Assembly (NCBI GenBank): GCA_016793775.1
Contig: JAEULK010000043.1
Location: 186,001 to 250,000, forward strand
Direction of reading: 5' to 3'
Source: Sphingopyxis sp.
GTDB lineage: Bacteria > Pseudomonadota > Alphaproteobacteria > Sphingomonadales > Sphingomonadaceae
DNA length: 64,000 nt
Under the pieces are notes generated by a model that did not search any database, was not told the origin of the DNA, and saw only the letters and a program-made list of their open reading frames with translations. The position numbers and the translations under genes were made by a program. The stretch's first letter is position 1. The number at the start of each line of letters is the position of its first letter. Below, piece after piece: positions 1 to 64,000 of this stretch.

Positions 1-304
1 CGAAATACTGTATCGCGATGCTGGCAAAGGTCCACAGCGCGATCGCCGAACCGATCGGGGCGCCGCTGAACAGATCGTCCCACAGGCCGAGCGGCAGGCC
101 GATCCACACGGGCCACATCTCGATCCGCAGCAATTGCCAGCACAGGAAGAACAGCAGCCCGAGCGGCGGCAGCACGGGCGAACTCGCGACCATGGGCAGC
201 ATCAGCGGCAACGCCGAGGCGAGCATCACGCTGGCGACCGGCACGACCCGCATCCGCCACAGCGACGCGGGCTCGCCGAGCCGACGCGTGTCGGCGCGGT
301 TCAT
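1..304 (-). CDS. mreD: Rod shape-determining protein MreD (partial, cut by window start)
   Basis: Inner-membrane subunit of the elongasome, which with MreB and MreC directs lateral peptidoglycan synthesis. About 101 N-terminal residues are visible. They are hydrophobic and begin MNRADTRRLG, with a later LGLWDDLFSG segment typical of MreD between membrane helices. The ATG (304-302) overlaps the mreC stop as ATGA, so the two genes are translationally coupled at the end of mreB-mreC-mreD. The rest of the gene lies outside the window. The call rests on gene order and the hydrophobic pattern. Confidence 0.88.
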   Translation of the reverse strand, partial: MNRADTRRLGEPASLWRMRVVPVASVMLASALPLMLPMVASSPVLPPLGLLFFLCWQLLRIEMWPVWIGLPLGLWDDLFSGAPIGSAIALWTFASIAIQYF

Positions 305-1200
305 GGCTGGGGCGCCGGGGCGGGAAGGGGGGCAGGCACCGCCTGGGCCTCGATATTGTCGGGGGTATAGGCGCGCAGCACCGACACCGCATCGACCTGC
401 GCCGGGTCGGCGAGCGGGCGGGCGAGCGCGCCATCGGGGGTACGCCGCACGACGATCGCGACCGGGATATTGGGCGGATAGAGGCCGCCGGTGCCCGAGG
501 TGACGAGGATGTCGCCGGGCTTGAACGGGTTGTTGGCGATGTTCAGCGTGCGGATGTCGAGGTCGCCGTTGCCGCGGCCGTTGGCAAGCGCGGGCAGGCC
601 ATCGCGGGCGCGGCGGATCGGCACGATATTGTCGATGTCGGTGAGCAACAGCACCTGTGACACCGAGGGTCCGCTTGACAGCACGCGGCCGATCAGCCCG
701 TCGGCGCCGCGCACCGGCTGGCCCGATGCGACGCCCACATTGCGTCCGATGCTGAGCAGCGCGATGCGCTTGCTGCTCGTCGAGGTAGATGTGAGCAGAT
801 AGCCGTTGGCGACCGCCGCCTTGTCGTTGTCCTGCAGCTTGAGCAGCACCTTGAGCTGGCGGTTCTCTTCCTGCAGCGCGCTCGTCGCGACCAGCTGCCG
901 CCGCGTTTCGGCGAGTTCCTTGCGCAGTCGGCGGTTCTGCGATCCGGCGCCGACATAGGCCGACACCCAATCGTCGATGCCCGAGATCGAGCCGATCACC
1001 GAGCGCGTGCCGCGCGCCACGGGCGCGGTCACCTCATGGCTCGCGACGCGCAGCGCCGCGAAACCCACTGGATCGGCAACCGACAGGATCGCCAGCAACA
1101 GCCCCGCCACCGCCCCGGTCACCGCGATGACATAGGCGACGAACAGGCTCGTCTGGGCCTTGCGGGATTGCCCCGGACGCCTAGCTGCCGGGCGGACCAT
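301..1200 (-). CDS. mreC: Rod shape-determining protein MreC
   Basis: Bitopic inner-membrane scaffold of the elongasome, 299 aa. It has a basic cytoplasmic N-terminus, one membrane helix (about residues 19-42), a periplasmic coiled coil (about 86-123, heptad-like ETRRQLVATSALQEENRQL) and then the beta-rich MreC core, ending in a Pro/Ala tail (PAPLPAPAPQP). It lies 20 bp downstream of mreB and overlaps mreD by 4 nt, so one transcript is expected. Length and architecture match the family. Confidence 0.95.
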   Translation of the reverse strand: MVRPAARRPGQSRKAQTSLFVAYVIAVTGAVAGLLLAILSVADPVGFAALRVASHEVTAPVARGTRSVIGSISGIDDWVSAYVGAGSQNRRLRKELAETRRQLVATSALQEENRQLKVLLKLQDNDKAAVANGYLLTSTSTSSKRIALLSIGRNVGVASGQPVRGADGLIGRVLSSGPSVSQVLLLTDIDNIVPIRRARDGLPALANGRGNGDLDIRTLNIANNPFKPGDILVTSGTGGLYPPNIPVAIVVRRTPDGALARPLADPAQVDAVSVLRAYTPDNIEAQAVPAPLPAPAPQP

Positions 1201-1220
1201 CGGGGATCTTTATCCTTCGA

Positions 1221-2438
<1,218 letters not shown>

Positions 2439-2452
2439 CTAGGAGAGCGTTT

Positions 2453-4273
2453 ATGTCAATACGCCGCCTGCCGGAAACCCTCGTAAATCGGATCGCAGCC
2501 GGTGAAGTGGTCGAAAGACCGGCTGCGGCGCTCAAAGAACTGGTTGAAAACGCCATAGACGCGGGTTCGAGCCGGATTTCGGTGCGAATCGCCGACGGTG
2601 GGATCGCGCGAATCGAGGTAGAGGACGACGGCTCGGGAATGACCCCCGCCGACATGGTATTGGCGCTCGAACGCCACGCGACGTCGAAGCTTCCCGACGA
2701 GGCGATCGAGGCGGTCACGACGCTCGGTTTTCGCGGCGAGGCGCTGCCCTCGATCGCCAGCGTCGCACGGCTGACGCTCGAAAGCCGGATGGCGCACGCC
2801 GATGGCTGGAAACGCGTGGTCAACAATGGCGCGCTCGTCGCCGAAGGGCCGGCGGCGCTGGCCAAGGGTACCCGCGTCCTCGTCGAGGAACTGTTCGCGC
2901 GCGTGCCGGCCCGGCGCAAGTTCCTGCGCAGTGGGCGCAGCGAATATGCCGCCTGTCTCGACGTGGTGAAACGGCTCGCAATGGCCAACCCCGAGGTGGG
3001 TTTCACGATGGAGCATGACGGGCGCCGTGTGCTCGATGTGCAGGGCGGCCAAGACCGGCTGGCGCGCGTTGCGGCGCTAACCAGCCGCGATCTTGCCGCG
3101 AACAGCATCGGGGTCGATCTCGACCGCGGCGACGTGCATCTCGGCGGGGTCATCAGCCTGCCGACCTACAATCGCGGCGTGTCCGACCATCAATATCTGT
3201 TCGTCAACGGCCGTCCGGTGAAGGACCGGCTGCTCGTCGGGGCGCTGCGCGGCGCCTATGCCGACCTGCTCGCGCGCGACCGCCACCCCGTCGTCGCGCT
3301 GTTCCTCGACGTCCCCGCGAGCGAGGTCGACGTGAACGTCCACCCCGCAAAGACCGAGGTGCGCTTCCGCGATCCGCAGCTGGTGCGCGGGCTGATCGTC
3401 GGCGGCCTTCGCCGCGCGCTCGACGAACATGGCTTCCGCAGCGTCCAGCGCCCCGCCCAGGCGGCGCTGGCGGCGTGGCAGCAGGAACCGGTCGCGCCGG
3501 CGCCGACAACGGGCTTCCTCTTCGGAGCGGCGCCGCGTACCGAGCCCGCGGTGCACCTGTTCGGCGCCGACATCGCGCCGCCCGCCGACGACGTCGCCCG
3601 CGTCTACGACCGGTTGGTACCTTTCGCCCAGTCGCCGGCGCCGCTCGCGGGCCGAGCCGAGGTGGCGACCGCGCCTGTACCTGGGGCCGAAGTCCATCCG
3701 CTCGGCATCGCGCGCGGCCAGATCGCCAAGACCTATATCGTCGCCGAGGCCGAGGACGGGCTGGTCATCGTCGACCAGCATGCCGCGCACGAACGGCTGG
3801 TGCTCGAACAATTGCGCGGCGGCATGACCGGGCGCGCGGTGCCCTCGCAAGGCCTGCTGCTGCCCGAGGTGGTCGAGCTCGACGAACCCGCGTGCGACCG
3901 GCTGGAAGCGGCGGCGGGCGAGCTCGCCGCGCTCGGCGTCGGACTCGAACGCTTCGGCCCCGCCGCGGTGATGGTGCGCGCGACCCCTGCGATGCTCGGC
4001 AATATCGACTGCGCGAAGCTGGTGACCGACATCGCCGATGACCTTGCGGGCTATGATGCGGCGCTCGGGCTCAACGAAAAGCTCGAACTGGTTGCGGCGA
4101 CGATGGCCTGCCACGGCTCGGTGCGCGCGGGACGCACGCTGGGTGTCGCCGAAATGAACGCGCTGCTTCGCCAGATGGAGGTGACGCCACATTCGGGCCA
4201 GTGCAACCACGGCCGCCCGACCTGGGTGAAGCTCGCGATGGATGACGTCGAACGACTTTTCGGGCGGAAATAG
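2453..4273 (+). CDS. mutL: DNA mismatch repair protein MutL
   Basis: Mismatch repair mediator, 606 aa. The GHKL ATPase half carries KELVENAIDAG (catalytic Glu32, Asn33), DDGSGM (58-63) and GFRGEAL. The C-terminal dimerisation half contains DQHAAHE followed after four residues by E (from Asp441), which fits the DQHA-x2-E-x4-E metal-binding motif of endonuclease-type MutL, as expected where MutH is absent. An Ala/Pro-rich linker joins the halves. The ATG at 2453 has AGGAGA eleven bases upstream; a longer frame back to 2318 lacks family similarity. Confidence 0.97.
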   Translation: MSIRRLPETLVNRIAAGEVVERPAAALKELVENAIDAGSSRISVRIADGGIARIEVEDDGSGMTPADMVLALERHATSKLPDEAIEAVTTLGFRGEALPSIASVARLTLESRMAHADGWKRVVNNGALVAEGPAALAKGTRVLVEELFARVPARRKFLRSGRSEYAACLDVVKRLAMANPEVGFTMEHDGRRVLDVQGGQDRLARVAALTSRDLAANSIGVDLDRGDVHLGGVISLPTYNRGVSDHQYLFVNGRPVKDRLLVGALRGAYADLLARDRHPVVALFLDVPASEVDVNVHPAKTEVRFRDPQLVRGLIVGGLRRALDEHGFRSVQRPAQAALAAWQQEPVAPAPTTGFLFGAAPRTEPAVHLFGADIAPPADDVARVYDRLVPFAQSPAPLAGRAEVATAPVPGAEVHPLGIARGQIAKTYIVAEAEDGLVIVDQHAAHERLVLEQLRGGMTGRAVPSQGLLLPEVVELDEPACDRLEAAAGELAALGVGLERFGPAAVMVRATPAMLGNIDCAKLVTDIADDLAGYDAALGLNEKLELVAATMACHGSVRAGRTLGVAEMNALLRQMEVTPHSGQCNHGRPTWVKLAMDDVERLFGRK

Positions 4274-4342
4274 AATTTCTTGCTCGGCTTGGGAGCGGAA
4301 TGGGGGCTAGGGGCCAAGTCCCCCTCCATGGAGTATTCATCG

Positions 4343-4822
4343 ATGAAATTGACGATTGCGGCGCCGCTCGGCGTTGCGCTTTTCCTTGCCGCTTGTTCGG
4401 GTGGTGCCAAGGAAGAAAAAACGGCCGCGCCGACTCCGGTCGCGAAAAAGGCCGAACTGCCCGACACCGGCGGCGAAAAGCCGATCGAGCTTGCCGCGAT
4501 CGGCAAGGGTGAACTGCTCGCGTTGAAGGGCGCGCGCGCGTGCCGTTTCACCATCGATGGTCAGGACGCACCGACGCTCGTGGTCAAGACCGATGTCGAC
4601 GCCGATGCCACCGCGCAGGGTGCGGTCAAGGTCGGCAGCCGCGTCCAGCGCGTCGCCGGCCCCGGCGGCTTTGCCGACCTGCAAAAGGGCATGGACCTGT
4701 CGGGTCCGGGCCTCAGCCTGGTCGTCGAACCGTCGGCCAGCGGCGCCAAGGCCAAGCTGGCCGCGAGCCGTCCGTTCGGCAAACCGACCAGCTTCGAGGG
4801 CGACTGGAGCTGCGACGCGTAA
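4343..4822 (+). CDS. Putative lipoprotein, function unknown
   Basis: 159-aa protein with a lipoprotein signal peptide: MKLTIAAPLGVALFLAAC with lipobox LAAC and Cys18 as the probable lipidated residue. The following stretch is Lys/Ala/Pro-rich, then comes a soluble domain with two more Cys (ACRFTIDG and the C-terminal WSCDA) that could form a disulfide. GGAG lies upstream of the chosen ATG; an ATG at 4328 is a weaker alternative. It follows mutL on the same strand and converges with the PhoD gene 6 bp away. No known family is recognised. Confidence 0.75.
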   Translation: MKLTIAAPLGVALFLAACSGGAKEEKTAAPTPVAKKAELPDTGGEKPIELAAIGKGELLALKGARACRFTIDGQDAPTLVVKTDVDADATAQGAVKVGSRVQRVAGPGGFADLQKGMDLSGPGLSLVVEPSASGAKAKLAASRPFGKPTSFEGDWSCDA

Positions 4823-4828
4823 AGCGTC

Positions 4829-6394
4829 TCAGGCCATCTTGATCCCGGCAACGCCGTTTTCGACGACGCCGGTCGCACGCTTCGACAGCGTGTTGACCGG
4901 CGTCGTCACCTTGTCGACCACCATGAAATGCGTCTGCCAGGCCTCGCGGCCGACCTCGCACACGACATAGCCGCGCTGGTCGTTGGCGAATTTCAGCTCG
5001 GGGTTGAGCTTCAGCCAATCGTCGGTGCCTGCGCGCTTGTCGCTGCCGTCGCCGTTGCTGCTGATCGAGGTCGCGACGAATTCGGCGCCCACCACCTTGT
5101 CCCTCCGCACCAGGTCGCCGCAGAAATTCTGATGTTCGTCGCCGGTCAGCACGACGCAATTCTTGAGCCCCGCCATGCGCGACAATATGCGCTCGCGCGG
5201 TTCTTCATAACCCGCCCAGCTGTCGAGATTGAGGATCTTCTTGGGCTCGTCGGCCTTGCGGCGGCGGTCGAGCGACATCATCGTCACCTGCTGCGCAAAG
5301 GCGTTCCACGTCGCGCTGCCCTTCGCCAGATTGCGGGCGAGCCATTCCTCCTGCGCCTTGCCCAGCACCTGTGCGTCCTTGGCATAAACCTCGGGGCAGG
5401 CGGGTTTGAAGCCGTCGCCGCACGGCTGGTCGCTGCGATATTGGCGCGTGTCGAGCAATTGCATCGCCATCAAATCGCCATAGCGGAACTCGCGGTGCAT
5501 GCCGACCATGCCGCCGCGCGGCAGCAGCGCCTTGCGTACCGGCATATGCTCGTACCACGCCTGCATCGCGGCCTGCTTCTTGAGCATGAACACCTCGGGC
5601 GGCGCGGCGTCGGGGTCGTTGCCGTCGAGCCCCATCTTCCAATTGTCGATGTCCGATACCCAGTCGTTGCGGATCTCATGATCGTCGAAGCTCGACAGAT
5701 GCGCGTGGACCGAACGCACCGCCTGCTGGTCGATGTCGAGCAAAGTCTGCGCATAGGCGAAGCGGAAGTCGTCGAGGTCGACCAGCGCGCGCTGGGCATA
5801 TTGGCGCACCGGGCGGATCGGCAGGCCGCTGTCGAACAGATAGTCCTGCCGATATTCATAGATGAAGTCGCCGTAGTGATAGACGAAGGCGAGATCCTCG
5901 CGCGCCATGTGGCGATAGGCGCCGTAAAAGCCCGATTCATAATGCTGGCACCCCGCGACGCCGAATTTCAGCGCGTCGACCTTGGCGCCGGGCGCGGGCA
6001 GCGTGCGTGCGCGGCCGCGCAGGCTGCGCTCGCCTGCGGCGGTGAAGCGGTAATGATAGGGGCGGTCGGGCAGCAGCCCCGCGACCTCGACATGGACGCT
6101 GTGGCCGAGTTCGGGGCGCGCCAGTTCGGTGCCCTTCGCCACCACGTCGCGGAACCCCGTGTCGGTCGCCACCTCCCAGTCGACGGGCACATTGGTCAGC
6201 GGCATGCCGCCGTGGCGCTCCATCGGTTCGGGCGCGAGGCGCGTCCAGATCACGAAACCGTCGCTCGCGGGGTCGCCCGCCGCGACGCCCAGCTTGAACG
6301 GGAAGTCGCGGAGCAGCCCTTGCGCGCCGACGATCGCGGGGGCGGCAAGCCCGGCGAGCGTCGCCCCGGCCAGAAACGAGCGGCGGTTATACAT
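4829..6394 (-). CDS. phoD: PhoD-like alkaline phosphatase/phosphodiesterase, Tat-exported
   Basis: Secreted phosphomonoesterase/diesterase of the PhoD family, 521 aa. The N-terminus MYNRRSFLAGATLAG is a twin-arginine signal, as expected for PhoD, which folds with metals before export. An N-terminal fibronectin-like domain (DFPFKLGVAAGDP, IWTRLAP) precedes the metallophosphatase core with GCQHYESG, YGDFIYEY, DDHEIRNDW and GDEHQNF, the residues expected to hold Fe/Ca. The start at 6394 has GGGA upstream; longer frames add an untypical leader. Monocistronic. Confidence 0.92.
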   Translation of the reverse strand: MYNRRSFLAGATLAGLAAPAIVGAQGLLRDFPFKLGVAAGDPASDGFVIWTRLAPEPMERHGGMPLTNVPVDWEVATDTGFRDVVAKGTELARPELGHSVHVEVAGLLPDRPYHYRFTAAGERSLRGRARTLPAPGAKVDALKFGVAGCQHYESGFYGAYRHMAREDLAFVYHYGDFIYEYRQDYLFDSGLPIRPVRQYAQRALVDLDDFRFAYAQTLLDIDQQAVRSVHAHLSSFDDHEIRNDWVSDIDNWKMGLDGNDPDAAPPEVFMLKKQAAMQAWYEHMPVRKALLPRGGMVGMHREFRYGDLMAMQLLDTRQYRSDQPCGDGFKPACPEVYAKDAQVLGKAQEEWLARNLAKGSATWNAFAQQVTMMSLDRRRKADEPKKILNLDSWAGYEEPRERILSRMAGLKNCVVLTGDEHQNFCGDLVRRDKVVGAEFVATSISSNGDGSDKRAGTDDWLKLNPELKFANDQRGYVVCEVGREAWQTHFMVVDKVTTPVNTLSKRATGVVENGVAGIKMA

Positions 6395-6496
6395 GGCAGT
6401 TCCCATAGTCTGATGATTCGTTGCGCCGGACATAGCCCAGCGGCACACGAAATCCCATGTGCCCGGATCATGACAAACGGGTTGCGCAGGACGGCG

Positions 6497-7261
6497 TCAG
6501 ACCAGCATTGCCAGCATCCACAGCGCCATGCCGATCATCGCCAGATTCTCCGTCAGCGAGACGAAGCCAAGCGGCACCTTGCTGCTGCCCCCGACGCAGG
6601 CGCATTTGAGGTCGCGCCGCTCGATATAGACCGCCTTGAACACCGACACCGCGCCGATCGTGCCGATGAACAGCGACGCCGGGATCGACAGCCAGGGCAG
6701 GGCATGCGCGGTCATCAGCACGCCCGCCAGCCCCTCGGCAAAGGGATAGACGCGGCCATAGGGGACCCAGCGCTTCGCGAGCAGGTCGTAATTGAGGAAC
6801 ATCGTCGAGAAGCTCTCGATATCCTGCAGCTTGAGCATCGCGAGCACGATCATGCTGAACGAGACGAACCATTCGGCGGCGCGCAGCGTCAGGGCGGTAC
6901 CGAACGCCGCGTGGCTCGCCGCGAGCGCCATCAGCGCGGTCATCGCGAAGAGCGCGATCACCGGGCGATAGCTGACCGCATCGAGATCGCGGACGGTCAG
7001 GCCGAAATGGCGGCGCAGATCGTCGTAGCCGCCGATCCGCACACCGTCGATGAAGGTCTGCGGCGTGGTCCTGACGCCATGTTCGGCCTTGAAGGCGTCG
7101 GCCTCCTCGCGCGTCGTCAGCCAGCGGTCGTCGACCTTATAGCCCTTCTGCTTCAGAAGGTGCCGCGCCTTGAGGCCATAGGGGCAAGTGTGCCCCGGCA
7201 TGACCATGCGGTGTAGAACGGCCGTCTTGCGGCCGACTGCGGTGGTTGTTTCCTGTGTCAT
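6497..7261 (-). CDS. Glutaredoxin-MauE fusion membrane protein
   Basis: 254-aa two-domain protein. Residues 1-90 form a glutaredoxin-like domain with the redox motif CPYG (Cys26), then TTPQTFIDG and GGYDDL, the usual cis-Pro and glutathione-binding regions. Residues about 100-254 are a MauE/DoxX-like integral membrane domain with several helices and a CAC pair in a loop (LKCACVGGSSKVPLG). A role in thiol-disulfide transfer across the inner membrane is inferred. The start at 7261 has GGGG just upstream; an ATG at 7270 lacks a ribosome site. Divergent from a MerR regulator with shared operator DNA. Confidence 0.85.
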   Translation of the reverse strand: MTQETTTAVGRKTAVLHRMVMPGHTCPYGLKARHLLKQKGYKVDDRWLTTREEADAFKAEHGVRTTPQTFIDGVRIGGYDDLRRHFGLTVRDLDAVSYRPVIALFAMTALMALAASHAAFGTALTLRAAEWFVSFSMIVLAMLKLQDIESFSTMFLNYDLLAKRWVPYGRVYPFAEGLAGVLMTAHALPWLSIPASLFIGTIGAVSVFKAVYIERRDLKCACVGGSSKVPLGFVSLTENLAMIGMALWMLAMLV

Positions 7262-7268
7262 GCGCCCC

Positions 7269-7299
7269 ATATCGCATCTGTACCATGGTACGGAGTCAA
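7269..7299 (-). promoter_or_regulatory. MerR-type promoter/operator between the Grx-MauE gene and merR
   Basis: On the minus strand TTGACT (7299-7294) and CGATAT (7274-7269) are separated by 19 nt, the over-long spacer typical of MerR-activated promoters. The spacer holds the perfect palindrome GTACCATGGTAC (7280-7291), which resembles the mer operator core (CCGTAC...GTACGG). The start codon of the minus-strand gene follows within about 8 nt, so its leader would be very short. The assignment is by pattern only. Confidence 0.65.
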
Positions 7300-7302
7300 G
7301 CG

Positions 7303-7704
7303 ATGCAGCGCACCATCGGAAAACTGGCCGTCGCGGGCGGGGTGGGGGTCGAGACGATCCGCTATTACCAGCGCCGCGGCCTGCTCGAGGTCCCCGCGCG
7401 CAGCGGCGGCGACGGCTGGGGCGGCGGCATCCGCCGCTATGACGAAGACGACCTCCGCCGCCTGAGGTTCATCCGCGCCGCGCAGGGCGCGGGCTTCACA
7501 CTCGACGAGATCGGCGAACTGCTCGCGCTCGAGGCAGGCGACGACCGCGTCCAGGTCCGCCACCTCGCGCGCCAGCGGATCGAGGCGCTCGATACGAAGA
7601 TCGCGCAAATGACCGAAACGCGGGCGGCGCTGGCGCGGTTAGCCGACCTTTGCGCCGCGAGCGACAAGGGGCCGTGCCCGATCTTGGCGGCGTTCGAACC
7701 CTGA
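7303..7704 (+). CDS. MerR-family transcriptional regulator
   Basis: 133-aa MerR-type regulator: N-terminal winged helix (TIGKLAVAGGVGVETIRYYQRRGLLE, split here for length as TIGKLAVAGG / VGVETIRYYQ), a dimerisation helix and a C-terminal Cys-x7-Cys loop (Cys117, Cys125). Those two Cys match the Hg(II)-binding Cys117/Cys126 of MerR, but the third ligand, Cys82, is Arg82 here, so classical trigonal mercury binding is unlikely. It probably controls the divergent glutaredoxin-MauE gene through the palindrome between them. GGAG precedes the chosen ATG. Confidence 0.9.
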   Translation: MQRTIGKLAVAGGVGVETIRYYQRRGLLEVPARSGGDGWGGGIRRYDEDDLRRLRFIRAAQGAGFTLDEIGELLALEAGDDRVQVRHLARQRIEALDTKIAQMTETRAALARLADLCAASDKGPCPILAAFEP

Positions 7705-7706
7705 CC

Positions 7707-7746
7707 GTCATTGCGAGGAGCCACAGGCGACGAAGCAATCTCCAGC
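7707..7746 (+). repeat. Left inverted repeat of the GIY-YIG cassette
   Basis: A 40-bp sequence GTCATTGCGAGGAGC...GACGAAGCAATCTCCAGC. It pairs with 8054-8091 in inverted orientation; only the middle (CACAGG against GAAGC) differs. It ends 7 bp from the stop of the GIY-YIG remnant. From general knowledge, repeats of this kind (GTCATTGCGAGGAGCGAAGC) are scattered through many proteobacterial genomes. Confidence 0.85.
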
Positions 7747-7753
7747 TGTCGGC

Positions 7754-8052
7754 CTATCCGCCGGTCAGTTCGGCAAACAGGTCGCGCCACTCGGGATTAG
7801 CGGCCTCGATCAGCGCCATTTTGCGCGCACGCGAGCCGGCCTTGATCTGTTTCTCGCGCGCGATTGCTCAATACATGTCGCTATGCATTTCGAACCAGAC
7901 CGGCTTGTCGCAGCGATAGCGCGTCGAAAAACCGCCCAGCTTTTGGCGATGCTCCCAGACACGACCGATGAGGTTCGACGTGACACGGTGTAGGGCACCC
8001 CGCCTTTCCGGTTGGTCATGATGTAGACTGCGGGCTGAGCGTCCAGATGCAT
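7754..8052 (-). pseudogene. Broken GIY-YIG nuclease gene
   Basis: Remnant of a small (~98-aa) single-domain GIY-YIG endonuclease. The first frame gives AVYIMTNRKGGVPYT. After a one-base deletion near 7978-7987 the second frame continues TSNLIGRVWEHRQKLGGFST then RYRCDKPVWFEMHSDMY, where a TGA (7870-7868) interrupts, then AIAREKQIKAGSRARKMALI and a normal end NPEWRDLFAELTGG. These are the VYI/PYTG, R-x3-HR and REKQIK signatures of the family. One frameshift plus one nonsense codon make it inactive. It sits exactly between two inverted repeats. Confidence 0.88.
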
Positions 8053-8053
8053 C

Positions 8054-8091
8054 GCTGGAGATTGCTTCGTCGCTTCGCTCCTCGCAATGAC
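8054..8091 (-). repeat. Right inverted repeat of the GIY-YIG cassette
   Basis: Inverted copy of 7707-7746, reading on the minus strand GTCATTGCGAGGAGCGAAGC followed by GACGAAGCAATCTCCAGC. It ends 1 bp before the start codon of the GIY-YIG remnant, so repeat-gene-repeat forms one compact unit of about 385 bp. Confidence 0.85.
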
Positions 8092-8100
8092 TAAGAAGCT

Positions 8101-9198
8101 TTAGCTGTGCAGGAAGTGCATCACGTCGCCGTCGTGCACCACATAGGCCTTGCCTTCGGCGCGCAGCTTGCCCGCCTCGCGCGCCTTGGCTTCGCCGCCC
8201 AGCGTGACATAATCGTCATAGGCGATCGTCTCGGCGCGGATGAAGCCCTTCTGGAAATCGCTGTGGATCTCGCCGGCGGCTTCGGGCGCGGTGGCGCCGG
8301 TGTGGACGGTCCAGGCGCGCGCTTCCTGCGGCCCGACGGTGAAGAAGGTGATCAGGTGGAGCAACTCGTACCCCGCGCGGATGACGCGCGCGAGGCCGGT
8401 TTCGTGAAGGCCCATCTCCTCGAGGAATTCCATGCGGTCGGCCATGTCCATCGTCACCAGCTCGCTCTCGATCGCGGCCGACACGACGACGGCCTGCGCG
8501 CCCTCGGCGGCCGCCTTGGCGAAGACCTTTTCCGAGAAGGCGTTGCCGCCCGCCGCGCTGCCTTCGTCCACATTGCAGACGTAGAGCACGGGCTTGCTGG
8601 TCAGCAGCTGGGCGGTGCGCAGCACGCGGGCTTCGTCGTCGTCCTTGGGGTCGGTCAGCCGCGCGGGCTTGCCTTCGCGCAGCAGGTCGAGCGCCTGGCC
8701 GAGCACGCTGGCGGCGACCTTCGATTCCTTGTCGCCCTGCGCGGCCTTCTTCGCCAGCGCGGGAACGCGCTTTTCAAGGCTCTCCAGGTCGGCGAGCAGC
8801 AATTCGGTTTCGACCGTCTCGGCGTCGGCGACCGGATCGACCTTGTTTTCGACATGCTGGATGTCGTCATCCTCGAAACAGCGCAGCACATGGACGATCG
8901 CATCGACCTCGCGGATGTTGCCGAGGAACTGGTTGCCCAGGCCCTCGCCCTTCGACGCGCCGCGCACGAGGCCCGCGATGTCGACGAAGGCGAGCTGCGT
9001 CGCGATGATCTTCTTGCTGCTCGCGATGGCCGCCAATTTCTCCAGCCGGTCGTCGGGCACCGCGACATTGCCGATGTTCGGCTCGATCGTGCAGAAGGGA
9101 TAGTTCGCCGCCTGGGCCGCTGCGGTCTCGGTCAGCGCGTTGAACAGGGTGGACTTGCCGACATTGGGCAGCCCGACGATGCCGCATTTGAAACCCAT
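8101..9198 (-). CDS. ychF: Redox/ribosome-associated ATPase YchF (OLA1 family)
   Basis: Obg-related P-loop ATPase, 365 aa, usual length. G1 motif GLPNVGKST at residues 9-17, G3-like DIAGLVRGA, and the YchF-specific NVDE in place of NKxD, which favours ATP over GTP. A coiled insert and the C-terminal TGS domain (FFTVGPQEARAWTVHTGATA, ending YVVHDGDVMHFLHS) follow. The family binds ribosomes and affects catalase and stress responses. The start at 9198 has GGAG six bases upstream; the longer frame to 9246 is rejected. Confidence 0.96.
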   Translation of the reverse strand: MGFKCGIVGLPNVGKSTLFNALTETAAAQAANYPFCTIEPNIGNVAVPDDRLEKLAAIASSKKIIATQLAFVDIAGLVRGASKGEGLGNQFLGNIREVDAIVHVLRCFEDDDIQHVENKVDPVADAETVETELLLADLESLEKRVPALAKKAAQGDKESKVAASVLGQALDLLREGKPARLTDPKDDDEARVLRTAQLLTSKPVLYVCNVDEGSAAGGNAFSEKVFAKAAAEGAQAVVVSAAIESELVTMDMADRMEFLEEMGLHETGLARVIRAGYELLHLITFFTVGPQEARAWTVHTGATAPEAAGEIHSDFQKGFIRAETIAYDDYVTLGGEAKAREAGKLRAEGKAYVVHDGDVMHFLHS

Positions 9199-9342
9199 AA
9201 AAACTCCGTGATGCCGGCGCGCCTGGTGGGGACGCCGCTGTTGCACGCGCCCCTAGCGCCAAGTGGGGCCGGGCGCCAGTCTTTGCCGCCGATCAGAAAG
9301 CGGTTGCGCGACGTTAAGGCATCGGCGCTTATCGATGAAGCG

Positions 9343-10011
9343 ATGAGACGATCGATCCAGGGAACGGCCTTTGTCGCGCTCGCGGCGCTGGGCGTCGCGA
9401 CGGCGCATGCGGCCGCGAGCCCGTTCGAAAGCGGCGTGTTCGCCGAACTCAATCGCTTTCGCGGCGACCCCGCCGGCTATGCCGATGTGCTGGCCGCCTA
9501 TCGCCCGCGCTTCGAGGGCAAGTTGCTGATCGGCGAAGGCGGCGACGAGATCGACATCCTGACCAACGAGGGCGTCGCCGCAGTCGATGAGGCGATCCGC
9601 GACTTGCGTCCCGCCAAGCCGCTGGCCCGGCTCCAATGGGGCGAGGTGCTTGCGCGCGCCGCCGCCGACCATGTCGCGGCGCAGTCGCGATCGGGTGCGG
9701 TCGGCCATTATGCCAACGGTCGCGGTCCGGGCGAACGCGCCACGGCGCGGGGCGGCGGTCCCTATGTCAGCGAGGACATCACCTATGGCCATCACAGCCC
9801 GGCCTCGGTCATCCAGCAATTGCTGATCGACGACGGCGTGCCCGATCGCGGTCACCGGTACAGCCTGCTGCGCCAGGAGCATCGCTATGTCGGCGTCGCC
9901 TGCGGCCCGCACAAGATCCATCGCACGATGTGCGTGATCATGATGTCGCAGACCGCCGACGGCTCGCCGCCGCCGCCGCCGGTTCGCAAGCCCGCCGCGA
10001 AACCGCGCTGA
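9343..10011 (+). CDS. Secreted CAP/SCP-domain protein
   Basis: 222-aa exported protein with signal peptide MRRSIQGTAFVALAALGVAT ending AHAAA. The mature part is a CAP (SCP/PR1-like) domain: FAELNRFRGDPAGYADVL, WGEVLARAAADHVAAQ, GHYANGRGPGERA, SEDITYGHHSP and GHRYSLLRQEHRYVGVACG, supplying the His/Glu/His residues of the CAP cavity. A Pro-rich tail follows. The function of bacterial CAP proteins is mostly unknown. The ATG at 9343 was chosen because the signal peptide begins there. Monocistronic, with a stem-loop directly after the stop. Confidence 0.85.
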   Translation: MRRSIQGTAFVALAALGVATAHAAASPFESGVFAELNRFRGDPAGYADVLAAYRPRFEGKLLIGEGGDEIDILTNEGVAAVDEAIRDLRPAKPLARLQWGEVLARAAADHVAAQSRSGAVGHYANGRGPGERATARGGGPYVSEDITYGHHSPASVIQQLLIDDGVPDRGHRYSLLRQEHRYVGVACGPHKIHRTMCVIMMSQTADGSPPPPPVRKPAAKPR

Positions 10012-10015
10012 CGCT

Positions 10016-10049
10016 GCCGCCCGCTCTCCTGCGACGGAGAGCGGGCGGC
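10016..10049. terminator. Stem-loop between convergent genes
   Basis: Perfect 14-bp inverted repeat GCCGCCCGCTCTCC (10016-10029) and GGAGAGCGGGCGGC (10036-10049) with loop TGCGAC. It lies between the CAP-domain gene and the PhoX remnant, which converge. There is no T-run, so termination is inferred from position and stability only. Confidence 0.6.
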
Positions 10050-10056
10050 GCGCCGA

Positions 10057-10977
10057 TCAGTTGCCGACCGGCTGGTTGTCGGTGCGGCGTACGACGATCG
10101 TCGACGAGCGCGGCCGCTGCCCCGCGACCGGCCAATTGCCCGTCGGGTGCTGGATGTTGACGAAGAAGATTGTCAGGTCCGGCGTATAGGCAAGGCCGGT
10201 GATCTCGCAGCCCAGCGGGCCGACCAGGAAGCGTTTCGACTGCTTGCTGCCCTGGTCGATATAGAACATCGCATTATGGCCGAAGGCCGCGTCGATGGTC
10301 TTGCCTGCAACGCCCGAATTGCCCGGGACGCTATGGTCGGTCTGCACCCACGTGCGGCCCTGCGGGTCGATGCGAAGCCCATCGGGGCTGGAGAAGGTGT
10401 CGCCGTTGATGGTGCCGACCAGGTTGGCGCCGTCCGACGATAGCGACGGGTCGCCCGCCTGCAGGAAGATTTCCCAGATGAAGGTCGTTGCCAGGGGGCT
10501 GTCGCCGACTTCGCGCATCTTGACGATATGGCCGTGCAAATTGGTGACGCGCGGGTTGGCGGCGTCGGTCACGCGGCGACCGCTGTTGTTGGTCAGCGTG
10601 ACGAAGATTGCCTGGTTGTTCGGCGCCACCGTGATCCATTCGGGGCGATCCATGATGGTGCCGCCCGCGACGCGCGCCGCGCGCTGGCAATTGAGCAGGA
10701 CATCGGCCTGGTTGTTGAAATTGAAGATCGTCGGCGCCGGCGGCGTGGTGCTCTGGCTGGTGTTGCCGGGGTCCGACGCGCCCGCGACGAGGCCGTTCTG
10801 CCCGACGGTCAGCGCGCGCCACTGGCCGTCGCCGTCGCCGTCGAAGCGCGCGACATACAGCGTGCCATAGTCGAGCATGTCGGTGTCGGCGAAACGGTTG
10901 GTCGGATTGAAGGCGCGGTTGGGGATGAATTTATAGATGCAGCCCGGGGTCGTGTCGTCGTGGCTTACCGGTGTCAC
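10057..10977 (-). CDS. C-terminal half of a PhoX-family (DUF839) phosphatase, 5'-truncated
   Basis: 306-aa frame matching only the C-terminal half of PhoX-like alkaline phosphatases: TPGCIYKFIP, GTLYVARFDGDGDGQW, FNNQADVLLNCQRAARVAG, MDRPEWITVAP, FSSPDGLRIDPQGRTWVQTD and LGCEITGLAYTPDLTIFFVN. Full members are about 600-700 aa with a Tat signal, so the 5' half is missing. The frame has only a GTG near its start (10977) and no signal peptide; the SDR stop codon is 60 bp upstream. Probably a remnant left by a deletion and unlikely to be exported. The intact PhoD gene at 4.8 kb may cover the role. Confidence 0.7.
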   Translation of the reverse strand: MTPVSHDDTTPGCIYKFIPNRAFNPTNRFADTDMLDYGTLYVARFDGDGDGQWRALTVGQNGLVAGASDPGNTSQSTTPPAPTIFNFNNQADVLLNCQRAARVAGGTIMDRPEWITVAPNNQAIFVTLTNNSGRRVTDAANPRVTNLHGHIVKMREVGDSPLATTFIWEIFLQAGDPSLSSDGANLVGTINGDTFSSPDGLRIDPQGRTWVQTDHSVPGNSGVAGKTIDAAFGHNAMFYIDQGSKQSKRFLVGPLGCEITGLAYTPDLTIFFVNIQHPTGNWPVAGQRPRSSTIVVRRTDNQPVGN

Positions 10978-11037
10978 AAAGAAAGGAGTTATATTACAGA
11001 GTTTTGACAGATTTCCGCGGGACGCGGAGGCAAAACG

Positions 11038-12030
11038 TCAGTCGTGCACCGCCTTGATGAGCGGGCCGAGCGCCGAGCCGCCGAGCCAGGCGATCTGGAT
11101 GTCGGCGGCGACCTTGTTGATCGCCTCCTGCGGCTTGGCCCCTGGATGTACCGCGCGGCGCAGCGGGCGCTTGCCCGCCGGCATCGCCATGATCTCGGCG
11201 ATTGCGCGCGGCACGTCGGCGGGGTCGGCGCTGCGTCCGCTGCCGTCCTCGCTGCCCATGCCGCGCGTGAAGGGCTCATAGACCGCGAGCAGCGCGGCAT
11301 CGCTGCGCGCCTTGAGCGCGCCGGTATAGGCGTTGCGGTTGACCCATACCCTCGTCGGATAGCCGCCCGGCTGGATGACCGTCACGTCGATGCCGTGCGG
11401 CACCAGTTCGTAAGCGAGCTGCTCGGACAGGGCCTCGACCGCAAATTTGGTTGCCGAATAATGGCCGCCGCCGGGGACGATGACGCGGCCCAATTGGGAG
11501 GAGATGTTGAAGATCTGCCCCGATTTGGCGGCGCGCATATGCGGCAGCAGCGCGTGAAGCATGCGCTGGATGCCGAAGACGTTGGTCTCGAAGATCAGGC
11601 GCGTCGCTTCCATGTCCTGCACCTCGACCGGCCCCGTGATGCCGATGCCGGCATTATTGACCAACGTGTCGATGCGGCCGCCCGCGATCTTCAGCGCCTC
11701 GGCGGCTCCCTTGGCGACCGCGGCGTCGTCGGTGACGTCGATCTCGACGATATGCAGGTCGAGCTTGTCCTTCGCGGCGTTGGAGGCCAGCGTTTCGGCC
11801 TCGGGGCGCGGGATATTGCGCATCGTCGCGATCACCTTTGCGCCATGCTTCGCATAGAGCAAGGCGCCGACGCGCCCGAAGCCGCTCGACGCACCTGTGA
11901 TCAGGACGGTGCGGCCCTTGAGCGCGTCGGGCGCGAGCGGTTCGGCGGCGCGGAGCAGGGCAGGGGCGGCGGCGGTCAGCGCGGCGGCGCCCGCGAGCAA
12001 TTGGCGGCGATTGGGCGAAGCGTGGGGCAT
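11038..12030 (-). CDS. Short-chain dehydrogenase/reductase with Tat signal
   Basis: 330-aa SDR with an N-terminal twin-arginine-like signal (SPNRRQLLAGAAALTAAAPA). Cofactor motif TGASSGFG at residues 45-52, NNAGIG, and the catalytic S...YSATK pattern (FNISSQLGR, then GGGHYSATKFAVEALSEQL) are all present, so the enzyme should be active. The substrate is not predictable. AGGAG lies upstream of the start at 12030. A periplasmic SDR would have to be exported with NAD(P) bound, which Tat permits. The PhoX remnant lies downstream on the same strand. Confidence 0.88.
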   Translation of the reverse strand: MPHASPNRRQLLAGAAALTAAAPALLRAAEPLAPDALKGRTVLITGASSGFGRVGALLYAKHGAKVIATMRNIPRPEAETLASNAAKDKLDLHIVEIDVTDDAAVAKGAAEALKIAGGRIDTLVNNAGIGITGPVEVQDMEATRLIFETNVFGIQRMLHALLPHMRAAKSGQIFNISSQLGRVIVPGGGHYSATKFAVEALSEQLAYELVPHGIDVTVIQPGGYPTRVWVNRNAYTGALKARSDAALLAVYEPFTRGMGSEDGSGRSADPADVPRAIAEIMAMPAGKRPLRRAVHPGAKPQEAINKVAADIQIAWLGGSALGPLIKAVHD

Positions 12031-12091
12031 GGGGGAAGCTCCTTTGGGAGCCATCATGCCTGAAAGCGGCGCAAGCGCCAAATTTGCGATC

Positions 12092-12229
12092 ATCCTCTCC
12101 CGCAAGCGGGCGGGGCAGCGAGACTTGCGAGCTTGCTCGTCAGTCGCAGCGGGGTGGGCATGGCGACGTTGCTAAGTTCGCTATGCTCGCGCCCACCCCC
12201 AACCCCTCCCGCCTGCGGGAGGGGAGATC
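12092..12229. repeat. Intergenic palindromic element
   Basis: The 197-bp gap between pth and the SDR gene has GC-rich TCCCGC...GCGGG(C/A)GGGG palindromes at both ends (CTCCCGCAAGCGGGCGGGGC near 12095 and CCCTCCCGCCTGCGGGAGGG near 12205). The inner sequence includes ACTTGCGAGCTTGCTCGTCA and GTGGGC/GCCCAC inverted pieces. It looks like one copy of a dispersed repeat. No gene is visible in it. Confidence 0.6.
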
Positions 12230-12797
12230 AGGCTTGCAACCGCAGCGCCACGTCGCTGACGAAACGCGCATCGTCGCCGTCGACGAGCCATGCCGCCTCG
12301 GCCGCGATCGCGCCGAGCAGGTCGACCAGCGGCTCCATTTCGCTCTTGTGGTAATTGCCGAGAACATGGCCGGTGACGCGGTCCTTGTGCCCCGGATGAC
12401 CGATGCCGATGCGCACGCGGCGGAAATCGTCGCCGATATGCTGGATCATGCTGCGGATGCCGTTATGCCCCGCCGCGCCGCCGCCCTGCTTGACCTTGAT
12501 CTTCATCGGCACCAGGTCGAGCTCGTCGTAGAAGACGGTGACGTCCTGCGGGGTCAGCTTGTAGAAATCGAGCGCGGCGCGCACGCTGCGGCCGCTTTCA
12601 TTCATGAAGGTGCCGGGTTTCAGGATCAGGATGCGCTGCGATCCGATGCGTCCGTCCTGGATCCAGCCCTGGAACTTCTTGGCGGGCGCGGGAAAGCCAT
12701 GGACGTCGGCGATGACGTCGGCGGCCATGAAGCCGACATTGTGGCGATGCATCGCATATTGGGGGCCGGGATTGCCGAGGCCGACCCAGAGTTGCAT
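12228..12797 (-). CDS. pth: Peptidyl-tRNA hydrolase
   Basis: Hydrolyses peptidyl-tRNA released from stalled ribosomes, 189 aa, normal length. Catalytic His19 (HRHNVGF), Asp91 (FYDELDL), Asn9 (GLGNPG) and Asn66 (KPGTFMNESG) are all present, as is the GGGAAGHNGIRS substrate loop. It follows rplY on the minus strand across a stem-loop, the usual alphaproteobacterial rplY-pth pairing. Confidence 0.97.
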   Translation of the reverse strand: MQLWVGLGNPGPQYAMHRHNVGFMAADVIADVHGFPAPAKKFQGWIQDGRIGSQRILILKPGTFMNESGRSVRAALDFYKLTPQDVTVFYDELDLVPMKIKVKQGGGAAGHNGIRSMIQHIGDDFRRVRIGIGHPGHKDRVTGHVLGNYHKSEMEPLVDLLGAIAAEAAWLVDGDDARFVSDVALRLQA

Positions 12798-12824
12798 CGC
12801 GCTGCCTTTCTCGGGGTCTGGAAG

Positions 12825-12852
12825 GGGCCGCCTTCGCGTACGAAGGCGGCCC
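12825..12852 (-). terminator. Stem-loop between rplY and pth
   Basis: Perfect 12-bp inverted repeat GGGCCGCCTTCG / CGAAGGCGGCCC with loop CGTA in the 63-bp rplY-pth gap. It may attenuate readthrough or protect the rplY mRNA end. There is no T-run. Confidence 0.6.
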
Positions 12853-12860
12853 GATCAGGG

Positions 12861-13487
12861 TCAGGCTTCTTCGGCGGTTTCGCCGTCATCCTTGGTCGTG
12901 TCGCCGCCGCTCGACTTGAGCGCCGACGGGGCGACGATCGTCGCGATGGTGAAATCGCGGTCGGTGATCGCGCTCTCGCTGCCCTTGGGCAGGGTCACGT
13001 GGCTGATGTGGATCGAATCGCCGACGTCGAAGCCGGTGACGTCGATCGAGATGTCGTCGGGGATCTTGTCCGCGTCGCAGACCAGTTCCAGTTCGTGACG
13101 AACGATGTTCAGCACACCGCCGCGCTTCAGGCCCGGCGAGGCTTCTTCATTGGCGAAAATCACCGGAACCGCGACATGGACCTTGGCATCCTTGCTGATG
13201 CGCAGGAAGTCGGCGTGGATCGGGCGATCCTTGACCGGGTGGAAAGCGACGTCCTTCGGCAGGGTGCGAACCTGCTTGCCATCGACCTCGATCATCACGA
13301 CCGAGTTCATGAAGTGACCCGTCATCAGCTGCTTCATCAGCAGCTTCTCTTCGACGTGGATCATCAGGGGTTCTTCTTTGCCGCCATAGACAACGGCGGG
13401 GACGCGGCCATTACGACGCAGGTCACGCGAGGCTCCCTTGCCTCCGCGTTCGCGCGTCTCGGCCGACAGCACCAGCTGGTCGCTCAT
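12861..13487 (-). CDS. rplY: Ribosomal protein L25/general stress protein Ctc
   Basis: 5S rRNA-binding ribosomal protein of the long CTC/TL5 type, 208 aa. The N-terminal L25 domain reads [20 protein letters not shown] / [15 protein letters not shown], followed by a beta domain and an acidic tail ([13 protein letters not shown]). Start codons at 13490 and 13487 are adjacent; GGAG spacing favours 13487. The gene precedes pth. Confidence 0.95.
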
Positions 13488-13596
13488 CATTTTTCTCCGA
13501 AACAGATTACACAGTTCCGCCACGCCTCCAGGGATGACCATGGACGGAAGCGGCGGCGCTTAGCGGGGAAGCGGCGGAAATGCAAGTGCTGCGGCG

Positions 13597-14502
13597 CTAT
13601 TGCACCCGCGTCACCTTCAACCCCTCGGTCGCCAGCATCGCGGGCACGCCGTCGGCGCCGACCAGATGCCCGGTGCCGACCGCGATCAGCACGGCGCCGG
13701 GCTTGTCCATCCGCGCTTTCGCCCAAGCGCTCCAGCGCCGGTTGCGCTCGGTGATGATCGCGGCGCGCGCGTCGGGAACCGCATCGACATCCTCGTTGAT
13801 CATCGCCTCCAGCGCCTTCACGTCGCCGCGCGACCAGGCGGCGGTGAGGGCATCGACTTTGGCCACCGCCTTGTCGGCGCCGGCGGCCGCATTGGTCAGC
13901 AACTTGCGCTGTGTGGCCGCATCGAGCGTCTCGAACAGCATCAATTGCTCCTGCGCCGTTTCAAGGCCCGCGATCGGCTTGCCTGCACCGCCAAAAGCCG
14001 CCGTCAGCCGAGCCTCGACGCCATTGGCGGGCGACAGCCGGGCATTTTGCGCGGCGCGCTGGCCCATCATCACCATCACCGCCCAATCGTCGAGCGCATC
14101 GCCGCCGAAACTCTGCCCCGACCCGCTCGCCTCGAGCTTGCGATAGGCGGCGAGCGCCGGGGCGGGCAGGCGCCGATCGATCGGCAGCGGCGTCGCGCGC
14201 GGTGCCAGCCGCTGGAACTCGGCGCCCGCCGCCGCAAGCTGTTCGGGCGACAGTTCGAGTATCAACTCGTCGGCTGCAGCGATCGTCTGGCGTACCGCGC
14301 CGCCGTTCCACGCGGTGTCTGCGGGCAGCGCGTGCATCGTCCCGAGCAGATAGAGGCGGGTGTCGGCGTCCTCGACGAGCCACATGGCGGGGCGCGCTTC
14401 AAGCGTGACTTGCGGTTCGCCGCATCCCGTCAGCAGACACGCGAACAGGGCCGCCGCAAGGCGGCGACCCCATAGGCGGGAAGCGCTTGATGCCCCGGTC
14501 AA
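13597..14502 (-). CDS. TraB/GumN-family lipoprotein (paralogue 2)
   Basis: 301-aa member of the TraB/GumN (COG3735) family, possibly a metallopeptidase-like hydrolase of unknown substrate. A hydrophobic leader ends in lipobox LTGC (Cys27). The family signatures are MWLVEDADTRLYLLGTMHAL and, near the C-terminus, VLIAVGTGHLVGADGVPAML. The best start is TTG at 14502, overlapping the preceding paralogue's stop as TTGA; the upstream frame to 14742 lies inside that gene. It forms a tandem pair with 14499-15458. Confidence 0.85.
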   Translation of the reverse strand: MTGASSASRLWGRRLAAALFACLLTGCGEPQVTLEARPAMWLVEDADTRLYLLGTMHALPADTAWNGGAVRQTIAAADELILELSPEQLAAAGAEFQRLAPRATPLPIDRRLPAPALAAYRKLEASGSGQSFGGDALDDWAVMVMMGQRAAQNARLSPANGVEARLTAAFGGAGKPIAGLETAQEQLMLFETLDAATQRKLLTNAAAGADKAVAKVDALTAAWSRGDVKALEAMINEDVDAVPDARAAIITERNRRWSAWAKARMDKPGAVLIAVGTGHLVGADGVPAMLATEGLKVTRVQ

Positions 14503-15458
14503 TATGCGACCCGCTCGGCGGTCAGGCCGCGCTCTTTCAGATAATCCTGCACGCTCTTCTCGCCCGCGAGGTGCCCCGCGCCGACCGCGACGAAGACGGT
14601 GCCCGGCTGGTCCATCCGCGCCTTGATCGTATCGGCCCAGCGCTGGTTGCGGTCCCATAGCAGCGTCTTGGCGAGGTCGGGGGTCGCTTCCATGCTTTCG
14701 TTCATCGTTTCGGCGAGCGCCGCCGGATCCCCCTTTGCCCATTGGCCGACCATCTTGTCGAGTATCGGGCCGAGGCCGTTCATGTCGCGCACCACGGCGT
14801 TCAGGAAAGCGACCTGCGACGCCTCGGGCAATTTGTCGAAAAAGCCGAGCTGTTCCTCGAGCGTCTCGAACCCGGCGATCGGTTTGCCGGCCGCCTTGGC
14901 CGCGTTGGTCAGCTGCTTTTCGGCGCCCTGTTCGGGGTCATAGCCGAGCTTGGTGAGCGGCAGCACCGACAGCGTCATCGCCGGAAACCAGGGCTCGAAA
15001 TTGTCGAAGGCGTTGGCGGGCAGCCCGATGCTGGTCATCGCGGCCTGATAGGCCTTGAGCTCGTCGGCGCTGAGGCGCGAGGGCAGGGTCTTGCCGGTCG
15101 TGTCCATCGCCAGCGGCATCATCGTCTGCGCGACTGCGGCCTGGTCCTCGGGCATCACCAGTTCGAGCATCAACTGGCCCGATTTGTCGAACGCGTCCTT
15201 CACCGCTTCGTCGAACCAGCCGAGGCCGGGCTTCAGCACATGGACGGTGCCGAACAGATAGATGGTGGTGTCGTCGTCCTTGACCACCCACAGCGCGGGA
15301 TCGGCATCGACCGTCGCGACCGGGGCAGGGGCGGGCGCCGGGGTCGTCTGGGGCGCGGGTTCCGCGGCGCTGGCGACATTGCCGCCGGGAATCATCGCGC
15401 ACTGTGCGAAGGGAATGACAGCGCAGGTGGCGGCGAGCGTCTTGAACCAGTTTTTCAT
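14499..15458 (-). CDS. TraB/GumN-family exported protein (paralogue 1)
   Basis: 319-aa exported protein with signal peptide MKNWFKTLAATCAVIPFAQC followed by a Pro/Ala linker. TraB/GumN motifs are ALWVVKDDDTTIYLFGTVHV (GTVHxL) and VFVAVGAGHLAGEKSVQDYL (GxGHL). It is followed by its shorter lipoprotein paralogue with a 4-nt overlap, so the pair is co-translated. Function is unknown; the conserved His/Glu pattern suggests a hydrolase. Confidence 0.88.
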   Translation of the reverse strand: MKNWFKTLAATCAVIPFAQCAMIPGGNVASAAEPAPQTTPAPAPAPVATVDADPALWVVKDDDTTIYLFGTVHVLKPGLGWFDEAVKDAFDKSGQLMLELVMPEDQAAVAQTMMPLAMDTTGKTLPSRLSADELKAYQAAMTSIGLPANAFDNFEPWFPAMTLSVLPLTKLGYDPEQGAEKQLTNAAKAAGKPIAGFETLEEQLGFFDKLPEASQVAFLNAVVRDMNGLGPILDKMVGQWAKGDPAALAETMNESMEATPDLAKTLLWDRNQRWADTIKARMDQPGTVFVAVGAGHLAGEKSVQDYLKERGLTAERVAY

Positions 15459-15525
15459 GGGGAATAGCCTTTCAAATGGGAGGTTTAGGGCAGGAAGAAG
15501 GAAAGCGCGAGGGGGTGCGGCCGGG

Positions 15526-15969
15526 TCAGCGATATTTCAGCCACAACCACACCACCGCATTGACGACGAGCGCGCCGAGAAAGAGCAGCATCGCGTCGGC
15601 GGGCGGCGCGAGACCGGCGCGCGCCAAGACCCACCAGGTCGGCGCCGATAGCGTCAGCGTGTACCAGGCGGCGGTGCCGGCCCACAGATAGGCGCGCTCC
15701 TCATGGTCGTCGACCGCGCGGTGATAGAGGAGGAGCGAGACAATCATGCCGACGATCCAGATGACCGACGCGCCGATCGCGAAGGTCGGCGTCAGCGGCG
15801 CATTGCTGATCAACACCAGCCCGATCGTCGATGGGTCGTCCTGCGTCGCCTGCATCCACGCGCCGAGTATGCCGCCGAGCACGCCGGCAAGGCCGAGCGC
15901 GATCCAATAGCGTTTGCGGCGCGGCGACATCGGCCGCCGGGCTTTTTCGGTATTTCCGGCGTCAGTCAT
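15526..15969 (-). CDS. Small multi-pass membrane protein paired with an XRE regulator
   Basis: 147-aa protein with a basic N-terminus (RRPMSPRRKRYW) and four predicted membrane helices (about ALGLAGVLGGILGAW, ASVIWIVGMIVSLLLY, a Trp-rich AYLWAGTAAWYTL segment, MLLFLGALVVNAVVWLWL). Its ATG (15969) overlaps the stop of the XRE gene by 8 nt (ATGACTGA), so the two are coupled. No enzymatic motif is visible. Confidence 0.8.
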   Translation of the reverse strand: MTDAGNTEKARRPMSPRRKRYWIALGLAGVLGGILGAWMQATQDDPSTIGLVLISNAPLTPTFAIGASVIWIVGMIVSLLLYHRAVDDHEERAYLWAGTAAWYTLTLSAPTWWVLARAGLAPPADAMLLFLGALVVNAVVWLWLKYR

Positions 15970-16174
15970 TGCCCTGTCCTTCGGTTCCATCGTCGAAAAT
16001 TTCCTCGATCTTCATGTCGAACAGCCGCGCGAGTTTGAAGGCGAGCGGCAGCGACGGGTCGTATTTCCCCGTTTCAATCGCATTCACCGCCTGCCGCGAC
16101 ACATCGAGCCGGTCGGCCAGTTCGGCCTGGCTCCAGTTGCGCATCGCGCGCAGCACTTTGAGTTTGTTGTTCAT
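15962..16174 (-). CDS. Small XRE-family transcriptional regulator
   Basis: 70-aa Cro/C1-type regulator consisting almost only of a helix-turn-helix (LRAMRNWSQAELADRLDVSR, QAVNAIETGKYDPSLPLAFK) with an acidic tail IEEIFDDGTEGQGND. This is the YozG-like class usually encoded with a membrane protein, as here (8-nt overlap with 15526-15969). It probably autoregulates the pair. Confidence 0.9.
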   Translation of the reverse strand: MNNKLKVLRAMRNWSQAELADRLDVSRQAVNAIETGKYDPSLPLAFKLARLFDMKIEEIFDDGTEGQGND

Positions 16175-16255
16175 CGGCGCCTCGCCTGCCTGTCTGTCGG
16201 CTCGCTCATAGCCGGATTTCGGCCGACGGAAAGCGCCGCCGCGCGAGCCAAGAGA

Positions 16256-16287
16256 CTGGAGCGCCCGCGCCGGGCGTGGCGCTCCAG
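16256..16287 (-). terminator. Stem-loop downstream of the UrcA-family gene
   Basis: Perfect 10-bp inverted repeat CTGGAGCGCC (16256-16265) and GGCGCTCCAG (16278-16287) in the 180-bp gap after the UrcA-family gene. No T-run follows. Nothing else is visible in this gap. Confidence 0.5.
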
Positions 16288-16354
16288 CTCAGGTCGCCGG
16301 CCGACACCGGGGAGGATCGGCCCGAACGAAAGCGGGAAACCGGCCACCCGAGCA

Positions 16355-16690
16355 TCACCGCGGGCTGCGGATCATCAGCAGCGCGAGCCGGGTGCCGTTG
16401 TTCGCCTGCGCGATGGCGCGGTCTGCCTGCGGCCGGGCGCTCGACAGCGCGGCTTCGATGCACGGCGCCTGCGCGGCCATTTCGGCGACGCCGCGCGCGC
16501 CGCCGGCGCGGCACAGGCGCCGCGCCGCGTTGGTCACGCGCTGTTCCAGCCGCTGCTGGTCCCGTGCGGTGGTCAGGTCGAGATCGGCGGTGCGGACCTG
16601 TACGCTCACCGTGTCGCTGTCGGGTGCGGCGATGGCGGGAGCGGGGGTGAGGCCGAGCGAGAGGGCGAGGATCAGGGTGTGGGTCATCAT
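16355..16690 (-). CDS. UrcA-family secreted protein
   Basis: 111-aa exported protein: signal peptide MMTHTLILALSLGLTPAPAI ending AIAAPDS, then the UrcA pattern VSVQVRTADLDLTTARDQQR, with two Cys spaced as in the family (RLCRAGG and APCIEAA) and the A-R-R-L-C helix. Function is unknown; the family is common in sphingomonads and caulobacters. AGGAG precedes the ATG pair at 16690/16687. A consensus-like promoter lies upstream. Confidence 0.85.
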   Translation of the reverse strand: MMTHTLILALSLGLTPAPAIAAPDSDTVSVQVRTADLDLTTARDQQRLEQRVTNAARRLCRAGGARGVAEMAAQAPCIEAALSSARPQADRAIAQANNGTRLALLMIRSPR

Positions 16691-16752
16691 GGCGTAATCT
16701 CCTTGGGTGGTGTTGGTCATGGCCACCTGTCTTTGTGTCAGGTGTTATTGAC

Positions 16753-16781
16753 TATATGTCGTGATTCGCTGACTATGTCAA
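16753..16781 (-). promoter_or_regulatory. Putative sigma70-like promoter for the UrcA-family gene
   Basis: On the minus strand TTGACA (16781-16776) and CATATA (16758-16753) are separated by 17 nt, in an AT-rich patch unlike the surrounding GC-rich DNA. GGTGTT and AACACC flank it as an inverted repeat, a possible operator. Inferred from consensus only. Confidence 0.5.
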
Positions 16782-16933
16782 CAACACCTTACAAAAAGTT
16801 TTGAAGACCTGACAAAGGCCCCGGATTTCGGCGCGCCGGGCGGGGCGCGGAGCCTTGACAGTGGCGCCTTGACCGGGGCACCCCGCTGGGCCAATGCGGC
16901 GGCGATTTTTGCACCAGCGAAGGAACACCGGCC

Positions 16934-17857
16934 GTGGCCGAGGCGGACGCCAAGCAATCCCTGAGTTTCCAGGACATGATCCTGACGCTGCACGCCTATT
17001 GGTCGGCGCGCGGCTGCGCGATCCTGCAACCCTACGACATGCGCGTGGGGGCTGGCACATTTCACCCCGCGACGACGCTGCGCAGCCTGGGTCCCGAGCC
17101 GTGGAACGTCGCCTATGTCCAGCCGAGCCGCCGGCCGACCGACGGCCGCTATGGCGAGAACCCGAACCGGCTGCAGCATTATTACCAGTATCAGGTCATC
17201 CTGAAGCCATCGCCGGCGGACCTGCAGGAACAATATCTGGGCAGCCTCGCCGCGATCGGCATCGATCCGCTGCTCCACGACATCCGCTTCGTCGAGGACG
17301 ATTGGGAATCGCCGACGCTCGGCGCGTGGGGGCTGGGCTGGGAAGTCTGGTGCGACGGGATGGAAGTCACCCAGTTCACTTATTTCCAGCAGATGGGCGG
17401 CTTCGACTGCAAGCCCGTCGCGGGCGAGTTGACCTACGGGCTCGAACGCCTCGCCATGTATATCCAGAATGTCGACAATGTCTACGACCTGCGCTTTTCG
17501 GACGCGGTCGGCGATGTCGCCGCGGTGAGCTATGGCGACGTATTCCTCGAGAATGAACGTCAGTTCTCGAAATGGAATTTCGAGGTTGCCGACACCGACA
17601 GCCTGTTCGCGGGGTTCAAGGCGGCCGAGGCCGAGTGCCAGCGCGCGATCGAGGCCGGCGTACCGCTCGCGGCCTATGACCAGGCGATCGAGGCGAGCCA
17701 TTTGTTCAACCTGCTCCAGGCGCGCGGCGTGATCAGCGTGCAGGAACGCGCGAACTATATGGCGCGCGTGCGCGACCTCGCGAAGGGCAGCTGCAAGGCG
17801 TGGATCGACAGCCAGTCCGAGCGCTGGACCCAAAACTATCCGGGGTGGACGCTGTGA
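16934..17857 (+). CDS. glyQ: Glycyl-tRNA synthetase alpha subunit
   Basis: Catalytic class II subunit of the alpha2beta2 bacterial glycyl-tRNA synthetase, 307 aa. [40 protein letters not shown] and [20 protein letters not shown] are strongly family-specific. The start is GTG with a plausible leader after CACCGGCC. glyS follows 112 bp downstream, an unusually wide gap because a palindromic element is inserted there. Confidence 0.97.
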
Positions 17858-17867
17858 CCGAGGGGGC

Positions 17868-17957
17868 AATAAATAGGGACAGTCCCTATTTAATTATCGC
17901 GCGCGCGGTACGCCGCGCCGACAGTTTGCGATTAAATAGGGACTGTCCCTATTTATT
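17868..17957. repeat. REPIN-like palindromic element between glyQ and glyS
   Basis: Two copies of the palindrome AAATAGGGAC-N-GTCCCTATTT (cores 17871-17891 and 17934-17954), each with AATA/ATTA edges and opposite in orientation, enclose a GC-rich 35-bp loop. The 90-bp unit is an imperfect hairpin. Related copies occur at 58277-58397. The form resembles REPINs mobilised by REP-associated tyrosine transposases; no such gene is in this window. Confidence 0.8.
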
Positions 17958-17969
17958 GAGGGATGCGCT

Positions 17970-20177
17970 GTGACCGACTTTCTTCTCGAACTGCGCAGCG
18001 AGGAAATCCCGGCGCGGATGCAGGGCGGCGCGCGCGCCGAGCTCGAAAAATTGTTCCGCGCGCATCTGGGCGCTGCTGGGCTCGAAGCGGGCGAGCTCAC
18101 CATCTGGTCGACCCCGCGCCGCCTTGTGCTGAGCGCGCGCGACTTGCCGGAGGCGACCGCTGCGGTCAGCGAGGAACTCAAGGGTCCGCGCAGCAGCGCG
18201 CCGCCGCAGGCGCTCGAGGGTTTCCTGCGCAAGACCGGCCTGACGCAGGATCAACTAGAGGATCGCGATGGCGTGTATTTCGCGGTGATCGACAAGCCCG
18301 GCCGCGCGACCGCCGAGGTGCTCGCCGAGGCGATCCCCGCGATCGTTCGCGGCTTTTCGTGGCCCAAGTCGATGCGCTGGGGCAAGGACAGCGCGAGCAG
18401 CGAAAGCCTGCGCTGGGTGCGCCCGCTGTCGGGCATCGTCGCGATCTTCGGCGAGGAACTGGTACCGTGCGAAATCGGCGGCATCGTCAGCGGTTTCGCG
18501 ACGCGAGGCCATCGTTTCCACTGCCCGGGCGAGATCACGATCGGTTCGGCGTCGGATTACGCCGAGAAGCTGCACGCGTGCCACGTCATTGTCGACCATG
18601 AAGAACGGCAGGCGATCATTCGCGACGGCGCCGCGAAAGCCGCGGCCGACGCGGGCCTGACGCTCGTCGAGGACGAGGGGCTGGTGATCGAGAATGCCGG
18701 GCTCACCGAAAGGCCGGTGCCCTTGCTCGGCCGCTTCGATGAAGCCTTCCTCGAAGTCCCGCCCGAGGTCATCCAACTCACCGCGCGCGTGAACCAGAAA
18801 TATTTCGTCGTGAACGGGCCGGATGGCAAGCTGGCCAACGGCTTCGTCTGCACCGCGAACATCGACGCGAAGGACGGCGGCGCGGAGATCGTCGCGGGCA
18901 ACCGCAAGGTGCTCGCGGCGCGCCTTTCCGATGCTCGCTTCTTCTGGGAACAGGACCAGAAGAAGACGCTCGCGCAGCATGCCGAAAAGCTTGCGAACAT
19001 CACCTTCCACGAAAGGCTGGGGACGGTTGCCGATAAGGTCGAGCGCGTCGCGAAGCTGGCGCGCTGGCTGGTCGAAGAGGGCATCGTCACCGCCCGTACC
19101 CCGGCGAAGGCCGGGACCCAGAGCGGCACAGAGCAAACGGCAGCATCAGGCAGCCCTGGGCCCCGGCCTACGCCGGGGAACACGGATGAGTTGGCCGACC
19201 AAGCCGAACTCGCTGCGCGTCTGTGTAAGGCCGATCTCGTCACCGAAATGGTCGGCGAGTTCCCCGAATTGCAGGGCTTGATGGGCGGCTATTACGCCCG
19301 CGCCGAGGGCTTGCCGGACGCGGTCGCCGACGCGATCCGCGACCATTACAAGCCGGTCGGGCAGGGCGATGACGTGCCGACCGCACCGGTGACGGTGGCT
19401 GTGAGCGTGGCGGATAAACTCGACAGCCTCGGGCAGTTCTTTCACGTCGATATGGCTCCCACGGGTTCAAAGGATCCATTCGCATTGCGAAGGGCTGGTT
19501 TGGCAATAATTGCGCAGGTCATTGCAACCGAGGTCCGACTGCCATTTTTCTCGGTGCTCCCGAACTCTATCGGGATGCCGGGCAACACTGCAGTGAAGAT
19601 TTCTTCGGACCGTGTGTTTGAGTTTCTGATCGATCGCCTCAAGGTCCAGCAGCGCGAAGCCGGCGTTCGTCACGACCTAATCGACGCGGTGTTCGCGCTT
19701 GGCGGCGAGGATGACCTCGTTCGGTTGCTCGCGCGCGTGAAGGCGTTGCAGGCGTTCATGGCAACCGAAGACGGTACGAACCTGCTCGCGGGCTACAAGC
19801 GTGCGGCGAATATCCTGAAGCAGGCGGGCCAAGGCAGTTCCCCGGCGAAGGCCGGGGTCCAGAGCGGAGAAGGGCCGACCTTTGTGGATGATAGCACTCG
19901 ACCCCGGCCTTCGCCGGGGAACATGACAGAGCATGACGCAGCCTTGCTCGCCGCCCTCGACACCGCTGAACCTGCCGCCGCGGCCGCGGTCGCCGACGAG
20001 CGCTTCACGGACGCCATGGCCGCGCTCGCCAGCTTGCGCGCGCCGATTGATGCCTTTTTCGAGGGTGTGATGGTCAACGATCCCGTTGAGGAAGTACGCG
20101 CCTATCGGCTCGGCCTGCTCGCGCGCTTCACCGGCGCGGTGCATGGGGTCGCCGATTTCTCGAAGATCGAGGGGTAG
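17970..20177 (+). CDS. glyS: Glycyl-tRNA synthetase beta subunit carrying two in-frame palindromic insertions
   Basis: tRNA-binding and editing-like subunit of glycyl-tRNA synthetase, 735 aa against about 690 usual. It begins with GTG (TDFLLELRSEEIPARMQGG) and shows family blocks GVYFAVIDKPGR, LRWVRPLSGIVAIFGEE, GLMGGYYARAEGLPDAVADA and FFEGVMVNDPVEEVRAYRLG. The extra length comes from two ~30-residue stretches (about 376-405 and 623-651) encoded by related DNA palindromes and both reading PAKAG-x-QSG ... PRP-x-PGN. Both keep the frame open, so the gene appears functional. It follows glyQ after a REPIN-like element. Confidence 0.95.
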   Translation: MTDFLLELRSEEIPARMQGGARAELEKLFRAHLGAAGLEAGELTIWSTPRRLVLSARDLPEATAAVSEELKGPRSSAPPQALEGFLRKTGLTQDQLEDRDGVYFAVIDKPGRATAEVLAEAIPAIVRGFSWPKSMRWGKDSASSESLRWVRPLSGIVAIFGEELVPCEIGGIVSGFATRGHRFHCPGEITIGSASDYAEKLHACHVIVDHEERQAIIRDGAAKAAADAGLTLVEDEGLVIENAGLTERPVPLLGRFDEAFLEVPPEVIQLTARVNQKYFVVNGPDGKLANGFVCTANIDAKDGGAEIVAGNRKVLAARLSDARFFWEQDQKKTLAQHAEKLANITFHERLGTVADKVERVAKLARWLVEEGIVTARTPAKAGTQSGTEQTAASGSPGPRPTPGNTDELADQAELAARLCKADLVTEMVGEFPELQGLMGGYYARAEGLPDAVADAIRDHYKPVGQGDDVPTAPVTVAVSVADKLDSLGQFFHVDMAPTGSKDPFALRRAGLAIIAQVIATEVRLPFFSVLPNSIGMPGNTAVKISSDRVFEFLIDRLKVQQREAGVRHDLIDAVFALGGEDDLVRLLARVKALQAFMATEDGTNLLAGYKRAANILKQAGQGSSPAKAGVQSGEGPTFVDDSTRPRPSPGNMTEHDAALLAALDTAEPAAAAAVADERFTDAMAALASLRAPIDAFFEGVMVNDPVEEVRAYRLGLLARFTGAVHGVADFSKIEG
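19097..19183. repeat. Palindromic element inside glyS, copy 1
   Basis: Arms CCCCGGCGAAGGCCGGG (19099-19115) and CCCGGCCTACGCCGGGG (19162-19178) are inverted repeats with one mismatch in 17. The unit adds about 29 codons and is read as TPAKAGTQSG...PGPRPTPGN. Flanking protein (LVEEGIV and DELADQAELAARL) resumes normal GlyS sequence. Confidence 0.88.
19837..19922. repeat. Palindromic element inside glyS, copy 2
   Basis: Perfect 23-bp inverted repeat: arms 19837-19859 and 19900-19922, containing CCCCGGCGAAGGCCGGGG and its complement. Read in the same frame as copy 1 (SSPAKAGVQSG...RPRPSPGN). It adds about 29 codons between NILKQA and the AALLAALD-type region of GlyS. Confidence 0.9.
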
Positions 20178-20198
20178 AGCTCACCTCCCACCCCGTTC

Positions 20199-20266
20199 GT
20201 GTCGAGCGAAGTCGAGACACCCGGAAGTCGAGCGTAGACGAAGCGTCTCTTGACTTCGCTCGACAC
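20199..20266. repeat. Intergenic inverted repeat downstream of glyS
   Basis: GTGTCGAGCGAAGTCGAGAC (20199-20218) and GTCTCTTGACTTCGCTCGACAC (20245-20266, spaced here as two parts GTCTCTTGACT and TCGCTCGACAC) form a near-perfect hairpin in the glyS-ppdK gap. It is a different family from the glyS palindromes. It could also act as a transcription end for glyS. Confidence 0.7.
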
Positions 20267-20377
20267 AAGCGGGGAAGGGGCGGGCGCTTGAATCGGACGA
20301 AGTAAAACTGAATCGACCTGGGACGGTCGCGCCACTATTCCCCGCCAACCTCCTCCCCGGGGCAGCAGGAGCATGAA

Positions 20378-23038
<2,661 letters not shown>

Positions 23039-23039
23039 T

Positions 23040-23117
23040 CGTCGCCCTCGCGAAGGCGGGGGCCGCAATCGGCCTTGCGCAATGCTGCCAGCGGTCCCCG
23101 CCTTCGCGGGGACGACG
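23040..23117. repeat. Intergenic palindromic repeat (GCGAAGGCGGGGGCCGC family)
   Basis: Arms CGTCGCCCTCGCGAAGGCGG (from 23040) and CCGCCTTCGCGGGGACGACG (to 23117) form a long inverted repeat, directly after the ppdK stop and 12 bp before the next start codon. The same family recurs at 59930-60019. Confidence 0.85.
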
Positions 23118-23129
23118 GGGAGGCGCGTC

Positions 23130-23702
23130 ATGAAGAGCTGGCACCGCTATGCGATCACCCTGGTGGGCGGATTGGCGGTGGGGCTCGGCGCGGCGTGGGC
23201 GCTGACCAATGGCGGGCTCGGCGCGGGCGGGATCAAGAACGGCCCGTGGACGACCTCGCTCGGTTACGGGACCAAGGCGACCGACCCGCTGACCCGCGCC
23301 ATGGTCGCGCGCTCCGGGCTGCTCGCACTGCCCGCGAAAGAAACCGTCTATTGGCTTGCCAAGACCGACGCGGCCGGCGCCCCGCTCGACGGCAATTGTC
23401 GCTACAGCCTGACTGGCAAGCCGCTCGACGCGCGCTGGTGGAGCGTCACCGTCTATGACGACAAGGGCTATTTGGTGGATAATCCGGGCCGCGTCTGGTC
23501 GGTTAACGGCGCCAATGTCGCGCTCGACGCGAAAGGTGAGTGGCGCGTCACCATAGCGCCCGACAAGCCCATGGGTGCCTGGCTGCCGGGGATAAAGGGC
23601 CAACCCTTTCAGCTGACGCTGCGCATGTACAACCCCGGCAAGGCCTTCCGCGCCGATCCTGCGAAAGCCGTGCTGCCGCGGCTTGTGAAGGAGGGCTGCT
23701 GA
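23130..23702 (+). CDS. DUF1214 exported protein
   Basis: 190-aa protein with an N-terminal membrane/signal helix (YAITLVGGLAVGLGAAW) and a DUF1214 domain: ETVYWLAKTDAAGAPLDGNC, RWWSVTVYDDKGYLVDN, IAPDKPMGAWLPGIKGQPFQ and LRMYNPG. Such proteins usually occur with DUF1254 proteins, as here (the next gene starts 1 bp after the stop). Function is unknown. GGGGAGG precedes the ATG; the longer frame runs into the repeat and is rejected. Confidence 0.9.
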   Translation: MKSWHRYAITLVGGLAVGLGAAWALTNGGLGAGGIKNGPWTTSLGYGTKATDPLTRAMVARSGLLALPAKETVYWLAKTDAAGAPLDGNCRYSLTGKPLDARWWSVTVYDDKGYLVDNPGRVWSVNGANVALDAKGEWRVTIAPDKPMGAWLPGIKGQPFQLTLRMYNPGKAFRADPAKAVLPRLVKEGC

Positions 23703-23703
23703 G

Positions 23704-24231
23704 ATGCGGCACTGGCTCGGCCCGCTCCTGTTCGGCCTGATCGTCGCCGCAGCGACCGCCTGGGCGGCGGTGCTGTATATCCCCTATGGGCTGATGAATG
23801 TCGCGATGGATCGGCTGGGACAGGGGGGCATCAACAAAATGTCTTACGGCAATCTCGCGAGCCCGCAGCGCCAGCCGGTGGTGCGGCCCAGCCCCGACCT
23901 CGCCTATTCGAGCTGCTCCTATGACCTGTCGGCGGGGCCGGTCGCGATCGACGTGACCCCGGTTCCCGGTCGTTACAGTTCGCTCAGCATCTTCGATGCC
24001 GCAACCGATGTGATCTTCGTGCGCAACGATGTCGAGGCGGAGGGCAAGCCCTATCGAATCATCGTCGCGCGAGCGGGACAGACGGCGCCCGCGGGCGCCG
24101 AGGTCGTGCGCACCGATCACGACCGCGGCATTGCGCTGATACGCCTGCTGCTCAAGCATCCCAAGGAAATCGCGGGGTTCGATGCGGCGCGGCGGCAGTC
24201 GTCCTGCGCCCCGGTCACAAATAAGAAATAG
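23704..24231 (+). CDS. DUF1254 exported protein
   Basis: 175-aa partner of the preceding DUF1214 protein. N-terminal membrane helix LLFGLIVAAATAWAAVLYIP, then DUF1254-type sequence PDLAYSSCSYDLSAGPVAID, PGRYSSLSIFDAATDVIFVR and DRGIALIRLL. Two-gene unit with 1-bp spacing. Function unknown. Confidence 0.88.
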   Translation: MRHWLGPLLFGLIVAAATAWAAVLYIPYGLMNVAMDRLGQGGINKMSYGNLASPQRQPVVRPSPDLAYSSCSYDLSAGPVAIDVTPVPGRYSSLSIFDAATDVIFVRNDVEAEGKPYRIIVARAGQTAPAGAEVVRTDHDRGIALIRLLLKHPKEIAGFDAARRQSSCAPVTNKK

Positions 24232-24274
24232 GGGTTGCGCCCCCGCGCGCTCCCCCTTAAAGGCGCGTCTCCAC

Positions 24275-24351
24275 GCACCCGTAGCTCAGCTGGATAGAGC
24301 ACCAGACTACGAATCTGGGGGTCGGACGTTCGAATCGTTCCGGGTGCGCCA
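24275..24351 (+). tRNA. tRNA-Arg (anticodon ACG)
   Basis: 77-nt cloverleaf: acceptor GCACCCG/CGGGTGC, D-arm GCTC-AGCTGGATA-GAGC, anticodon stem CCAGA/TCTGG with loop CTACGAA (anticodon ACG), T-arm GGACG-TTCGAAT-CGTTC, discriminator G and encoded CCA. The A34 would be edited to inosine by TadA. No integration signature is visible next to it; the ~277 bp downstream hold nothing recognisable. Confidence 0.97.
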
Positions 24352-24628
24352 TTTCCCTCAACGCCCCGTTATCAGGCCGGTTTTCGGCCCCGGACGGATC
24401 GCGCGCGCTCGGTGACGGGGTCGCGTCGGGGCTGCCGATGTTGGCCACGAGGCCCGATGCAAGTGGATGAATACCCCGGGCAATACGTCCGAAACGTCTC
24501 GCGGTTGTGATCGCGGGGCCTGATATACCCCCCAGGCAGACGTCCGTGGTCGCTCCCGTGATCGCGCCCATCATAGCGCGATTCGCGCTTTGCTGACAGG
24601 GGTGTCATTGTGCCGCGCGACATTTTTG

Positions 24629-25029
24629 TTAACGTTTATTTGCGGTCACGATCCGCGCCGCGCCATCGATCAGGATCGATGTTTCGCCGGGCTGGTCGGC
24701 GAAGGCCGAAATGCACCCGGTTCCAAGGGCGGCCTCCGCGCGCGCGACCAGTTGCGGCGACGCATCGACACCGAGCATCTCCCCGTCGGCGCCCGTCCAC
24801 GCGGCAAGGGCAAAGCTGGTCGTGCCCGCGCCGCGGCCGATGTCGAGGATATGCTCGCCCGTGCGGATGTCGTCGGCGGCGGTCGCGGCATCGCCGACCG
24901 CTTGCAGCATGGGTCGAGCCGTTGCTGATGCAGCACCCAATTGTCGCCGCTGGCGCCGATCCATCGGTGCGAGGGGGGGTGGTGGGACGGTCGCCATAGG
25001 CATTGCTCCTTATTGCGAAACAATCGCAA
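24629..25029 (-). pseudogene. Decayed class I SAM-dependent methyltransferase
   Basis: Remnant in two frames. The first frame has RWIGASGDNWVLHQQRLDP. A one-base deletion at the following CCATG shifts to MLQAVGDAATAADDIRTGEH, ILDIGRGAGTTSFALAAWTG and LGVDASPQLVARAEA. The SAM-binding GCGAG motif has become GRGAG, and the C-terminal half of a normal enzyme (~260-280 aa) is missing. The 793-bp stretch from the tRNA to glk contains nothing else recognisable. Confidence 0.8.
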
Positions 25030-25144
25030 CTAAGCGAAATCGAAGCGCTCGGCAAGGCCGCGCATAGCTATGCCCTGTTGCAAGCCGCGGGGCCATGCGA
25101 CAATCTTGGTGTCGAACAATGCGCGGCGGCGTCGAGGGAGAGAT

Positions 25145-26116
25145 ATGAGCGAGCCTATCGTCACGGTCGATATCGGCGGCACCCATGCGCGGTTCGCGAT
25201 CGCCGAGGTTGCGGGCGGGCGCGTGCTGTCGCTCGGCGAGGCGGTGACGCTGCACACCAAGGATCATGCGAGCTTCCAGACCGCCTGGGAGGATTTTGCG
25301 GAGCAGCAGGGCGGCAGCCTGCCGCGCGGTGTCGCGATCGCGATCGCCGGGCCGACGCGCGGTGAGATCATCCGCTTCACCAACAATCCCTGGATCATCC
25401 GCCCGGCGCTGGTCGGCGAGAAGCTCGGCGTCGATCGCTGGGTGCTGGTCAATGATTTCGAGGCGGTGGGGCATGCGGTGGCGCAGGCCGACGCCAGCTA
25501 TTTCGAGACCTTGTGCGGTCCCGACATCGCGTTGCCCGAAACCGGCACGATCAGCGTCATCGGCCCCGGCACCGGTTTGGGCGTCGCGCATATCTGGCGC
25601 GATGGGTGCGACTATCGCGTCCAGGCGACCGAGGGCGGGCATATCGACTTCGCGCCGCACGACAGCATCGAGGATGCGATCCTCGCGCGCCTGCGCAAGC
25701 GACATCGCCGCGTGTCGATCGAGCGCATCGTGTCGGGGCCGGGAATCGTCGACATTTATGAAACGCTCGCCGCGATGGAGGGGCGCGCGGTGACCCCGCT
25801 CGACGATCGCACGATCTGGACCAACGGCACCAGCGGGGCCGACAGCCTCGCCGCTGCGGCGATCGACCGTTTCTGCCTCTCGCTCGGCGGCGTCGCGGGC
25901 GATCTGGCGCTGGCGCAGGGGGCGAGCGGCGTGGTCATCGCGGGGGGCCTTGGCCTTCGGATCAAGGACAGCTTGGTCAGATCGGGCTTTCCTGAGCGTT
26001 TCGTCGAAAAGGGGAGGTTCGAGGCGTTCATGGCGGACTTGCCGGTCAAGCTGATCACCCATCCGCAGCCCGGCCTGTTCGGCGCCGCGGCGGCGTTCGC
26101 GCGCCAATATGTCTGA
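25145..26116 (+). CDS. glk: Glucokinase
   Basis: ATP-dependent phosphorylation of glucose to glucose-6-phosphate, feeding the Entner-Doudoroff pathway in sphingomonads; 323 aa. Phosphate-1 motif VTVDIGGTHARFAIAE, sugar-binding LVNDFEAVGHAV with catalytic Asp, GPGTGLGVA phosphate-2, EGGHIDFAP and adenosine-side GVVIAGGLGLRI. This is the E. coli-type (non-ROK) family. GAGGGAGAG precedes the ATG. No other sugar genes adjoin it. Confidence 0.95.
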   Translation: MSEPIVTVDIGGTHARFAIAEVAGGRVLSLGEAVTLHTKDHASFQTAWEDFAEQQGGSLPRGVAIAIAGPTRGEIIRFTNNPWIIRPALVGEKLGVDRWVLVNDFEAVGHAVAQADASYFETLCGPDIALPETGTISVIGPGTGLGVAHIWRDGCDYRVQATEGGHIDFAPHDSIEDAILARLRKRHRRVSIERIVSGPGIVDIYETLAAMEGRAVTPLDDRTIWTNGTSGADSLAAAAIDRFCLSLGGVAGDLALAQGASGVVIAGGLGLRIKDSLVRSGFPERFVEKGRFEAFMADLPVKLITHPQPGLFGAAAAFARQYV

Positions 26117-26192
26117 CGCACCGCAACATCCTCTTTCGCGCCGCCGCTTCGCTCGATAGAGCAGGGCAAACCGCAACGGGGATTAAACACAC

Positions 26193-27131
26193 ATGCCTTC
26201 AGGACTTTTCGCGCTGCTCGACGATGTGGCGACCATCGCCAAGGTGGCCGCGGCAAGCATCGACGATGTCGGTGCGGCGGCGTCGAAGGCGGGGGTGAAG
26301 GCGGCCGGCGTCGTGGTCGACGATACCGCCGTGACCCCGCGCTACCTGACCGGCTTTACTCCTGATCGCGAACTGCCGATCATCTGGCGCATCACCAAGG
26401 GGTCGATCTTCAACAAGATCGTGCTGATCCTGCCCGTGCTGCTGCTGCTCTCTGCGCTCGCGCAATGGGCGATCACGCCGTTGCTCATGGTCGGCGGCGC
26501 CTATCTTTGTTTCGAGGGTGCCGAGAAGGTGCTGCACTCGCTGCAGAAGGACAAGACCAGCCTCGAGGAAGACGTCGCCGTCGTCGCCGACAAGGACCAT
26601 GAAGGGGCGATGGTGAAGGGCGCGATCCGCACCGACTTCATCCTGTCGGCGGAAATCATGGTGATCGCGCTCAACGAAGTGCTCGACGAGCCGCTCGGCA
26701 TGCGCGCCGCGACGCTCGCCGTCGTCGCGCTGGCGATCACCGTCGCGGTCTATGGCGTCGTGGGTCTGATCGTGAAGATGGACGACATCGGGCTCGCGAT
26801 GAGCAAGGGCAAGGCCGCCGCAGGCCGCGCGATCGGGCGCGGGCTGGTGGCGTTGATGCCCAAATTGCTTGCCGCGCTGGCCTTCATCGGCACGGCGGCG
26901 ATGCTGTGGGTCGGCGGGCAGATCGTGCTGCACGGCCTCGACGAATATGAAATCGGCGGGCTCGGCTATGGCCTCCAAAAATTCGGGCATGCTGTGACGG
27001 GCGGCCTGCCGGGCGCGGGAGTCTGGGAATGGCTGATCAACGCGGGCGGCGCGGGCATCTTCGGGCTGCTGCTCGGGGGGGTGATCGTCGGGGCGCTGCA
27101 CCTGCTGCCGGGCAAGAAGGCGGCGCACTGA
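26193..27131 (+). CDS. DUF808 (YedI-type) inner-membrane protein
   Basis: 312 aa. Starts SGLFALLDDVATIAKVAAAS, the characteristic DUF808 block, with DDTAVTPRYLTGFTPDRELP. Several membrane helices follow (IVLILPVLLLLSALAQWAIT, ATLAVVALAITVAVYGVVGL, LLAALAFIGTAAMLWVGG, and a C-terminal GLLLGGVIVGALHLLPG). Function is unknown. Stands alone between glk and an aminotransferase gene 21 bp downstream. Confidence 0.92.
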   Translation: MPSGLFALLDDVATIAKVAAASIDDVGAAASKAGVKAAGVVVDDTAVTPRYLTGFTPDRELPIIWRITKGSIFNKIVLILPVLLLLSALAQWAITPLLMVGGAYLCFEGAEKVLHSLQKDKTSLEEDVAVVADKDHEGAMVKGAIRTDFILSAEIMVIALNEVLDEPLGMRAATLAVVALAITVAVYGVVGLIVKMDDIGLAMSKGKAAAGRAIGRGLVALMPKLLAALAFIGTAAMLWVGGQIVLHGLDEYEIGGLGYGLQKFGHAVTGGLPGAGVWEWLINAGGAGIFGLLLGGVIVGALHLLPGKKAAH

Positions 27132-27152
27132 GGCGAGCAAGAGGAGGCCGAC

Positions 27153-28469
27153 ATGCAGGGCGAGAATGATCCGCTGGCGGCCTTTTGGATGCCCTTCACC
27201 GCGAATAAGGCTTACAAATCCAACCCGCGCCAGCTCGTGTCGGCAAGCGGCATGTATTATCGCAGCGCTGACGGGCGCGAGATCCTCGACGGGACCGCGG
27301 GGCTGTGGTGCTGCAACGCGGGGCACTGCCGACCCGCGATCGCCGAGGCGATCGCCGAGGCCGCGCGCACGCTCGATTTTGCGCCGACCTTCCAGCTCGG
27401 CCACCCGCTGGTTTTCGAGCTCGCGAGCCGCGTCGCGGCGTTCATGCCCGACGGACTCGACCGGATATTCTTTACCAACAGCGGCAGCGAATCGGTTGAT
27501 AGTGCGCTGAAAATCGCGCTCGCGGTGCAACGCGCGCGCGGGCAGGGGAGCCGGACGCGGCTGATCGGGCGCGAGCGCGGCTATCATGGCACCGGCTTCG
27601 GCGGGATCAGCGTCGGCGGCATCGGCAACAACCGCCGCGCCTTCGGCCCAGGGCTGCCCGGCGTCGATCATATCCGCCACACGCACGGCCTGCCCGGCAA
27701 CGCCTTCGCGCACGGCTTCCCGCCGCACGGAGCCGAACTCGCCGACGATCTCCAGCGCCTCGTCGATCTCCACGGCGCCGAAACGATCGCGGCGGTGATC
27801 GTCGAACCGATGGCGGGATCGACCGGGGTACTGATCCCGCCGACCGGCTATCTCCAGCGGCTGCGCGAGATTTGCGACCGCCACGGCATATTGCTGATCT
27901 TCGACGAGGTGATCACCGCCTTCGGCCGCGTCGGAGCCGCCACCGCCGCCGAGGCATGGGGCGTCACCCCCGACATCATTACGCTCGCCAAGGGCCTCAC
28001 CAACGCCGCCGTGCCGATGGGCGCGGTGGCGGTGAAGCGCGAATTGCACGACGCGGTGGTCGACAGCGTGCCGTCGGGCATCGAACTGTTCCACGGCTAT
28101 ACCTATTCGGGCCACCCGCTCGCCAGCGCCGCGGGACTCGCGACGCTCGACCTCTACGAACGCGAAGGCCTGTTCGACCGCGCCGCCGATCTCGCCGCCT
28201 ATTGGGACGACGCCGCGCACAGCCTGAAGGGGCACCGCCATATCGTCGATATCCGCACCATCGGCCTCGTGGCAGGGATCGAACTCGAACCGCGCCCCGG
28301 CCACCCCACGGTGCGGGCGACCGAGCTGTTCCACGCCTGTTTCGACAACGGCCTGCTCGTCCGCGCGACCGGCGACATCATCGCGCTGTCGCCGCCGCTG
28401 ATCGTCGAGAAGGCGCAGATCGACGCGATGTTCGGCAAAATCGCCGATCTGGTCGAGGTGATCGCCTGA
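27153..28469 (+). CDS. Class III (omega-amino acid:pyruvate) aminotransferase
   Basis: 438-aa fold-type I PLP enzyme. FWMPFTANKAYKSNPR and DGTAGLWCCNAGHCRP at the start are typical of omega-amino acid-pyruvate (beta-alanine-type) transaminases. FFTNSGSESVDSALKIAL contains the phosphate loop, LLIFDEVITAFGRVG holds the cofactor Asp, and Lys280 in ITLAKGLTNA is the Schiff-base lysine. The exact amine donor cannot be read from sequence. Converges with phoR with 1 bp between the stops. Confidence 0.92.
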   Translation: MQGENDPLAAFWMPFTANKAYKSNPRQLVSASGMYYRSADGREILDGTAGLWCCNAGHCRPAIAEAIAEAARTLDFAPTFQLGHPLVFELASRVAAFMPDGLDRIFFTNSGSESVDSALKIALAVQRARGQGSRTRLIGRERGYHGTGFGGISVGGIGNNRRAFGPGLPGVDHIRHTHGLPGNAFAHGFPPHGAELADDLQRLVDLHGAETIAAVIVEPMAGSTGVLIPPTGYLQRLREICDRHGILLIFDEVITAFGRVGAATAAEAWGVTPDIITLAKGLTNAAVPMGAVAVKRELHDAVVDSVPSGIELFHGYTYSGHPLASAAGLATLDLYEREGLFDRAADLAAYWDDAAHSLKGHRHIVDIRTIGLVAGIELEPRPGHPTVRATELFHACFDNGLLVRATGDIIALSPPLIVEKAQIDAMFGKIADLVEVIA

Positions 28470-28470
28470 C

Positions 28471-29700
28471 CTAGCCGGCCAGCGGAAAGGTGACCGACAC
28501 GCGCGTGCCCTTGCCGACCTCGCTCTCGATATCGAGCTGCCCCTGGTGGCGCTCGCTGATATGCTTGACGATCGCGAGGCCGAGGCCGGTGCCGCCGACC
28601 GAGCGGCTGCGCGCCTCATCGACGCGATAGAAACGCTCGGTCAGACGCGGGAGATGGTCGGGCGCGATGCCTTCGCCCTCGTCGCGCACCGCCAGCCGGG
28701 CGCGCCGGCCATCGCGGTGCAGTTCGACGGTCACCGGCGTGTCGGGACGGCCATATTTCATCGCGTTGAAAATGATATTATGCGCCAGCTGCCCCAGCTG
28801 CGCTTCGTCGCCGAGCATCGGCATCGGGCTGTCGTCGAAGGCGACGACGATATCCCTGGCGCGCGGATTTTCGCTGTCCTTGAGCTGCGCGATGGTCGCG
28901 CGCGCGATCGCGGCCAGATCGACCGATGCAGTCGGGCGGCGGAAACGGTCGGCCTCGACGCGCGAGATCGAGAGCAGGTCGATGACGAGTTGCTGCATCC
29001 GCCGCGCCTCGCGGTCGATGATCGACAGGAAACGGTGGCGCGTCGCGCTGTCGGCTTCGCCGTTCATGTCCTGCAGCGTTTCGACATAGCCGAGGATGGC
29101 GGCAAGCGGCGTGCGCAGTTCGTGGCTGGCGTTGGCGACGAAGTCCGACCGCATCCGGTCGGCAGCGTCGATCGCCGACCGGTCGGAGAGGAAGAGGATC
29201 TTCTGGCCTCCCGACAGTGCGGCGATGCGCATCGTCCAGCGCTGGCCGGGGCGCGGGAAGTCGACCAGGTTGAGCGGCTCGAGCGTCGCGGGCGCATCTA
29301 TCCCCGCCAGCCATTCGGTCGCGGCGGGGTGGCGGATCGCGGTGCGCACGTCGGCGCCGACGATATGGCGGCCGAGCAGGCGGACGGCGGCGTCGTTGGC
29401 GAGGGTGACGATATTCCCGTCGCAGCCGAGCAGCGGCTCCTTTTCCTGATCGGCCCAGAGTGCGAAATCGGGATGGCGGAGCAACGAGACCGGCGGCACG
29501 GGCGCGGGCGGGGCCGCGTCGGCGCGGTGGTCGGCGGGGGCAGCACCCGGCAGCGCCGAATAGACGAGCGCGGCGGCGGCGGTTCCCGCCGCGGCCAGCA
29601 GGACGATGGTCAGTGCATCGCCGTCGGCCAGCGCGGCAAAGATCGTAGCGACGGCGACCAGCGTCAGCGCGACGACAAGGCTGGAGAGGCGGTCGAACAT
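28471..29700 (-). CDS. phoR: Phosphate-regulon-type sensor histidine kinase PhoR
   Basis: 409-aa membrane histidine kinase. Two N-terminal helices (LVVALTLVAVATIFAALADG, LTIVLLAAAGTAAAALVYSA), a PAS-like domain (~90-180), the H-box NASHELRTPLAAILGY with His193, the N-box HNIIFNAMKYG, G-boxes DEGEGIAPDHL and GGTGLGLAIVKHI. Domain order matches alphaproteobacterial PhoR, which phosphorylates PhoB under phosphate starvation. No phoB or pst genes are adjacent, so the partner must lie elsewhere; assignment as PhoR over another PAS kinase is probable, not certain. Confidence 0.8.
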   Translation of the reverse strand: MFDRLSSLVVALTLVAVATIFAALADGDALTIVLLAAAGTAAAALVYSALPGAAPADHRADAAPPAPVPPVSLLRHPDFALWADQEKEPLLGCDGNIVTLANDAAVRLLGRHIVGADVRTAIRHPAATEWLAGIDAPATLEPLNLVDFPRPGQRWTMRIAALSGGQKILFLSDRSAIDAADRMRSDFVANASHELRTPLAAILGYVETLQDMNGEADSATRHRFLSIIDREARRMQQLVIDLLSISRVEADRFRRPTASVDLAAIARATIAQLKDSENPRARDIVVAFDDSPMPMLGDEAQLGQLAHNIIFNAMKYGRPDTPVTVELHRDGRRARLAVRDEGEGIAPDHLPRLTERFYRVDEARSRSVGGTGLGLAIVKHISERHQGQLDIESEVGKGTRVSVTFPLAG

Positions 29701-29848
29701 CGGGGCCTCGCCTCGCACGAAGCGCGCGGGCGGGCAAGGGCGTTCGCGGCAATTAACGCTTTGCCGGCGAATGTCCCGAAACGGGAAGCGCCGGGCACGG
29801 CGCGGTCTTTTGCTTTTCCCAGCGCCTCCCTTGGTTTATGCGCCGATC

Positions 29849-30274
29849 ATGGACGAACAGGATCAGCCGAGCGGCGCGGGGGCGCCCCCATCCGACGAAG
29901 CGATCGAGGCGGTGCCTTCGCGCCGGCGGATGCTCGCGCTCGGCGCGGTCGGCGTGTCGGCGGCGCTGACCATCCGCCCCGCCTTTGCCCAGACCGCCGT
30001 GTCGGTGATGAACTGCCAGATTCCCGTGCCGGACATATCGGGCGCGGGCAAATATATCGACGCGCGGGGCAATCTGGTCGCCGCGGGCACCAAGGACGCC
30101 TTTCCGGGCGCGCCGCGGCCGTTCACCGGCGAGGAAGTGAAGCGCGCTTTCCGTGGTCAGACGCTGCCCGGTACGACCTATAATCAGTCCCAAGCCTACC
30201 TCCAATATATCCGGCGCTTGCAGGCGGGGCAGAGCGGCTTTACCTGTTTCGCATCGATCACGATGCAGCGCTGA
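29849..30274 (+). CDS. Conserved hypothetical exported protein
   Basis: 141-aa protein with a twin-arginine-like leader (PSRRRMLALGAVGVSAALTI ending AFAQTA) after an acidic start (MDEQDQPSGAG). The mature part reads NCQIPVPDISGAGKYIDARG, AFPGAPRPFTGEEVKRAF and YNQSQAYLQYIRRLQAGQSG, with two Cys. No known family is recognised. The start is uncertain because no strong ribosome site is visible. Divergent from phoR. Confidence 0.65.
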   Translation: MDEQDQPSGAGAPPSDEAIEAVPSRRRMLALGAVGVSAALTIRPAFAQTAVSVMNCQIPVPDISGAGKYIDARGNLVAAGTKDAFPGAPRPFTGEEVKRAFRGQTLPGTTYNQSQAYLQYIRRLQAGQSGFTCFASITMQR

Positions 30275-30336
30275 TCATCGCCCCTTCGTCGGCGGTGGCG
30301 GCCTTTTCCCCGCATCGCCAGACAAAGGACAATCCC

Positions 30337-31338
30337 TTGAAACTAGCCTCGCTGAAGCAGGGTCGCGATGGGCGGCTCGTCGTCGTGTCGGACGATCTCG
30401 CCTGGTACGCCGATGCCGGCCAGATCGTGCCGACGATGCAGGCGGCGCTCGACAATTGGGCCTATGCCGCGCCGCGCCTCGCCGCGCTGGCCGAAGACCT
30501 GAACCATGATGCGATCCCCAAGGATCGGTTCCACGAGCGCGATTCGGCCTCGCCGCTGCCGCGCGCCTATCAATGGGCCGACGGCAGCGCCTATGTGAAC
30601 CATGTCGCGCTGGTGCGGCAGGCGCGCGGCGCCGAGATGCCCGACAGTTTCTGGCACGATCCCTTGATGTACCAAGGCGGCAGCGACGCCTTCCTCGGTC
30701 CGCGCGACCCGATCCCGCTCGGCGATCCGGCCTGGGGTTGCGACATGGAGGCCGAGGTGGTGGTCGTCACCGGCGACGTTCCGGCGGGCACCGATGCCGA
30801 GACCGCGCGCGGCCTGATCCTGCTCGTCGGGCTGACCAACGATGTGTCGCTGCGCGGGCTGATCCCAAGCGAGCTGGCCAAGGGTTTCGGCTTTTTCCAG
30901 TCGAAGCCGTCGAGCGCGATGTCGCCGGTTTTCGTCACCCCCGACGCGCTCGGCGACCGCTGGCGGGACGGCAAGTTGCACGGGACGTTGAGCGTCGATC
31001 TGAACGGTCAGCCGCTCGGCCGCGCCGATGCGGGTGTCGATATGACCTTCGATTTCGGCGCGCTGATCGCCCATGCGGCGAAGACGCGCGACCTGGGAGC
31101 GGGAACGATCATCGGGTCGGGCACGGTGTCGAACCGCGATGCCGGCGGCGGGCCGGGCAAGCCGATCGCCGAGGGCGGTCTCGGCTACAGCTGCCTTGCC
31201 GAAGTGCGCACGGTCGAGACCATATTGGCGGGCGAGGCGAAGACACCCTTCATGCGCAAGGGCGATACGGTACGCATCTGGATGGACGACGACCGCCACC
31301 ACAGCATCTTCGGGGCGATCGAACAGCAGGTCGGTTGA
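30337..31338 (+). CDS. Fumarylacetoacetate hydrolase-family protein
   Basis: 333-aa FAH-superfamily enzyme (C-C bond hydrolase or decarboxylase). MKLASLKQGRDGRLVVVS begins at a TTG with AAAGGA six bases upstream; no ATG fits the family start. Metal ligands lie in the DMEAEVVVVTGDVP block, with LVGLTNDVSLRGLIPSEL, GFGFFQSKPSSAMSP and GSGTVSNRDAGGGPG. The substrate is uncertain; many homologues act in aromatic amino-acid degradation. A terminator-like hairpin follows. Confidence 0.88.
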   Translation: MKLASLKQGRDGRLVVVSDDLAWYADAGQIVPTMQAALDNWAYAAPRLAALAEDLNHDAIPKDRFHERDSASPLPRAYQWADGSAYVNHVALVRQARGAEMPDSFWHDPLMYQGGSDAFLGPRDPIPLGDPAWGCDMEAEVVVVTGDVPAGTDAETARGLILLVGLTNDVSLRGLIPSELAKGFGFFQSKPSSAMSPVFVTPDALGDRWRDGKLHGTLSVDLNGQPLGRADAGVDMTFDFGALIAHAAKTRDLGAGTIIGSGTVSNRDAGGGPGKPIAEGGLGYSCLAEVRTVETILAGEAKTPFMRKGDTVRIWMDDDRHHSIFGAIEQQVG

Positions 31339-31341
31339 ACA

Positions 31342-31371
31342 AAAGGGGGCGGGATTGTTGCCGCCCCCTTT
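31342..31371. terminator. Bidirectional terminator between the FAH gene and tadC
   Basis: Perfect 11-bp inverted repeat AAAGGGGGCGG / CCGCCCCCTTT with an 8-nt loop between convergent genes. The A/T flanks give a short T-run in both directions. Confidence 0.8.
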
Positions 31372-31390
31372 GACTTTGCTCGCAGCTGGC

Positions 31391-32440
31391 TTAGCCGCCG
31401 CCGCCGCCGCCCATGGCTCCGCCTGACATCGCATCGCTCAGCGAACAGGCGGCCGGGCCCAAAATCACGATGAACAGGCACGGCAGGATGAACAGGATCA
31501 GCGGCACGGTCATGATCGCGGGCAGGCGCGCGGCCTTTTCCTCGGCGCGCATCATGCGCTCGTTGCGGAATTCGGCCGACAGGACGCGCAGCGCGCTGGC
31601 GAGCGGCGTACCATATTTCTCGGTCTGGATCATCGTCGTGACGACGCCCTTCACCGATTCGAGATTGACGCGATAGGACAGATTCTCGAAAGCTTGGCGC
31701 CGCTCGGTCAAAAAGCCAAGCTCGATCGAGGTCAGTGCGAATTCCTCGCCGAGCTCGGGATAGGCGCGCCCCAGTTCCTTGGCGACGCGGCTGAAAGCCG
31801 AATCGACGGTCAGGCCGGCTTCGGCGCAAATCACAAGAAGATCGAGCGCGTCGGGCAGGCCCTTGCGAATTGCGTCGGTCCGCTTCGTCCTCTTGTTCTG
31901 CACGAACAGGTCGGGCGCCTTGTAACCCAGGATCAGCGCCGCCATCGTCGCACCCGAACGCTTGAACGGCGTCAGGTCGGGCCACATGTCGAGGCCATAG
32001 ATCAGGAAGGCGGCGAGGCCGCCGAGCACGATCGGCAGAATCAGGCGGCCGAAAATAACCGCGACCGCCAGGTCCTTCGACCGGATACCGGCCTGCGCCA
32101 GCTTTTGCTGGACGTCCTTGATCTGGTCTTCCTGCAGCACCTGTAGCTTGCCCAGGAACGTCCGCATCTTGTCGGCGGTCTGGTTCTTGCGGACCAGCTT
32201 GGCGCGGCGCTTCGCGGTCGAGGCGGTGATGCCGGCTTTCAGCTGTTCGCGGCGGTCGTTCAGCGCCTTGACGCGCTTTGCCATCGGATCGCGAACGGTC
32301 AGCGCGCCATAGATGGCGACGAGCACCGCGCCGACGCCGAGCGCGGCGAGCGTGGTGGCGACCCAGATGACGTCGACGCCCATGATCGTCGGGCCGCTGG
32401 ACGCCGCGGTGAAGGATGCAAGGAGCAGGTTGCTGTTCAT
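31391..32440 (-). CDS. tadC: Tad pilus inner-membrane platform protein TadC
   Basis: 349-aa type II secretion F-domain protein of the Flp/Tad pilus platform. N-terminal helix VIWVATTLAALGVGAVLVAI, a cytoplasmic basic region, then the T2SSF domain (LPDALDLLVICAEAGLTVDS, RVAKELGRAYPELGEEF) and a C-terminal membrane helix (IMTVPLILFILPCLFIVILG) ending in a Gly tail (GGAMGGGGGG). Last gene of the minus-strand tad cluster, 13 bp after tadB. Confidence 0.93.
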   Translation of the reverse strand: MNSNLLLASFTAASSGPTIMGVDVIWVATTLAALGVGAVLVAIYGALTVRDPMAKRVKALNDRREQLKAGITASTAKRRAKLVRKNQTADKMRTFLGKLQVLQEDQIKDVQQKLAQAGIRSKDLAVAVIFGRLILPIVLGGLAAFLIYGLDMWPDLTPFKRSGATMAALILGYKAPDLFVQNKRTKRTDAIRKGLPDALDLLVICAEAGLTVDSAFSRVAKELGRAYPELGEEFALTSIELGFLTERRQAFENLSYRVNLESVKGVVTTMIQTEKYGTPLASALRVLSAEFRNERMMRAEEKAARLPAIMTVPLILFILPCLFIVILGPAACSLSDAMSGGAMGGGGGG

Positions 32441-32453
32441 GTGGTCCCGCCCC

Positions 32454-33425
32454 TCAAATTTCGAAGCTGATCATGCGCGACATGATGAAGACGCCGATGC
32501 TCATCCAACCAAGCCCGCCCAGACCGGTGATGATCAGCCGCTCCTCGAAGAAGAAGCCCGCCAGATATTCGGGGTTCATCGAATAGACGATGCCGAAGAC
32601 GAAGAAGGGCAGCGCGCCGACGATATAGGCCGACGCCTTGGCTTCCGACGACATGGCGCGGATCTTCAACTTCATCTGGGCGCGCTTGCGTAGCACGTCG
32701 GACAAGTTGCCCAGCGTTTCCGCGAGGTTGCCGCCCGTCTCACGCTGGATAGCGATGGTGATGCAAAAGAACTGGAATTCCGGCGTGCCCAGCATCTCGG
32801 CCGATTCCTGCAGCGCCGCTTCCATCGTGTTGCCGATGCGGATGCGCTCGATCACGCCCTTGAATTCCTCGCCGACCGGGCCGGGCAGTTCCTGGCTGAC
32901 GACCTGGAAGGTTTCGGTGACGGGCAGGCCCGACTTGAGGCCGCGGACGAGCAGGTCGATCGCGTCGGGAAAGCGGGCATTGAATTTGGTGACGCGCTGT
33001 TTGATCAGGCGACCGACGATCATATAGGGCAGGCCGAGTGCGGCGACGAGGCCGACGAGGCCCGCGAGCAGGAACGGGCTGCGGATGAGAAGCAGCACGC
33101 CGGTCACCCCGACGAACGTCGCCATCGATGCCATCATATATTGGCTGACGGTCCAGGCCTTGCCGGTGCGGCGCAGCCGCTTTTCCATTTCCTCGCGGCG
33201 CGGCATCAGACTCGACAGGGTCGACCCGCCCTTTCCGCTAGAGGCCTGGATCGTCTTGCGCATCTGCGCCGCGACGACCGCCTCGGTCGAGGCGGCGTGC
33301 CGGTCCTTGACCATTGCCAGCCGCCGCGTCTTCGATTTGCCGATCGACGGTCCGCCGAGCAGGATTACGAGCACGGTGAAGGCCAGGAAGGCGGTCCCGA
33401 TGATGAGGATGACTGACAGGTCCAT
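32454..33425 (-). CDS. tadB: Tad pilus inner-membrane platform protein TadB
   Basis: 323-aa T2SSF-domain protein. N-terminal helix LILIIGTAFLAFTVLVILLG, RKTIQASSGKGGSTLSSLMP, FPDAIDLLVRGLKSGLPVTE, ESAEMLGTPEFQFFCITIAI and C-terminal helices. It pairs with TadC as assembly platform. In the usual order cpaF (tadA) would lie immediately upstream; here only a 65-bp gap separates it from cpaE. Confidence 0.93.
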   Translation of the reverse strand: MDLSVILIIGTAFLAFTVLVILLGGPSIGKSKTRRLAMVKDRHAASTEAVVAAQMRKTIQASSGKGGSTLSSLMPRREEMEKRLRRTGKAWTVSQYMMASMATFVGVTGVLLLIRSPFLLAGLVGLVAALGLPYMIVGRLIKQRVTKFNARFPDAIDLLVRGLKSGLPVTETFQVVSQELPGPVGEEFKGVIERIRIGNTMEAALQESAEMLGTPEFQFFCITIAIQRETGGNLAETLGNLSDVLRKRAQMKLKIRAMSSEAKASAYIVGALPFFVFGIVYSMNPEYLAGFFFEERLIITGLGGLGWMSIGVFIMSRMISFEI

Positions 33426-33490
33426 GGTCGGCTTTCGTCCGCTTCTCTCGCTATGGGTATCGCAGTCGGCTCAGCCGGCCGCGGCTCCCC

Positions 33491-34765
33491 TTACTTGGCG
33501 CCCTTTTTCGCCATCATGCCGCCGATGCCGCCCAGCTTGCCGAGCAAGGAGGCGCCCGACTTGGCTTTCGCGGCCGGGGCCGGGCTTTCCTCCTCGGTGT
33601 CGGCACCGTCGAGGATCGCGCGCATCAGGCCGTTCCAGACCGCGCTGGCCTTGGTGCCCTTGCAAATCTCGGCGTAGGATTTGCCGAGCTTCGCCGACTG
33701 GCTGACCAGCTTGGGATCGAAGGGGATGACGACGTCGATCTGGCGTTCGATCGACGATTCGAACTCCTTGCGCGACAATTCGCCGATCGCGTTCTGGAAC
33801 TTGTTGGCGACCAGGATCACCCGGGCACCCGGCACATTCTGCTTGAACCACGACAGGATACGGATCGTGTCGCGCGCCGAGGCGAGCGTCACGTCGCTGA
33901 TCAGCAGGATCGTTCCGGCTTCCGACACCAGGTGCGGGAAGGGGATCAGAACATGGCGCGGGATGTCGACGATCGTCATCTCGAAGGCCCCCCGCAGCTC
34001 TTCCTCGAGCTGGAAGAAGGCCGATCCGTCGGTCATCACCGGCTGGTGGATCGGCGCCTCGGCCGACAGCAGGCTCAGCTTGTCCGACGCCCGCACCATC
34101 GCGCGTTCGATGAACAGGCCGTCGATGCGGCTGGGGTTGTCGATCGCGTCGATCAGGCCGCGGCCGGGTTCGAGGTCGAGCGTCAGCGCGCCGGTCCCGA
34201 AATGCACGTCGAGGTCGAGCAGCGCGGTCTGGCGACCCGCCTGTTCGCTCATCGCCCAGGCGAGCGAGGTCGACACCAGCGAGGCGCCCACGCCGCCGCG
34301 TACGCCGACCACCGCCATCATGTGGTGCGGTTTGTCGTCGACCATGTCGGCATGTTTCGGCGCCGACAACATCGCCTGTGCCATGGTCAGCGATTCGCGG
34401 ACCTGGTCGAGCGACAGCGGCTTGAGTAGATAGTCCTGGATCCCGCTCGAGAGCAGGTCGCGGTACAGGCGGACGTCGTTGACCTGGCCGGCGGCGATCA
34501 CCACCGTCCCGGGTTCGCAGACTTCGGCCAGCGCGTTGATGTCGTTGATCGGATCGCCCGATTCGGACATATCGACGAACAGGATGTTCGGGCTCGCCGA
34601 GACCGACAGCGACTGGACAGCGTTGCGCAACCCGCCCTTGTTGCACTTCTCGATCGGCCAGCCCATGTCGTTGGCGGCGGCGCGGATCAGCTCCAGCGTA
34701 TCGTCGTCGCACACAAAGGCGTTGAAGGGTTCACGCAGCCCGGCTGCTTTGAATGGCGCGTTCAT
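33491..34765 (-). CDS. cpaE: Pilus assembly ATPase-like protein CpaE/TadZ
   Basis: 424 aa. An N-terminal receiver-like domain (~15-130, with LFVDMSESG and IQDYLLKPLSLDQVRESL) precedes a MinD/ParA-like domain. Its deviant Walker A reads GVRGGVGAS (154-162): Arg156 and Ala161 replace both Lys of xKGGxGK[ST], so ATP hydrolysis may be lost, as in other atypical TadZ proteins. TadZ localises the machine to the pole. The C-tail is Lys/Gly-rich. The ATG overlaps the cpaD stop by 1 nt (TAATG). Confidence 0.92.
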   Translation of the reverse strand: MNAPFKAAGLREPFNAFVCDDDTLELIRAAANDMGWPIEKCNKGGLRNAVQSLSVSASPNILFVDMSESGDPINDINALAEVCEPGTVVIAAGQVNDVRLYRDLLSSGIQDYLLKPLSLDQVRESLTMAQAMLSAPKHADMVDDKPHHMMAVVGVRGGVGASLVSTSLAWAMSEQAGRQTALLDLDVHFGTGALTLDLEPGRGLIDAIDNPSRIDGLFIERAMVRASDKLSLLSAEAPIHQPVMTDGSAFFQLEEELRGAFEMTIVDIPRHVLIPFPHLVSEAGTILLISDVTLASARDTIRILSWFKQNVPGARVILVANKFQNAIGELSRKEFESSIERQIDVVIPFDPKLVSQSAKLGKSYAEICKGTKASAVWNGLMRAILDGADTEEESPAPAAKAKSGASLLGKLGGIGGMMAKKGAK

Positions 34766-35415
34766 TACTGGCTTGCCCCTTTCTTCGTCGTGGTCGATAC
34801 GCCGTTCAATTCGCCCGCGCCCGTCTGCGGTTTCTCGCGATAGGTGTTGATCGGACGCGTCGCTGCAGTGGGATCGTTGCCCTTCGCCGACGCGCCCTTG
34901 ATCAGGTCGTTGGGGTCGGCAACCATCGCGGCGAGGTTGCTGTTCGTTGCGCAGCCGTAATTGGACGAGGTCGCATTGGCGAGGTTGATCGACGATTTGG
35001 TGCGCCAGTCGGGACACCCCGGGACATACGCCGAAGCGCGCGTCACGACCAGCCGGACGCTGCCCTGCGGCACGGCGCCCGTGGTGACCGGAACCGCATC
35101 ACTCATCAGCAGCCCCTGGCGTTCGACTATCGAGCGGATCGCCGCATGCGCGCTGCCCGTTGTATAGGGCGACGGATCCTCGACCGCGATGCGGTCGCCA
35201 TAGCGCACACCCATTGCGTCCAGCCAGCCCTGTAGGCGGCCCTGTTCGCTGGGTGGCAACTCGCCGCCGACGGTGGCGACGTCGAATTGATAGATCGAGT
35301 TGCGTACCAGCGGCTGATGCACCGATTCGAGGCTTGTGTTGGTGTGGGCGCTGCCGGTACATCCAGCGACCGTCGTCGCCAGCGCCAGGACGGTCCAAGT
35401 TGCGATCTTCTTCAT
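34765..35415 (-). CDS. cpaD: Pilus assembly lipoprotein CpaD
   Basis: 216-aa outer-membrane lipoprotein of the Tad secretin complex. Signal MKKIATWTVLALATTVAGC with lipobox Cys19. The CpaD domain contains SYxQ-like IYQFDVATVGGELPPSEQGR and the late SYVPGCPDW-type block YVPGCPDWRTKS followed by SNYGCATNSNLAAMVADPND, the family hallmark. GGAG lies upstream of 35415; a longer frame is rejected. Confidence 0.93.
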   Translation of the reverse strand: MKKIATWTVLALATTVAGCTGSAHTNTSLESVHQPLVRNSIYQFDVATVGGELPPSEQGRLQGWLDAMGVRYGDRIAVEDPSPYTTGSAHAAIRSIVERQGLLMSDAVPVTTGAVPQGSVRLVVTRASAYVPGCPDWRTKSSINLANATSSNYGCATNSNLAAMVADPNDLIKGASAKGNDPTAATRPINTYREKPQTGAGELNGVSTTTKKGASQ

Positions 35416-35440
35416 ACCCTTGCTCCTGAAAACCAGCGCG

Positions 35441-36916
35441 TCACTTGATGCTGAAACCCGGCGAAACGTCTGACCCGCCACGCAGGCGATCGGCATCGCT
35501 CGGCGAGGTGTCGAGCCGCGGCTTGGGACGATCGCCGCCGGTCACGCCGTTGGTGGTCTGACCGAGCAGCAGCCGCGAGATGTCATTGGCGTCCTGATAG
35601 CCATCGGTCGGCATCTTGATCTCGTTCGCCGACACCGGCTGGACCAGATAGGGCGTCACGACGATCACCAGTTCGGTTTCGCCGCGGCGGAAGCTGTCGG
35701 ACTTGAAAAGCATGCCGAGCAGCGGCACGTCGCCGAGGCCGGGCATCTTGTCGATCGCGCCGATCGAGCGGTTATTGAGCAGGCCAGCGATCATGAAACT
35801 TTCGCCCGAACCCAGCTCGACCGTCGTTTCGGCGCGGCGGATCGTCAACGCGGGGATCTGGAATCCTCCCATCACGATCGCGCCTTCGGTCGACAGTTCG
35901 GACACTTCGGGTCGCACGCGCAGGCTGATGCGGCCGTTCGACAACACCGTCGGCGTATAGGCCAAACTGACACCATAACGGCGATATTCGATCGTCGTAC
36001 CCGCGAAGTTTCCGGGGATCGGAATCGGGAATTCGCCGCCGGCGAGGAAGTCGGCGGTTTCACCCGAGATCGCGGTCAGATTGGGCTGCGCGAGCGTTGC
36101 GACCAGGCCCGAACGCTCGCCCATGTCGAGCGAGGCCATCAGGTCGAGCCCGAACAGCCGACCCGCGCCGGCGAGGCTGCGCGTACCCGACGGCGTTGTA
36201 AAGTTATACGAAGTCGTGCCGTTGCTGGTCGTAATCGTACCGGCTGTGCGGCCACCGAACACGCCGCCCAGGAAACCGTTGCCCAACGGGCCGTCGGTGT
36301 CGCGGGTCAGAAGATTGCCGCTGATTTCCTTGATCAGCGAACGGTTCACCTCAGCGATCCGAACCTGCAAATTGACCTGTAGCGGGGTGGCGGTGCGGAG
36401 ACGCGACAGCACCTTGGTTTCCTCGCCGACGAAGGCCTGCACCAGCCGTTCGGCCTCGGCGGCATCGTCGGGCGACTGGACCGTCCCGGTGAGCAGCACG
36501 AAGCCGTTCATCGTGTTGGCGTTGATCGCCGCGTCGGGCATCGCCAGCGAGAGCATCTGGTCGATGGTCTCGATATTGTTGCCGACGCGGGCGACGGTCG
36601 AATAGACGATCCGGCCGCTGGCATCGGTCGCGTAGATGCTCGTCTCGCCCGGTTTCTTGCCGAAGATATAGAGCTGGCGGCTCGACCGGACCTGGACGTC
36701 GGCGACTTCGTCGTTGGCGACAAAGACGTCGGTCATCGCGGCGGGCAGGCTGACCAGACGGCCGCGACCGACCGACAGGTCAACGCTGCTGCTGGCGTTC
36801 TGCACCGCCTGGGCCAGCGCCTGGTGGGCGGGAGCCGCGACCAGCGTTGCTGCGACCAGGCCGATGGCTAGGGTGCGGGCGAGCGCCACCGCCTTGAAAT
36901 TGGCTTTGCTGTTCAT
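35441..36916 (-). CDS. cpaC: Tad pilus secretin CpaC (RcpA)
   Basis: 491-aa outer-membrane secretin. Signal peptide (KAVALARTLAIGLVAATLVA ending HQALAQA), N-terminal secretin-associated domain (SVDLSVGRGRLVSLP, VADVQVRSSRQLYIFGKKPG), a BON-like segment (NGFVLLTGTVQSPDDAAEAE) and the secretin core (GETADFLAGGEFPIPIPGNF, MIAGLLNNRSIGAIDKMPGL, LPLLGMLFKSDSF-type block). It starts 2 nt after the cpaB stop. Confidence 0.95.
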   Translation of the reverse strand: MNSKANFKAVALARTLAIGLVAATLVAAPAHQALAQAVQNASSSVDLSVGRGRLVSLPAAMTDVFVANDEVADVQVRSSRQLYIFGKKPGETSIYATDASGRIVYSTVARVGNNIETIDQMLSLAMPDAAINANTMNGFVLLTGTVQSPDDAAEAERLVQAFVGEETKVLSRLRTATPLQVNLQVRIAEVNRSLIKEISGNLLTRDTDGPLGNGFLGGVFGGRTAGTITTSNGTTSYNFTTPSGTRSLAGAGRLFGLDLMASLDMGERSGLVATLAQPNLTAISGETADFLAGGEFPIPIPGNFAGTTIEYRRYGVSLAYTPTVLSNGRISLRVRPEVSELSTEGAIVMGGFQIPALTIRRAETTVELGSGESFMIAGLLNNRSIGAIDKMPGLGDVPLLGMLFKSDSFRRGETELVIVVTPYLVQPVSANEIKMPTDGYQDANDISRLLLGQTTNGVTGGDRPKPRLDTSPSDADRLRGGSDVSPGFSIK

Positions 36917-36917
36917 G

Positions 36918-37955
36918 TTACTTACCCCCAACCGGCACTTCGGTGGTCTTTTCGCCGCGCGTCACGCGGACGACCGGACCACGCGGCGCTGCCGGAGCGC
37001 CTCCGTAGCTGGCGGGCTGGCCGCCACCGTAATTGTTCGTCGGCTGCGGGCGCGGTGCCGAGACCCGACCGCTGACCGGGATCCAGAAACGCGACACGTC
37101 GCCGCCGGTAGTCGCCGATCCGCGGCCCGAGGTCGGGCGAGCGGCGGCTTCGGCCATCATCTTCTTTTCGGCAGCGGTGCCGCCTTTGGTCGGCACGCTG
37201 ACGTCGCCCGAAGCGATCGCGGCGTCGAGTTCGCCGGCGCTTTCGGCCAGCGGGCGCAGTGCGAGCGAGAGGCGGCCCATATTCTGCGCGACAGCAATCT
37301 TTTCGGCGATTTCCGGCGTCGCTTCGAGCGTCACCGAGCCGAAGGTGCGAACCGGGGTCTTGCCCGTTTCATCCTCGGCGTCGTAGCGCTGGTCGGTGGC
37401 GAGCACGCGGACGTTGTTGACGATCGTCTCGGCGGTGAACAACTGCTCGTCGGGATAGGCGCTGCCCTCCTTGATCTTGATTTCCTGCGCGAGGACCACG
37501 TCGACGCGGTCGCCCGGGAAGACAAAGCCGGCGACGCCCTGTTCCTGGCTGACCTTGACGGTCACGGCCCGCATACCCGGGCCGAGCGCTGCGGCGAGGA
37601 AGCCGCGATCGTCGGGATGGACGAGCGCGCCCTGCGTCAGCGGCTGGCCCGCGGTGATCGGATAGCGCACGACCGTTCCGACCAGATTGTTCACGTCGGT
37701 CTTCTCCTTCAGGAAATAGGCCTTCTCGACCAGTTCCTTCGGCCAGGGCTGAAAGCGGAAGCTGTCGGGGCCGATGATCGTCCCGACCGGCAGCTGGCGC
37801 GTTGCAACCAAGATCATCGGACCCTGAAGATCGGGTGCCGCGGCAGCGCGTGCCTGCGGTGTCGATGCGCCGCGCATCATCTGGTTGACCCCGAATGCGG
37901 CGCCGATCGCAATGACCAGCGCGCCGACGATCAGCATTATCTTTCGCGTATCCAT
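36918..37955 (-). CDS. cpaB: Pilus assembly protein CpaB (RcpC)
   Basis: 345 aa, with one N-terminal membrane helix (IMLIVGALVIAIGAAFGVNQ), then an SAF domain (ILVATRQLPVGTIIGPDSFR) and the RcpC/CpaB core (VTVKVSQEQGVAGFVFPGDR, VDVVLAQEIKI). The C-terminal region is Gly/Pro/Arg-rich. A periplasmic partner of the CpaC secretin. Confidence 0.93.
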   Translation of the reverse strand: MDTRKIMLIVGALVIAIGAAFGVNQMMRGASTPQARAAAAPDLQGPMILVATRQLPVGTIIGPDSFRFQPWPKELVEKAYFLKEKTDVNNLVGTVVRYPITAGQPLTQGALVHPDDRGFLAAALGPGMRAVTVKVSQEQGVAGFVFPGDRVDVVLAQEIKIKEGSAYPDEQLFTAETIVNNVRVLATDQRYDAEDETGKTPVRTFGSVTLEATPEIAEKIAVAQNMGRLSLALRPLAESAGELDAAIASGDVSVPTKGGTAAEKKMMAEAAARPTSGRGSATTGGDVSRFWIPVSGRVSAPRPQPTNNYGGGQPASYGGAPAAPRGPVVRVTRGEKTTEVPVGGK

Positions 37956-38003
37956 GACGATTTTTCGCCTCCTAACACTCGCCAGACGCGGCGGTGTTTG
38001 CCC

Positions 38004-38492
38004 TCAACTCGACCCGATAGCCTGAAATTGGTTAAGATATTGTTGGTGAAGCGCCCAGAGGCCCGCAGCCGCGATGGCGACCCCATAGGGCACCTCCGGC
38101 TTAGCCACCGGACGCCTAATGATCTGGTGCACCAGCATCGCCGCCGACACTGCGGCGCCGGCCAGCGCCATCACCATCAGCGCCTGTGTCGCGATCGACG
38201 TCGGCACCCACAAAAACACCGCAAAGACATTCTTCACGTCACCACCGCCCATTGCGTTCAGCATGTAGAGCAGCAGGAAAAAGCCGAAGGTCGCGAGCGC
38301 GACCCCCGTCACCACCGCGACATCGGGCCACAGCGACCAGCCGGCGGCATACCAGAAGGGAATGGCGGCCGTGGCGATCAGCCCGTTGAGCCCGTTCGAG
38401 ATCTCGCGCCAGCGCAAGTCGCTGATCGCCGAGCAGATCATCAGGATCGCCGCGAGCGTCATCAGGACAAGCTGGAAGATTGGGCCGATCAT
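38004..38492 (-). CDS. cpaA: Prepilin peptidase CpaA (TadV-like)
   Basis: 162-aa aspartic membrane peptidase that cleaves Flp-type prepilins. The catalytic pair Asp25 (SAISDLRWREISN) and Asp85 (MGGGDVKN, the GxGDxK motif) sits between four to six membrane helices. First gene of the minus-strand cluster; AGGGA upstream supports 38492, with 38513 as alternative. No pilin gene lies upstream: the next gene is a divergent oxidoreductase. Confidence 0.9.
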   Translation of the reverse strand: MIGPIFQLVLMTLAAILMICSAISDLRWREISNGLNGLIATAAIPFWYAAGWSLWPDVAVVTGVALATFGFFLLLYMLNAMGGGDVKNVFAVFLWVPTSIATQALMVMALAGAAVSAAMLVHQIIRRPVAKPEVPYGVAIAAAGLWALHQQYLNQFQAIGSS

Positions 38493-38585
38493 GAAACCGT
38501 CCCTAGAGATCATGACTTACCAAATGGTAACCATGTTGGGGCGCGGCTTGCTTGCTTTCCGCCCATCAGCCGATATGCGACGGCA

Positions 38586-39716
38586 ATGGCCGCACCCCTC
38601 CCGTCCGAAACCGATATACTCATCGTGGGCGCCGGCATTGCGGGCGCGTCGCTCGCCGCATCGATCGCGCCGTTTCGCCGGGTACTGATGATCGAGGCCG
38701 AGGATGGGCCCGGCTATCATGCGACCGGCCGCTCGGCCGCCTTCTGGCAGGAAAGCTATGGCGGCACTGGGGTACAACCGCTGACCGCCGCCTCGTTCGA
38801 CACGCTGGCGAAGCCCGATCCCGCCTTTTCTGACCGCGCATTCCTGTCCCCGCGCACGGCGGTGATGCTCGGGCGCCGAAACGAAGCGGCAGCGATCGAC
38901 GGTTTCGTCGCCGAATTTACCGCTCAAGGCGTCGAGGTGGCGCGCCTGTCGCCGGGCGCGCTCGCCGATCAAATCCCCGGCCTCGACCCCGCCTGGAGCG
39001 AAGCGGCGTTCGAGCCCTCGTGCCGCGATATCGACGTCGCGGCGCTGCATGCCGCCTATCTGCGCGCGGCGAAACGCGGCGGCGCTTCCCTGGCGGTGCG
39101 CACACCGCTGCTTTCGGCGCGCCGCGGCGGCGGCGGCTGGATGGTGGAAACGGGGCAGGGGGCAATCCGCGCCGCGGTGATCATCAACGCCGCCGGCGCC
39201 TGGGCCGACCGGATCGCGCTCGCCTGCGGCTCGGCGCCAGTCGGTATCCAGCCCTATCGCCGGACGCTGGTGCAGGTCCGGCTCGGCGTCCCGACGCCCG
39301 CCGCGCTGCCGCTGATCGGCCACATCGGCGGTGATTTCTATTTCAAGGGCGAGGGTGAGGGGCGCATCTGGCTGAGCCCGCACGACGAAGCCCCCAGCGA
39401 TCCCTGCGACGCCGCGCCCGAGGAGATCGACGTCGCGATGGCGATCGACCGGCTGCAATCGGTGGTCGACTGGTCCATCGCAGCGGTGGAGCGCAAATGG
39501 GCGGGGCTGCGCAGCTTCACGCCCGACCGGCTGCCGGTTTTTGGCTTCGACCCTGCGATCCCCGATTTTTTCTGGTGCGCCGGGCAGGGCGGTTTCGGTA
39601 TCCAGACCGCGCCCGCGATCGCGGCCTTGGCGGCGGCACAGCTTGGCGGGCCCGTGCCGGACGGCGCCATCGGAGCGATAGATCCGCTCGCCTATGCGCC
39701 ATCGCGCTTTGCCTGA
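38586..39716 (+). CDS. FAD-dependent oxidoreductase (D-amino acid/glycine oxidase-like)
   Basis: 376-aa DAO-family flavoprotein. The dinucleotide motif IVGAGIAGASLAASIAPFRR is N-terminal, with an FAD-ribose Glu in LMIEAEDGPGYHATGRSAA. It continues with SCRDIDVAALHAAYLRAAKR, IINAAGAWADRIALACG and the C-terminal AGQGGFGIQTAPAIAALAA. It probably oxidises an amine or amino acid; the substrate is not predictable. Divergent from cpaA across 93 bp. Confidence 0.9.
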   Translation: MAAPLPSETDILIVGAGIAGASLAASIAPFRRVLMIEAEDGPGYHATGRSAAFWQESYGGTGVQPLTAASFDTLAKPDPAFSDRAFLSPRTAVMLGRRNEAAAIDGFVAEFTAQGVEVARLSPGALADQIPGLDPAWSEAAFEPSCRDIDVAALHAAYLRAAKRGGASLAVRTPLLSARRGGGGWMVETGQGAIRAAVIINAAGAWADRIALACGSAPVGIQPYRRTLVQVRLGVPTPAALPLIGHIGGDFYFKGEGEGRIWLSPHDEAPSDPCDAAPEEIDVAMAIDRLQSVVDWSIAAVERKWAGLRSFTPDRLPVFGFDPAIPDFFWCAGQGGFGIQTAPAIAALAAAQLGGPVPDGAIGAIDPLAYAPSRFA

Positions 39717-39806
39717 CGCCAGCCATCGTCCAGCTTGCGCCGAACGCTGGCGGGTCTAACATGGGTTAGCCGCACGGACCGGTGGCTCAATGTTTGGAGG
39801 ATATCC

Positions 39807-39983
39807 ATGGCGCATTATTTCGAGATCAAGCAGAACAAGGCCGGCGAATATGTCGCCTATTTCAAATACAACAGCGAAACGATGTTCTGGACCGAGGGTT
39901 ATTCGAGCAAGGCGTCCGCAGTGAACGCCATCGAATCGATCAAGAAAAATGGTCCAGGCGCCGAGACCAAAGAAGCCGAATAA
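39807..39983 (+). CDS. YegP-like DUF1508 protein
   Basis: 58-aa single-repeat DUF1508 protein: HYFEIKQNKAGEYVAYFKYN followed by SETMFWTEGYSSKASAVNAI and ESIKKNGPGAE, a beta-beta-beta-alpha repeat. The E. coli homologue YegP has two repeats. A strong TTTGGAGG ribosome site at 39793-39800 fixes the start. Function unknown. Confidence 0.93.
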   Translation: MAHYFEIKQNKAGEYVAYFKYNSETMFWTEGYSSKASAVNAIESIKKNGPGAETKEAE

Positions 39984-40001
39984 GCGAACCCGCGCGGGCG
40001 T

Positions 40002-40469
40002 TCAGCGCGCCCGCGCCTTTCGCATGACTTCCAGCGCGGCATCGCTGGCCAGCTTGTCGGCCATTTCATTGTCGGGATGGCCGGCATGGCCCTTGACCCA
40101 CAGCCACTCGATGTCGTGGCGCGCCGCCTCGGCGACCAGCCGCTGCCACAGGTCGGCGTTGGCGACCGGCTTCTTTGCGGCGGTTTTCCAGCCATTCTTC
40201 TGCCAGCCGAACACCCATTTGGTGATCCCGTCGCGGACATAGACGCTGTCGGTCGACAGTGCGACCTTGCAGCGCCGCTTGAGCGCCGCCAGCGCCTCGA
40301 TCGCCGCCATCATCTCCATGCGATTGTTCGTCGTGTCGGGCTCGCCGCCGGACAAGCTTTTCACGACATCGCCCCACCGCAGCACCGCGCCCCAGCCGCC
40401 CGGGCCGGGGTTGCCTTTGCACGCGCCGTCGGTCGCGACGATCACCGTCTTGCCCGGTTTGTCCGTCAT
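40002..40469 (-). CDS. rnhA: Ribonuclease HI
   Basis: Cleaves RNA in RNA-DNA hybrids, 155 aa. Active-site residues Asp14 ([17 protein letters not shown]), Glu52 ([13 protein letters not shown]), Asp74 ([12 protein letters not shown]) and Asp138, with His128 ([17 protein letters not shown]). The basic handle region ([14 protein letters not shown]) is present. Its ATG overlaps the thrB stop (ATGA). Last gene of ispH-thrB-rnhA. Confidence 0.97.
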
Positions 40470-41428
40470 GCGGCGGCGAACAGGCTGGCGGCGTCAGAGC
40501 CCTGATAGCGGCGAAGCCTCTCAAGGAAGGGCGAGGGATCCTTGCGCGTCACGAGCGCGTCGGCGGGCGTATGAACCCAGTCATGCGCGCGCGTCAGCAG
40601 GAAGCGCAGCGAGGCGCCGCGTGCCAGCAGCGGCAAGGCCGCCTGTTCGGCGTCGGTCAGCGCAATTTCGCTGGCATAACCCGCCATCAGCGCCCTGGCG
40701 CGCGCTGCATCGCAGCGGCTGCCGTCGGCGGAAAAAGTCCAGCTTGCATGGGTGACCGCGACGTCATAGGCGCGAAAATCGGTCGCGGCGAAATAAAAGT
40801 CGATCAGGCCGGTCACCGTGTCGCCGAGCATCAAGACATTGTCGGGAAACAGGTCGGCGTGGATGACATGCGCCGGCAGGTCGGTCGGCCAATGCGCATC
40901 GAGATAGTCGAGTTCGGCGGCGACGATCGCGGCAAGCCCCGGCCGCACGGCATCGAGATCGCCAGTCGCCTCCGCAACCCCACGCCAATGCGCATGGCCC
41001 ATGCTGTTCTCGCGCCCGTTGGTATAATGTGCGAGCGCGCCGTGCATCGCTCCGAGCGCAGCGCCAGCCGACTGGCACTGCGCCGCCGTCGGCTTGGTCA
41101 GCGAAATGCCGGGCAGGAACTGGATAATGCATGCGGCCCGGTCCGAAATCTGCTGGACCGCCACGCCGTGCCGGTCGCGGATCATCGGCGGCACCGCGCA
41201 GCCGCTCGCCGCCAGATGCGCCAGCAGATCGACGAAGAAGGGCAGGTCATCGACCTTCACCCGCTTTTCATAAAGCGTCAGGATGAAGCGTCCCGACGTG
41301 GTTTCGAGCAGAAAATTGCTGTTTTCGACGCCCTCGGCAATGCCTTTGCACGACCGCACAGTGCCGATATCGTAGCGGGCGACCAGCGCGGCGAGATCGT
41401 CGGGATCAACCCCGGTATAGACCGCCAT
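40466..41428 (-). CDS. thrB: Homoserine kinase (ThrB, aminoglycoside-phosphotransferase fold)
   Basis: Phosphorylates homoserine in threonine synthesis, 320 aa. This is the alphaproteobacterial type with a choline-kinase-like fold: [59 protein letters not shown] with the Brenner HxDxxxxN motif, and [20 protein letters not shown] with the metal-binding Asp. The ATG overlaps the ispH stop as TGATG. Confidence 0.95.
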
Positions 41429-42414
41429 CAGGCTGCCGCCGGATCGAGCCCGCGCGGCAGCTTAAAGACCATATTCTCCTCGGCGGTCACCACGACATCC
41501 TCGGTGATCGGGCGATGCGCCGCGACGGCATCGATGACTTCGCGCACCAGAGCCTCGGGCGCGCTGGCGCCGGCAGTGATGCCCAGCGTGCCGATATCGG
41601 TCAGCCACGCGGGATCGACGTCGGTACCGCGCTGAACCAGATGCGCGGGCACGCCCATGCGCTCGGCGACTTCGACGAGGCGCAGGCTGTTCGAGCTGTT
41701 CGGCGCGCCGATGACGATCATCCGGTCGCAGCGGCCGGCGATCGCCTTCACCGCTTCCTGGCGGTTCGATGTCGCGTAGCAGATATCCTCACCGCGCGGG
41801 CCACTGATCGCCGGGAAACGATGCTGGAGCGCCGCGATGATGTCGCGCGTATCGTCCACCGACAGCGTCGTCTGCGTCAGGAATGACAATTTGTCGGGGT
41901 CCGGCGGGCAGAGTGAGGCGACGTCGTCGACCGATTCGATCAAGGTCATCGCTCCGTGGGGCAGCTGGCCCAGCGTCCCGATCACTTCGGGATGGCCGGC
42001 GTGGCCGACAAAGACGATATGGCGGCCGTTTTCGTGGGCGCGCTCGGCCTGGCGGTGGACCTTCGACACCAGTGGGCAGGTCGCGTCGATATAATCGAGC
42101 CCGCGCGCTTCGGCCTTTGCCGGCACCGCCTTGGGCACGCCATGCGCGCTGAACACGACCGGCACGCCATCGGGCACTTGTTCGAGCGATTCGACGAAGA
42201 TCGCGCCCTGGGCCTTCAGCGTATCGACGACATAGCGGTTGTGGACGATCTCGTGCCGGACATAGACGGGCGCGCCATAACGCTCCAGCGCGAGTTCGAC
42301 GATGCGGATCGCGCGATCGACGCCGGCGCAGAAACCGCGCGGCGCCGCGATCAAAACCTTGAGTTCTGCGGTTTCGGGATTGCCGGTCTGGGCGATGATG
42401 GCGGGCGCGTTCAT
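41428..42414 (-). CDS. ispH: 4-hydroxy-3-methylbut-2-enyl diphosphate reductase
   Basis: Last step of the MEP isoprenoid pathway, making IPP and DMAPP, 328 aa. The [4Fe-4S] cysteines are Cys29 ([13 protein letters not shown]), Cys113 ([11 protein letters not shown]) and Cys212 ([12 protein letters not shown]). [16 protein letters not shown] and [15 protein letters not shown] are family blocks. First gene of ispH-thrB-rnhA. Confidence 0.97.
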
Positions 42415-42562
42415 GATGCGGCGGCTCTAGCGCAGCCCGACCATATCGGTAAAGCGGCTTGTCCGTGTTGCGCGCCGTTCATCGCCCCGATAAGAAGCGG
42501 CGCGCATGGAGCAGGGATCACTCGCCCTCGTCGCTCCAGCCAAGTGGAAAGCCCTGACCATC

Positions 42563-43234
42563 ATGATGCCCATTTCGTCCCCGCAGCGTAAGATTATGGC
42601 CGTGCTGTGCGGCACCGCCGCCATTTTTACGGTCGCGGGCTGCGCGAAAGACAATGAGATCGATGTCGCGGGCGGCGTCGGCATTACTGCGACGCGCTCG
42701 GTTTGCCCTGCCGTGGCGGTGCCGCTTCACACCGGTGACGTCACCTTGTTCGACCCGGCGACCAGCCGTGATGCGGCGGCGATCGATGTCGTCGCTACGA
42801 TCACCAACCTGACTCCGCAGTGCAACGACACCGGCGAAAAAGTCTATCAGCAGGCGAGTTTCGATGTCGTCGCAACGCGCCGCGACGCCGGGCCGGCGCG
42901 CTCGGTCACCATCCCCTATTTCTCGACCGTCGTGCAGGGCGGTACCGCCGTCGTCGCCAAGCGGCTGGGCAATGTCACGATCAGCTTTGCCGACGGCCAG
43001 ACCCGCGGCAGCGGTCGCGGCCAGGCATCGGCCTATGTCGATCGTGCGGCGGCGACGCTGCCCGCCGACATCACCGAGCGGATCAACCGCAAGCGCAAGG
43101 CGGGCGATCAGGATGCGGCGATCGACCCGCTCAGCATCCCCGAAGTGCGCACCGCCGTGCAGCGCGCGAGCTTCGAATTGCTCGTCGGCTTTCAGCTGAC
43201 GCAGGATCAGCTCGAATATAACGTCCGACGATAG
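42563..43234 (+). CDS. Putative lipoprotein, function unknown
   Basis: About 223 aa. The leader MPISSPQRKIMAVLCGTAAI continues to a lipobox FTVAGC. The mature part is a beta-rich domain (RSVCPAVAVPLHTGDVTLFD, SFDVVATRRDAGPARSVTIP, GGTAVVAKRLGNVTISFADG) with a charged ITERINRKRKAGDQDA segment near the end. ATG codons at 42563, 42566 and 42596 compete; none has a strong ribosome site. Divergent from ispH; followed by a terminator. No known family recognised. Confidence 0.75.
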   Translation: MMPISSPQRKIMAVLCGTAAIFTVAGCAKDNEIDVAGGVGITATRSVCPAVAVPLHTGDVTLFDPATSRDAAAIDVVATITNLTPQCNDTGEKVYQQASFDVVATRRDAGPARSVTIPYFSTVVQGGTAVVAKRLGNVTISFADGQTRGSGRGQASAYVDRAAATLPADITERINRKRKAGDQDAAIDPLSIPEVRTAVQRASFELLVGFQLTQDQLEYNVRR

Positions 43235-43273
43235 GCTTTGCGGCGGCGTACACCGCGCCGTTCGCTTCGCTTC

Positions 43274-43307
43274 GCCCTGCGTCGCCGCCCGGCGACGCAG
43301 GGCTTTT
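43274..43307 (+). terminator. Intrinsic terminator after the 42563-43234 lipoprotein gene
   Basis: Perfect 13-bp inverted repeat GCCCTGCGTCGCC / GGCGACGCAGGGC with a 4-nt loop (GCCC) followed by TTTT, 40 bp after the stop codon. Confidence 0.8.
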
Positions 43308-43368
43308 CGCGTTGCCCAAGCTGCTATAGGGCGCGCGCCACGACTTTGATCAAAGATAGGCCTCGCCC

Positions 43369-45096
43369 GTGACCCTGTTCGCCCGTTTTACCGACCATAT
43401 CGGCGCCGCCCTCGACACGCTTGCTGCCAAAGGCGCGCTTCCTGCCGGTCTCGACCGCAGGTCGATCAGCGTCGAGCCGCCGCGCGATCCGTCGCACGGC
43501 GATGTCGCGACCAACGCGGCGATGGTGCTGTCGAAACCCGCGGGCCTGAACCCGCGCGTACTCGCCGACCTGCTCGTGACTGAACTCGGCGCGCTCGACG
43601 ATGTGACCGCGGCGAGCGTCGCCGGTCCGGGCTTCATCAACCTGCGCCTCGTCGACGACAGTTGGCGCAGCGAACTGGCGCTGATCCATAGCGAGGCCGG
43701 CGATTACGGCCGTTCCGCGATGGGGCAGGGCCGCATCGTCAACGTCGAATATGTATCGGCCAACCCTACCGGCCCCATGCACGTCGGCCATTGCCGCGGC
43801 GCGGTCGTCGGCGATGCGCTCGCGGCGCTGCTCGAATTTGTCGGGCACGGCGTGATCCGTGAATATTATGTCAACGACGCCGGCGCGCAGGTCGACGTGC
43901 TCGCGCGCTCGGTGCATCTGCGCTACCGCGAGGCGCTGGGCGAAGACGTCGGCGCGGTACCCGACGGGCTGTACCCGGGCGACTATCTGATCCCGGTCGC
44001 CCAGAAGCTGGCGACCGAATATGGCGACCGCTTCGTCGGCGCCCCCGAAAGTGCCTGGCTCGGCCTGTTCCGCGCCGAAGCGGTCAGCGCGATGATGAAC
44101 ATGATCCGCGCCGACCTTTCCAAGCTTGGCATCCACCACAATCTCTTTTCGTCGGAGGCCGAACTCCAGGCCGCCGGCAAGCCCGACGTTGCCGAAAAAT
44201 GGCTGCGCGACCACGACCTCGTCTATGATGGCGTACTCGAAGCCCCGAAGGGCGAGACCCCAGAGGATTGGGAGCCGGTCGAGCTGCCACTGTTCCGCTC
44301 GACCCGCTTCGGCGACGACCAGGACCGGCCCATCAAGAAATCGGATGGCAGTTGGACCTATTTCGGCGCCGACCTCGCCTATCATTTCCAGAAAGCCGAA
44401 AGCGCCGACGAACTGATCGACATCTGGGGCGCCGACCATGCGGGCACCGTCAAGCGGATCAAGGCCGCGGTCGCCGCGATGACTGAGGGCCAGAAGAAGT
44501 TCGACGTCAAGCTCGTCCAGATGGTCCGGCTGCTGAAGAACGGCGAGCCGTTCAAGATGTCGAAGCGCGCGGGCAATTTCGTCACGCTCGCCGACATCGT
44601 CGACGAGGTCGGCAAGGATGCGGTGCGCTTCACGATGCTGACGCGAAAGGCCGATGCGCAGATGGATTTCGACTTCGCCAAGGTGGTCGAGGCGTCGCGC
44701 GACAATCCGGTGTGGTATCTGCAATATGCCAATGCGCGAATCTCGCGGCTCCGGAAGAAGGCTGCGGATGCCGGCATAGTGCTGCCCGCACCGGCACCGG
44801 CGCGGCTCAACGCCCATGAACTCGGCCTGGTCAAATTGCTCGCGCAATTCCCGCGGATCGTGGAAGGGGCGGCCGCGTCGCGCGAGCCGCACCGCATCGC
44901 TTTCTACCTCGCCGACGTCGCTGCTGCTTTTCACGCCTGGTATAATCTGGGCAACGACGACCCGGCCTCGCGCATCGTTCTCGACAACGATCCCGAATTG
45001 ACCGCGACTCGCCTTTATTTGGCTGACGGAATCGGGCAGGTTATCCGCAACGGGTTGCACCTTATGGGGGTGGATGCGCTCGAGGAGATGCTGTGA
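43369..45096 (+). CDS. argS: Arginyl-tRNA synthetase
   Basis: Class I synthetase, 575 aa. The N-terminal additional domain is followed by SANPTGPMHVGHCRGAVVGD (HIGH motif HVGH), the catalytic fold, and FKMSKRAGNFVTLADIVDEV (KMSKR-like). The C-terminal helical anticodon-binding domain ends in GLHLMGVDALEEML. GTG start. The stop overlaps the next ATG by one base (TGATG), so it is coupled to the SPOR gene. Confidence 0.97.
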   Translation: MTLFARFTDHIGAALDTLAAKGALPAGLDRRSISVEPPRDPSHGDVATNAAMVLSKPAGLNPRVLADLLVTELGALDDVTAASVAGPGFINLRLVDDSWRSELALIHSEAGDYGRSAMGQGRIVNVEYVSANPTGPMHVGHCRGAVVGDALAALLEFVGHGVIREYYVNDAGAQVDVLARSVHLRYREALGEDVGAVPDGLYPGDYLIPVAQKLATEYGDRFVGAPESAWLGLFRAEAVSAMMNMIRADLSKLGIHHNLFSSEAELQAAGKPDVAEKWLRDHDLVYDGVLEAPKGETPEDWEPVELPLFRSTRFGDDQDRPIKKSDGSWTYFGADLAYHFQKAESADELIDIWGADHAGTVKRIKAAVAAMTEGQKKFDVKLVQMVRLLKNGEPFKMSKRAGNFVTLADIVDEVGKDAVRFTMLTRKADAQMDFDFAKVVEASRDNPVWYLQYANARISRLRKKAADAGIVLPAPAPARLNAHELGLVKLLAQFPRIVEGAAASREPHRIAFYLADVAAAFHAWYNLGNDDPASRIVLDNDPELTATRLYLADGIGQVIRNGLHLMGVDALEEML

Positions 45097-45863
45097 TGGC
45101 CGACGAGAAGGATGTGGGACTGGGACTCGACGACGAAGATCGGCTGCCCTGGCTCGAGGCCGCCGACGATTATGAGGATGACGGAGAGGTGTCGCCGACC
45201 CGGCTGCTCGTCATGGTACTCGGCGGACTGGTGCTGATCGGCGCGGTGCTGGGCGGCCTGTGGTGGATCCAGAATGGCGGTGCGCGCGGGCAGGGCGAAC
45301 TGATCGTCGCGCAGAAGGGCGACTACAAGGTCGCGCCCAAGAATGACGCCGCCAAGACCTTCGACGGCGAAGGCGATGCCAGCTTCGCCGCCAGCGAGGG
45401 CGCCGAACCGTCGGGCAAGGTCGATGCGTCGCGTATGCCCGAGGAACCCGCCGCCACTCCCGCCGAGCGCGAAGCCGCCGCCAAGGCCGCGAAAAAGGCC
45501 GAAGCCGACAAGGCCGCCGCGGTGAAGGCCGAAGCCGCGCGCCTCGCCGCCGACAAGGGCAACGGCAAACCCGCCGCCACCTCGGTCAAGACCGCCGAAC
45601 CCGCCAAACCCGTCCCGGCACCATCTGGATCGGCGATGATCCAGCTCGGTGCGTTCAGCAGCGAGGATGCTGCCGCGAAAGCGTGGACCAACCTGACCAA
45701 GCGCTTCGCCTATCTGTCGGCGCTGACCAAATCGGTGTCGCCGGCGACGGTCGATAGCGGCAAGGTCTATCGCCTGCGGGCGGTCGCGGGCACGGCGGCC
45801 AATGCGCGGAGCCTTTGCGGAAAATTGCGCGTCGCGGGTGAAAATTGCGTCGTCGTTCGCTGA
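45096..45863 (+). CDS. SPOR-domain membrane protein
   Basis: 255-aa bitopic protein. Acidic cytoplasmic N-terminus (DDEDRLPWLEAADDYEDDGE), one membrane helix (LLVMVLGGLVLIGAVLGGLW), a Lys/Ala-rich periplasmic linker (AAAKAAKKAEADKAAAVKAE) and a C-terminal SPOR domain (GSAMIQLGAFSSEDAAAKAW ... YRLRAVAG). SPOR domains bind denuded septal glycan, so a role in division is inferred. Placement between argS and nagZ is typical of Alphaproteobacteria. Confidence 0.92.
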   Translation: MADEKDVGLGLDDEDRLPWLEAADDYEDDGEVSPTRLLVMVLGGLVLIGAVLGGLWWIQNGGARGQGELIVAQKGDYKVAPKNDAAKTFDGEGDASFAASEGAEPSGKVDASRMPEEPAATPAEREAAAKAAKKAEADKAAAVKAEAARLAADKGNGKPAATSVKTAEPAKPVPAPSGSAMIQLGAFSSEDAAAKAWTNLTKRFAYLSALTKSVSPATVDSGKVYRLRAVAGTAANARSLCGKLRVAGENCVVVR

Positions 45864-45958
45864 TTCGGCCCGTTTGGCCGCAGCAGACTTTGGTTGTTTA
45901 CCTATGCTGTGTCATGCACGGGCATGAGGGGGTGCCGACCGATGGAGGTTGACGCACG

Positions 45959-46966
45959 ATGATACCCGCGATCTTTGGCCTGTCGGGCCGCAGGCTGACT
46001 GACGACGAGCGCGCCTTCTTTCGCGACAGCGATCCAGCGGGCTATATCTTGTTCGGTCGCAATATCGAGAATCGCGAGCAATTGCGGCGGCTTACCGATG
46101 AACTGCGCGATCTCGACGGGCGCGCGAACCTGCCGATCCTGATCGACCAGGAGGGCGGCCGGGTTGCACGTATGAAATCCCCGGAGTGGCCCGACTTCCC
46201 CAGCGGCGCGGCATTCGACGCGCTGTACGAACGCGCGCCGGCCAGCGCGATCGAGGCGGCTCGATTGAACGCGATGGCACTCGCGTCGATGCTGTCCGAA
46301 GTCGGCATCACTGTCGATTGCCTGCCGCTGCTCGACGTCCGCCAGCCCGGTGCCAGCGACGTCATCGGCGACCGCGCGCTCGGCAGCGAGCCGATGCGCG
46401 TGGCGGCGCTCGGTCGCGCAATCCTCAGCGGGCTGCAGGACGGCGGCGTCGTCGGCATCGTCAAACATATCCCCGGCCATGGCCGTGCCCTGCTCGATTC
46501 GCACAAGGAATTGCCCGTCGTCACCGCGCTTGATCGCGATTTGCAGAGCGACTTGGCGCCCTTTGCAGCGCTGCGCGACGCGGCGATGGCGATGACCTGT
46601 CACGTCGTATTCACCGCCTGGGACCCAGATCGGCCCGCGACGATGTCGCCGCTGATCATCGACAGCGTGATCCGCCAGCGCATCGGATTTCATGGCCTGT
46701 TGATGAGCGACGACCTTGATATGGAGGCCTTGTCGGGCGACGTTCCTTCGCGCGCCGTCGCGGCGATCGGGGCTGGCTGCGACATAGCGCTCAACTGCTG
46801 GGGCAAGATGGACGACATGATCGGTATCGCCAACGGCCTCGACCCGATCAGTATCGTCTCGCGCGCACGGCTTGAAGGCGCGATGGACCGGATCGAGGGA
46901 ACGCACGACGAACGCCAGTTCGCGATGCTCGTCGATCAGCGCGACGCGCTGCTGGCGCTGGCGTGA
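45959..46966 (+). CDS. nagZ: Beta-N-acetylhexosaminidase NagZ
   Basis: Cytoplasmic GH3 enzyme removing GlcNAc from anhydromuropeptides in peptidoglycan recycling, 335 aa. PILIDQEGGRVARMKSPEWP and GIVKHIPGHGRALLDSHKEL (the KH(F/I)PGHG-x4-DSH motif with the catalytic His) are diagnostic; GLLMSDDLDMEALSG carries the catalytic Asp nucleophile. ATGGAGG lies just upstream. Confidence 0.96.
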   Translation: MIPAIFGLSGRRLTDDERAFFRDSDPAGYILFGRNIENREQLRRLTDELRDLDGRANLPILIDQEGGRVARMKSPEWPDFPSGAAFDALYERAPASAIEAARLNAMALASMLSEVGITVDCLPLLDVRQPGASDVIGDRALGSEPMRVAALGRAILSGLQDGGVVGIVKHIPGHGRALLDSHKELPVVTALDRDLQSDLAPFAALRDAAMAMTCHVVFTAWDPDRPATMSPLIIDSVIRQRIGFHGLLMSDDLDMEALSGDVPSRAVAAIGAGCDIALNCWGKMDDMIGIANGLDPISIVSRARLEGAMDRIEGTHDERQFAMLVDQRDALLALA

Positions 46967-46984
46967 CGGGGGCCTGATCCGCCG

Positions 46985-47770
46985 ATGGAGGAATTGCCGC
47001 TCGATTTCGACGTGGCGCCTGCGGCGGCGGAGCGCGAGGATGCGCTCCAGCTGTCGCTCGACAGCTGGGAAGGGCCGCTCGACCTGTTGCTGACGCTCGC
47101 GCGCGGGCAGAAGGTCGATCTGCGGCAGATTTCGATCCTCCAACTGGTCGAGCAATATCTGACCTTCATCAGCGAAATGCGCGCGAAGCTTGAGGTCGCG
47201 GCCGATTATCTGGTGATGGCGGCGTGGCTCGCCTACCTCAAATCGGCGCTGCTGCTGCCCAAGAATCCACTCGAGGACCCATCGCCCGACGAGTTGGCGC
47301 TCCGCCTGCAACTGCGGCTCCAGCGGCTCGCCGCGATGCGCGAAGCCGCGGCGCGGTTGCTGGCGCGCGACCGGGTCGGCCGCGACGTTTTCCTGCGCGC
47401 CAGGCCCGAGGGCCTGCACGACGTGCGGCTGCGGCGCTGGGATGCCAGCCTCTATGACCTGCTCGCCGCCTATGGCCAGGTGAAGCTGCGCACCGAACCC
47501 GTTGTCCATATGGTCTCGCGGCGTCCCGTGATCACGCTCGACGCGGCGCTTCACCATCTCGAACGGCTGATCGGGATCAGGCTCGACTGGGCCGAACTCG
47601 CCGATTTCCTGCCTTCCGACTATGACGGCCCCTTGCGCCGCTCGGCGATCGCGTCCAGTTTTGTCGCCGCGCTCGAACTGGCGCGACAAGGCCGCGTCGA
47701 CCTGAAGCAGGACGGCGCTTTCGAACCGCTGTATCTGAGGGCCGCACATATGGGACAGCAAGGGGCATGA
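46985..47770 (+). CDS. scpA: Segregation and condensation protein A
   Basis: Kleisin subunit of the SMC-ScpAB condensin, 261 aa. LSLDSWEGPLDLLLTLARGQ and KVDLRQISILQLVEQYL are the conserved N-terminal SMC-binding block, with DYLVMAAWLAYLKSALLLPK following. The C-terminal winged helix is present. The stop overlaps scpB as ATGA. Confidence 0.96.
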   Translation: MEELPLDFDVAPAAAEREDALQLSLDSWEGPLDLLLTLARGQKVDLRQISILQLVEQYLTFISEMRAKLEVAADYLVMAAWLAYLKSALLLPKNPLEDPSPDELALRLQLRLQRLAAMREAAARLLARDRVGRDVFLRARPEGLHDVRLRRWDASLYDLLAAYGQVKLRTEPVVHMVSRRPVITLDAALHHLERLIGIRLDWAELADFLPSDYDGPLRRSAIASSFVAALELARQGRVDLKQDGAFEPLYLRAAHMGQQGA

Positions 47771-48360
47771 TCGACGACCGCGAACGCGCGATAGAGGCGA
47801 TGCTGTTCGCCAGCGACGAGCCGCTCGACGCACGCCAGGTCGCGGCGCGCTTTGCAGAGGAAGTTCCGGTCGCCGAGATCAAGGCGATCATTCAGGCGAT
47901 CGCCGCGCGCCACGCGGGCAGCGGCATCGAACTCGTCGAACGCGGCGGCCACTGGCATTTCCAGACCCCCGCCGACTTGGCGCATCTGCTGCGCCGCGAA
48001 CGTGACGATCCGCGCAAATTGTCGCGCGCCGCGTCCGAAGTGCTGGCGATCGTCGCTTATCACGAACCCGTCAGCCGCGCCGAGATCGAGGCGATCCGCG
48101 GCGTACAGACATCGAAGGGCACGCTCGACGTGCTGATGGAGGCCGAATGGATCGCACCCGCCGGCCGGCGCGAGGTTCCGGGACGTCCGCTGATCTACAA
48201 GACCACTGACGCATTTTTGCAGCATTTTGGACTTGGCAGCCGCAAGAATTTGCCGGGTATCGAGGATCTGCGTGCCGCGGGCCTGCTCGATCCGGTCGAT
48301 CTCGCTTTCGAAGAAGCGATGGGTGAGCTGGACCTAGTAAAAGACGGCGAAGACGCCTAA
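47767..48360 (+). CDS. scpB: Segregation and condensation protein B
   Basis: Kleisin-binding ScpB with two winged-helix domains, 197 aa: [20 protein letters not shown] at the start and the conserved [38 protein letters not shown] toward the end. Translationally coupled to scpA. Confidence 0.96.
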
Positions 48361-48404
48361 TTAGACACGGAACAAACGCCTCTCGGGGCCAAAGGAGAAT
48401 TCTC

Positions 48405-48635
48405 ATGGGCGGTTTCAGCCTGGTTCACTGGCTCATCCTGGGCGTCGTCGTCCTGCTGCTTTTCGGCAAGGGCCGTTTCTCGGACATGATGGGCGACGTC
48501 GCCAAGGGGCTGAAAAGCTTCAAGAAGGGCATGGCCGACGACGACGCGCTGCCCCCCGTGAAGCATCTTGAAGGCCAGCGCGCGCCCGATCCGACGCCGA
48601 TGGCGACGCCGACCAACGAGCAGGACAAGCTCTGA
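48405..48635 (+). CDS. tatA: Tat translocase subunit TatA
   Basis: 76-aa pore-forming Tat component: short N-terminal membrane helix ([20 protein letters not shown]) with the FGKGR hinge, an amphipathic helix ([16 protein letters not shown]) and an acidic tail. AAAGGAG lies upstream. First of tatA-tatB-tatC, the system needed for the Tat-type signals carried by PhoD and the SDR in this window. Confidence 0.97.
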
Positions 48636-48668
48636 TCGCCGCACGGCGGCGGAGGGGGCGCTAAATTC

Positions 48669-49055
48669 ATGTTCGACGTCGCACCCACCGAGTTGATGCT
48701 CGTCGTGGTGGTGGCCCTTGTGGTCATCGGCCCCAAGGACTTGCCCAAGGCGATGCGTTTTGTCGGCAAATGGGTCGGCAAGGCGCGCGGGATGGCGCGG
48801 CATTTTCGTTCGGGGCTCGACACGATGATGCGAGAGGCCGAACTTGAGGAGCTCGAGAAAAAATGGCGTGAGCAGAATGAGGCGATCATGCGCGAATTTC
48901 CACGCGCCGACGGCGCTGACGCGCCGCCGATGATCCCCGCGACGAGCGTGCCGCCCGAGCCATCGGCCGGGGAGGCCGACCAGCAGGCAGCCGCTACGGC
49001 GCCGGCGACGCCTGAAACTCATGTCGTGCCGCCCAAGGATGGGCCGTTGCCATGA
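48669..49055 (+). CDS. tatB: Tat translocase subunit TatB
   Basis: 128 aa. N-terminal helix FDVAPTELMLVVVVALVVIG with the PKDLPKAMR hinge, an amphipathic helix (ELEELEKKWREQNEAIMREF) and a Pro/Ala-rich C-terminal tail. Forms the receptor with TatC; the stop overlaps tatC as ATGA. Confidence 0.96.
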   Translation: MFDVAPTELMLVVVVALVVIGPKDLPKAMRFVGKWVGKARGMARHFRSGLDTMMREAELEELEKKWREQNEAIMREFPRADGADAPPMIPATSVPPEPSAGEADQQAAATAPATPETHVVPPKDGPLP

Positions 49056-49858
49056 GCGTCGAAGGACCGGTGACGGCAGACGAGGAAGGCGCCGGCGGCA
49101 AGATGCCGTTGCTCGACCATCTGGTCGAATTGCGCACGCGGTTGCTCAAGTCGCTCCTCGCGATCGGCATCGCCTTTGGTGTCTGCCTCTATTTCGCGCG
49201 GCCGATCTTCGCGGTCCTCGTCCAGCCGCTGGTACGCGCGGGGCAAGGCAAGCTTGTTTATACGCAGCTTTTCGAGGCGTTTTTCGTCGAGGTGAAGGTG
49301 GCGCTGTTTGCGGCGATGATGATCGCTTTTCCGGTCATCGCGAACCAGCTGTGGAAATTCGTCGCGCCGGGCCTCTATCGCCAGGAAAAGCGCGCACTGT
49401 TGCCGTTCCTCTTCGCGACCCCCGTCCTGTTCGCGGTCGGCGCCTGTTTCGCCTATTTCATCACTATTCCGCTGGCGCTCAAATTCCTGCTCGGCTTCCA
49501 GGGGAATGTCGGCGGGGTGACGCAGGAGGCGTTGCCTTCGGTCGGCAATTACCTGAGTTTCATTATGCAGTTCGTGATGGCGTTTGGCATCGCTTTCCTG
49601 CTGCCGATCTTGCTGATGCTGCTCGAACGGTCGGGCATCGTCACTCGTCAGCAGCTGGTGTCGGCGCGGCGCTATATGATCGTCGCGGCGTTTGCGATCG
49701 CCGCGGTCGCGACGCCGCCCGACATCCTCAGTCAGTTCCTGCTCGCGGTACCGCTGATCCTGCTTTACGAAATCTCTATCTTCGCGATCTGGTTTACCCA
49801 GCGCCGACGCAAGACAGGCGCCGAAACGGCGCCTGTCGAACCTCTCGAAGAGGTTTAG
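49052..49858 (+). CDS. tatC: Tat translocase subunit TatC
   Basis: 268-aa six-helix receptor for twin-arginine signals. MPLLDHLVELRTRLLKSLLA is the conserved cytoplasmic start; FVAPGLYRQEKRALLPFLFA, FIMQFVMAFGIAFLLPILLM and AAVATPPDILSQFLLAVPLI are family blocks. The 3' end of the gene also forms two nested hairpins (49813-49856). Confidence 0.97.
   Translation: MSVEGPVTADEEGAGGKMPLLDHLVELRTRLLKSLLAIGIAFGVCLYFARPIFAVLVQPLVRAGQGKLVYTQLFEAFFVEVKVALFAAMMIAFPVIANQLWKFVAPGLYRQEKRALLPFLFATPVLFAVGACFAYFITIPLALKFLLGFQGNVGGVTQEALPSVGNYLSFIMQFVMAFGIAFLLPILLMLLERSGIVTRQQLVSARRYMIVAAFAIAAVATPPDILSQFLLAVPLILLYEISIFAIWFTQRRRKTGAETAPVEPLEEV
49813..49856 (+). other. Hairpins inside the tatC 3' end
   Basis: GACAGGCGCCG-AAA-CGGCGCCTGTC (49813-49837) is a perfect 11-bp stem with a 3-nt loop, followed directly by AACCTC/GAGGTTT (49839-49856). 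Both lie within the last codons of tatC (residues TGAETAPVEPLEEV). They may end the tatABC transcript within the coding region. Confidence 0.55.
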
Positions 49859-49879
49859 GGTAAGCGGGGGAGTCCCAGG

Positions 49880-50008
49880 TCAGTCGATGGCGTCCTCGCC
49901 AGCTTTCCCGACCGATTCGATATCGCGGCCAGCACCTTTGACGGTATTGCAGCCAGCGACCAGAAAGCTTGCCATCAACGCCAGAATGATTGCGCGAAAA
50001 CTCGTCAT
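49880..50008 (-). CDS. Entericidin A/B-family lipoprotein
   Basis: 42-aa small lipoprotein: SFRAIILALMASFLVAGC with lipobox VAGC, then NTVKGAGRDIESVGKAGEDA, the entericidin core. AGGTGAGAG precedes the start at 50008; the longer frame is not family-like. Convergent with tatC. The 219-bp gap to mgtE is unusually AT-rich near 50150-50200 and shows no other gene. Confidence 0.9.
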   Translation of the reverse strand: MTSFRAIILALMASFLVAGCNTVKGAGRDIESVGKAGEDAID

Positions 50009-50227
50009 GTCTCTCACCTTTTTTTGGGGGGATGCACAATGGCCCGGCACGCTTCGAGGGGGGGGAGGGAATACGCGCCGGGCCAATGTTGCTGAGCAGC
50101 GCTGCGGGGGGGCGATGACCGCTGCTCGAATAGGAAACGTACCAATCTGAAAAGAAGTTCCCGAAAAAAATGCAGGAGATGAAATTTTTTTCGATTCATT
50201 TGAATCACTTGCGATTCCAGCGCCTTG

Positions 50228-51652
50228 TCAGCCCAATGTCGTGAGCCCGCTGAGCACGGCGAGGCCCAGAAAAGCCAGGAAGCCCATGGAATCGGTCGTC
50301 ATCGTGACGAAAACCGAACTTGCGACCGCCGGATCCTGATCGAGCCGGTCGAGCAGCAGCGGGATGGCAACCCCCGCGACACCGGCGACGAAGATGTTGA
50401 CGATCATCGCCGCGGCGATGACCCCGCCGAGCTCGGGGTTGCCGAACCACAGCGCCGTTGCGGTCCCCGCGATCAGCGCAATGGTGCCGCCGTTGAGAAG
50501 CGCGATCTTCATTTCGCGGAACACCGCACGCCAGCTGTTCGAATCGGTGAGCTGGTTCATCGCCAGCGCGCGGACCGTCACCGCCAGCGTCTGCGTTCCC
50601 GCATTGCCGCCGACCCCCGCGACGATCGGCATCAGTGCGGCGAGCGCGACCATCTGCTCGATCGCACCGCCGAAAAAACCGACGATCGACGAGGCGACGA
50701 GCGCGGTGCCGAGGTTTGCGACCAGCCAGCGGACGCGGGCGTTATAGGTTTCGCGGATCGGTTCGTTGATGTCGCCGTCGCCGGCGCCCGACAGGCGCAG
50801 GATATCCTCGCCCGCCTCTTCCTGGATGATATGGACGACGTCATCGACCGTGATCATCCCGACCAGCCGCCCCGCGCGATCGACCACCGCGGCCGAAATC
50901 AGCGCATATTTCTGAAAACGCAGCGCGACCTCTTCCTGGTCCATATCGACCGGAATCAGCGTCTGTTCGCGCTTCATTACGTCGCCGATCGCGATGTCGC
51001 GAGGCGTACGCAGGATCCAGCTCAATTGGCAGGTGCCAACGGGCCGGTGCTTCGGGTCGACGACGAAGATTTCCCAGAAATCGCTTGTCAGGTCGGTGTC
51101 CTCGCGCAGCCGGTCGATGACGTCGCCGACGGTGACATGTTCGGGCACTGCGACGAACTCGCGCTGCATCAGGCGGCCGGCGGTTTCCTCAGGAAAGGAG
51201 AGCGCGTCCTCGATCGCGGCGCGATCCTCGGGCTCCATCGCCTCGAGCACCGCTTGCTGCTCGTCCTCCTCCATGTCCTCGATAATCGCGACGGCATCGT
51301 CGGTATCGAGTTCGGCAGCGAGTTCGGCGACTTGCTCGGGGGCGAGCAGATCGATCAGTTCCTCGCGCACATAATCGTTCATTTCCGCGAGCACATCGGC
51401 GGAAAGCAGGTCGCCAATGACCGCAGCGAGCATCGGACGCTCGTCGGCGCGTGCGAGTTCGAACAGGTCGGCGATGTCCGCGGGGTGCAGGCGGCCGATG
51501 CGTTCGCGCGCGGCTTCGGCCTCGCCCGATTCGGCAAGATCAATGACGTCGCGAACGAATTCGGGCTTCAGCCGGTCGTCCTCGTCGAGTTCGGTTTCGG
51601 GGGCTTCGACCAGCACGTCGCCGGGCGGCAGGGAATCTTCGCGGTTGTCCAT
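50228..51652 (-). CDS. mgtE: Magnesium transporter MgtE
   Basis: 474-aa Mg2+ channel. The cytoplasmic N domain (LHPADIADLFELARADERPM, LDTDDAVAIIEDMEEDEQQA) is very acidic. Two CBS domains follow (FVAVPEHVTVGDVIDRLRED, LIPVDMDQEEVALRFQKYAL), then five membrane helices with the pore segment GVGGNAGTQTLAVTVRALA and TTDSMGFLAFLGLAV. GGGAGG lies upstream of 51652. Confidence 0.96.
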   Translation of the reverse strand: MDNREDSLPPGDVLVEAPETELDEDDRLKPEFVRDVIDLAESGEAEAARERIGRLHPADIADLFELARADERPMLAAVIGDLLSADVLAEMNDYVREELIDLLAPEQVAELAAELDTDDAVAIIEDMEEDEQQAVLEAMEPEDRAAIEDALSFPEETAGRLMQREFVAVPEHVTVGDVIDRLREDTDLTSDFWEIFVVDPKHRPVGTCQLSWILRTPRDIAIGDVMKREQTLIPVDMDQEEVALRFQKYALISAAVVDRAGRLVGMITVDDVVHIIQEEAGEDILRLSGAGDGDINEPIRETYNARVRWLVANLGTALVASSIVGFFGGAIEQMVALAALMPIVAGVGGNAGTQTLAVTVRALAMNQLTDSNSWRAVFREMKIALLNGGTIALIAGTATALWFGNPELGGVIAAAMIVNIFVAGVAGVAIPLLLDRLDQDPAVASSVFVTMTTDSMGFLAFLGLAVLSGLTTLG

Positions 51653-51806
51653 CGCGCGGTCCTCCCTGGCTGTGCGGTGTCTCTGCCTCCCCCTAAGCCC
51701 GCGCCTGCGATAAGGCAACGGCAGGCGGGCGGGCGGCGCAATTTCTGCGTGGCATTAAGGCGCCGCGCGGCTATGGGACCGCCAATCCCTTTTCCAGGAG
51801 TTTTTC

Positions 51807-52259
51807 ATGACCGAGCAGACCCTCACCCTGTCGCTGTCGACCGGCGACGTCGTCATACGCTTGCGCCCCGACCTCGCGCCGCTGCACGTCGAGCGCATCA
51901 CGACGCTGGCCAAAGAAGGTTTCTATGATGGCGTGGTGTTCCACCGCGTGATCCCCGGCTTCATGGCGCAGGGCGGCGATCCGACGGGCACCGGCATGGG
52001 CGGGAGCAAGCTTCCCGACCTGCCGCAGGAATTCAACGCCGAACCGCATGTCCGCGGCGTGTGCTCGATGGCGCGCTCGCAGAATCCGAACAGCGCGAAC
52101 AGCCAGTTCTTCATCTGCTTCGACGACGCGCGCTTCCTCGACAAGCAGTACACCGTGTGGGGCGAAGTGATCGAAGGCATGGAAAATGTCGACGCGCTGC
52201 CCAAGGGCGAGCCGCCGCGCGAACCCGGCCAGATCGTCAAGGCGACCGTCAGCGAATAG
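51807..52259 (+). CDS. Cyclophilin-type peptidyl-prolyl isomerase
   Basis: 150-aa cytoplasmic cyclophilin (no signal peptide). FHRVIPGFMAQGGDPTGTGM holds the catalytic Arg region, SMARSQNPNSANSQFFIC the substrate groove and FLDKQYTVWGEVIEGMENVD the closing strand. Accelerates proline isomerisation during folding. CAGGAG lies upstream; an intrinsic terminator follows immediately. Confidence 0.96.
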   Translation: MTEQTLTLSLSTGDVVIRLRPDLAPLHVERITTLAKEGFYDGVVFHRVIPGFMAQGGDPTGTGMGGSKLPDLPQEFNAEPHVRGVCSMARSQNPNSANSQFFICFDDARFLDKQYTVWGEVIEGMENVDALPKGEPPREPGQIVKATVSE

Positions 52260-52263
52260 AAGA

Positions 52264-52290
52264 AAATCCCCGCTTCGGCGGGGATTTTTT
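52264..52290. terminator. Intrinsic terminator with TTCG tetraloop
   Basis: AAATCCCCGC-TTCG-GCGGGGATTT followed by TTT: a 10-bp perfect stem with an extra-stable tetraloop and T-run, 5 bp after the cyclophilin stop. On the minus strand the A-rich side gives a T-run too, so it can serve the convergent nitronate monooxygenase gene. Confidence 0.92.
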
Positions 52291-53414
52291 CAGTCGCCGA
52301 TAAAGCCGTTCAGCCGTTCGCAGGCGGCGATCCAGTCGGTCTTGAATTCCTGCACGACCTGACCGGCGCCCATCGCCTCGTTCATAAGGCCGACGCCCTG
52401 GCCGACCCAATAGGTCGCGAGCGCCTTCGCACCTTCATGGCCGCCTTCGGCCAGTTTATCGACCTTGCGGAGCGCGGGTTCGCTGACCAGCGACTGGAGC
52501 GGCATCGGCAGGGGCTTGGGCGCGCCGTCGGCTTCCCAGGCGTCGGTCCAGGGCGACCGCAGTTGGCGCGAGGGTTTGCCGGTGCGGCTCTTCGACCGGA
52601 CGGTGTCGCGCGACGAGGCGGCGAGCATCTTTTCCTTCACCACCGGATTGGTCTCGGCCTCGGCGGTGGTCAGCCAGACCGACCCGGTCCAGGCGCCGTG
52701 GGCGCCCATCGCCATCGCGGCGGCCATCTGGCGCCCGGTGACGATGCCGCCCGCGGCGAGGATCGGCGTGTTGGCGCCCACGGCTTCGACTGCGGCGGCG
52801 ACTTCGGGGACGAGCACCATCGTCGCGACTTCGCCGCAATGGCCGCCCGCCTCGCCGCCCGCGACGACGAGGATATCGACCCCGGCGCGGACCTGCGCGA
52901 GCGCATGGTCGCGGGTGCCGACGAGCGCGGCGACGGGGACGTTGTTGCGCTTGCCGAGTTCGAGCATCAGCGGCGGCGGCACGCCGAGCGCGTTGGCGAT
53001 CAGGCCGATCGGATGGCGGAAGGCGACTTCGAGCAGCGCGGCGGCGCCGGCGTCGCTCATATTGTCGCCGAGGCTGCTGCTGGCGCCGCCGACGCTGCCC
53101 GCGTCGACGCCATGCTTTTCGAGGAGATCGGCAACGAAGGCCTTATGCTCGTCGGGGATCGCGGGGCGCGCGGATTTTTCCTCGCCCTTGCCGGCAAAGC
53201 TGTTGGGGACGATCAGGTCGACGCCATAGGGTTTGCCGCCGATATGGTCGTCGATCCACGCCAGTTCTTCCTCGAGCCGCTCGGGGGGAATTCCGGCGGC
53301 GCCGAAGACGCCCATGCCGCCGGCTTTCGAGACCGCGACGACGACGTCGCGGCAGTGCGAAAAGGCGAGCAGGGGGAATTCGATGCCGAGCATCGCGCAA
53401 ATGGGGGACAGCAT
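52290..53414 (-). CDS. Nitronate monooxygenase/2-nitropropane dioxygenase family protein
   Basis: 374-aa FMN TIM-barrel protein. CAMLGIEFPLLAFSHCRDVV, SKAGGMGVFGAAGIPPERLE, IVVAGGEAGGH-type LVVAGGEAGGHCGEVATMVL and PILAAGGIVTGRQMAAAMAM bind FMN. Members oxidise nitronates or act as flavin-dependent reductases; the substrate is unknown. Converges with the cyclophilin gene; upstream DNA contains a MerR/LiuR-like operator. Confidence 0.88.
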   Translation of the reverse strand: MLSPICAMLGIEFPLLAFSHCRDVVVAVSKAGGMGVFGAAGIPPERLEEELAWIDDHIGGKPYGVDLIVPNSFAGKGEEKSARPAIPDEHKAFVADLLEKHGVDAGSVGGASSSLGDNMSDAGAAALLEVAFRHPIGLIANALGVPPPLMLELGKRNNVPVAALVGTRDHALAQVRAGVDILVVAGGEAGGHCGEVATMVLVPEVAAAVEAVGANTPILAAGGIVTGRQMAAAMAMGAHGAWTGSVWLTTAEAETNPVVKEKMLAASSRDTVRSKSRTGKPSRQLRSPWTDAWEADGAPKPLPMPLQSLVSEPALRKVDKLAEGGHEGAKALATYWVGQGVGLMNEAMGAGQVVQEFKTDWIAACERLNGFIGD

Positions 53415-53465
53415 GGACCTCTCCGGATGTTGGCTAAGTTGCCGCGGAGCGTCATGTCAGCGTTA

Positions 53466-53482
53466 GTTTACGTAAACGTCAA
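53466..53482 (-). promoter_or_regulatory. LiuR-like MerR operator upstream of the nitronate monooxygenase
   Basis: GTTTACGTAAAC (53466-53477) is a perfect 12-bp palindrome that overlaps TTGACG on the minus strand (53482-53477), as in a MerR-activated promoter. The pattern resembles published LiuR sites (ACGTTTACGTAAA-like) of branched-chain amino-acid catabolism genes. It lies about 55 bp upstream of the nitronate monooxygenase start and 40 bp upstream of nadC. Inferred from pattern only. Confidence 0.5.
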
Positions 53483-53518
53483 GTTGATTTGCGTGGGCAG
53501 CCCATTATCGCGGGCGGC

Positions 53519-54364
53519 ATGAGCGATTTTTCCCTGAGCGGTTTCGACCTGGACGCCTTTGTTCGCGGCACTTTTGCCGAGGATCTGGGCGCGGGGGGCG
53601 ATGTCACGTCGATGGCGGTGATCCCCGCCGACGCGCGCTTCCAAGGGGTGATGGACAGCCGCGATCCGATCATCGTCGCGGGTCTGCCGATCGCCGAAAG
53701 CTTCTTTCGCGCGCTCGATCCTGCCATGGCGATCGAAATCCTGGTTGCCGAGGGCGAAAAAGTGCCCGCCGGGACCGACCTGATGCGGCTCAGCGGCAAC
53801 GCCCGCGCGATGCTGACCGCCGAACGCTCGGCGCTGAATACCGTCCAGCATCTGTCGGGCATCGCGACGCTGACGCGCCACTATGTCGATGCGCTGGCGG
53901 GCGGCGCGACGCTGCTCGACACGCGCAAGACGATCCCGGGCCTGCGCGTACTGGAGAAATATGCGACGCGGATGGGCGGCGCGAAGAACCATCGCATAGG
54001 CCTGTGGGACGCGGCGATGATCAAGGATAATCATGTCGCGGTCGCCGGGTCGGTCGAGGAGGCGGTGCGCCGCGCGGTCGCGGCGGGAATCGAAAACATC
54101 ATCGTCGAGGTCGACCGCATCGACCAAGTCGAACCCGCGCTAAGGGCGGGCGCGACCCACCTGCTGCTCGACAATATGGACCTCGCGACGCTGCGCGAAG
54201 CGGTGGGAATCGTCGCGGGGCGGGTACCGACCGAGGCGTCGGGCGGGGTGCGGCTCGACACCATCGGCGCCATCGGCGCGACGGGGGTGACCTATGTCTC
54301 GGTCGGGCGGCTGACCCAGTCGGCACCGGCCGCCGATATCGGGCTCGATTTTGCGCTGGCATAG
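53519..54364 (+). CDS. nadC: Nicotinate-nucleotide pyrophosphorylase (quinolinate phosphoribosyltransferase)
   Basis: NAD synthesis from quinolinate and PRPP, 281 aa. FAEDLGAGGDVTSMAVIPAD, LNTVQHLSGIATLTRHYVDA, LLDTRKTIPGLRVLEKYATR, GAKNHRIGLWDAAMIKDNHV and EASGGVRLDTIGAIGATGVT are the family blocks, with the expected Arg/His/Lys ligands. nadA/nadB are not adjacent. RNase T2 overlaps its end. Confidence 0.96.
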   Translation: MSDFSLSGFDLDAFVRGTFAEDLGAGGDVTSMAVIPADARFQGVMDSRDPIIVAGLPIAESFFRALDPAMAIEILVAEGEKVPAGTDLMRLSGNARAMLTAERSALNTVQHLSGIATLTRHYVDALAGGATLLDTRKTIPGLRVLEKYATRMGGAKNHRIGLWDAAMIKDNHVAVAGSVEEAVRRAVAAGIENIIVEVDRIDQVEPALRAGATHLLLDNMDLATLREAVGIVAGRVPTEASGGVRLDTIGAIGATGVTYVSVGRLTQSAPAADIGLDFALA

Positions 54365-55073
54365 CGCCGCCGCCGCGACGCTGCTGGCGCTCGCGCCCGC
54401 CGCCGCCTTGGCACAGGCGTCATCCTGCGTTGCCCCCGGCCGCACGCCGATCCCGCGGCTCGAACAGCCGAAGCGCGGCGAGCCGGTGCGCAATCCGCCG
54501 ATCGCCGGCTATCTTCTGAGCCTCAGCTGGTCGCCGCAGCATTGCGCGGGGGTGCGCAACGCGAAGGATGCGCGCGACCGTTTTCAATGTTCGGGCGAGA
54601 ATGGGCGTTTCGGCTGGGTGCTGCACGGGCTGTGGCCCGAGGCGGCCAATCCCGGTTATCCGCAATGGTGCCGCCCGGCGAAGATCGTGCCGCAGCCGGT
54701 GCTGAAACAGCATATGTGCATGACGCCCTCGGCGCAGCTGCTCCAGCATGAATGGGCGAAGCATGGGACGTGCATGAGCCCCGATCCGGCCTCTTATTTC
54801 CGTGCCGCCGAGATTTTATTCCGCACCGTGCGTTTTCCCGACATGGCGGCGCTGGCGGCGAAACCGCAGACGGCGGGGTCGATCCGGCGGGCGTTCGTGG
54901 CGCGCAATCGCGGCATCCGGCCCGAGATGCTGGCGGTGTCGACCGACAGGGGCGGCTGGCTGTCCGAGGTGCGATATTGCCTTGGCCCGCGCATGAAGCC
55001 GCAGCGGTGCCAGCCGTTCCAGAAGGGGCTGAACGACAGCCGCGCGGTAAAGGTGCGGCCGATGCCGCGTTAA
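54351..55073 (+). CDS. Secreted ribonuclease T2
   Basis: 240-aa exported RNase T2-family enzyme. A signal peptide (RWHSAAAATLLALAPAAALA) begins at a TTG inside the last codons of nadC (14-nt overlap). The two active-site segments are GWVLHGLWPEAANPGYPQWC (His92) and HEWAKHGTCM (His133, Glu134, His138), and Cys residues for the usual disulfides are present. Probably acts in the periplasm on RNA. No ATG gives a better start. Confidence 0.9.
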   Translation: MRWHSAAAATLLALAPAAALAQASSCVAPGRTPIPRLEQPKRGEPVRNPPIAGYLLSLSWSPQHCAGVRNAKDARDRFQCSGENGRFGWVLHGLWPEAANPGYPQWCRPAKIVPQPVLKQHMCMTPSAQLLQHEWAKHGTCMSPDPASYFRAAEILFRTVRFPDMAALAAKPQTAGSIRRAFVARNRGIRPEMLAVSTDRGGWLSEVRYCLGPRMKPQRCQPFQKGLNDSRAVKVRPMPR

Positions 55074-55166
55074 CGCCCGGATAGCGGGGCGTCCCGGCGC
55101 GGGACAGCGGCGCGTTAACGCTTTTTTAACCTTATCGACTCGTTAACGCCCCACTAGCCTGGGGGC

Positions 55167-55400
55167 ATGAACCACATCGACCCCGACCTTCGCATCGACA
55201 TCCGCGACCGTTTGCGCGCGCATGGCCGCCGGCAACTGGTCATCGCGCGGATGCGCGCGCCCGCCGATTGGGAAGGCGCGCTGCGTCGGGAACTGGCGCA
55301 GCACCGCCGACCGCAGCCGATTTTCGGCGCGACCGACCTGAAGCTGTTTTTGCAGAGTTTCGCGATTTTCTTTACCGCGACGATGATGTTTTTGATTTGA
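55167..55400 (+). CDS. Small hypothetical protein with C-terminal membrane helix
   Basis: 77 aa: a basic Arg-rich amphipathic front (IRDRLRAHGRRQLVIARMRA), WEGALRRELAQHRRPQPIFG, then one C-terminal helix (LKLFLQSFAIFFTATMMFLI). Upstream lies an AT-rich patch with three GTTAAC motifs (55070-55150) that may contain its promoter. No family recognised. Confidence 0.65.
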   Translation: MNHIDPDLRIDIRDRLRAHGRRQLVIARMRAPADWEGALRRELAQHRRPQPIFGATDLKLFLQSFAIFFTATMMFLI

Positions 55401-55430
55401 GGATTTGGGCGGAGGGGACATTTCCTATTC

Positions 55431-55520
55431 CGTCACCCCGGGCTTGACCCGGGGCCTGCCTTGATTTTGATCCGACGGTGAAAGAAGGAAGGCGGGTCCC
55501 GGGTCAAGCCCGGGATGACG
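55431..55520. repeat. Intergenic palindromic repeat (CCCGGGCTTGACCCGGG family)
   Basis: CGTCACCCCGGGCTTGACCC (from 55431) and its inverted copy GGGTCAAGCCCGGGATGACG (to 55520) are the ends of two ~32-bp arms that also include CCTGCCTT/AAGGCGGG. The 170-bp gap between the small membrane protein and the MFS gene holds nothing else. From general knowledge this motif is common in alphaproteobacterial intergenic DNA. Confidence 0.85.
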
Positions 55521-55570
55521 ACAAAATAGAGTTAGTTTCCCGCTCCAGAACCGACTTCGGCAATCCGCCC

Positions 55571-56866
55571 TCAATCACACGCCCGGTGCAATTTCACCGC
55601 CAGCCAGGCCGAAATCAGGCACATCACCGCGCTCATCAGCAGCTGGTCGACGACCCCCACGCCGAGGAAACCCAGGCCGATCGCGAGCAGCGAGCCGGCG
55701 ACCATCGCGCCCGAATTGACGATATTGTTCGCGGCGACGGTGCGCGCGGTCTGGTCCTTGGGGACGGTGGTGGTGAGGAAAGCGTAGAGCGGCACGACGA
55801 ACATGCCGCCGCTGATCGCGATGCCGAGCAGCGCGCCGAGGAGCGGGACGACGTCGTTGTGCGCGAGCAGGCCCGCGACGCCGTACATCGTGCCCGACGG
55901 GTCCTGTTCCCAGTTGCGGCACACCCAATAGAAAGCGAGCACGAAGCCGCCCATCACGATGACGCTGGCGGGGCTGTAGCGCGCGGATACCTGGCCCTTG
56001 AGCAGCCGGTTGACCGCGACCGAGCCGATCGCGATGCCGATCGAGAAGACCGCGAGGAACAGGCTGGCGACGCTTTTGTCGGCGTGGAGGATATTCTTCA
56101 CCAGCGGCGGGAACTGGATGAACAGCACCGCGCCGATGGTCCAGAAGAAGCTGATCGACAGGATCGCGAGATAGAGGCGCGGGATGTGCATCGTACCGCT
56201 CACCAGCGTCCGCGACGAGCGGATGATGTGCCAGTCGATGCCCGTTTCCTCATGCTCGGGCGGTGCCGGCGGGACTTCGCGCGAGGTCATATAGCCGATC
56301 AGCGCCACGATCACGACGCCGAGCGCGGCCCATTCGACCTCGATCACGCCGGCGAGGATCGTGCCCGCGAGGATGGCGATATAGGTACCCGCCTCGACCA
56401 GCCCGGTGCCGCCCAGCACCTCGTCGCTTTTGAGGTGCTGCGGCAGGATCGCATATTTGATCGGGCCGAAGAAGGTCGAGTGGACCCCCATGGCGAATAA
56501 CGCGAGCATCATCAGCGGGATGGCCAGCAGTTCGATGCCCCAGCCCATCCAGGCGAGCACCAGCCCGGTGCCGCCGACGAGCATGATGATGATCTCGCAG
56601 AATTTGACGATGCGGATGATCCGCGCCTTGTCGCGCGTGTCGGCGAGTTGCCCAGCGAGCGCCGAAAGCAGGAAAAAGGGCAGGATGAAGACCGCGGTCG
56701 CGACCGCGCTGAACAGCGTTTCCTGCGTTTCGTCGTTATAGACGCCGTAAACGACGAACAGCACCATCGCGTTCTTGAACAGATTGTCGTTGAACGCGCC
56801 GAGTAGCTGGGTGACGAAAAGGGGCAGGAACCGGCGTTGCTTCAACAGCGCAAAAGAGCCGGTCAT
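55571..56866 (-). CDS. LplT-like MFS transporter
   Basis: 431-aa major facilitator with about 12 helices. FLPLFVTQLLGAFNDNLFKN and FFGPIKYAILPQHLKSDEVL match the lysophospholipid transporter LplT and the N-terminal half of the LplT-Aas-PlsC fusion, so a lysophospholipid flippase role is inferred. No acyltransferase domain follows here. The start at 56866 has GGGA upstream; 56878 is an alternative. Confidence 0.85.
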   Translation of the reverse strand: MTGSFALLKQRRFLPLFVTQLLGAFNDNLFKNAMVLFVVYGVYNDETQETLFSAVATAVFILPFFLLSALAGQLADTRDKARIIRIVKFCEIIIMLVGGTGLVLAWMGWGIELLAIPLMMLALFAMGVHSTFFGPIKYAILPQHLKSDEVLGGTGLVEAGTYIAILAGTILAGVIEVEWAALGVVIVALIGYMTSREVPPAPPEHEETGIDWHIIRSSRTLVSGTMHIPRLYLAILSISFFWTIGAVLFIQFPPLVKNILHADKSVASLFLAVFSIGIAIGSVAVNRLLKGQVSARYSPASVIVMGGFVLAFYWVCRNWEQDPSGTMYGVAGLLAHNDVVPLLGALLGIAISGGMFVVPLYAFLTTTVPKDQTARTVAANNIVNSGAMVAGSLLAIGLGFLGVGVVDQLLMSAVMCLISAWLAVKLHRACD

Positions 56867-57000
56867 GCGTGGTCCCATCCCGTTAAAAATCGCACGATCA
56901 CCGAGCGCCCCCCGGGCAATATGGTTGTCGCTGGGCGGGCTTATCGGCTAGGGACCACAGGGTCAAAGCCAAAAGGCCGCGCGAGCGGGAAACAGGGGTC

Positions 57001-57573
57001 ATGCTCAGCCTTCCGAATATCCTGACGCTGTCGCGCATATTGGCGGTTCCCATCCTGCTCTTCCTGTTGTGGCCGGGGGTGCGCGAGGGCACCCACCAGC
57101 CGCTGGCGCTCGACTATGCGCTCGCCTTTGTCCTCTACTGCCTGATGGGCATTACCGATTATTTTGACGGCTATGTTGCACGCTCGCGCGGGATCGTGTC
57201 GCGGCTGGGCGCCTTTCTCGATCCGATCGCCGACAAGATCATGATCGCGGCGGTGATCCTGCTCCTGGTCTTCACGCGCGATATCGCGGGTTATCATGTG
57301 ATCGCCGCGCTGATGATTTTGCTGCGCGAGATCATCGTGTCGGGGCTGCGCGAATTCCTCGCGACGCTGCAGGTGTCGATGCCGGTGACGCAGCTCGCCA
57401 AATGGAAAACGACGTTCCAGCTCGTATCGTTCGGCGCGCTGATCCTGGCGGGGGCGCTGCCCGCGATGCTGTGGATCAAGACGGTCGGGCTGGCGGCCTT
57501 GTGGGGCGCGGCGGTGCTGACGCTGATCACCGGCTGGGATTATCTGCGCGTCGGCCTGAAGCATATGGATTGA
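57001..57573 (+). CDS. pgsA: CDP-diacylglycerol--glycerol-3-phosphate 3-phosphatidyltransferase
   Basis: Makes phosphatidylglycerophosphate, 190 aa, with four to six membrane helices. The CDP-alcohol phosphotransferase motif is complete: Asp53, Asp56-Gly57, Ala60-Arg61, Gly70, Asp74 and Asp78 (DYFDGYVARSRG ... GAFLDPIAD). LPNILTLSRILAVPIL is the usual N-terminus. moaD follows 4 bp after the stop. Confidence 0.96.
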   Translation: MLSLPNILTLSRILAVPILLFLLWPGVREGTHQPLALDYALAFVLYCLMGITDYFDGYVARSRGIVSRLGAFLDPIADKIMIAAVILLLVFTRDIAGYHVIAALMILLREIIVSGLREFLATLQVSMPVTQLAKWKTTFQLVSFGALILAGALPAMLWIKTVGLAALWGAAVLTLITGWDYLRVGLKHMD

Positions 57574-57577
57574 GCGC

Positions 57578-57835
57578 ATGGCGCTGAAAATCAGCTATTT
57601 TGCCTGGGTGCGCGAGCGGATGGGGGTCGCCGAGGAGGCGGTGGCGCCGCCCGACGATGTGGCGACCGTCGGCGAGCTGATCGACTGGCTCGGCGCGCGC
57701 GACGAGCGCGGGGCGCTGGCCTTCGCCGAGCCGCAGCGGATACGCGCGGCGGTGGACGGGCAGATGGTCGGTGCCGATGCGCCGCTGCCGCAGGGCGGCG
57801 AGGTCGCGCTGTTCCCGCCGGTGACCGGCGGATGA
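57578..57835 (+). CDS. moaD: Molybdopterin synthase small subunit MoaD
   Basis: 85-aa ubiquitin-like sulfur carrier. Starts ALKISYFAWVRERMGVAEEA and ends EVALFPPVTGG with the C-terminal Gly-Gly that becomes a thiocarboxylate. The stop overlaps moaE as ATGA. Confidence 0.96.
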   Translation: MALKISYFAWVRERMGVAEEAVAPPDDVATVGELIDWLGARDERGALAFAEPQRIRAAVDGQMVGADAPLPQGGEVALFPPVTGG

Positions 57836-58281
57836 TCCGCGTTTCGGTCGGCCCCGGGGCGATCGACGTCGCGGCGGAATATGCCGCGCATGACGCGGGC
57901 GGGCATGGCGCGAGCGCGAGCTTCGTCGGGCGGGTGCGCGGCGACGACGGGCTGAGCGAATTGTTCCTCGAACATCATCCGGTGCTGACGCTGGCGGGGC
58001 TGGAGGAATTGGCGGCGACGGCGGCCGCGCGGTGGACGCTCGCGGCGCTGACCCTGATCCACCGCGTCGGGGGCATGGCGCCGGGCGAGACGATCGTACT
58101 GGTGCTGGCGAGCAGCGCGCATCGCGGCGAGGCGCTGGCGGCGGTCGAATTTCTGATCGACCGGCTGAAGACCGATGTGATGCTGTGGAAGCGCGAGACG
58201 TTTGGCGATGGCCGGGTCGGCTGGGTGGAGCAGCGCGACGGGGATCATGAGCGGGCGGAGCGGTGGGTCCCTGGCCAATAA
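57832..58281 (+). CDS. moaE: Molybdopterin synthase catalytic subunit MoaE
   Basis: 149 aa. HGASASFVGRVRGDDG, LFLEHHPVLTLAGLEELA, LIHRVGGMAPGETIVLVLAS and VMLWKRETFGDGRVGWV (catalytic Lys) are the family blocks. Its TAA stop lies inside the first palindrome of the downstream REP-like array, so the element abuts or overlaps the end of the gene. Confidence 0.96.
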   Translation: MIRVSVGPGAIDVAAEYAAHDAGGHGASASFVGRVRGDDGLSELFLEHHPVLTLAGLEELAATAAARWTLAALTLIHRVGGMAPGETIVLVLASSAHRGEALAAVEFLIDRLKTDVMLWKRETFGDGRVGWVEQRDGDHERAERWVPGQ

Positions 58282-58397
58282 ATAGGGACAGTCCCCATTT
58301 AATCAGAGCCGTTGATTGATCCCAGTGCTGGCAATGCAATTAAATAGGGACTGTCCCTATTTATTATGCAATTAAATAGGGACTGTCCCTATTTATT
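58277..58397. repeat. Three-copy REP-like array between moaE and oxyR
   Basis: Three copies of the AAATAGGGAC-N-GTCCC(T/C)ATTT palindrome: 58277-58303 in one orientation, 58339-58365 and 58371-58397 in the other. Copies 2 and 3 are identical in the core and only 5 bp apart; copy 1 has one core change. Copies 1 and 2 form a REPIN-like hairpin; copy 3 looks like a tandem addition. Same family as 17868-17957. Confidence 0.85.
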
Positions 58398-58412
58398 GGC
58401 GCCCCGCCGTTA

Positions 58413-59318
58413 TCACCCCGCCTTGTGCTGGCGGAAGATGTCGGCGAGCATCTGAAACTCCTCGGCGCGCGGGCTGCCCTTGCGCCAGACGAGCGCGATG
58501 GTGCGCCAGTCATGGTCCGAATCGAGCGGGCGGGTGTCGATGTCGGTGTGGTCGAGGATGCCGGCCTCGATCGCCATTTGCGGCAGCATGGTGATGCCAA
58601 GGCCGTTGTCGACCATCTGCACCAGCGTGTGGAGCGAGGTGCCCATCATCCGCGCCCCGGCGCGCAGTTCGGGGCGGTTGCACGCGGCGAGGGCGTGGTC
58701 CTTCAGACAATGGCCGTCCTCGAGCATCAGCATCTGCGCCGGGTCGATCTGGTCGGCGCTGACCATCGCGGGAAGATCCTCGCTCTGGTCGCCGGGGAAG
58801 GCGACGAACAGCGCGTCGTCGAACAGATTTTCGGCCTCGACGTCGCCGCAGGCGTAGGGGAGGGCGAGGAGCACGCAGTCGACCGCGCCATGGTGGAGCG
58901 ACTCGCAGGCCTGCGCGCTCGGTTCCTCGCGCAGGAACAGCTTGAGCGCGGGGCGCGTCTTGCGCAGCAGCCGCAACATGCCCGGGAGCAGGAAGGGGGC
59001 GATCGTCGGGATCACGCTCATCCGGAGTTCGCCGACGAGCGGCGCGGCGGCGGCGGCGGCCATGTCGGCGAGTTCCTCGGCCTCGCGCAGGACGCGGTGC
59101 GCCTTGGCGACGATCGCATTGCCGAGGGTGGTGAAGCGCACGACGCGGCGCGTCCGTTCGACAAGCGTCTGGCCGAGCAGGGTTTCGAGTTCGCGGATGC
59201 CCGCCGACAGCGTCGATTGCGTCACGTTGCAGGCATCGGCGGCGCGGCCGAAATGGCCATGCTCGTGGAGCGCGACGAGATATTGCATCTGTTTGAGCGA
59301 GGGGAGGTAGTTCTGCAT
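58413..59318 (-). CDS. oxyR: OxyR-type LysR regulator
   Basis: 301-aa LysR regulator with N-terminal HTH (HFGRAADACNVTQSTLSAGI) and the peroxide-sensing loop MLEDGHCLKDHALAACNRPE: Cys204 and Cys213 are nine apart, like Cys199/Cys208 of OxyR. Oxidation to a disulfide should switch activity. No catalase or ahpC gene is adjacent. Confidence 0.93.
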   Translation of the reverse strand: MQNYLPSLKQMQYLVALHEHGHFGRAADACNVTQSTLSAGIRELETLLGQTLVERTRRVVRFTTLGNAIVAKAHRVLREAEELADMAAAAAAPLVGELRMSVIPTIAPFLLPGMLRLLRKTRPALKLFLREEPSAQACESLHHGAVDCVLLALPYACGDVEAENLFDDALFVAFPGDQSEDLPAMVSADQIDPAQMLMLEDGHCLKDHALAACNRPELRAGARMMGTSLHTLVQMVDNGLGITMLPQMAIEAGILDHTDIDTRPLDSDHDWRTIALVWRKGSPRAEEFQMLADIFRQHKAG

Positions 59319-59455
59319 TGATCGGATATAGCAATCGTCAGTGCGGATTTGAACAAGTCATTCGATTATATGATGCGTCCGATCTGCGCTGCATCCGGTT
59401 GCGGGGCAGGCCATGTCCATGATAGCCCTGCGCAATTCGGGCGGAGGGCGTGGCG

Positions 59456-59923
59456 ATGGCGGTTTCGCGGTTCCTGATCGGGGGTGTTGCCGGGGTGCTG
59501 CTGCTCACCGGCGGGGTGTTCCTGTGGAAGGGGCAGACGCAGCTGACCGAGGAAGAGGTCATCCCCGACGCGCCGCCCGACCCGGGTCCGATCCCGGTCG
59601 CCGCGGCGGGCGCGCCGAAGCGCGGACCCGCGCCGCCCGCCTTGCCCGCGGCGAAGGAGGCCTCGCGCGAGGAGCGGCGCTTCAATCGCTACGACCGCGA
59701 CCGCAACGAGGTGGTGAGCCGGATCGAGATGATGTCGACGCGCACCGCGGCGTTCCGCAAGCTCGACAAGGACGGCAACAACCTGCTGACCTTCGAGGAA
59801 TGGGCGGGGGCGACGGGCGAGCGCTTTGCGGGGGCGGACAGGGACAAGTCGGGCGGGCTGAGCCGCGCCGAGTTCGCGACGACGGCGCCGAAAAGGGCGG
59901 CGGTGGCGAAGTGCAAATGCTAG
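59456..59923 (+). CDS. EF-hand calcium-binding exported protein
   Basis: 155 aa. N-terminal signal/anchor helix (FLIGGVAGVLLLTGGVFLW), a Pro/Ala linker, then three canonical EF-hand loops: Asp80-Glu91 (DRDRNEVVSRIE), Asp104-Glu115 (DKDGNNLLTFEE) and Asp128-Glu139 (DRDKSGGLSRAE). Likely binds Ca2+ in the periplasm. GGAGGG favours 59456 over a GTG at 59450. Divergent from oxyR. Confidence 0.9.
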   Translation: MAVSRFLIGGVAGVLLLTGGVFLWKGQTQLTEEEVIPDAPPDPGPIPVAAAGAPKRGPAPPALPAAKEASREERRFNRYDRDRNEVVSRIEMMSTRTAAFRKLDKDGNNLLTFEEWAGATGERFAGADRDKSGGLSRAEFATTAPKRAAVAKCKC

Positions 59924-59929
59924 AAATGC

Positions 59930-60019
59930 CGTCGCCCCCGCGAAGGCGGGGGCCGCTGGCGGCCTTATCGGGCGATGCCGCGTAAACCGATTGCGGCCCC
60001 CGCCTTCGCGGGGGCGACG
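59930..60019. repeat. Intergenic palindromic repeat (GCGAAGGCGGGGGCCGC family)
   Basis: Perfect 27-bp inverted repeat: CGTCGCCCCCGCGAAGGCGG starts the left arm (59930-59956) and CCGCCTTCGCGGGGGCGACG ends the right arm (59993-60019). It fills the gap between the convergent EF-hand and trmFO genes. Same family as 23040-23117. Confidence 0.9.
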
Positions 60020-60020
60020 A

Positions 60021-61382
60021 TCATGCCGCAACCCCTTCCGCTAGTTTCATCCACTCGGCGAGCTTCGTCCCTGCACGCTGCGTATAACCCAGTTTGCGGT
60101 CCTTCTTGCGCACATCCTCGGCGAGCGGGGGGAAAAGCCCGAAATTGACGTTCATCGGCTGGTAGCTCGCAGCATCCGCCCCGCCGGTGATATGGCCGAG
60201 CAGCGCGCCGAGCGCGGTTTCGGGGGGCGGCGGGGGCAGGATGCGGCCGCCGAGTTCCGCCGCGGCGAAGCGCGCGGCGACGAGGCCGATCGCGGCGCTT
60301 TCGACATAGCCCTCGCAGCCGGTGATCTGCCCCGCGAAGCGGATATGCGGCGCGGATTTCAGGCGAAGCTGCGCGTCGAGCAGTTCGGGCGAGCGGATGA
60401 AGCTGTTGCGGTGGAGTCCGCCCAAACGCGCGAACTCGGCCTTTTCGAGCCCGGGGATGGTGCGGAACAGCTCGACCTGGGCGGCGTGTTTGAGCTTGGT
60501 CTGAAAGCCGACCATGTTCCACAGCGTGCCGAGCGCATTGTCCTGGCGCAGCTGGACGACCGCATAGGGCCAGCGCCCGGTGCGCGGATTGTCGAGCCCG
60601 ACGCCTTTCATCGGGCCGAAGCGCAGGGTTTCGGGACCGCGCCCGGCCATGACCTCGATGGGCATGCAGCCCTCGAAATAGGGGGTGTCGGTCTCCCAGT
60701 CCTTGAACTCGGTCTTGTCGCCGTCGACGAGGCCCTGGACGAAGGCGTGGTACTGCTCCTTGTCCATCGGGCAGTTGATATAATCCTTGCCGTCGCCGAT
60801 CGGGCCGACCTTGTCCCAGCGGCTGGCCATCCAGGCGATATCCATGTCGACGCTGTCGCGGTGGACGATGGGGGCGATGGCATCGAAGAAGGCGAGCGCG
60901 TCCTTGCCGGTGGCGGCGCCGATACTGTCGGCGAGGCCGGGGGCGGTGAGCGGGCCGGTGGCGACGATGGTGAGGCCGGTGCTCGGCAGGGTGTCGACGC
61001 GTTCGCGGACGATCGTGATGTTGGGGTGCTGCGACAGCGCCCGCGTCACGCCGCCCGAGAAAAGGTCGCGGTCGACCGCGAGCGCCGAGCCCGCAGGCAC
61101 CTTGTGGACATCGGCCTCGCGCATGATGATCGAGCCGAGGCTGCGCATCTCGCGGTGGAGCAGGCCGACGGCGTTGCTGTCGCCATCGTCGCTGCGGAAG
61201 CTGTTCGAGCAGACCATCTCGGCGAGCGTGTCGCCCTGGTGCGCGGGCGTCCCATCGCCGCCGCCGCGCATTTCGGACAGGCGGACGCGGTAACCCGCCT
61301 CGGCGAGCTGCCAGGCGGCTTCGGAACCGGCGAGGCCGCCGCCGATGATGTGAATGTCGTGCGCCACTTTTACCCTAATCAT
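60021..61382 (-). CDS. trmFO: tRNA uracil-54 C5-methyltransferase, folate-dependent TrmFO
   Basis: Flavoprotein methylating U54 of tRNA with methylene-tetrahydrofolate, 453 aa. The FAD motif [40 protein letters not shown] with the reactive Cys, [36 protein letters not shown] and [20 protein letters not shown] are all typical. Start at 61382; a longer frame to 61433 is less likely. Confidence 0.95.
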
Positions 61383-61444
61383 TGACTTGCCGTTGGTCCG
61401 CCGCGCAGTAGGCGCGTTGGACAAAAGATGCAAAGGGGCGGGCG

Positions 61445-62119
61445 ATGGGTGAGCGGAGCTGGGATCGGGCGCGGTGGCTGTGGTGGCTGGCGCTGGCGGG
61501 CGGGATCAGCTTTTTCGTCGCGGTGTTTCAGCATTGGGAGGGGCCGGCGATCATTGCGTGGAAGGGATCGGGCGTGACGTTGCTGGCGCTTTGGGCGGCG
61601 GCGAATGCGCGGGGTCTTTACGGCTGGCTGATCACGTTGGTCCTTGCGCTAGGCGCTCTGGGTGACGTGCTGCTGGAAACATCGGGCATGATTCCGGGGG
61701 CTGTGGCGTTTCTTGCGGGGCATGTCGTCGCGATCTTCATCTATCTGCGCCACTATCGACCGAAGAGCAGCATCAGCCAGCGGCTGCTCGTCGCGCTGAC
61801 CGTTCCGGCGAGCGTGCTCATTGCCTGCTCGCTGATGCCCGCGTCCGAACGCATCGGAATAGCGACCTACACCTTGTTCGTCTCGGCGATGGCAGCGAGT
61901 GCTTGGGGAAGCCAGTTTTCGCGTTATCGCGTCGGCATCGGCGCGATGATGTTTCTCGCGAGCGACCTGTTCATCTTTGCGGGCGAGGGCGGAAGCTTGT
62001 CACGCGACGTCACGATGTGGCTGATCTGGCCGCTCTATTTCGCGGGCCAGGCGCTGATTGCGTGGGGTGTGGTCGGCAGCCTGTCCGTGACAGCGCGGGG
62101 CGCGCAAGCCGCCGCCTAG
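61445..62119 (+). CDS. YhhN/TMEM86-family membrane protein (possible lysoplasmalogenase)
   Basis: 224 aa with about eight membrane helices. [20 protein letters not shown] contains the GD pair, with [20 protein letters not shown] and [15 protein letters not shown], as in YhhN proteins. Animal homologues cleave lysoplasmalogens; the bacterial role is unproven. The TAG stop coincides with the end of an inverted-repeat element. Confidence 0.88.
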
Positions 62120-62263
62120 GGCCGATCGACATTCGGCCCCGACGGCCTGCAAATGGCGGCTTTCCGCGCTTCCGGTGCTCACGTACTTTAGGTACGCTGC
62201 GCTCCGGGTCACGGAAAACCACCATTTTCGGCACGTCATCTTCTGAATGTCGATCGGCTCTAG
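62116..62263. repeat. 148-bp inverted-repeat element joining two stop codons
   Basis: Terminal inverted repeats of 19 bp with one mismatch: CTAGGGCCGATCGACATTC (62116-62134) and GAATGTCGATCGGCTCTAG (62245-62263). Inside, AATGGCGGCTTTCCG pairs imperfectly with CGGAAAACCACCATT around the hairpin region GTACTTTAGGTAC. The CTAG termini provide the TAG stops of both convergent neighbours. No coding capacity. Confidence 0.82.
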
Positions 62264-62709
62264 GCTTCGCCGATCAGCAAAGCCTCAATATCGCCGATCG
62301 GGCGGGCGGTCATTTCCTTGACATGCTCGCTGGCGATGCGGCGCTGGGTTTCCTTGTGCCAGTGCTGGCGCAGTTCGCCCATGGTGCGCGCCGGGGCGAC
62401 GACGACGAGGTCGTCGAATTCACCCGCGAGCGCCATGGCGTTGACCTTGGCGGTCAGATCCTTGGCGAAGCGATCCTCTTCGAGCTGGTGGAAGTCGGCC
62501 TCGCCCATCGTGCCGCCCGACAGGCCGGTGCCCGCGGGGGCATAGGACTGGCCCGAGGGGGCGGTCTTGATGTCGCTGTTCTTGCGATCCTCGCGTTCCT
62601 CGTGCGACGCGGCGCGCAGGTCGATCTGCTGCTTGTCGCCTTCGTTGCGCAGGAACAGCGCCTTGCGGCCGTCGGCGACGAGGACGAGGGTGTCATGGGC
62701 GAGGGGCAT
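62260..62709 (-). CDS. Host attachment protein family (baeRF-like)
   Basis: 149-aa protein of the family annotated as required for attachment to host cells: AHDTLVLVADGRKALFLRNE, EDRFAKDLTAKVNAMALAGE, DDLVVVAPARTMGELRQHWH and RIASEHVKEMTARPIGDIEA. It is related in fold to the eRF1 middle domain (baeRF families); a molecular role is unproven. Start at 62709 with GGAGAAAC-like upstream sequence. Confidence 0.9.
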   Translation of the reverse strand: MPLAHDTLVLVADGRKALFLRNEGDKQQIDLRAASHEEREDRKNSDIKTAPSGQSYAPAGTGLSGGTMGEADFHQLEEDRFAKDLTAKVNAMALAGEFDDLVVVAPARTMGELRQHWHKETQRRIASEHVKEMTARPIGDIEALLIGEA

Positions 62710-62835
62710 GGATGTTTCTCCTTCGGTTTGAAGAGGAAACGCGCAGACGCGGCGCGAGGTTTCGGCGGGGTGTCGGGCGGACGGGGCGGTTGGTCCGGGG
62801 AAAGGCCGCTTTCGGGCGTTAGCGGACCAAGGCGG

Positions 62836-62856
62836 TCCTCCCCCTTTGGGGGAGGA
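62836..62856. terminator. Stem-loop downstream of the TauD-family gene
   Basis: Perfect 9-bp stem TCCTCCCCC-TTT-GGGGGAGGA, 43 bp after the end of the TauD-family gene. A second inverted pair TTGGTCCG/CGGACCAA (62790-62830) lies beside it. The rest of this 189-bp gap shows nothing else. Confidence 0.55.
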
Positions 62857-62898
62857 TCGGCACCGTCCGCTCTCCACCCCAAAGCCGTCATCCGCCGC

Positions 62899-63756
62899 TC
62901 ATGCTCCGTCCCACGCCGCGATCGTCGTGCGGTGCAAAAGGCGGTCGTGGCCGTCGTAGCCGCCGGTCGCGCGGTGGAGCAGCGAGCGGTTGTCCCACAT
63001 GATGAGCATGTCGGACTCCCAGTGATGCGAATAGCGGAACTCCTCGCGCCCCTGCCACTGGATCAGTTCGTAGAGCAAAGGCAGGCCCTCGGCATCGTCG
63101 AGGCCGTCGAAGCCGATGATATAGCCCGCGCAGCCGAACAGGCCGAGGCGCCCCGTTTCGGGATGGGCGCGGACGAAGGGGTGGAGCTGGGTCTCCAGCG
63201 CCTCCTCGCCCGAGCGGATGTCCATGCTGCGACCACCAAGTCCTTTTGGGTCCTTCGCGCCGTACATGCCCTGCGGCGCATAGCCGGCGCGGGCGCTGTG
63301 GATCGCGTTCAGGCCCTCGACGCGCGCGCGGAGGTCGGCGGGCATCGCGTCGAGCGCGGCGTGCTGGTTGGCAAATTCGGTGTTGCCGCCGACGGGCGGG
63401 ATGGCGATGCCGAACAGGCAGGTGCCCGCGGGCGGACGCGCCTGGAAACTCCAGTCGCTGTGCCAATTTTCGGCGAAGAGCGGCGCGGTCTCGTCGGCGC
63501 GGCGCTTCACCGCGATGATATGATCGTGGCCGGGGATCGGACGGATGAAGGGATCGTCGCCGAAAGCGCCGAAATATTGGGTGAAGCGTTCGAGGTCCTG
63601 CGCGCCCATCTTCTGATCCGGAAAGGCGAGGACATGATGGTCGAGCCACGCGGCGCGGATGTCGGCGACGGTGGTGGCATCGAGCGGCTGCGTCAAGTCG
63701 ACGCCGGTGATACGGGCGCCGCAGGCCTGGCCGCTGGGGGTGATAGCGAGAGTCAT
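62899..63756 (-). CDS. TauD/TfdA-family Fe(II)/2-oxoglutarate dioxygenase
   Basis: 285-aa non-heme iron dioxygenase. Iron ligands His99 and Asp101 (ENWHSDWSFQARPP) and His261 (NRSLLHRATGGYDGHDR) complete the HxD...H triad; the nearby Arg residues should hold 2-oxoglutarate. The family includes taurine, 2,4-D and alkylsulfatase dioxygenases; the substrate is unknown. The start at 63756 fits homologues; the longer frame is basic and rejected. Confidence 0.9.
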   Translation of the reverse strand: MTLAITPSGQACGARITGVDLTQPLDATTVADIRAAWLDHHVLAFPDQKMGAQDLERFTQYFGAFGDDPFIRPIPGHDHIIAVKRRADETAPLFAENWHSDWSFQARPPAGTCLFGIAIPPVGGNTEFANQHAALDAMPADLRARVEGLNAIHSARAGYAPQGMYGAKDPKGLGGRSMDIRSGEEALETQLHPFVRAHPETGRLGLFGCAGYIIGFDGLDDAEGLPLLYELIQWQGREEFRYSHHWESDMLIMWDNRSLLHRATGGYDGHDRLLHRTTIAAWDGA

Positions 63757-63926
63757 GCCGCGATGCTGCGCCGATTGCCGCGTGCGGTCAATCGGGTGCG
63801 GCGGGCCGCCCCGAAAGCTGGCCGAGCCGATGCGCCGCGGCCTTGGCGGCGGCGGCAATTCAGCGGGGCGCCATGTTGGCGAGCCTAATTTTCGGTCGGA
63901 GGGGTTCGGACGGATGGAGACTATCG

Positions 63927-64000
63927 ATGTTCCTGCTCAAAAAACTGGCGCTCACCGCGCTGATCGGCGCGAGTGCGGTTGCCGCGCTGCCCGCCGAAGC
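63927..64000 (+). CDS. Secreted protein, partial (cut by window end)
   Basis: Only 24 codons are visible: MFLLKKLALTALIGASAVAA followed by LPAE, a clear Sec signal peptide. GGAG lies 8 bases upstream of the ATG. The mature protein is outside the window, so no function can be given. Confidence 0.6.
   Translation, partial: MFLLKKLALTALIGASAVAALPAE

Follow-up and report, generated by a model that had tools for sequence, protein, structure and literature searches.

How did the gene for an essential tRNA synthetase come to carry two long palindromes in frame, and does the encoded protein depend on them? The window analyzed here is a stretch of 64,000 nucleotides from Sphingopyxis sp. (host genome 3.93 Mb in 106 contigs). 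Its glyS gene (17970..20177, + strand) starts with GTG and encodes the 735-amino acid β subunit of glycyl-tRNA synthetase, as assigned from the open reading frame and from family models (NCBIfam TIGR00211, 678.8 bits; Pfam tRNA_synt_2f also matches). Two 87-bp inverted repeats lie within it, 741 bp apart, each a REP-like inverted dimer read on the + strand. Insert 1, at site 1 (19096..19182; residues ~376–404), has arms at ~19096–19124 and ~19153–19181; insert 2, at site 3 (19837..19923; residues ~623–651), has arms at 19837–19865 and 19894–19922, all located by repeat and motif searches. The inserts are direct copies of each other at 19096–19126/19837–19867 (90%) and 19152–19182/19893–19923 (87%). 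The glyS frame passes through both without a stop and translates them as PAKAG-x-QSG...PRP-x-PGN (PAKAGTQSG...PRPTPGN in insert 1 and PAKAGVQSG...PRPSPGN in insert 2). Over 29 nt the two arms of copy 2 show 93% complementarity, including 23 consecutive perfect pairs, and the palindrome of copy 1 is weaker than that of copy 2 (score 17). A sequence-only reading of this DNA had described two ~87-bp palindromes giving peptides in the same phase, the second with arms perfectly complementary over 23 bp, and both points were borne out. It had also put the addition at about 29 residues each. The additions are indeed in frame, but the net gain over a 665-amino acid relative (L143) is ~31 residues for insert 1 and ~21 for insert 2, which departs from the insert length because adjoining residues differ as well.

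As RNA, the inserts are predicted to fold at −59.0 and −64.2 kcal/mol (z −8.15 and −8.37 relative to shuffles). Hairpin strength is the one point that speaks for programmed removal, in which the insert would be spliced out or bypassed by the ribosome and so be absent from the protein. Removal would not need an in-frame length, however, and both inserts keep the frame exactly and contain no stop, so that we regard this explanation as very improbable.

The glyS palindromes belong to a dispersed family. Each arm is a small hairpin of the form CCCCGGC-GAAG-GCCGGGG, with two arms facing each other, and a sister arm motif reads CCCCCGC-GAAG-GCGGGGG. An 18-nt arm motif, allowing up to 3 mismatches, matched 8 times within the window as compared with 0.67 expected from shuffles, and across the genome gave 106+110 matches versus 12+8 for a reversed control. 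A degenerate arm motif and its sister, at up to 1 mismatch, gave 69+65 matches genome-wide versus 0+0 for the reversed control. Sixty stretches around most of the listed genome matches, together with the window and locus L189, yielded 77 elements; this sample was drawn from two lists of ~100 places each (whole counts 216 and 134) and is biased toward well-preserved copies. Inverted pairs make up 55 of the 77, with spacings of 62 (21 pairs), 50 (17), 63 (9), 61 (6), and 44 and 51 (1 each). Among the 110 arms of own-genome pairs, 80 have CGTC at −5 to −2 ahead of the stem, and the glyS copies are without an exact CGTC tag. The consensus arm in the genome is G-CCCCCGC-GAAG-GCGGGGG-C, followed by an unpaired tail that is mostly CCGC in the consensus and CCA in the glyS left arms. 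Motif searches placed two further copies in the window, neither assigned a strand: one of the 50-nt spacing type, 3' of the gene that follows glyS (23045..23112), and one for which a frame test found no open coding frame common to both sides (59935..60014).

We found a single match to PF01797 (Y1 transposase) in the genome, in a search that covered the assembly in its 106 contigs and may have missed a transposase. Its flanks carry another repeat (AATAAATAGGGAC...) and not the glyS arm family, and a RAYT as the mover of the glyS repeats is not supported by these sequence comparisons. Repeats of the AATAAATAGGGACAGTCCCTATTTATT type, which occur in the window at 17863–17957 (the gap between glyQ and glyS) and at 58272–58397 and also in L189, flank this one detected Y1 transposase, and the pair therefore looks like a RAYT with its own repeat.

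Three of the 77 elements were verified by homology to lie inside genes: the two in glyS and one in ileS (L236:1793). A loose test based on open reading frames and codons flagged seven, adding L201:1793, L210:3703, L218:1793, and L227:2727 to these three. L201:1793 stands as a candidate, by the open reading frame test and a six-frame comparison. L210:3703 and L218:1793 were dropped as probable noncoding-strand reading frames, judged from their translations and six-frame comparison, and L227:2727 was dropped because the motif there matches coding DNA of ubiG by chance. The six-frame and codon test is weak. It called both flanks open for just two elements, L201 and glyS copy 1, and 6 of the 77 elements lie too close to a contig end for it. 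As it misses glyS copy 2 and ileS, that is, two of the three verified copies, further in-gene copies may exist. Even so, 70 of the 77 lack a spanning coding frame under the loose test, and the glyS-type repeat is therefore mainly intergenic. In ileS (L236:1793; L250–L279), REP dimers of the same kind occur in frame in two loops and read HPREGGDP...GSRLRGN; a repeat arm was found in IleS at 20 of the 30 loci returned from a search of 80 genomes. A different repeat-like stretch, FVSSEVEA...GVSTSLDTNG, lies in frame in ubiG (L227:2440–3294, minus strand), which the UbiG model matches in two stretches.

Presence and absence of the inserts were scored across relatives, as the sequence-only reading had proposed. 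GlyS was read from 78 loci of the genus (79 of 80 genomes matched, one with only fragments being left out) and from 80 named loci, and removal of four duplicates left 154 distinct sequences. The shortest GlyS, truncated at a contig end, has 594 amino acids and the longest 852, and insertions relative to the 665-amino acid L143 reference cluster mainly at three places. Site 1 is long in 52 of 154 sequences and site 3 in 68 of the 152 that could be scored, with both long in 40 and either in 80. Within the genus, site 1 is long in 28 of 78 members and site 3 in 44 of 77, with both long in 23 and either in 49; both sites are short in 29 of 78. GlyQ served as a control at 110 of the same loci. Length variation was at most ~10 amino acids among 73 near-full hits, and a further 23 nearly complete hits showed no large insert, while 9 were cut by the locus edge and 5 loci gave no hit. 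That the inserts are ancestral GlyS loops, palindromic by chance, would fit their seemingly orthologous appearance in many Sphingopyxis. The counts already refute this, with site 1 short in 102 of 154 sequences, site 3 short in 84 of 152, and only ~6 residues at site 1 in the E. coli alignment, and the arms match a dispersed repeat. We give ancestral loops next to no credence, and on this point the sequence-only reading is supported.

The long alleles are frequently palindromic. With duplicates included, strong inverted repeats occur in 30 of 53 long site-1 regions and 45 of 72 long site-3 regions, versus none of the short regions (0 of 105 at site 1, 0 of 84 at site 3) and none of the codon shuffles (0 of 106 and 0 of 144, respectively). 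Of the long regions without a strong palindrome (23 at site 1 and 27 at site 3), some are decayed repeats and others, such as the Erythrobacter-like site-3 extensions, are not repeats. The site-1 insert has a characteristic flank in the genus, in that all 28 long alleles have LAR at the left, versus 41 LAE, 5 LAG, 3 LAR, and 1 IAA among the 50 short alleles. Thus, within the genus the insert travels with a divergent block. Sequences from outside the genus often have LAR, whether or not an insert is present. Parsimony on the GlyS tree (43 and 37 changes) was given no weight, as the gene recombines and the within-genus tree is weak.

More than one kind of repeat occupies these loops. By arm pattern, site 1 holds seven families (A, the repeat of the window, 27; B, 4; C, 4; D, 6; E, 3; F, 1; G, 1; unassigned, 6) and site 3 holds six (A, 38; B, 7; D, 2; E, 4; F, 1; G, 3; unassigned, 13). 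The patterns are loose, with L042 and L074 swinging between D and E and the site-3 assignments of L078 to E and L072 to G being doubtful, and every family is clearly represented by one or more members at its named sites. Families B to E have G/C-rich outer stems and may be related, leaving at least four clearly different groups: A, B–E, F, and G. Dispersal was checked for A, B, and C, and the labels D to G rest on arm pattern. Family B is dispersed in 8 of 8 genomes checked (63+70 hits in the genome of the window), and family C in 7 of 8 (201+200 in G073 and one hit in the genome of the window), with controls at 0 for both; the B and C motifs are nearly self-complementary, so many arms are counted twice. 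Clearly different repeats cannot share one insertion, and both GlyS loops have therefore been hit more than once. Another inverted repeat, of the GTGTCGAGCGAAGTCGAGACAC type, lies directly 3' of glyS in the window (20191–20274) and resembles both family G of some GlyS loops and the repeat-like stretch of ubiG.

The reading phase is the principal evidence for a domesticated peptide module, in which PAKAG...PRPSPGN would function in GlyS and its frame would be protected by selection. Family-A left arms follow the PAKAG phase in 24 of the 25 site-1 cases and in all 35 site-3 cases (59 of 60), counting inserts with a recognized left arm out of 27 and 38 family-A inserts, respectively. Outside glyS, 53 pairs read on both strands are open in 62, 75, and 80 of 106 cases in the three phases. 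As all three are often open, stops in the other phases do not explain the uniformity in GlyS. However, IleS uses another phase, with 21 of 22 left arms and every one of the 22 right arms in a phase other than that of GlyS (phase 1 in GlyS, phase 2 in IleS); the exceptional left arm lies early in a long reading frame, probably ahead of the true start. A preferred peptide predicts one phase in both enzymes, and this difference therefore leaves a protected frame without support. It also means that a uniform phase in one gene need not signify a coding element. Family B left arms at site 1 occur in two phases, so that phase is not universal. The proposal that the frame of the repeat is kept open is thus not supported, on account of both the open readings and IleS. 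The uniform phase at each site most likely reflects a few founder insertions that would later have been replaced in place by related copies.

Amino acid constraint weighs further against a functional peptide. In nine groups of inserts, picked by eye for peptide likeness and equal length and composed of nonindependent pairs, pN/pS is 0.51–1.10, as compared with 0.12–0.19 for core codons 11–280 of the same genes. The loop without an insert has a pN/pS of 0.33. Other repeat families, with other peptides, occupy the same loops in relatives, and many genus members are short at both sites. Domestication, as claimed by the sequence-only reading, is accordingly not supported, and we consider it improbable.

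At the nucleotide level the inserts are less divergent. Synonymous divergence is 0.10–0.22 in the inserts, below the 0.28–0.40 of the core, and the arms are the least diverse part in three of the five orthologous groups for which values were listed. These values, along with the very stable folds, might be expected if the hairpin acted in DNA or mRNA, through mRNA stability, translation pausing, or local supercoiling, with the peptide being incidental. Yet many relatives are short at the sites, and youth of the inserts or conversion with genomic copies predicts low divergence equally well. From the sequences compared, the low divergence appears compatible with youth, conversion, or stem constraint, and we think a nucleic-acid element rather unlikely, though a more serious contender than the domesticated peptide.

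The predicted structure of GlyS fits tolerance at these sites. The model has a mean pLDDT of 89.2 and matches solved bacterial GlyRS structures (7lu4, 7yse, and others). Its only segments of at least three residues below a pLDDT of 50 are 379–400 and 627–640, which lie inside inserts 1 and 2, respectively; the low values may come in part from the few aligned sequences there. The inserts are thus predicted to sit in disordered linkers. Site 1 corresponds to E. coli GlyRS residues 378–385. According to PMC8464048, the HD domain of E. coli GlyRS spans residues 341–540, which places site 1 inside this domain.

Taken together, we consider it probable that the glyS palindromes are dispersed REP-like inverted dimers residing in two permissive linkers of GlyS, where they are tolerated, replaced, and exchanged. 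The evidence for this lies in the dispersed family, the absence of inserts from relatives, the several families per site, the predicted disorder, the relaxed constraint, and the linkage to a flank within the genus. Repeats of several families would land in sphingomonad genomes, and most landings in genes would probably be lost. A stop-free, frame-keeping copy in a GlyS loop would merely add a disordered stretch to a protein that presumably functions normally, and would survive. It would then drift almost freely at the protein level, later be replaced by other repeats, and spread between lineages by allele exchange. Three observations run against simple tolerance. Synonymous divergence in the inserts and diversity in the arms are low, so the nucleic acid may be constrained, young, or converted. 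The near-uniform phase in GlyS is not predicted by pure tolerance combined with many independent landings. Lastly, no transposase was found for the glyS repeat family, and insertion itself is something we infer. The locus lends itself to studying the conversion of repeat DNA into protein, as a dense natural experiment that involves one essential gene, two loops, several families, and many related species of free-living bacteria with and without the inserts.

The stretch separating the two inserts includes a segment of the tRNA-binding HD domain that is hypervariable in its own right. It is defined by alignment as the 46 amino acids between PFALRR and DRLKVQQRE (19494..19631, + strand; residues ~509–554), and its variable part as cut (~19545–19610, + strand) has 22 amino acids and a GC content of 0.53 versus 0.67 upstream. 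This third variable site of the gene is nonpalindromic. In the 154 sequences the segment between the two motifs ranges from 24 to 127 amino acids. Variable parts of at least 18 amino acids, 131 in number, fall into 97 BLAST clusters, 77 of which are singletons. Within the genus, 70 species have 48 clusters, and of 19 pairs with a core identity of at least 95%, only 4 have a cluster in common; several clusters span genera at 71–78% core identity. GC content of the variable part averages 0.54 versus 0.66 upstream and is lower in 118 of 125 cases. Judged by these alignments, the segment looks like a set of allelic cassettes swapped by recombination. Eight cassettes examined had no Pfam match over the cut-off, and one had no match in viral contigs. 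The search with one cassette among 298 family genomes gave 0 matches and is uninformative, its source genome being absent from those listed and a positive control being lacking. In the model of one relative (L142), the segment (residues 501–560) is predicted to be helical, at an intermediate pLDDT of 59–80. It corresponds approximately to E. coli GlyRS residues 500–522, which come after a loop and a helix in contact with the acceptor stem of the tRNA, as described in PMC9908026.

IleS has a poorly alignable variable stretch as well, at ~265–325 (L260 numbering), that differs in most of the 30 loci (L250–L279); residues 925–953 (same numbering) were noted along with it. It is conceivable, if unlikely, that sphingomonad tRNA synthetases are under pressure to vary exposed loops bound by a phage protein, toxin, or inhibitor. 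The GlyS HD cassette would then be exchanged horizontally, the IleS stretch would be similar, and in the same arms race the in-frame linker repeats would supply further variation at little cost. If confirmed within species, the HD segment would be an unusual instance of cassette-like polymorphism in an essential enzyme of translation, and it would point to an unfamiliar partner or attacker. The HD-domain segment is the first item worth following and deserves a study of its own. Among the literature matches listed, nothing concerned in-frame GlyS repeats or a hypervariable GlyS segment, which is no proof of absence.

REPINs are REP dimers mobilized by RAYTs. As in REPINs, two inverted REP hairpins form a larger hairpin in the glyS repeat. 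Unlike in REPINs, no cognate RAYT flanked by the glyS repeat was found, the one Y1 transposase detected in the 106 contigs having another repeat. Rickettsia palindromic elements, as reportedly described by Ogata in 2000 and 2002, are short palindromes translated in frame inside genes, and the glyS repeats are similar in this respect. They differ in that the family has no single frame across genes, as seen from GlyS and IleS. They differ too in the share found in genes, with 3 verified among 77 elements examined as compared with nearly half of R. conorii RPEs located in ORFs, as stated in a review (PMC10969869). The likeness to Rickettsia that the sequence-only reading had drawn is nonetheless apt, since Di Nocera et al. 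2013 (PMC3733652) equate R. conorii RPE-6 and RPE-4 with REPs of the CGTC-1 and CGTC-4 families, respectively.

CGTC-tagged REPs are characterized by CGTC (or TGTC/CCTC) at one end, a stem of 8–9 bp, a loop of 4–5 nt, and a tail that CCA fits, with almost invariable A-T residues at the first two stem positions (PMC3733652). The glyS family resembles them in having CGTC before the stem, a hairpin whose consensus stem and 4-nt loop are of fitting length, and inverted dimers (55 of 77), and in being mostly intergenic with no visible transposase of its own. Its stem, unlike theirs, starts with G-C and C-G instead of A-T, although some other arm subfamilies in GlyS and IleS begin with T. Because of this stem start we call the glyS repeat REP-like, nearest to the CGTC superfamily and outside families 1–4. 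REPs in frame in genes have been described before, some of them in tRNA synthetases of S. alaskensis and E. lithoralis, with the synthetase and the REP type left unstated in that passage, and different REPs occur at about one site of recB in two Xanthomonas species (PMC3733652). In-gene REPs are thus already known (PMC3733652). What the present analysis adds is that many repeat families, not one, have come to occupy the same two GlyS loops across related genera.
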